Positions 1 to 20,281 of a stretch of DNA of 20,281 nt are shown piece by piece. Position 1 is the stretch's first letter. Each line of letters starts with the position of its first letter. The stretch covers positions 1 to 20,281 of IMG/VR virus record IMGVR_UViG_3300017739_000160, one strand, 5' to 3'. Made by a program: the position numbers and the translations under genes. This stretch comes from a virus. The notes below the pieces were generated by a model that was given only the letters and a program-made list of their open reading frames with translations, was not told the origin of the DNA and searched no databases.

Positions 1-1227
1 CTGAACTGCTGATGCTTGCTTAAACATTCTAATTATCTTTATAACATTTTGAGCCTCAGTTGCAGATCTAGGGGAAAGAAAGAAATCAAATGAAAATTGT
101 CTGAGCTTTGGTCCATTAAATAATAACTCTAAATTTGGGTTGATTACTTTACCTTCAGTTCTGGAAAGAAGACTTTTCACTCCCAGTGCTCTATTCACAA
201 AGGTAGCTTTAAGTGCTTCCTTAACTGCCTCAGAATTAGTTGTGAATTTTCCTAAAGTTTCCTCAAGTGTATTATTTCCATCACCAGGTCTCCCTTTTAA
301 TGCGAGGTTAGCGAGTGCAGCCTTGAATGCGTTTAGCTCATCTCCTCCCCAATCAACTTGATTTTGATCTCGTATTCCCCCGGGTATTGGTAGAATAATT
401 GTTCCAATATATTCACTGGTTTTTCTCCTGATATCCCGATCAGAAAATCCCATTTGCTCTCCAGAGCCTTCAAATTTTGTGGGTTTGTATTTTAAAATTC
501 CAAATTTGATAAAATCTTGTACCTTTGGGTCTAGATCTTCTGGATATCTGATAGCTGATTTTGAATAGCTGTCCCTTGCTTTAGCAGAGGCTGCTTGAGC
601 TAGTCCTTCTGAGAGAGCAGCATTACTCTGCTCTGCTTTTTCTTCTTCCTTTACTTTCTTTTCTTTCTCACTTTTAAGTGCTTCTGCTACAGAATCGTCT
701 GTAACAAAAGTTTCGTGAAGCTTCAGTATGCTGTCCTGAGCATCATTAACTTTTGCATTTGTTTCCGATCCGGGCTTTGCTAAATCCTGCAAGAATGATT
801 CCGGAACAGTTTTGGTTATCTCTTCATCTTCTGATATATCCCAAACTGGATCATCTTCTTCCCTTTCTTCTTCTGGTTTTTTAGTTGCTACTAGTTTGCA
901 TGTCCCATCATCAATTTTACTTTGGTTTATGTGAGTTTCTTTTGTTGGGCACTTATATAATTTTGTTGTATTGGACTTCTCTGGATCGAAATCTATTTCA
1001 CCAACCGTATCTTCTATTGGTCTGCCACGTTCATCGTATTTTGGCTTTGTAATTACCGCATTAGATTCAATTACTGTATGGAGGGTAACTTTATCCTCAG
1101 AAGGATTGTCTCCATATATTATTTCATTTCCTTGCCCACCATATACTTCATCTTCCGAACCTTCAAATCCTACATGCGAGGAGGATCCATAAAATGTAAC
1201 TTTTATCTTATCTCCTTTTTTAGCCAT
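1..1227 (-). CDS. 48: Baseplate tail-tube cap protein, gp48-like (C-terminus beyond window)
   Basis: This is the first 409 codons of a protein that runs off the left edge with no stop. The N-terminal ~230 residues are hydrophilic and low in recognisable motifs, with acid-rich and Lys/Glu/Ala-rich stretches. The end of the visible part has a gp48-type signature, FSFDFFLSPRSATEAQNVIK followed by a hydrophobic helix, which I align with the 'FTWDLTPRS' segment of T4 gp48; it is preceded by LLFNGPKLR. T4 gp48 (364 aa) caps the baseplate hub and, with gp54, starts tail-tube polymerisation, so this protein is longer than T4's. The start at 1227 follows a 27-base gap and a GCTAAATAAATA motif. The family call rests on remembered sequence patterns; gp54 is the alternative, as the two share a tube-like fold. 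Confidence 0.72.
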   Translation of the reverse strand, partial: MAKKGDKIKVTFYGSSSHVGFEGSEDEVYGGQGNEIIYGDNPSEDKVTLHTVIESNAVITKPKYDERGRPIEDTVGEIDFDPEKSNTTKLYKCPTKETHINQSKIDDGTCKLVATKKPEEEREEDDPVWDISEDEEITKTVPESFLQDLAKPGSETNAKVNDAQDSILKLHETFVTDDSVAEALKSEKEKKVKEEEKAEQSNAALSEGLAQAASAKARDSYSKSAIRYPEDLDPKVQDFIKFGILKYKPTKFEGSGEQMGFSDRDIRRKTSEYIGTIILPIPGGIRDQNQVDWGGDELNAFKAALANLALKGRPGDGNNTLEETLGKFTTNSEAVKEALKATFVNRALGVKSLLSRTEGKVINPNLELLFNGPKLRQFSFDFFLSPRSATEAQNVIKIIRMFKQASAVQ

Positions 1228-1242
1228 TTTATGCAGAACTTT

Positions 1243-1254
1243 TATTTATTTAGC
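1243..1254 (-). promoter_or_regulatory. Candidate T4-type late promoter upstream of gp48
   Basis: On the minus strand this reads GCTAAATAAATA, containing AATAAATA (1243-1250), a match to the NATAAATA form of the T4 late -10 element. It ends 15 bases before the gp48 start, so the leader would be very short. AT-rich DNA produces such matches by chance, but this one lies in one of the few intergenic gaps. Confidence 0.4.
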
Positions 1255-1767
1255 TTAGGTTTTAACTATTTTCATATATGGGACAGACATGAGATCCTTC
1301 AACTCTTCATCATAGACTTCATATAAGCTAGATCTCATTCCATCTCTAGAGTAGTTTCTAAATTCATTCCAATGAAAACTTATACCTTTCCAACCTGTCT
1401 CTGTATAGTCAACACAAACAATCAAGGGATGATAGTCCCACTGCTCTTGTTTTGTTGTTACCATATATCTATATGTATAATATCTTCCTAATATTGGAAA
1501 ACTAGTTCTCCTTTCTTCTCCTAGGATATCAATAATCATATCCATCCTTTGATCTACAGTTAAAGATGGATTATATAAATCTTCAAGTCTAGGTAGGATT
1601 TTATTTCTAGTTTCTAACTCAGTTTCTGTTGGAACTGATTCATTTGCAATCTTTCCAAGTCTTGTTACTGGTCTTGCAGTTTTGAATTTAGAACGAAGAA
1701 ATCTGGCAATTTTAGTTCCAACTTCATATAGTGCTTGTAAAAATGCTGACAGTGGATTTCTTTTCAT
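1255..1767 (-). CDS. Conserved phage protein of unknown function, 170 aa
   Basis: I do not recognise a named family with confidence. The protein has a basic N-terminus (about residues 1-40, many Lys/Arg), a helical acidic middle, and a beta-rich C-terminal half built around GRYYTYRYMV, YHPLIVCVDY and GWKGISFHWNEFRNY. The order 'YYxYxY - hPLIxxxxY - GxxGxxxHW - RxY' resembles a motif that recurs in small virion-associated proteins of T4-like phages of marine bacteria, so a structural or packaging role is plausible but inferred. Its ATG overlaps the gp4 stop in an ATGA (1764-1767), so translation is probably coupled to gp4. It lies between head completion (gp4) and tail cap (gp48) genes. Confidence 0.6.
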   Translation of the reverse strand: MKRNPLSAFLQALYEVGTKIARFLRSKFKTARPVTRLGKIANESVPTETELETRNKILPRLEDLYNPSLTVDQRMDMIIDILGEERRTSFPILGRYYTYRYMVTTKQEQWDYHPLIVCVDYTETGWKGISFHWNEFRNYSRDGMRSSLYEVYDEELKDLMSVPYMKIVKT

Positions 1768-2204
1768 AGACCTAACTCTTCTTCTGTAATAAGTTTAAAT
1801 TCTATTCTGCGATCATCACACCACTCTTTTGCTGCTTTCCACTTTGCTTGATTAACTGCATACGTTGTGCATTCATATATGTAGGATTTTGTTGGCTTCT
1901 TTTTCTTAACTGGCGGCTCTGTTTGTTTTTTTGGTTTGACTTCAATCAAGTATTTTTTAACTTGCCCATTAGACTCTTTTACTTTGATTATAAAGTCTGG
2001 AAAGTACCTATGAGATTTATGATCAACAGGTGAGATATAACGAATCCACATCTCCTCAGAACTCCATTCTAATATGTTTGGGTTTGAGTCACACCACTTA
2101 CAAAATTTTCTCTCCCAACTACTTCTACATATTATATTATCAACGTTTCCTCTATATTTTTGCGGATATGATGGACGATAAATACTCTTCTTACTTTCTC
2201 TCAT
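1764..2204 (-). CDS. 4: Head completion protein gp4, PD-(D/E)XK-like fold
   Basis: The 146-aa product matches T4 gp4 (150 aa) in length and pattern: a Tyr/Lys-rich start with YRG, CRSSWERKFCKWCDSNP, YFPDFIIKV, IEVKPKKQTEPPVKK and a C-terminal QAKWKAAKEWCDDRRIEF segment. gp4 acts after DNA packaging, when filled heads are completed before tails attach. The residues E31, P69-D70 and E88-V-K90 form a PD-(D/E)XK arrangement, as in TnsA-like and restriction-type nucleases, with E31 in the first helix. This points to DNA-end binding or cleavage, although nuclease activity is inferred here. It is the first gene of the leftward unit and shares an ATGA with the next. Confidence 0.9.
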   Translation of the reverse strand: MRESKKSIYRPSYPQKYRGNVDNIICRSSWERKFCKWCDSNPNILEWSSEEMWIRYISPVDHKSHRYFPDFIIKVKESNGQVKKYLIEVKPKKQTEPPVKKKKPTKSYIYECTTYAVNQAKWKAAKEWCDDRRIEFKLITEEELGL

Positions 2205-2220
2205 ACATAGTATATAATAA
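2177..2220 (+). promoter_or_regulatory. Candidate promoter elements for the rightward unit
   Basis: Two AT-rich elements precede the rightward unit. GATAAATA (2177-2184) fits NATAAATA exactly but lies inside the gp4 reading frame, 59 bases before the ATG at 2244. TATAATAA (2213-2220) lies in the intergenic gap, 23 bases before the ATG, and also resembles a sigma70 -10 box. A rightward promoter is needed here because genes diverge; which element is used cannot be decided from sequence. Confidence 0.4.
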
Positions 2221-2234
2221 ACATTCTAAAAAAA

Positions 2235-2242
2235 TATTTAGC
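2235..2242 (-). promoter_or_regulatory. Candidate late promoter for the leftward unit (gp4)
   Basis: On the minus strand this reads GCTAAATA, ending 30 bases upstream of the gp4 start at 2204. The same octamer lies upstream of gp48 (1247-1254). It matches six of eight bases of T4 TATAAATA. It sits in the divergent intergenic region, where a leftward promoter is required. Confidence 0.35.
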
Positions 2243-2243
2243 A

Positions 2244-2930
2244 ATGTCAGAGGAAAATAAAAATCAATTCAAATCAAAGAAAAGTATTGATGATATAAAA
2301 TCTTTAGTTCTGCGACCATCTTTAACCTCTCTATACAGAGTAAGTATTGATACTTCCAAGCTTGATGGTGCTATGAATGGGGAGATTACGAAGTATGTGG
2401 GAATTGAGAAAAAATTGTATGAAGAGGGTATTAGTCTTCTCTGTGCAGAAGCATCCTTACCTGGATCAAAATTTATGACTCATGAGATCTCAAATGATAG
2501 GACTGGTATCAGTGAGTTTCATCCATACCGAAGGATGTTTGACAATCAAATAGAGTTAACTTTTTATGTTAATGGTGAAGATCATTTACCGATTAGATTT
2601 TTTGAGGGGTGGATGAAATTCATTTCCAATGATCTTACAGTTGAATCGGGCGAGTCCTTCTCTCCAACTAAACCATATAGTATGAAATTTCCTAAAGACT
2701 ATATGTGTAGTGATGGCTTTCAGATAACAAAATTTGAGAAGGAGCATGAAAATAGCTCATCACTTACTTATAGATTTTATAATTCTTTTCCTTTAAGTAT
2801 CAATTCAATGCCTGTTAGTTATGATACATCTGCAGTTTTGAAATGTAATGTTACAATGAGTTATACTAGATATACAATGACACCATCTCAAAAGAAAAAA
2901 AAGGATTCTAAAGAAGAATCCTCTACATAA
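2244..2930 (+). CDS. Tail-tube-fold baseplate protein, gp54-like
   Basis: This 228-aa protein has the layout of the T4 tube family (gp19, gp48, gp54): a core starting LLCAEASLPGSKF, then a FHPYRRMFDNQIELTFYVN strand-rich block, a FFEGWMKFISND helix, and a closing NSFPLSINSMPVSYDTS segment followed by LKCNVTMSYTRY. The 'aFPxxIxxmxlSYd...l.c.vtmsY' ending is the most family-specific feature. The Lys/Ser-rich C-terminal tail (about residues 212-228) is low complexity. In T4, gp54 (320 aa) starts the tail tube on the baseplate; with a gp48-like gene nearby on the other strand, that role fits. A diverged tube or other tube-like baseplate protein is the alternative. No clear ribosome binding site precedes the ATG. 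Confidence 0.55.
   Translation: MSEENKNQFKSKKSIDDIKSLVLRPSLTSLYRVSIDTSKLDGAMNGEITKYVGIEKKLYEEGISLLCAEASLPGSKFMTHEISNDRTGISEFHPYRRMFDNQIELTFYVNGEDHLPIRFFEGWMKFISNDLTVESGESFSPTKPYSMKFPKDYMCSDGFQITKFEKEHENSSSLTYRFYNSFPLSINSMPVSYDTSAVLKCNVTMSYTRYTMTPSQKKKKDSKEESST
2902..2922. terminator. Perfect 8-bp hairpin at the end of the gp54-like gene
   Basis: AGGATTCT (2902-2909) and AGAATCCT (2915-2922) form a perfect 8-bp stem with a 5-base loop, inside the last codons of the gene. An A-tract lies directly to its left, so the structure resembles an intrinsic terminator for leftward transcription. In the rightward direction no T-run follows. It may stop antisense transcription, stabilise the mRNA 3' end or be fortuitous. 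Confidence 0.3.
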
Positions 2931-2945
2931 ACTTAAAAAATACCC

Positions 2946-2953
2946 CATAAATA
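2946..2953 (+). promoter_or_regulatory. T4-type late promoter CATAAATA before gp26
   Basis: CATAAATA is an exact NATAAATA match lying in the 49-base gap before gp26, with 26 bases between its end and the ATG at 2980. That spacing suits a late -10 element with a short leader. It is the best-placed late promoter candidate in the window and would drive gp26, gp51 and the tape-measure genes late in infection. Confidence 0.6.
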
Positions 2954-2979
2954 CTTCTACTGATATTGGTTTTTAAAAT

Positions 2980-3699
2980 ATGCCATTGCCAAAAATTGCT
3001 GCTCCAACATATGAGCTTGAATTGCCATCAACTGGAGAAACTATAGAATACAGACCATTTCTTGTTAAAGAAGAGAAGCTTTTAATAATTGCTCTTGAGA
3101 GTGAAGATATGAAGCAGATTACAAATGGTATTAAAAATGTACTACGAAATTGTATTCTGACATCTGGTATAAAGGTTCAAGATCTTCCAACTTTTGATAT
3201 TGAATATTTGTTTTTAAATATTCGTGGAAAATCTGTTGGCGAATCTATCGAGGTCAATCTTCTCTGTCCGGATGATGGGGAGACAGAGGTAAAGGCAAAG
3301 ATTTGGTTGGATGATATAAAAGTCAAGAAGTATGATGATCATAATGATAAAATCAAAATCGATGATACTATAATGGTTCAGATGAAATACCCATCTCTGG
3401 ATCAATTCATCAAAAGTAATTTTGATTTTTCTAAAAAGACTAGTATGGATCAGACTTTTGAGTTAGTTGCTTCTTGTATTGGAACAATTTTTACTGAGGA
3501 AGAGGCTTGGTCTTCATCAGATTGTACTAAAAAAGAAATGGTTGAGTTTTTGGAGTCAATGAACTCATCTCAATTCAAAGAGATTGAAAAATTCTTTGAG
3601 ACTATGCCAAAACTATCGCATGAAATAAAGCTTACAAACCCAAATACCAAGGTCGAGAGTGATATTTTACTTGAGGGACTTGCATCTTTTTTCGCCTAG
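2980..3699 (+). CDS. 26: Baseplate hub/tail assembly protein gp26
   Basis: The 239-aa product fits the T4 baseplate gp26 family (T4 gp26 is 208 aa): the N-terminal LPKIAAPTYELELPSTG, YRPFLVKEEKLLIIALES, a NCILTSGIKVQDLPTFDIEY segment with FLNIRGKSVG just after it, and a helical C-terminal half. 'Pfl.kEEK.LL.A.es' followed by 'fdieylflniR.kS.Ge' is the family hallmark. T4 gp26 is needed for hub assembly. The gene is preceded by a late promoter but no good Shine-Dalgarno. Its last codons TCT TTT TTC GCC TAG contain a slippery heptamer in the right phase, so about the last residue could be bypassed by a -1 frameshift into gp51, giving a 300-aa fusion. Together with its place upstream of the tape measure, this suggests it acts as the short form of a tail-assembly chaperone. 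Confidence 0.85.
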   Translation: MPLPKIAAPTYELELPSTGETIEYRPFLVKEEKLLIIALESEDMKQITNGIKNVLRNCILTSGIKVQDLPTFDIEYLFLNIRGKSVGESIEVNLLCPDDGETEVKAKIWLDDIKVKKYDDHNDKIKIDDTIMVQMKYPSLDQFIKSNFDFSKKTSMDQTFELVASCIGTIFTEEEAWSSSDCTKKEMVEFLESMNSSQFKEIEKFFETMPKLSHEIKLTNPNTKVESDILLEGLASFFA

Positions 3700-3728
3700 G
3701 CATGGCTCATATGGATCTTATGAGCTAT
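3673..3728 (+). promoter_or_regulatory. Candidate programmed -1 ribosomal frameshift signal (gp26 to gp51)
   Basis: Three elements are seen in order. GAGGGA (3673-3678) is SD-like and lies 8 bases before the slip site. T TTT TTC (3687-3693) is a canonical X XXY YYZ heptamer, with TTT and TTC as the zero-frame codons 237-238 of gp26. After an 8-base spacer, 3702-3711 pairs with 3719-3728 (10 bp, one G-U, 7-base loop). A -1 slip continues as CGC CTA GGC and then the gp51 ATG in frame, with no stop. The elements and spacings match those known to stimulate -1 frameshifting in bacteria (for example dnaX) and in lambda-type tail chaperone genes. The activity itself is inferred. Confidence 0.7.
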
Positions 3729-3881
3729 TACAAATTAAATTTTTCTCTAATGCAGTACCATAAATATTCATTGACAGAGATTGAGAATATGATCCCCTGG
3801 GAGCGCGATGTTTATGTTATATTATTAAAAAATCATCTTGAAGAAGAAAAACTAAAAGCAGAACAAAATGCCAACCGCTAG
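3702..3881 (+). CDS. 51: Short gp51-like baseplate hub assembly protein, probably made mainly as a gp26 fusion
   Basis: This small gene encodes 59 residues: MAHMDLMSYYKLNFSLMQYH, then KYSLTEIENMIPWERDVYVI and a Lys/Glu-rich end. The 'YYKlNFslMQyHKySltEiEnMIPWERdvY' pattern is the conserved core of gp51-type hub-assembly factors in T4-like phages of marine bacteria; T4 gp51 itself (249 aa) is far longer. In T4 it is catalytic for hub assembly and not part of the virion. The ORF starts 2 bases after the gp26 stop in the -1 frame, has no adjacent Shine-Dalgarno, and its ATG forms the base of a hairpin (3702-3728), so independent initiation should be weak. Its stop overlaps the next gene by 14 bases. 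Confidence 0.8.
   Translation: MAHMDLMSYYKLNFSLMQYHKYSLTEIENMIPWERDVYVILLKNHLEEEKLKAEQNANR
3759..3766 (+). promoter_or_regulatory. Possible internal late promoter CATAAATA in gp51
   Basis: An exact NATAAATA match lies inside gp51, 101 bases before the ATG at 3868. Codons for Tyr-His-Lys-Tyr naturally give this string, and those residues are conserved in the family, so it may be fortuitous. If used, it would add transcripts for the tape-measure genes. Confidence 0.2.
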
Positions 3882-6192
3882 GCCAGAAACTATACAAAAG
3901 ATGCGTAGCAAGCTCCAGAGTTTACTGGGGCTGGATTTGTCTTTGCTTTCTAACGATCAAGTTGAAGAGTTGAGTGATGAATATCTAAAAAAAGAAGATA
4001 AGTATATAAGTGATATAACTGATTCTGCTAAGGAGAACACTGCTCTCCATAGAATGGCTCGTAAGTTTTTCAAAAAAAATACTCAAGTAGATAGATTGGA
4101 AGGGGCTCGTGAAAGAGATTTGGAAGATGATAGTGATCCAAACCTTAGAAATCGTGCCGATAGAATTATCTCTCAAGAGCAAAGGGGCTCACAAAGGAAT
4201 AGACAATTCTTTAATAGCGAAGAATTTAATAAGAACTTTTTCAACAGAGCAAGATATGATAGAGAAACTCTAGATACGGAGAGGTTTATTGGGAGGGATT
4301 CTGGTGATGCAGATGATACGGATGATGCTGCAAATTCAATAAATGATATAGAAGAAAGTGTAACAAATATTGAAGAGGTTTTATCGGAGCAGGATACTTC
4401 TTTAGATGGTATTGTTGATGGGTTGAGGGAAGAAAGAGATGCTGAGAATAACTTAAGAAATATCGCTAGAAGAAATAGCTCTAGAGAAGAGAGAAGAAAT
4501 AGACGGCAGAAGCAAAAGGAAAAGAGATTAAAGAGAGAGGCGGCATCGGAAAATATTATCAAAGGTTTGGTGGCTGGCGTTCAGAAAACACTAGCTCCAG
4601 TTAGTGACATTTTTGATAATGTATTTAAATTCATTTCAAATATATTTCTAAGTAAAATTCTTGAAGATCTTTTGAAATGGGCAAGCGATCCAAAAAACAG
4701 ATCTAAAGTAAAAAATATTATTAGATTTCTCCAGACCTGGTGGCCAGCAATTCTTGGTTCATATATTCTATTTGGCACTACCTTTGGAAAATTTATAAGA
4801 GCATCTATTGGGGCGACAGTAAAGGGAGTTGGAGCTTTAATTAAGGCAATTCGTTTTCTTAGAACTCAACAGAGGATGGGAAATCTTCGTGGGGCACTTT
4901 CTGGAATGCTTGGCAAAGGTGGAAAAGCTGCGTTAATTGGTGCTGGCATTTTGGGAACAGCAGCCATAGGTTCTGCTATAGTTTCTGCGGTATCTACTCC
5001 AAAAGAAGAAAAAGAACTTGAAAGTTCTGGGGATGATTTGGAGGGTTCTTCTACCCCTGAACTTCAGTTTTCTGGTGGAGGTGAAAATGATTTGAGTAGT
5101 ATGAAGCCATTTGATGCTGAAGATGGTGGTATTGTAAAGGGAAAGAAGGGAAAGGATAAAAATCTTGGTTGGCTTACAGATGGTGAAATCGTATTGACTG
5201 AAAAAGCCAGAGATCGTGCTATTAAAGAAACGGGAATGGACCCATTGGTATTTAATATGGATGGGTCTCCTGATGCAAACAGGCCAACAATCAAAAATGA
5301 AATTTACTATGCATCTGGTGGTGGTGTCATTGGGCGTGATAAGTACCTGGGTCAGGGAGAAACTACTGCGGCACCAAAAATGATGACGCCTAATAATTCA
5401 TTCTCAAATAATTATTTGGGCAATTTTACTAATAATATTTTTGACAACTCTTCTGACAATTTTACTAACAATATTTCTGATAATTCTTTTGGTAATTTTA
5501 CTAATAATATTTCTGATAATTCTTTTTTAATGTCAGAAAATATGTTTTCTTCGGAACAACTTTTTAATATTCCTTCTGTAAATGAAGATACATTTTTTCC
5601 ATCTGAGAATAATTTTATGAGTTATCCCACGGTTAATTCTTCTAATAGATTTTTTGGTGGCAATACAAGTGTTGATAATTCTAAATCACATTCTAAAAAT
5701 ATTTTTGGGAAAATACTTGATAATAGTATAGTCAATAATATTATCAAGCATGGTAGTAATATTTTTAATCTTGGTAATACAGTAAGTAATACCGTAAGAA
5801 ATGATTCTGATATATCAAGTAGTACAATTATAAAAGAAAATACTGGGATGGACATACCTGGTGGTACAGCCGATCGTCAGAAATTGTCTATTAATGTTCA
5901 ACCCGGAGAAGCGCATGTAATTGTTCCAAATGAAGTTGTCCAACGTGGCGGTCTCCATCATATTGAAAATATTATTAACATGTATGATGATGGAACTTCA
6001 TTCGCAAGTCGTAATAGTGGCAATATTGAGATGCCAGAACCTCCTCAAATCAAACAACCAAGGATAACATTTATTTCTTCCCCAGACCAGAATCAAACTA
6101 TTGAGACTGGTGGATCTGAATTAGGTGAAGTTGAAATGTTTGATGCTACATTTGCATCATCTAGAAAGCTCAAAACTTTGGGGGTAGGATGA
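3868..6192 (+). CDS. Large tail protein, candidate tape measure (774 aa)
   Basis: No close named relative is recognised, but position and architecture suggest a tape measure or companion. Residues 1-235 are highly charged and helix/coiled-coil-like, ending in an Arg/Lys/Glu-rich run. Residues about 235-335 hold amphipathic and hydrophobic helices (IIRFLQTWWPAILGSYILFG), and 354-376 a Gly/Ala-rich membrane-like segment. Around 425-470 is GWLTDGEIVLTEKARDRAI, and around 670-700 MDIPGGTADRQKLSINVQPG with EAHVIVPNEVV after it. Such 'PGE.xvxP' segments recur at the C-termini of phage tape-measure proteins. Between them is an Asn/Ser/Phe-rich region with three 12-residue repeats (518-553). The start overlaps gp51 by 14 bases, suggesting coupling; no strong Shine-Dalgarno is seen. 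T4's own tape measure gp29 (590 aa) is not clearly recognisable here. Confidence 0.6.
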   Translation: MPTARPETIQKMRSKLQSLLGLDLSLLSNDQVEELSDEYLKKEDKYISDITDSAKENTALHRMARKFFKKNTQVDRLEGARERDLEDDSDPNLRNRADRIISQEQRGSQRNRQFFNSEEFNKNFFNRARYDRETLDTERFIGRDSGDADDTDDAANSINDIEESVTNIEEVLSEQDTSLDGIVDGLREERDAENNLRNIARRNSSREERRNRRQKQKEKRLKREAASENIIKGLVAGVQKTLAPVSDIFDNVFKFISNIFLSKILEDLLKWASDPKNRSKVKNIIRFLQTWWPAILGSYILFGTTFGKFIRASIGATVKGVGALIKAIRFLRTQQRMGNLRGALSGMLGKGGKAALIGAGILGTAAIGSAIVSAVSTPKEEKELESSGDDLEGSSTPELQFSGGGENDLSSMKPFDAEDGGIVKGKKGKDKNLGWLTDGEIVLTEKARDRAIKETGMDPLVFNMDGSPDANRPTIKNEIYYASGGGVIGRDKYLGQGETTAAPKMMTPNNSFSNNYLGNFTNNIFDNSSDNFTNNISDNSFGNFTNNISDNSFLMSENMFSSEQLFNIPSVNEDTFFPSENNFMSYPTVNSSNRFFGGNTSVDNSKSHSKNIFGKILDNSIVNNIIKHGSNIFNLGNTVSNTVRNDSDISSSTIIKENTGMDIPGGTADRQKLSINVQPGEAHVIVPNEVVQRGGLHHIENIINMYDDGTSFASRNSGNIEMPEPPQIKQPRITFISSPDQNQTIETGGSELGEVEMFDATFASSRKLKTLGVG
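5419..5526 (+). repeat. Three tandem 36-bp repeats in the 774-aa gene
   Basis: Units 5419-5454, 5455-5490 and 5491-5526 are direct, in-frame 36-bp repeats differing at a few bases. They encode GNFTNNIFDNSS, DNFTNNISDNSF and GNFTNNISDNSF. The second and third units differ at only a few positions. Flanking Asn/Ser-rich sequence looks like further decayed copies. There are no spacers, so this is not a CRISPR. Copy-number change would alter protein length by 12 residues per unit. Confidence 0.93.
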
Positions 6193-6193
6193 T

Positions 6194-8677
6194 ATGATGT
6201 ATGATAAGATGAAGGATATAAGAGAGAGAAAAAGGGGAAGGGTTAATATTACTGGTGATGGTGGTAGTGGTGGTAGTAGATACAATATTACTAGCTCTTC
6301 TGATAGATCTACTGCATCAAATCTAGTTTCTTCGGGTAGCGTATCGGGGTCTCTTAATAATATATCTGATACATTATCTAATATTAATAGATCTATATCT
6401 TTTAGATCTGAAAGATATGAAGCAATAGAAAAAAATATTAGTAAAAAAGATAGCTCATCTCAAGAAGAACTTAGAGACCAGAATCTTAGGGATAGGGAAG
6501 AGCAGGATGAAGAAAATAGAGAACAGCAACAGCAGGATAGGCGAGAAAGAGAAGCCAATAAAGAAAAGAAAAAGAAAAATTCAAAAATAAAACTTCCAAT
6601 ACCTAGTATGCCTAGAACTGGTATATTTGATGCTATAAAATCATTCATTGTAAATGTTTTGTTTGGGAGGTTTTTGATCAAGATGTTGGAATTTGCTCCT
6701 ATGTTAAAAGGTCTTCTTGGTCTTTTGGCTCCTGTAGCAAAATTCATTTACAGTGTTGGAAAGAAAATCTTAGATGCTGGTGCTACATTTATTGATTTTG
6801 GTTTTAAAGCATATGATTTTACTCGTGGTATTGTTGGAAAACTTACTGGAGATTTGGGCCTAGGTATATTTGATAAATTATCATCGACCCTGACTACATT
6901 TTTAAATCTAGCAATTGTCACGGTACTTGCTGCTTCAGCTGCTGCATCGTCACAAAACAATCAACAAGGTATAGATACAATTCGTGGAATTGGACCTGGT
7001 AGAGCTAAACGAGGAGCTGTAGCTGTTGATGCCGCACGAAGATATGCTTCTAGGTTTGGTAAAGATGCTGCTATACAAAGGTTTGGTTCTGATGCAGTTA
7101 AGAGTTTGGGTGGTAAGTATGCTAGATCTTCCATCACAAACTTTAGTAGAAATGCTGCTGTAAAGGTTCTTGGCAAAAGAGGTGCGGCAAAATCAATTAA
7201 AGCTGCTGCAGGAATACTCAAACCACTTGTAAAAAATATTCCTTTGATTGGTGGTATCACTGAGTTCGTTCTTTCTTTGATATCTGGGGATCCAGTTGGA
7301 AAGGCTGCATTCAAAGGTATTGGTGCTGGGTTGGGTACTTGGATTGGTGGCGCACTTGGAACACTGATTCCTGTTCCAGGCGTAGGAACTGCTATTGGTA
7401 TGTTCTTGGGTGGCACTGGCGGATCTCTTTTGGGTAGTGCGATTTATGATATGATTACTGGGAAGAAGGGTCCATCTAGGATAAGAACAAGAACAAGAGC
7501 TAGAAGTAGGGGTGGAGAAGTTTCAGATGACACTCCAGAAATTGAATCTAAAAAATATATTACTCCAATACGGAAACCGAAATCAGATGGATTTGAGAAT
7601 GAGGTTGCGGATAGAATAAGTCAAGTTGAATATTTTGGTCCAATCGTTGAAGCCACATCAAAGATGATAAATGTGGATAATGAAGATGATGATGATAAAA
7701 AGAATTATATACTTGAAAATTCAGACTATAGAAAAATTGAAGATGGTCTTGCATTAATGCTTAAGGATTTTAATATGGTGTCTGATAAGAAGTTGCATGA
7801 AATTTATACAACTGGTATGTTAGAAAGCCTCGTTAAGAAAGAATTTGATAAAAAGAAGCCTCTAGAAAAGAAGAAGAAGAATAAAGGTAGGAGAAGGGGA
7901 GGAGGAGTAAATAATCGTGATGGAGACGAAAGTAGCAATGGCATGTCTGATGACAACTCAAAAGACCCTGTCAGTGATGTGCATGTTTCCTCACTTGGAT
8001 CCGGTGGAGGATCTCTCAAGGATATGAGTGACCAGGACTTTAGTGATCTTGCTTTCATTGTCAGCCATGAGGCACTGAGAGGAACTAATGATGAGTATGC
8101 TGTTGCTGCAGCTGTCCTTAATAGAGTTGCTGATCCTAGATATCCAAATACTATTATGGGTGTTGGGACTGCCCCTGGACAATTTGAGGCAGTATTTAGT
8201 GGTAAAGCATATAGAGATGAGGATCTTGCTAAACAGTTAAAGGATAATCAGGGTAAAATTATTGATGCTTTGAAAAAATTAGATGGTAGAACTGACTTCA
8301 AAGCATTTAGCAGTATGGGTCAATTTATGGGTGATAGTGATATTAGGTTCGCCACTATGGGAAACTTCTATCATTATGCTGAACAGCAAGCAAAGTCAGA
8401 CCCAATTCCAAGTAATATTCCAAAAGATTGGCAGAAATTATTAGGAGAACCTGTAGCTCTTGAAAAAGGAGGAATTATAGCAAGTGATAAAATGAATAAC
8501 ATGGCAAACGATATTAGCCAATATGCATCTTATGAGAGTGGATCTGAAGGATCCTTGACTGTAGTAATACCTGGGACTAATACTACTATTATTAATAAAA
8601 CATCTCAAGTTGCAGCTAGTATTGGTTCTGGTGGTTCCAGAGAAGATAGTTATGAATTCCTTGAATTTATTGGTTAA
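6194..8677 (+). CDS. Tape-measure-like tail protein with SleB/CwlJ-type cell-wall hydrolase domain (827 aa)
   Basis: Residues 1-75 are Ser/Asn-rich and 78-133 a Gln/Glu/Arg/Lys coiled-coil-like stretch. From 145-260 there are hydrophobic helices, 270-345 is basic and Ala-rich, and 376-421 is a glycine-zipper-like hydrophobic block (GVGTAIGMFLGGTGGSLLGS). After a charged linker, about 611-728 matches the SleB/CwlJ hydrolase family: FSDLAFIVSHEALRG with candidate catalytic E626, YAVAAAVLNRVADPRYPNTI, APGQFEAVFSG, and a closing FYHYA. These enzymes cleave peptidoglycan, so the domain would open the cell wall during DNA entry. The tail (729-827) includes a VVIPGT segment. The start lies 1 base after the previous stop, behind a GGGGTAGGA ribosome site; an ATG at 6197 is also possible. 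The hydrophobic core suggests membrane insertion or ejection with the DNA. Confidence 0.75.
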   Translation: MMYDKMKDIRERKRGRVNITGDGGSGGSRYNITSSSDRSTASNLVSSGSVSGSLNNISDTLSNINRSISFRSERYEAIEKNISKKDSSSQEELRDQNLRDREEQDEENREQQQQDRREREANKEKKKKNSKIKLPIPSMPRTGIFDAIKSFIVNVLFGRFLIKMLEFAPMLKGLLGLLAPVAKFIYSVGKKILDAGATFIDFGFKAYDFTRGIVGKLTGDLGLGIFDKLSSTLTTFLNLAIVTVLAASAAASSQNNQQGIDTIRGIGPGRAKRGAVAVDAARRYASRFGKDAAIQRFGSDAVKSLGGKYARSSITNFSRNAAVKVLGKRGAAKSIKAAAGILKPLVKNIPLIGGITEFVLSLISGDPVGKAAFKGIGAGLGTWIGGALGTLIPVPGVGTAIGMFLGGTGGSLLGSAIYDMITGKKGPSRIRTRTRARSRGGEVSDDTPEIESKKYITPIRKPKSDGFENEVADRISQVEYFGPIVEATSKMINVDNEDDDDKKNYILENSDYRKIEDGLALMLKDFNMVSDKKLHEIYTTGMLESLVKKEFDKKKPLEKKKKNKGRRRGGGVNNRDGDESSNGMSDDNSKDPVSDVHVSSLGSGGGSLKDMSDQDFSDLAFIVSHEALRGTNDEYAVAAAVLNRVADPRYPNTIMGVGTAPGQFEAVFSGKAYRDEDLAKQLKDNQGKIIDALKKLDGRTDFKAFSSMGQFMGDSDIRFATMGNFYHYAEQQAKSDPIPSNIPKDWQKLLGEPVALEKGGIIASDKMNNMANDISQYASYESGSEGSLTVVIPGTNTTIINKTSQVAASIGSGGSREDSYEFLEFIG

Positions 8678-8684
8678 ATAATAC

Positions 8685-8692
8685 AAGGAGGT
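8685..8692 (+). promoter_or_regulatory. Strong Shine-Dalgarno for gp27
   Basis: AAGGAGGT lies 6 bases before the ATG at 8699 and is the closest match to the full anti-SD complement noticed in the window. It fixes the gp27 start. A GTTAAATA string (8673-8680) just upstream is one base from NATAAATA and could be a weak late promoter. Confidence 0.85.
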
Positions 8693-8698
8693 ATTCTT

Positions 8699-10027
8699 AT
8701 GTCTAATATAGTTTTAAGTACAGATTCTGAACTCTCAAAGAACGTTGAGATGTTAACGATAGTGTCCAATGAAGATGGTGACAGGCAGATTGATATGCTT
8801 GGTGGTTTAGTTCAATTTGATTATTATGAAAGTGTATTAAACCATACTGTTAAGGTTGAGTGTGTAGTCGTCGATAGTGGAAGTGCCCTTCCAACCAAAG
8901 ATAAAAAAGAAGCTCAGTCTATTTCGGAAGGTCTTCCATTATGTGGGAAAGAAACTGTATTTGTTAAATTTAGAGACATCAATGATAACCTTGTAGATCT
9001 TAGGTTATATGTCAATAAGTTTACTCCAATACAATCTGATTCTACTATTCAATTTGAATTGGTTTCAAAGGAATTCATCATGAATACCGGCGTTAAGGTC
9101 ATGAAAAGACTTGATGGGGCAATATCTCAAACTGTAGAGGATTTAGTTAAAGTAGAATTGGGCAGTGAAAAGAAAATAGATTGTGAATTGACTTCAAATC
9201 ATTACAACTTTATTGGAAATCGCAAAAAGCCATTTTACATAATAGATTTTTTATCAAAACATGCTGTCTCTTCTACAAATCAGGAGTATGGGAAGACTGC
9301 TGGATACTTTTTTTATGAGACTTCAGAGGGTTACTTTTTCAAATCTATTGATGGATTGCTTAATCAAGAAAAGAAAGCCTCTATGATTTATAACGACACT
9401 CCTGATGCCAATGGAGCTCGTTTGCCAGAAGGATATACCTCGAAGATTCACAAATATGAAAAAGAGAATTTTTTGAATTCTAATAAAAAATCAATGATGG
9501 GAACATACGGGTCAAAGCTTGTGTTATTTGATCCATTCAATTCATATTATGAGGAGAGGGCTATAACTATTGATGATACTGAAGATGGATTAAAAACCGC
9601 TGGAGAAAATATAAAGTGCCATCAGAATCCTGAGTTTGCCGCAATAAATAATATTACTAGAACAATATATCAGCTTACTGATAGGGGCACACTTCCAGTT
9701 GGTAATACAAATGAGCAGATTAAAAAATCTAAACAATTAAGATTCGATCATAAGAGTATTATGGTCCAATCTATTATGAGATACAACCAATTGTTTTCAT
9801 ATAGATATAAGATTGCAATACCTTTTAACTTATCCATCCATGCCGGAGATGCAATATTTGTTGATTTCCCCAAATTAAGTGATGGGGAATCTGATGATGT
9901 TGACAAGCGGAGTGGTGGTCTATATATTATAACTGATATTCGTCATAGAATATCCATAAAAGGATCATTCACTTATTGTAATCTCATCCGAGATTCATTT
10001 GGTAGAACTGGTACACCAAACCGTTAA
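8699..10027 (+). CDS. 27: Baseplate central hub protein, gp27-like
   Basis: The 442-aa protein has the look of the gp27/gpD-type hub family (T4 gp27 is 391 aa). An N-terminal beta-rich domain contains IDMLGGLVQFDYYESVLNHT, then VFVKFRDINDNLVDLRLYVN and a KFTPIQSD-type strand. The middle has FYIIDFLSKHAVSS followed by GYFFYETSEGYFFKSIDGLL, a typical hub pattern for the second barrel. The C-terminal part ends in KIAIPFNLSIHAGDAIFVDF and GLYIITDIRHRISIKGSFTY, again hub-like. In T4 a gp27 trimer forms a torus that adapts the sixfold tube to the threefold gp5 spike. Lying two genes before gp5 supports the call. Confidence 0.82.
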   Translation: MSNIVLSTDSELSKNVEMLTIVSNEDGDRQIDMLGGLVQFDYYESVLNHTVKVECVVVDSGSALPTKDKKEAQSISEGLPLCGKETVFVKFRDINDNLVDLRLYVNKFTPIQSDSTIQFELVSKEFIMNTGVKVMKRLDGAISQTVEDLVKVELGSEKKIDCELTSNHYNFIGNRKKPFYIIDFLSKHAVSSTNQEYGKTAGYFFYETSEGYFFKSIDGLLNQEKKASMIYNDTPDANGARLPEGYTSKIHKYEKENFLNSNKKSMMGTYGSKLVLFDPFNSYYEERAITIDDTEDGLKTAGENIKCHQNPEFAAINNITRTIYQLTDRGTLPVGNTNEQIKKSKQLRFDHKSIMVQSIMRYNQLFSYRYKIAIPFNLSIHAGDAIFVDFPKLSDGESDDVDKRSGGLYIITDIRHRISIKGSFTYCNLIRDSFGRTGTPNR

Positions 10028-10039
10028 ACGAGGTTTCAA

Positions 10040-10261
10040 ATGACCGAAAAAAGAACAATTGATCAGCACATTGAAGCTGATAAACAGATTTTAGATGACC
10101 CAATGATTTCTCCCCAAAAGCGTCGTCATACTCAGGAAGAATTGGAAAGACTTGAAAAGTATAAGATAAGTCATCCAGAGGATTCTCATGATCCAACAGA
10201 TTTTGAGATGTTCTGTGATGAGCAACCATGGGCAGTTGAGTGTAAGTTATACGAGGATTGA
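10040..10261 (+). CDS. 73-aa protein with CP12-like C-terminal motif
   Basis: The protein is 73 aa, about the size of cyanobacterial CP12, and mostly charged helix. Its end, FEMFCDEQPWAVECKLYED, follows the CP12 C-terminal pattern 'Y/F-C-x4-P-x3-EC-x-x-Y-E/D-D', with C59 and C68 spaced by eight residues as in CP12. CP12 binds GAPDH through this redox-sensitive tail and helps lock the Calvin cycle enzymes GAPDH and PRK. The CP12 N-terminal AWD_VEEL core is not present; instead there is DDPMISPQKRRHTQEELERL. It sits in the hub operon between gp27 and gp5, with a GAGG ribosome site (10031-10034 region). The role could be host metabolic control, or a structural/chaperone one using the same fold; neither is shown. 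Confidence 0.7.
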   Translation: MTEKRTIDQHIEADKQILDDPMISPQKRRHTQEELERLEKYKISHPEDSHDPTDFEMFCDEQPWAVECKLYED

Positions 10262-10267
10262 TAGTTA

Positions 10268-11896
10268 ATGGAAACCGGAACTGCATTTAATCCAGGCTTT
10301 TTGGGGGGCAATTTCTTTTGGTGGGTTGGTCAGATTGCTGACGATTCCTACTGGAGGGATAATATGCCCTCTACTAAATTTGTAGGTACAAGTGGAGTTC
10401 CTGGTTGGGGTGCTCGTAGGAAAGTGAGAATCATTGGATTGCATCCGCAGAGTGAAGACGAACTTTCTTCCGACCAACTTCCATGGGCACAGATTATGTA
10501 CCCAGTAACTGCTGGTGGTGGGCAAGCAGGATCAAAACAGACTGCAAATTTGCGCCAAGGCATGTTTGTTTTTGGTTTTTTCCTGGATGGGAATGACCAG
10601 CAAGTTCCAGTAATTATGGGTGTGCTTGGCAACAACACTCAAACAAAGCTCATAAAGGCTAAAGATGCTGAAGGGGATTCTAAAGAAAAGCCTCAGAAAC
10701 CATTTACACCTCTTAGTGGAGTTTCTGGAAGGGCAGTTCCTCTGGAGGAAAAAGTTCCAGATTATTGCTTGCTTACCGACTCAGAGAATGGTGCTATAGA
10801 TGAAGCTATTGATACGCCACATCGGCAAAACGTTGCCGACTCTATTATGCAAGAAGAAATGGAGAAGAAAATATGTCTTGTTAAACCTCAGAATGGTAAT
10901 TTAATAAACTCTGCTCTTACAGCAATTCAAACCATATTAGATAATTTGGCACAACGGATTGACAAACACTTGTCTAGGCTTCATAGCTATGTTGATGCGG
11001 CTACAGAAAGAATTCGGGATATACGAAAGTATATGTCCAACATAGCATGCCAAATTGCAAAATATATGAAGATTATTTTTAATCAAATCATGGAGTTTCA
11101 ATTAAAGAAACTAAATATTGGTATGTCAGCTGTGATTGCAGCTCTTCCATGTAGTGTTAGGAATTTGGCATCACAACTTAAAGATAAAATTACTGGTCTA
11201 ATTGAGTGTTTATATAATAAAATGATTAGTTGTAGTATGGTGCAATCACTTTTGGATAAAATATTTAATATTGAAGAGTTGGAAAAGGAAAATACCGGAG
11301 ATAAAAATAGGAAAAAGCCTGTAGTCCCAATGTGCGTGTCTGAAGATCTTACTTCTGATTTGATTGTTGAAAACTGGGATAAAATTGATAACACAAATAA
11401 AAGTATCTTTGAAGCAGTTGATGGTTTTCTTGGAGATGTTGAGGGAAAACTTGCCAATGTTACAAATACTCTCAATCAAGTTGGTGAAACTGTTGATGAT
11501 ATGACAAACATAACTTCAAAATTAAAAGGTATGATTGGAAATATTGCTTCTGCACTTAATTTTGCAAATCTATCTTTCAATATTTTTGGTTGTGAAATTT
11601 CTCCTCTACCAACTGCATCTGATTTGTATCAATTTGCTATGGGTGGTATTGCAGCATCAGATTCTATCCCAGACTTTTCTAAGATGGCAGATGATATAAA
11701 TGGGAGGATAAATGCTGCAGATGATCGTCTTACTGATGCATATGCACCTCTTGATACTGCTTTGACCAATACATTGAATACTGATATTGTTGGAGACTTT
11801 GATAAAGCAGTTACTGAAAAAATGACTAGTATTGGTAAGGATATGCCTTTTGCTCAACCCGATGCTAATGAGCCATCTCTTGTAAACGAGGAATAG
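10268..11896 (+). CDS. 5: Baseplate hub protein gp5, OB-fold with helical C-terminus and no visible lysozyme domain
   Basis: Residues 1-125 match the OB-fold of T4 gp5: NFFWWVGQIADD, ARRKVRIIGLHPQSEDELSS, LPWAQIMYPVTAGGGQAGSK and GMFVFGFFLDGNDQQVPVIM, ending in a VLG turn. In T4 this domain docks on gp27. The remainder (about 190-540) is predominantly helical and coiled-coil-like with many cysteines (for example in NIACQIAKYM and LPCSVRNLA). T4 gp5 (575 aa) instead carries a lysozyme and a beta-helix spike; I see neither here. The hydrolase may be supplied by the 6194-8677 gene and the spike by the 18098-18748 gene. The ATG lies 6 bases after the previous stop. Confidence 0.85.
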   Translation: METGTAFNPGFLGGNFFWWVGQIADDSYWRDNMPSTKFVGTSGVPGWGARRKVRIIGLHPQSEDELSSDQLPWAQIMYPVTAGGGQAGSKQTANLRQGMFVFGFFLDGNDQQVPVIMGVLGNNTQTKLIKAKDAEGDSKEKPQKPFTPLSGVSGRAVPLEEKVPDYCLLTDSENGAIDEAIDTPHRQNVADSIMQEEMEKKICLVKPQNGNLINSALTAIQTILDNLAQRIDKHLSRLHSYVDAATERIRDIRKYMSNIACQIAKYMKIIFNQIMEFQLKKLNIGMSAVIAALPCSVRNLASQLKDKITGLIECLYNKMISCSMVQSLLDKIFNIEELEKENTGDKNRKKPVVPMCVSEDLTSDLIVENWDKIDNTNKSIFEAVDGFLGDVEGKLANVTNTLNQVGETVDDMTNITSKLKGMIGNIASALNFANLSFNIFGCEISPLPTASDLYQFAMGGIAASDSIPDFSKMADDINGRINAADDRLTDAYAPLDTALTNTLNTDIVGDFDKAVTEKMTSIGKDMPFAQPDANEPSLVNEE

Positions 11897-11899
11897 TAA

Positions 11900-14800
11900 A
11901 TGATAGATAGTAAATTTACCCTATTTGACAGAGCAAGTTCTGATAATATTCGTGTCGGATATGTTGACCCCAAAAGAGGCTACATTGATAATGTTACTAT
12001 TGAAGAAGCCAATAAGTATGCGAAAAAGAACCCTGGCACAGTATTTATTCTTAAGACTAGAGATAAGACTAAATATCTGACAATTAATAAAGTAAATAAA
12101 CTAACAACCGAAGATGTAAAAACTAAGAAAAAATGTAAAGGCGTAAAAGGAATCAATAAAAATGATAAAAAGAGTGTACCTAAAGTTAACATAAGTGGGT
12201 GTGGTGGAGTAGGTGCAGCAGCTAATATAGTTATTAGTCCAGAAGATAATTCTGTTTTATCAGTTGAGGTTATTAGTCACGGATTTGGTTATACTTGTGA
12301 GCCAAAGGTTACTATTGAGGATGATGGTACAAGATTGATGCCAAAATTTCTCTCAAGAATTGGGCCTGTTGAAACTGAAGCTATTAGTTTTGGTGACTTT
12401 GATTTTGAGGATTATAAAATACCGGTAGAAGACAATACATTATCTTCTGATTACGATGAGAATGGGTATGAAATTGGAGATTGGGATCCCGATGCCTATC
12501 TGACAGATACTAATATCCCAAACTTCACTGAGATACAAATGTATCAGAGATACATGAAAAATCTTACGAATCCTTGGTGGTCTACTAGAACTCGTAGTTT
12601 TGCTCAAACATCTTCTAAAATAAATTTCAATAGGTTGAAATATGATGTTGAGCATTGGAAGTGGGGAGAGAAAATATATGATACAGATTTTGTATTTACA
12701 GAGTTTGATGTCTTTAGTAGTGGAAGCATAAAGAATAGAAGAATTGAGGTAGAATTTGTTGCTCAAGATGATAGTGGTCATAAATTTACTTTGAAGGGAA
12801 TAAATCAGAATTTTACTCAAACATTTAGGAAAAAAGTAAAGCTAAACACTACATACAAAGTAACTCCTAAAGGTCTTAAAGGAACGGCAAAAGAAAAAAT
12901 AGAACAGCAGTTACTTAAGGAACGCTCTTTTGGTAAAGATGGTGTTGAAAAGGTACTTGATAGGGAGGGTAGTTATACAGATTTGACGGATGCTGCAAAG
13001 AGTAAAGCTGCATTTTTCGATATCATTGGATCGGCAAATGATAATGATGACTTGCAGATTTTTTCTAGACGTGGTGAATTTAGAGGTACTAAACTCTTGA
13101 AAGGAGATCCTCTGAAAGATCAAGCTAGAAACTCTCATAGTCTAACTTTCCGCATTGATAAAGATCCCAAGCCACGGGAAAGCTTTATGAATAAGTATGC
13201 GATATCTCCAGTTCCCGCATCAGATTCACCTGGATCAGATTATTCCAATATTCAATATATAATGAAGTGGGATATAAATTTCCCAATCACTGGAGATTAC
13301 GTATTTAAAGGGCAGGCTGATACTGGTGGGCAGTTATTGATTGATGGTGAAACGATTGACGATTTGCCGGGAATAACAAACAAAGAAAAGCCAGGTAAGT
13401 GGACAAGGAAAATAGAGAGGGGTGTTCATGAAGTTAGATTGGATGTTCTAAATGAGCCTAAAATTAAGACCAGAGATCTAAAACAAATTTATAGCAATGG
13501 TGGTCGTGGTGGCTGTCCAACTGAAATTGATTTTAAAGTAACTACAGATTCAGATTTTGCAAGTGGAATTAAAATTCCTGATTTAAATATTGATTTTACT
13601 AAAGATCGTGGGGGTGAGCAATTAAATAAATCTTTCTCGCGCACGGTTGAACATGGAAAAGAGTATGATGTTACTTGCACTAGCAGTAGTCCTGGCGGTG
13701 GAGGAAAGAGTAATGAATATAAGATTCGAGTAGCAGACCCTGGATCTTTGGGTAGGGGACCTACTGCTCAAGTTAAATCTGTTTCCAATAAGACAATTAA
13801 ATTCACAGATGCGGCTTATCAAATGGATACTGACGCACAATTCAAAATTTTATCAACATCACCTGGAGTTAGTGCTAGGTTTAGTGGGAGCAATGATAAG
13901 GATCTTAAGTTAATTGTTAAAGGTGAGGGTGATGTCACTTTACAATTGAAGTGGGATGAAAATCCAAATAAAAATGGAGAGGCAGTTGGCAATATTAAAG
14001 TTGGTGGTGAGGTGTGGAAGCAGACAGCACATAAAGATAGGAAAGATGATGTAACGAAAACTATTAAGGTAAGTGGTGGTGATAGTAGTCGTAAAAAAGC
14101 TAATATTAAACTTAAAACTGCTGGAGAAAATGTTCTTCAAATGGAAGATAATGGAGATGATGATCAGTCAGTTTTAGTTTGCACTGTTAGTTGTGGTAGG
14201 TTTATTAACATCAATGGAAACAGATGCAAATTGATATTTGATGCGCCTGAAAAACGAGACAAATCAGTAGTATCAATTTTTAATACTAAAGATAGTATTA
14301 AGGATGCCAATCAAAAGCTGTGGAGAACAGATGGTGAATCCGGAGAAGGTGACCTCTCTGATTTTTTCAATAGGTACGGTGTGCGCCCATATAGAAAGGT
14401 AGCAACTGTAGAAAATAGGAACAAAGTTACTGCAAAATTTGATAAAGATGGATCAGACTTATTTTTGAAATTGAATGGTGTTGGTGAAGTAGAGATTGAT
14501 TTTTTAATGGATGTTAATGATAATCTCACAGATTCTGGACTGGCTGCCAGTGAAATAAGAATTGAAACTGACACCCAACCACTTATTTTAAAAAGAGATG
14601 TAACACTAAATTCTACCTCTAGGGCACTTCCTCCCGATGGTCGTTTTGGGAGAGGTAATGGTAGAGGAAGTAACAGGTCAAGTTATTATACTGGTAAAGA
14701 GAAGGAAAAAGTTAAAGGTAAAGGAGAGTTTACTGGTGGCAAAAAGTATAAGGTAAAAATTATTGGTGGAAGTAGTGATTCTGGGTTTAAAACAATTGAT

Positions 14801-17800
14801 AAAACCACAGTTGGTTTTGATGACAATATTAGTAATGGTTTTGATGAGAATATTGGTCTTAAGATTAAGAAAATTAAACAACTTACTGTGAAGGAAGATG
14901 TTCTTGATTTGTCTGAAATTTCTGAAGCTTATGAGGTTGTATGGGATAATGTAGTTTTTCCTGTTGATGGAGAATATGAGATTGACTATGCTGCTCGTGA
15001 CAATCTTTTGCTAACGATTCGTGAAGCTGGTCAGTTGGGACCTGTGTATCAAGAAAAGACACTTGCTTATGTATATCATGATTTTAAGGCCATGGATAAA
15101 GGAACTAAGGTCGAAAAGTTTACGGCAGGTACTTATAGAATTGCTGCTATGGTACAGCAAAAGAAAATTAAAGAGGTCAAGAAAGGGAAGCTGTTGTCTT
15201 TTGGACTGAATATAAAGACTAAAGGGGAAGTAAGTTTTGAGTTGGATCAATCTTGGCAGGAAAATCCACTTGGAGTTGCCCTAACTATCAAAGCACCCAA
15301 ACCACCAAAATTAGAATTGGAAGATGGTAGGAAGTGGGAGAAGGATCAATGTCCCCCTAATCCATTATGGTCAACGAAATTTAAAACTAATAATTCTAAA
15401 AAGTCTTGGTGGCCAGTGATTGATCCAAATAATAAGTGGGGTCGCTTCATGGAGCAGTATGCGATATCTCCAGTAGAACCATCTGCAATAAAAGGAACTG
15501 CTACTGGTTTAGATTACTATAAGAATACTTGGGATCTTGAGATTTTGCATGATGGCACATATGGCTTGAAGGGAGCCTGTGACAAGCATGGGCAAGTTTC
15601 TATTCACAAAAAAGATGATGAAGGAAATTCTAGTATGGTTGCAATTATTCATACGAATAAGTATGAACTTAGTAGTGAAGTTAAAAAAAATCTGAAAGAA
15701 AAGAACATTGGGAAACTGCGTCCTGCTAAATTTACCAACCCAGAATTTCTTACTTTTGAATTAAAAAAGGGAAAGTATAAAGTTGAAGCTGAAGTCAAAA
15801 ATTCAAATACAGATATTTTAAAAAATATAAATAAAAAAGTTTTTCATACTGCAGATTGGGTATATACTAAAAAGAAACCTCCTAGATTTGTTGAGGTTTA
15901 CTTTACTGTTGAGGGGCAGGGTACGATAGGACATCGTGCAATAAAATTTGAATTTACTGAGAAGATTGGTAAGAAGTATACTTATGATCCACATACATTT
16001 ACAATTAGGAATCCTAAGACAGGTAATGTCAAGGAAAAAATAGCTGTTAGACTGAAGCCAAATACTGACTATGATGTTAAAGCAGTGCCTATGGATGTAA
16101 CACCCTTACAAAAGTTCAGAAGATTTACTATACAAACTATGGGCAGTCCTACATCTGCAATTAAGGATGTTTCTAAAAAGAGGATTAAATATACAGATTC
16201 GGTCAGTCAAGATGATACTGATGCAGAATTTTTAATTAAATCAACATCGCCTGGAATAAAAGCAGAGTTTAGTCCAAGTGGGCGCGAATTGATTGTGCAT
16301 GGAAGAGGTAACGGAACAGTAGATTTGGAATTGAAGTGGAGTGATGATGTATATAAAAATGGTCAAGCAGTTGGGCAACTTACTGTTGGTGATCTTGTAT
16401 TTAAGCAGAGGGGGAAAAAGGGAGATAAAGAAAAAACTCTAAAAGTTGATGCCATTGGACTTGCTAAGAACGAAAAAAATAGTGGCATATTGGAGCAGGG
16501 GACTATAGTTAAAAATCGTGAGGGTAAGGTAGAGGATATTAGTAATGAAATATTTGCAGATTATTATAAATCCGCTAATGATGATGATGATATTAGGGTC
16601 AAAGCTGCAGATGGATTATTTACGCCATCAAATCAAAGAAGATTGTCCAAAGATTCTGATAAGTTTGTTAAGAAGTATGGGGAAGGAGTACGTGGAAGAG
16701 GTACGTATGATTTGACATATAGATTTGAACTTGATGACCAATCTGATTATATAAAAAGTGTTGGAGATGCTAGATTTATGTCAGAGTATGATGGTCAGGA
16801 TATCGAAGTTACTGCATATAGTCGCTTAGCCAAAAAGGGTGATATCGGCCTTCGGATGACCCCAGTGTTTTACCATTCAAAACATATTATGGGTAAGACT
16901 TGGAAATTGAGATGGGAAGATGTCGATTTCCCTGAAGCTGGAATTTATAGAATTCAATTAGAAGGAGATGATGAGGCCAAACTGTTTATTGATGGCGAGA
17001 AAATATGTAAAGCTACAAAAGATGATGGTGTTGTTGAGGATTTTATTGAGGTTAAATCTCCTGGCAAAAGGATAATTGAGATTGAACTTCAAAATCGACG
17101 TATGGGAACAGATAAAGTTCGCTACACAAAATATAAAGTTAACCCAACTTTTGTTGCAGCAAAAATAACAACCCCAGTCGAAATCGACACTGGAAAGGAT
17201 GAGACCTGGGTTGATAACCCAATAGGAATTTCCGCCGTTTTAGTTCCTCCACCATGTATAGTAAAAGAACCAGGTGATGGTGGTTTAACAGACATCATCC
17301 TATTAGAAGAGGGTGGAAACATTAATGGTGGTGGGGATCCACCCCCCTTTGAGGAACCAGAACCAGGCGAACCTGAGGGACCAGAGCCAGGTGATGACGA
17401 TGATGGTGATGGTGGTGGTGAAGGTAGTGACACTGGTGATGACACTGGTGGTGGTGATGATGGTGATGATAATGATCCTGGGGGAGGAGATCCTGGCGAA
17501 CCTAACTATCCGGTCCTTGCTAAGCTTAAAGAAGTAATCGTAGGTGATCCTGGTATTAATTATGATTGCGCAGGAGATCCGATCGTAATCACCCCAGACA
17601 ATGGTGCAAAATTGGAATATGAGTGTGATCCTTTTGGAAAAATTCGTAAGGTCAATGTAATTGATCCAGGAGGCCCAGTCACAAAGAGACCTACAATTAT
17701 GATCAATAGTGAGACTGGTGTCAATGCTCGGTTCATACCGGTTATTGATGTTATTCGTGACCCAATTACGGATGACCCATCTAAGCTAATTACCGTTACG

Positions 17801-18055
17801 GACCTTGTTGGTGTTAAAAAGACCGGCTACTATAAAGGTAGACCATATTATGGTTCGGTTTATTATGAGGATGGTATTAAATATGCAGGATACTATGAAA
17901 CACCTGGAGATCCAGTTCAGATTTATGATACTTTAGAAGAAAGTATTACTGGAGTGGTCAAGAAAGATTCGTCTGGAACGATACGTCTTGGTACTGATAC
18001 TCTTGATAATCAAACAGGTTTGGATATACCAGGAACTCCAGATTATCTTGCGTAA
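11900..18055 (+). CDS. Giant modular virion protein (2051 aa) with PA14-like and repeated beta modules
   Basis: No named family fits the whole protein. It is made of repeated beta-rich modules. Four PA14-like units have 'W-D/E-x-x-x-FP-x-x-G-x-Y' cores with W457, W1015, W1211 and W1672 and, in two, LLIDGE/LFIDGE strands; PA14 domains bind carbohydrate. A second module (623-724, 1419-1516, and more diverged about 843-891) shares 'TDAQF.I.STSPGv.A.F' and 'L.LKW'. A 'W.xNPxGx' strand precedes two proline-rich breaks (about 1118 and 1770). Residues about 1805-1870 are a Gly/Asp/Pro/Glu linker. After it come a 'GxNYDC..DPIVI' unit echoing N-terminal residues 101-143, and a GYYKGRPYYGSVYY C-terminus. 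A tail fibre, baseplate or surface-adhesion role is inferred from size and neighbours. The ATG follows CGAGGA with 8-base spacing. Confidence 0.7.
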   Translation: MIDSKFTLFDRASSDNIRVGYVDPKRGYIDNVTIEEANKYAKKNPGTVFILKTRDKTKYLTINKVNKLTTEDVKTKKKCKGVKGINKNDKKSVPKVNISGCGGVGAAANIVISPEDNSVLSVEVISHGFGYTCEPKVTIEDDGTRLMPKFLSRIGPVETEAISFGDFDFEDYKIPVEDNTLSSDYDENGYEIGDWDPDAYLTDTNIPNFTEIQMYQRYMKNLTNPWWSTRTRSFAQTSSKINFNRLKYDVEHWKWGEKIYDTDFVFTEFDVFSSGSIKNRRIEVEFVAQDDSGHKFTLKGINQNFTQTFRKKVKLNTTYKVTPKGLKGTAKEKIEQQLLKERSFGKDGVEKVLDREGSYTDLTDAAKSKAAFFDIIGSANDNDDLQIFSRRGEFRGTKLLKGDPLKDQARNSHSLTFRIDKDPKPRESFMNKYAISPVPASDSPGSDYSNIQYIMKWDINFPITGDYVFKGQADTGGQLLIDGETIDDLPGITNKEKPGKWTRKIERGVHEVRLDVLNEPKIKTRDLKQIYSNGGRGGCPTEIDFKVTTDSDFASGIKIPDLNIDFTKDRGGEQLNKSFSRTVEHGKEYDVTCTSSSPGGGGKSNEYKIRVADPGSLGRGPTAQVKSVSNKTIKFTDAAYQMDTDAQFKILSTSPGVSARFSGSNDKDLKLIVKGEGDVTLQLKWDENPNKNGEAVGNIKVGGEVWKQTAHKDRKDDVTKTIKVSGGDSSRKKANIKLKTAGENVLQMEDNGDDDQSVLVCTVSCGRFININGNRCKLIFDAPEKRDKSVVSIFNTKDSIKDANQKLWRTDGESGEGDLSDFFNRYGVRPYRKVATVENRNKVTAKFDKDGSDLFLKLNGVGEVEIDFLMDVNDNLTDSGLAASEIRIETDTQPLILKRDVTLNSTSRALPPDGRFGRGNGRGSNRSSYYTGKEKEKVKGKGEFTGGKKYKVKIIGGSSDSGFKTIDKTTVGFDDNISNGFDENIGLKIKKIKQLTVKEDVLDLSEISEAYEVVWDNVVFPVDGEYEIDYAARDNLLLTIREAGQLGPVYQEKTLAYVYHDFKAMDKGTKVEKFTAGTYRIAAMVQQKKIKEVKKGKLLSFGLNIKTKGEVSFELDQSWQENPLGVALTIKAPKPPKLELEDGRKWEKDQCPPNPLWSTKFKTNNSKKSWWPVIDPNNKWGRFMEQYAISPVEPSAIKGTATGLDYYKNTWDLEILHDGTYGLKGACDKHGQVSIHKKDDEGNSSMVAIIHTNKYELSSEVKKNLKEKNIGKLRPAKFTNPEFLTFELKKGKYKVEAEVKNSNTDILKNINKKVFHTADWVYTKKKPPRFVEVYFTVEGQGTIGHRAIKFEFTEKIGKKYTYDPHTFTIRNPKTGNVKEKIAVRLKPNTDYDVKAVPMDVTPLQKFRRFTIQTMGSPTSAIKDVSKKRIKYTDSVSQDDTDAEFLIKSTSPGIKAEFSPSGRELIVHGRGNGTVDLELKWSDDVYKNGQAVGQLTVGDLVFKQRGKKGDKEKTLKVDAIGLAKNEKNSGILEQGTIVKNREGKVEDISNEIFADYYKSANDDDDIRVKAADGLFTPSNQRRLSKDSDKFVKKYGEGVRGRGTYDLTYRFELDDQSDYIKSVGDARFMSEYDGQDIEVTAYSRLAKKGDIGLRMTPVFYHSKHIMGKTWKLRWEDVDFPEAGIYRIQLEGDDEAKLFIDGEKICKATKDDGVVEDFIEVKSPGKRIIEIELQNRRMGTDKVRYTKYKVNPTFVAAKITTPVEIDTGKDETWVDNPIGISAVLVPPPCIVKEPGDGGLTDIILLEEGGNINGGGDPPPFEEPEPGEPEGPEPGDDDDGDGGGEGSDTGDDTGGGDDGDDNDPGGGDPGEPNYPVLAKLKEVIVGDPGINYDCAGDPIVITPDNGAKLEYECDPFGKIRKVNVIDPGGPVTKRPTIMINSETGVNARFIPVIDVIRDPITDDPSKLITVTDLVGVKKTGYYKGRPYYGSVYYEDGIKYAGYYETPGDPVQIYDTLEESITGVVKKDSSGTIRLGTDTLDNQTGLDIPGTPDYLA
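13194..15474 (+). repeat. Direct 19-bp repeat marking duplicated PA14-like modules
   Basis: The 19-base string AGTATGCGATATCTCCAGT occurs at 13194-13212 and 15456-15474, in frame and encoding YAISPV in both. The flanking protein (FMNKYAISPV / FMEQYAISPV) continues into the PA14-like units with W457 and W1211. The surrounding DNA is diverged, so the identity reflects an old duplication with conserved function or recent gene conversion. Confidence 0.85.
13766..16447 (+). repeat. Duplicated beta module in the giant protein
   Basis: Residues 623-724 (13766-14071) and 1419-1516 (16154-16447) align along their length. Shared points are 'K/R-IKfTD', 'DTDAxF-I-STSPG', an L-x-LKW strand, 'KNGxAVGxxxVG' and a closing 'KTlKV'. 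A weaker third copy covers residues about 843-891. These are protein-level repeats; DNA identity is patchy. Confidence 0.85.
17316..17505 (+). repeat. Low-complexity GGTGATGAT-rich linker region
   Basis: This stretch is trinucleotide-biased (GGT, GAT, GAC, GGA) and encodes a Gly/Asp/Pro/Glu linker inside the giant protein. The DNA microrepeats make it prone to slippage or recombination. The acidic residues suggest a flexible or Ca2+-binding spacer, which is inference. Confidence 0.8.
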
Positions 18056-18059
18056 TCAT

Positions 18060-18088
18060 GTTAAATAGTGTTATAATAGTCTTAAATA
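18060..18088 (+). promoter_or_regulatory. Candidate promoter elements before the spike-like gene
   Basis: In the 42-base gap before 18098 there are two late-like strings one base off NATAAATA, GTTAAATA (18060-18067) and CTTAAATA (18081-18088). Between them is a perfect sigma70 -10 box, TATAAT (18072-18077), with a poor -35 (TTGCGT, 18048-18053) 18 bases upstream. A promoter here is plausible; which element works is unclear. Confidence 0.35.
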
Positions 18089-18097
18089 TCATTCATA

Positions 18098-18748
18098 ATG
18101 TCAACAGCATCAAATAATTTTTTAGACAAAATTTCTAATTCCGATAATGCATCTGATTTAGGATTTAGTGCTCCGAGTTTTCCTACTGCCAAGAAAAATT
18201 ATGATTGTATAAAACTTAGTAACAGACATGGTTCAATATCTTTTGGTCATATCCATCAGAAAGGGGATGTAGTATCCTCAGTTTTGCTTCAGGGCCAAGA
18301 TGGCTCTCACTTCATAACAATGGATCAGACGACTGGAAATACCACATCAGTTTCTCCAGGTGCTTTTAATTTAAGGTCAGGCGTAGGTGACATTGAGCCT
18401 GAGGGTGATTCTTTGGTTTTTCATGCAGAGCAAGGTAATATAATCATAAAAGCAGATGCGGGTGATATTACTCTTATTGGGGATAGTATAAATCTACATG
18501 CAGTTGGCGCAGAAGGAAAGGGTCATGTCACTATTACGGGTAGCGAGAGTGTAACTGTTGACGCCAAAAAAGTTTTGGTTAATGCCAAAAGTATGTTTAA
18601 AATTGCTAGTCCTGGAACTGGTGAGATAATTGCCAATTCTGTTTTAAAAATGTATGGATCGTTGATAAAAGGTGTTACTGATGGATGTTCTCTAAAAGAT
18701 GGCAAGTATGGTGATCTCGGTTATCAAAAAATAAATACACTAGTATAG
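18098..18748 (+). CDS. Beta-helix spike-like baseplate protein, 216 aa
   Basis: The protein is not recognised by name, but residues about 75-185 have repeated short strands typical of a triple-stranded beta-helix: GDSLVFHAEQGNIIIKADAG, DITLIGDSINLHAV, HVTITGSESVTVDAKKVLVN. Such repeats are seen in the C-terminal spike of T4 gp5 and in VgrG tips. The N-terminal part contains NRHGSISFGHIHQKGD and LLQGQDGSHFITMDQTTGNT, resembling the OB-to-spike transition of VgrG/gp5-type proteins. It follows the giant protein and is separate from gp5 at 10268, so it could supply the spike tip. That is inferred. A late promoter (18730-18737) lies inside its 3' end. Confidence 0.6.
   Translation: MSTASNNFLDKISNSDNASDLGFSAPSFPTAKKNYDCIKLSNRHGSISFGHIHQKGDVVSSVLLQGQDGSHFITMDQTTGNTTSVSPGAFNLRSGVGDIEPEGDSLVFHAEQGNIIIKADAGDITLIGDSINLHAVGAEGKGHVTITGSESVTVDAKKVLVNAKSMFKIASPGTGEIIANSVLKMYGSLIKGVTDGCSLKDGKYGDLGYQKINTLV
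18730..18737 (+). promoter_or_regulatory. T4-type late promoter AATAAATA before 18761
   Basis: AATAAATA matches NATAAATA exactly and ends 23 bases before the ATG at 18761, nearly the same spacing as the element before gp26. It overlaps the last codons of the spike-like gene. It could start a separate transcript for the two tandem tail proteins that follow. Confidence 0.5.
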
Positions 18749-18760
18749 GGGTAATTAGTC

Positions 18761-19585
18761 ATGTCTTTTATGTTTGATGATGCCGCCATTGGCGGTCAAT
18801 TTAGGATTGGTCAGGGAATATGTCCTGCAATTGGAGAAGGCGTAACTAAAATCAATGGGTCAATGCATGCTGAAGGCCCATCGGTGTTTGGCAACCCAAT
18901 GAATTTTCCTACGGGTTATGCCACAGTTAATATTGGGGCACTTACAAATGATGATCCTGCTAATGCCAAGAATTTAATACCAAATCCTTTAGGAATTCCT
19001 GTTTGTATTGGAGCATTGCCAACATTAACTGGTATTCCCATTGTAAAGTGGGACCTTGCTGTTGCTGGCAATACTGCAATGTTTGGGCAGTTAAATATAC
19101 AGGGTAACATTCTTTCTGGTGGTAATATTGTTTGTGAGGGAGAGGTTGCTTCTAGATCTGGGGGACATATACTTTCTGCCAAAAAGAATTTTGATATTCC
19201 CCATCCAAATAAAGAGGGATACCGCCTTAGACATACTTGCCCAGAGGGACCTAGTAATGATGTATACTTTAGGGGAAAGTTAAAGAATCAAAAAGAAATT
19301 AGTCTTCCACCTTACTGGGAGAATTTTGTAGATCCGCAATCAATAACAGTAAATATTACTCCAATTGGAGCCCATCAAAATATTATTGTAAAGCGAATTG
19401 GTGATAACAAAATCTACTTACAATCGAGTGGTGGACTACCAATTCACTGCTATTATCATGTTTTTGGAGAGAGAATTGACGGTGAAAGGTTGATTCCAGA
19501 ATATAAGGGAAAGACCCCTGCAGATTACCCAGGAAATAATAGTGAATATTCTGTTTCTGGATACCATTACGATACTAAGGAGTAA
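18761..19585 (+). CDS. Tail protein with IPHP/RLRH C-terminal domain (274 aa)
   Basis: The C-terminal part (about residues 141-262) carries a domain common in virion proteins of marine phages and some giant viruses: KKNFDIPHPNKEGYRLRHTC, EGPSNDVYFRGK, ISLPPYWENFVD and a closing YYHVFGERID. The N-terminal ~140 residues are Gly/Pro/Asn-rich, with NPMNFPTGYATVNIGAL and IPVCIGALPTLTG, and a short strand repeat NIQGNILSGGNIVCEGE. The domain is found at the ends of tail fibres or appendages in related phages, where it may serve trimerisation or receptor contact. The next gene has the same C-terminal domain, indicating tandem duplication. The start follows AGGGG (about 18747-18751) and the 18730 late promoter. 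Confidence 0.75.
   Translation: MSFMFDDAAIGGQFRIGQGICPAIGEGVTKINGSMHAEGPSVFGNPMNFPTGYATVNIGALTNDDPANAKNLIPNPLGIPVCIGALPTLTGIPIVKWDLAVAGNTAMFGQLNIQGNILSGGNIVCEGEVASRSGGHILSAKKNFDIPHPNKEGYRLRHTCPEGPSNDVYFRGKLKNQKEISLPPYWENFVDPQSITVNITPIGAHQNIIVKRIGDNKIYLQSSGGLPIHCYYHVFGERIDGERLIPEYKGKTPADYPGNNSEYSVSGYHYDTKE
19577..19582 (+). promoter_or_regulatory. Shine-Dalgarno for the last gene
   Basis: AAGGAG lies 6 bases before the ATG at 19589 and overlaps the previous gene's last codons. It fixes the start. Confidence 0.8.
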
Positions 19586-19588
19586 AAA

Positions 19589-20281
19589 ATGACATTTCCG
19601 ATTTTTACAGGCAAACCAACAAATATTTCAACCTGTCTTGACCAAAGAACTTTGGGAACTCCTTCTTTTGATTGGAGTTATCCAGTTAAAGGGTTGACTG
19701 GTGATATCAATTATCCTACTGCATATGGAGCATGTCCTCCAATGCTTCACTATTGGATGAGATTGAATAGATTGAAAGTTGATTTGGATATTCTTGCTGG
19801 TACAAAAATATCTGCTATTGGATCCATCAATTCCCCACTTTACACTGGTGGTGCTATGATTGGAGTTGACATTAGTGCTTGTTCCGGAAAGAAAAACTTT
19901 GATATTCCTCATCCCAAGAAGGATGGTTGGAGACTAAGGCATGTTTGCATTGAAGGACCAACTGCTGATGTATATGTACGAGGAAAATTAAAGGGAACTA
20001 ATGCAATTAAACTCCCAGATTATTGGGAGGGGCTTGTTGATCTAGAATCAATTGATGTCTCTTTGACTCCAATGGGTCACTATCAAGAGTTGTTTGTTGA
20101 AAGTATAAATTGGGGTAAAAATATCATTGTAAAGAATAATTCTGGCGGTGCAATTGATTGTAGCTATGTTGTTTATGGGGAGAGAATAGACACCAGTAAA
20201 AATATTCCAGAATATGAGGGAGAATATAAGGATTATCCTGGAGACAATTCTGAGTACACTGGATCTGCAATTGTGGAGAAA
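19589..20281 (+). CDS. Paralogous tail protein with IPHP/RLRH domain (C-terminus cut by window)
   Basis: The visible 231 codons start 3 bases after the previous stop, behind AAGGAG. Residues about 98-220 match the same domain as the gene before: GKKNFDIPHPKKDGWRLRHV, CIEGPTADVYVRGKLKG, IKLPDYWEGLVD, VVYGERID and a DYPGDNSEYTG end. The N-terminal ~95 residues (TFPIFTGKPTNISTCLDQRT, ACPPMLHYWMRLNRL, SINSPLYTGGAMIGVDIS) differ from those of the neighbour. This gives two tail proteins with swapped front ends and a shared back end. No stop occurs before 20281, although the alignment suggests it ends within a few codons. Function is inferred as structural, probably fibre or appendage. Confidence 0.75.
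   Translation, partial: MTFPIFTGKPTNISTCLDQRTLGTPSFDWSYPVKGLTGDINYPTAYGACPPMLHYWMRLNRLKVDLDILAGTKISAIGSINSPLYTGGAMIGVDISACSGKKNFDIPHPKKDGWRLRHVCIEGPTADVYVRGKLKGTNAIKLPDYWEGLVDLESIDVSLTPMGHYQELFVESINWGKNIIVKNNSGGAIDCSYVVYGERIDTSKNIPEYEGEYKDYPGDNSEYTGSAIVEK

Follow-up and report, generated by a model that had tools for sequence, protein, structure and literature searches.

In the stretch of DNA analyzed here, gp26 and gp51 very probably represent one gene that is decoded in two ways by −1 programmed ribosomal frameshifting, giving a short (TAC-N) and a long (TAC-NC) tail assembly chaperone, as judged from comparative sequence evidence. The window, i.e., the whole stretch of 20,281 bases, is a viral record from a cyanophage-type T4-like phage and contains genes for T4_baseplate gp26, a gp4-like head completion protein, a tail-tube-like protein, a gp5-like hub protein, and CP12. 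Among the matches listed, the nearest named relative by gp26 was Synechococcus phage SynMITS9220M01 (74.5%), a member of the family Kyanoviridae. The CP12-domain protein, a host photosynthesis regulator that cyanophages carry, is encoded at 10040-10261 (Pfam 5e-9) within the baseplate hub gene cluster. Positions 11900-18055 form one ORF of 2051 aa with no assigned function and, close to its end, a low-complexity stretch rich in Gly, Asp, and Glu.

The gp26-gp51 junction

The 3' end of gp26 reads GAG GGA CTT GCA TCT TTT TTC GCC TAG, with the stop codon at 3697-3699. The following features were assigned:

2980..3699, + strand: gp26, short chaperone (TAC-N), 239 aa; Pfam PF12322 (E = 3e-73) and phrog_150 (3.5e-77)
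3673..3678, + strand: SD-like GAGGGA, 8 nt 5' of the heptamer (GAGG core 10 nt), read from the sequence; putative stimulator
3687..3693, + strand: slippery heptamer T_TTT_TTC in the gp26 frame (X_XXY_YYZ phase) over codons 237-238; sequence and conservation in relatives
3693..3881, + strand: −1-frame extension (gp51 domain, TAC-C) of the 300-aa gp26-gp51 fusion (TAC-NC); translation, phrog_634 (4.4e-27), the tail end of phrog_150, and a match of the −1-domain HMM to the C terminus of T4 gp51 (4e-11)
3694..3701, + strand: 8-nt spacer including the gp26 stop codon; sequence
3702..3728, + strand: 10-bp stem with a 7-nt loop, putative 3' stimulatory hairpin; fold of −13.3 kcal/mol and synonymous-codon shuffles on relatives
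3868..6192, + strand: ORF of 774 aa directly downstream of the gp51 frame; candidate tape-measure-like client by position and length

The SD-like GAGGGA, the in-phase T TTT TTC, the 8-base spacer, and the hairpin of 10 bp with a 7-base loop had been described in the original prediction, and all four were confirmed to the base. Translation likewise bore out its claim that the −1 frame runs without a stop into the gp51 ATG (CGC CTA GGC ATG) to give a 300-aa product. After the −1 slip the frame is open up to 3881, and the fusion has a deduced mass of 34.9 kDa (gp26: 27.4 kDa).

In the proposed mechanism, most ribosomes would terminate at TAG 3697 and release gp26, the short form of the tail assembly chaperone. 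A smaller fraction would be held by pairing of the upstream SD-like GAGG with 16S rRNA and by the hairpin just downstream, slip back by one base on T_TTT_TTC, re-pair on TTT TTT, and continue through the gp51 frame to the 300-aa long chaperone. Both forms would act on the tape measure protein in tail and hub assembly, as lambda gpG/gpGT do. The sequences show the signal, its conservation, the co-linearity of the fusion with T4 gp51, and selection on RNA structure; we infer that ribosomes shift here, how often they do so, and that the products act as chaperones. The 774-aa ORF at 3868-6192 received no direct family assignment as a tape measure protein. This ORF and that at 6194-8677, which are tandem and tape-measure-like, have a stretch in common (24% identity, E = 5e-8) that suggests an old duplication; the second ORF has a SleB-type cell wall hydrolase domain.

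Conservation of the heptamer and decoding of the gp51 frame

For comparison, 291 distinct related junctions were collected from viral-contig scans and phage records, a well-populated set for one recoding site. An in-phase T_TTT_TTN was present at the gp26 end in 288 of the 291, mostly 3 nt ahead of the stop codon, versus an expectation of 0.005 per gene (last 15 codons); elsewhere in gp26, in-phase T_TTT_TT amounted to 20 in 64,419 codons. By these counts, the occurrence of the heptamer at the gp26 end is beyond chance. Carriers included syn9, P-SSM3, MED4-213, Melnitz-3, MA01, phiM7, and KVP40, as well as Cronobacter S13, Aeromonas AS-zj, PhiW-14, Marzo, and Atu_ph04.

Real exceptions were limited to two distant relatives, Pseudomonas phage Cygsa01 (3238) and Vibrio phage D510 (3139), in which the heptamer is absent and a gp51-like −1 frame is kept that starts at an overlapping TAATG. 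Thus, frameshifting is not universal, and the two phages possibly represent natural losses of it. A third heptamer-less junction (L368) was rejected as a true exception, since its end looks broken or misframed. The original prediction had named relatives that keep gp51 with a broken heptamer as counter-evidence; Cygsa01 and D510 are of this kind, and 288 of the 291 junctions retain the heptamer in phase.

Judged by its start region, the gp51 frame is not an ordinary gene. No ATG, GTG, or TTG occurred between the upstream stop and the end of codon 8 of the −1 frame in 52 of 150 representatives. An ATG located 2-6 codons into this frame is present in the window and in many relatives, and an overlapping TAATG or TGATG was found in Cygsa01, D510, KVP40, and PhiW-14. 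These start codons, together with the public records that annotate gp51 as a gene of its own, would fit a separate gp51 protein whose translation begins at ATG 3702, through re-initiation or coupling, once gp26 has terminated at TAG 3697-3699. We consider such an origin very unlikely: the start codon is not conserved, as the 52 representatives without one demonstrate; the window has no SD motif at normal distance ahead of ATG 3702, the SD-like motif ending 23 nt before it; re-initiation leaves the invariant in-phase slippery heptamer unexplained; and in T4 the counterpart of the fusion is a single protein.

The T run comprised 6 T in 270 of 280 sequences, and its phase to the gp26 codons was fixed. 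A homopolymeric T run, which only a few relatives lack, might also cause transcriptional slippage and thereby mRNAs that have gained or lost a base. Polymerase slippage usually needs a run of about 8-9 or more, and the run observed is short for it; moreover, slippage at the RNA level does not need the fixed phase, and the SD-like element and the hairpin are features that fit ribosomes. Slippage of the polymerase is therefore regarded as highly improbable, and −1 frameshifting by the ribosome as the preferred reading.

Public cyanophage records split this recoding site into two genes or leave gp51 out. Where gp51 is given as its own gene, the annotated start differs by record (syn9 3271, Melnitz-3 3250, positions in their own loci); it is omitted in others, and the −1-frame extension is unannotated in S13, AS-zj, Atu_ph04, and several Synechococcus phages. 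The unannotated gp51 domains are located at 3211-3375 in Cronobacter phage S13, 3205-3370 in Aeromonas phage AS-zj, and 3202-3378 in Agrobacterium phage Atu_ph04; those of S13 and AS-zj have no ATG near their start.

RNA structure and SD-like element around the heptamer

The RNA minimum free energy (MFE) calculated for 3694-3740 was −13.3 kcal/mol and was equalled by 3 of 200 dinucleotide shuffles. When synonymous codons were shuffled within alignment columns, the structure predicted at +6 to +45 past the heptamer had an MFE below that of the shuffles, with z values of −12 in near relatives and −8 in the others, versus mostly −4 to +1 in control windows farther downstream and within gp26. An independent codon-usage null gave Wilcoxon p values of 6e-4, 0.03, and 0.04 after thinning to 75%, 70%, and 65% identity, respectively, which are optimistic because the selection tests treat related sequences as partly independent; the control window was not significant under the same null and thinning. 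The structure signal weakened as relatives were thinned. These tests indicate that RNA structure just downstream of the heptamer is under selection beyond the amino acid sequence.

The stems formed at this downstream position differ between lineages, and no single shared helix emerged from APC-corrected mutual information over the downstream columns; an Rfam search gave no match. From this pattern, the hairpin is kept by position and is not column-conserved. Alignment of the junctions, which the original prediction had proposed as a check, hence upheld the heptamer and its phase, and failed to recover the exact 10-bp hairpin as a conserved helix. Separately, structure above that of synonymous shuffles was observed in near relatives at 3774-3813 inside gp51 (approximately +81 to +120 past the heptamer, z −6), a stretch that surrounds Pro-Trp-Glu codons.

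Upstream of the heptamer, the Glu-Gly codons of 56 near relatives were always GAG-GGN or GAA-GGG. The Glu codon was GAG in 41 of the 56 (background 31%); Gly was encoded by GGG in 15/15 cases following GAA and in 3/41 following GAG. Thus, GAGG or AAGGG is preserved by compensating codons in the near relatives. Across relatives, GAGG/AAGG positions cluster 13-14 nt before the heptamer. The codon compensation was significant in near relatives (p 5e-11) and overall (p 1e-5), values that are optimistic for the reason given above, and was not significant once the set was thinned to 75% identity or less. An SD-energy test against synonymous codons was weak, with 62% of sequences below their own null mean, and the codon-pair test in near relatives was the only strong one among the SD tests. 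The conserved Glu-Gly in part dictates the motif; the codon pairs suggest RNA-level selection on the SD-like element in near relatives.

The third base of the codon preceding the two slip codons was always T, while the residue varied (Ser, Asn, Asp, or Ala, among others); for the second slip codon, relatives had TTC, TTA, or TTT. Thus, nucleotides are kept where residues change. That Phe-Phe and Leu-Glu-Gly are conserved by protein constraint only, with the open frame an accident of overlap, has next to no probability: the residues of LEG and FF are indeed conserved, and T4 gp26, for which no frameshift occurs, has GLKEFF at its end as well, but the T ahead of the slip codons is invariant across Ser, Asn, Asp, and Ala codons, the heptamer is kept where the second codon becomes Leu (TTA), and the RNA structure is selected beyond the amino acid sequence.

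Relation to T4 gp26/gp51 and to known frameshift systems

PF12322 was matched by T4 gp26 (8.8e-64) and by residues 1-201 of T4 gp51 (3.9e-52), and both T4 proteins matched phrog_150. A profile built from frameshift fusions only matched T4 gp26 across the short form and T4 gp51 over the whole length of the fusion, demonstrating co-linearity of the fusion with T4 gp51, whereas the profile of the −1 domain alone matched T4 gp51 (4e-11) and not gp26. T4 gp26 ends in GLKEFFELL, which aligned with GLASFF at the slip site. T4 genes 26 and 51 are divergently transcribed; T4 therefore cannot frameshift between them, and its short and long forms are encoded separately. On these profile matches, the short and long frameshift products correspond to T4 gp26 and gp51, which are separate paralogues there. 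The window proteins comprise a gp26 domain and a predicted long form that equals the short form plus a C-terminal gp51 domain, as in T4-like chaperones.

In a viral library, the AlphaFold model of gp26 (pLDDT 88) matched proteins annotated as gp26-type and one of gp51 type. Compared with PDB folds, the HK97 chaperone 2ob9 ranked second and fifth, which was not significant (E about 1, TM about 0.2). Nothing significant was found in the PDB by sequence, and an NCBIfam search gave nothing useful.

The −1 frameshift and the short/long chaperone pair of the original prediction are supported by conservation of the heptamer and its phase, by missing gp51 starts, and by co-linearity with T4 gp51, and further by the selected downstream structure and the SD-like codon compensation in near relatives. 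The abstract by Vladimirov and coworkers reportedly describes frameshifting as conserved in several T4-like groups, with T4 using genes 26 and 51. Our slight preference goes to a wider reading in which the T4-like signal has three parts and is dnaX-like, the hairpin being selected with its partners repeatedly rebuilt between lineages, the SD-like element being kept by compensating codons, and the T4 lineage having two paralogous genes.

The original prediction was not aware of such a pair being established for T4-like phages, but frameshifting of this kind has already been published for parts of the group. The T4-like tail assembly chaperone genes were identified by Vladimirov, Gautam & Davidson (2022, Virology 566:9-15), poly-T slippery sequences in T4-like TAC-N genes are known from the same work (cited in PMC12846349), and some T4-like phages have a short and a long gene in place of frameshifting (summary in PMC10885494). 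PMC3004832 counts T4 gp26 and gp51 among the hub assembly chaperones, and a review describes G-T frameshifting as widely conserved among phages with long tails, "except T4" (PMC5009743). The concept of a frameshift-made T4-like chaperone pair is already known and the window is a clean further example; our analysis independently reproduces the published conclusion and gives the T4 exception a concrete form, with T4 gp26 and gp51 as counterparts of the short and long products. The evidence for selected stimulators, i.e., the SD-like element with compensating codons and the hairpin with lineage-changing partners, may be new and go beyond it.

With the T4-like chaperones of Vladimirov et al. (2022), the window has the gene family (PF12322 plus gp51 domain) and the short/long logic in common; T4 has two separate divergent paralogues, whereas the window phage has one gene and a −1 shift. 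The Vandenendeviridae/Andersonviridae TAC locus is similar in its conserved −1 frameshift near the 3' terminus of TAC-N, its poly-T motif (GTTTTT), and a −1 frame that is open in every genome (PMC12846349); the phage families and the slippery motif differ. As in lambda gpG/gpGT, a short chaperone and its −1-frameshift long form are encoded just upstream of large tape-measure-like ORFs. The lambda slippery sequence is GGGAAAG. In the E. coli dnaX signal, an SD-like element is located approximately 10 nt ahead of a homopolymeric slippery heptamer that is followed by a hairpin, a layout that resembles the window signal; dnaX is an unrelated gene with A_AAA_AAG in place of T_TTT_TTC, and the hairpin of the window family is not one conserved helix.
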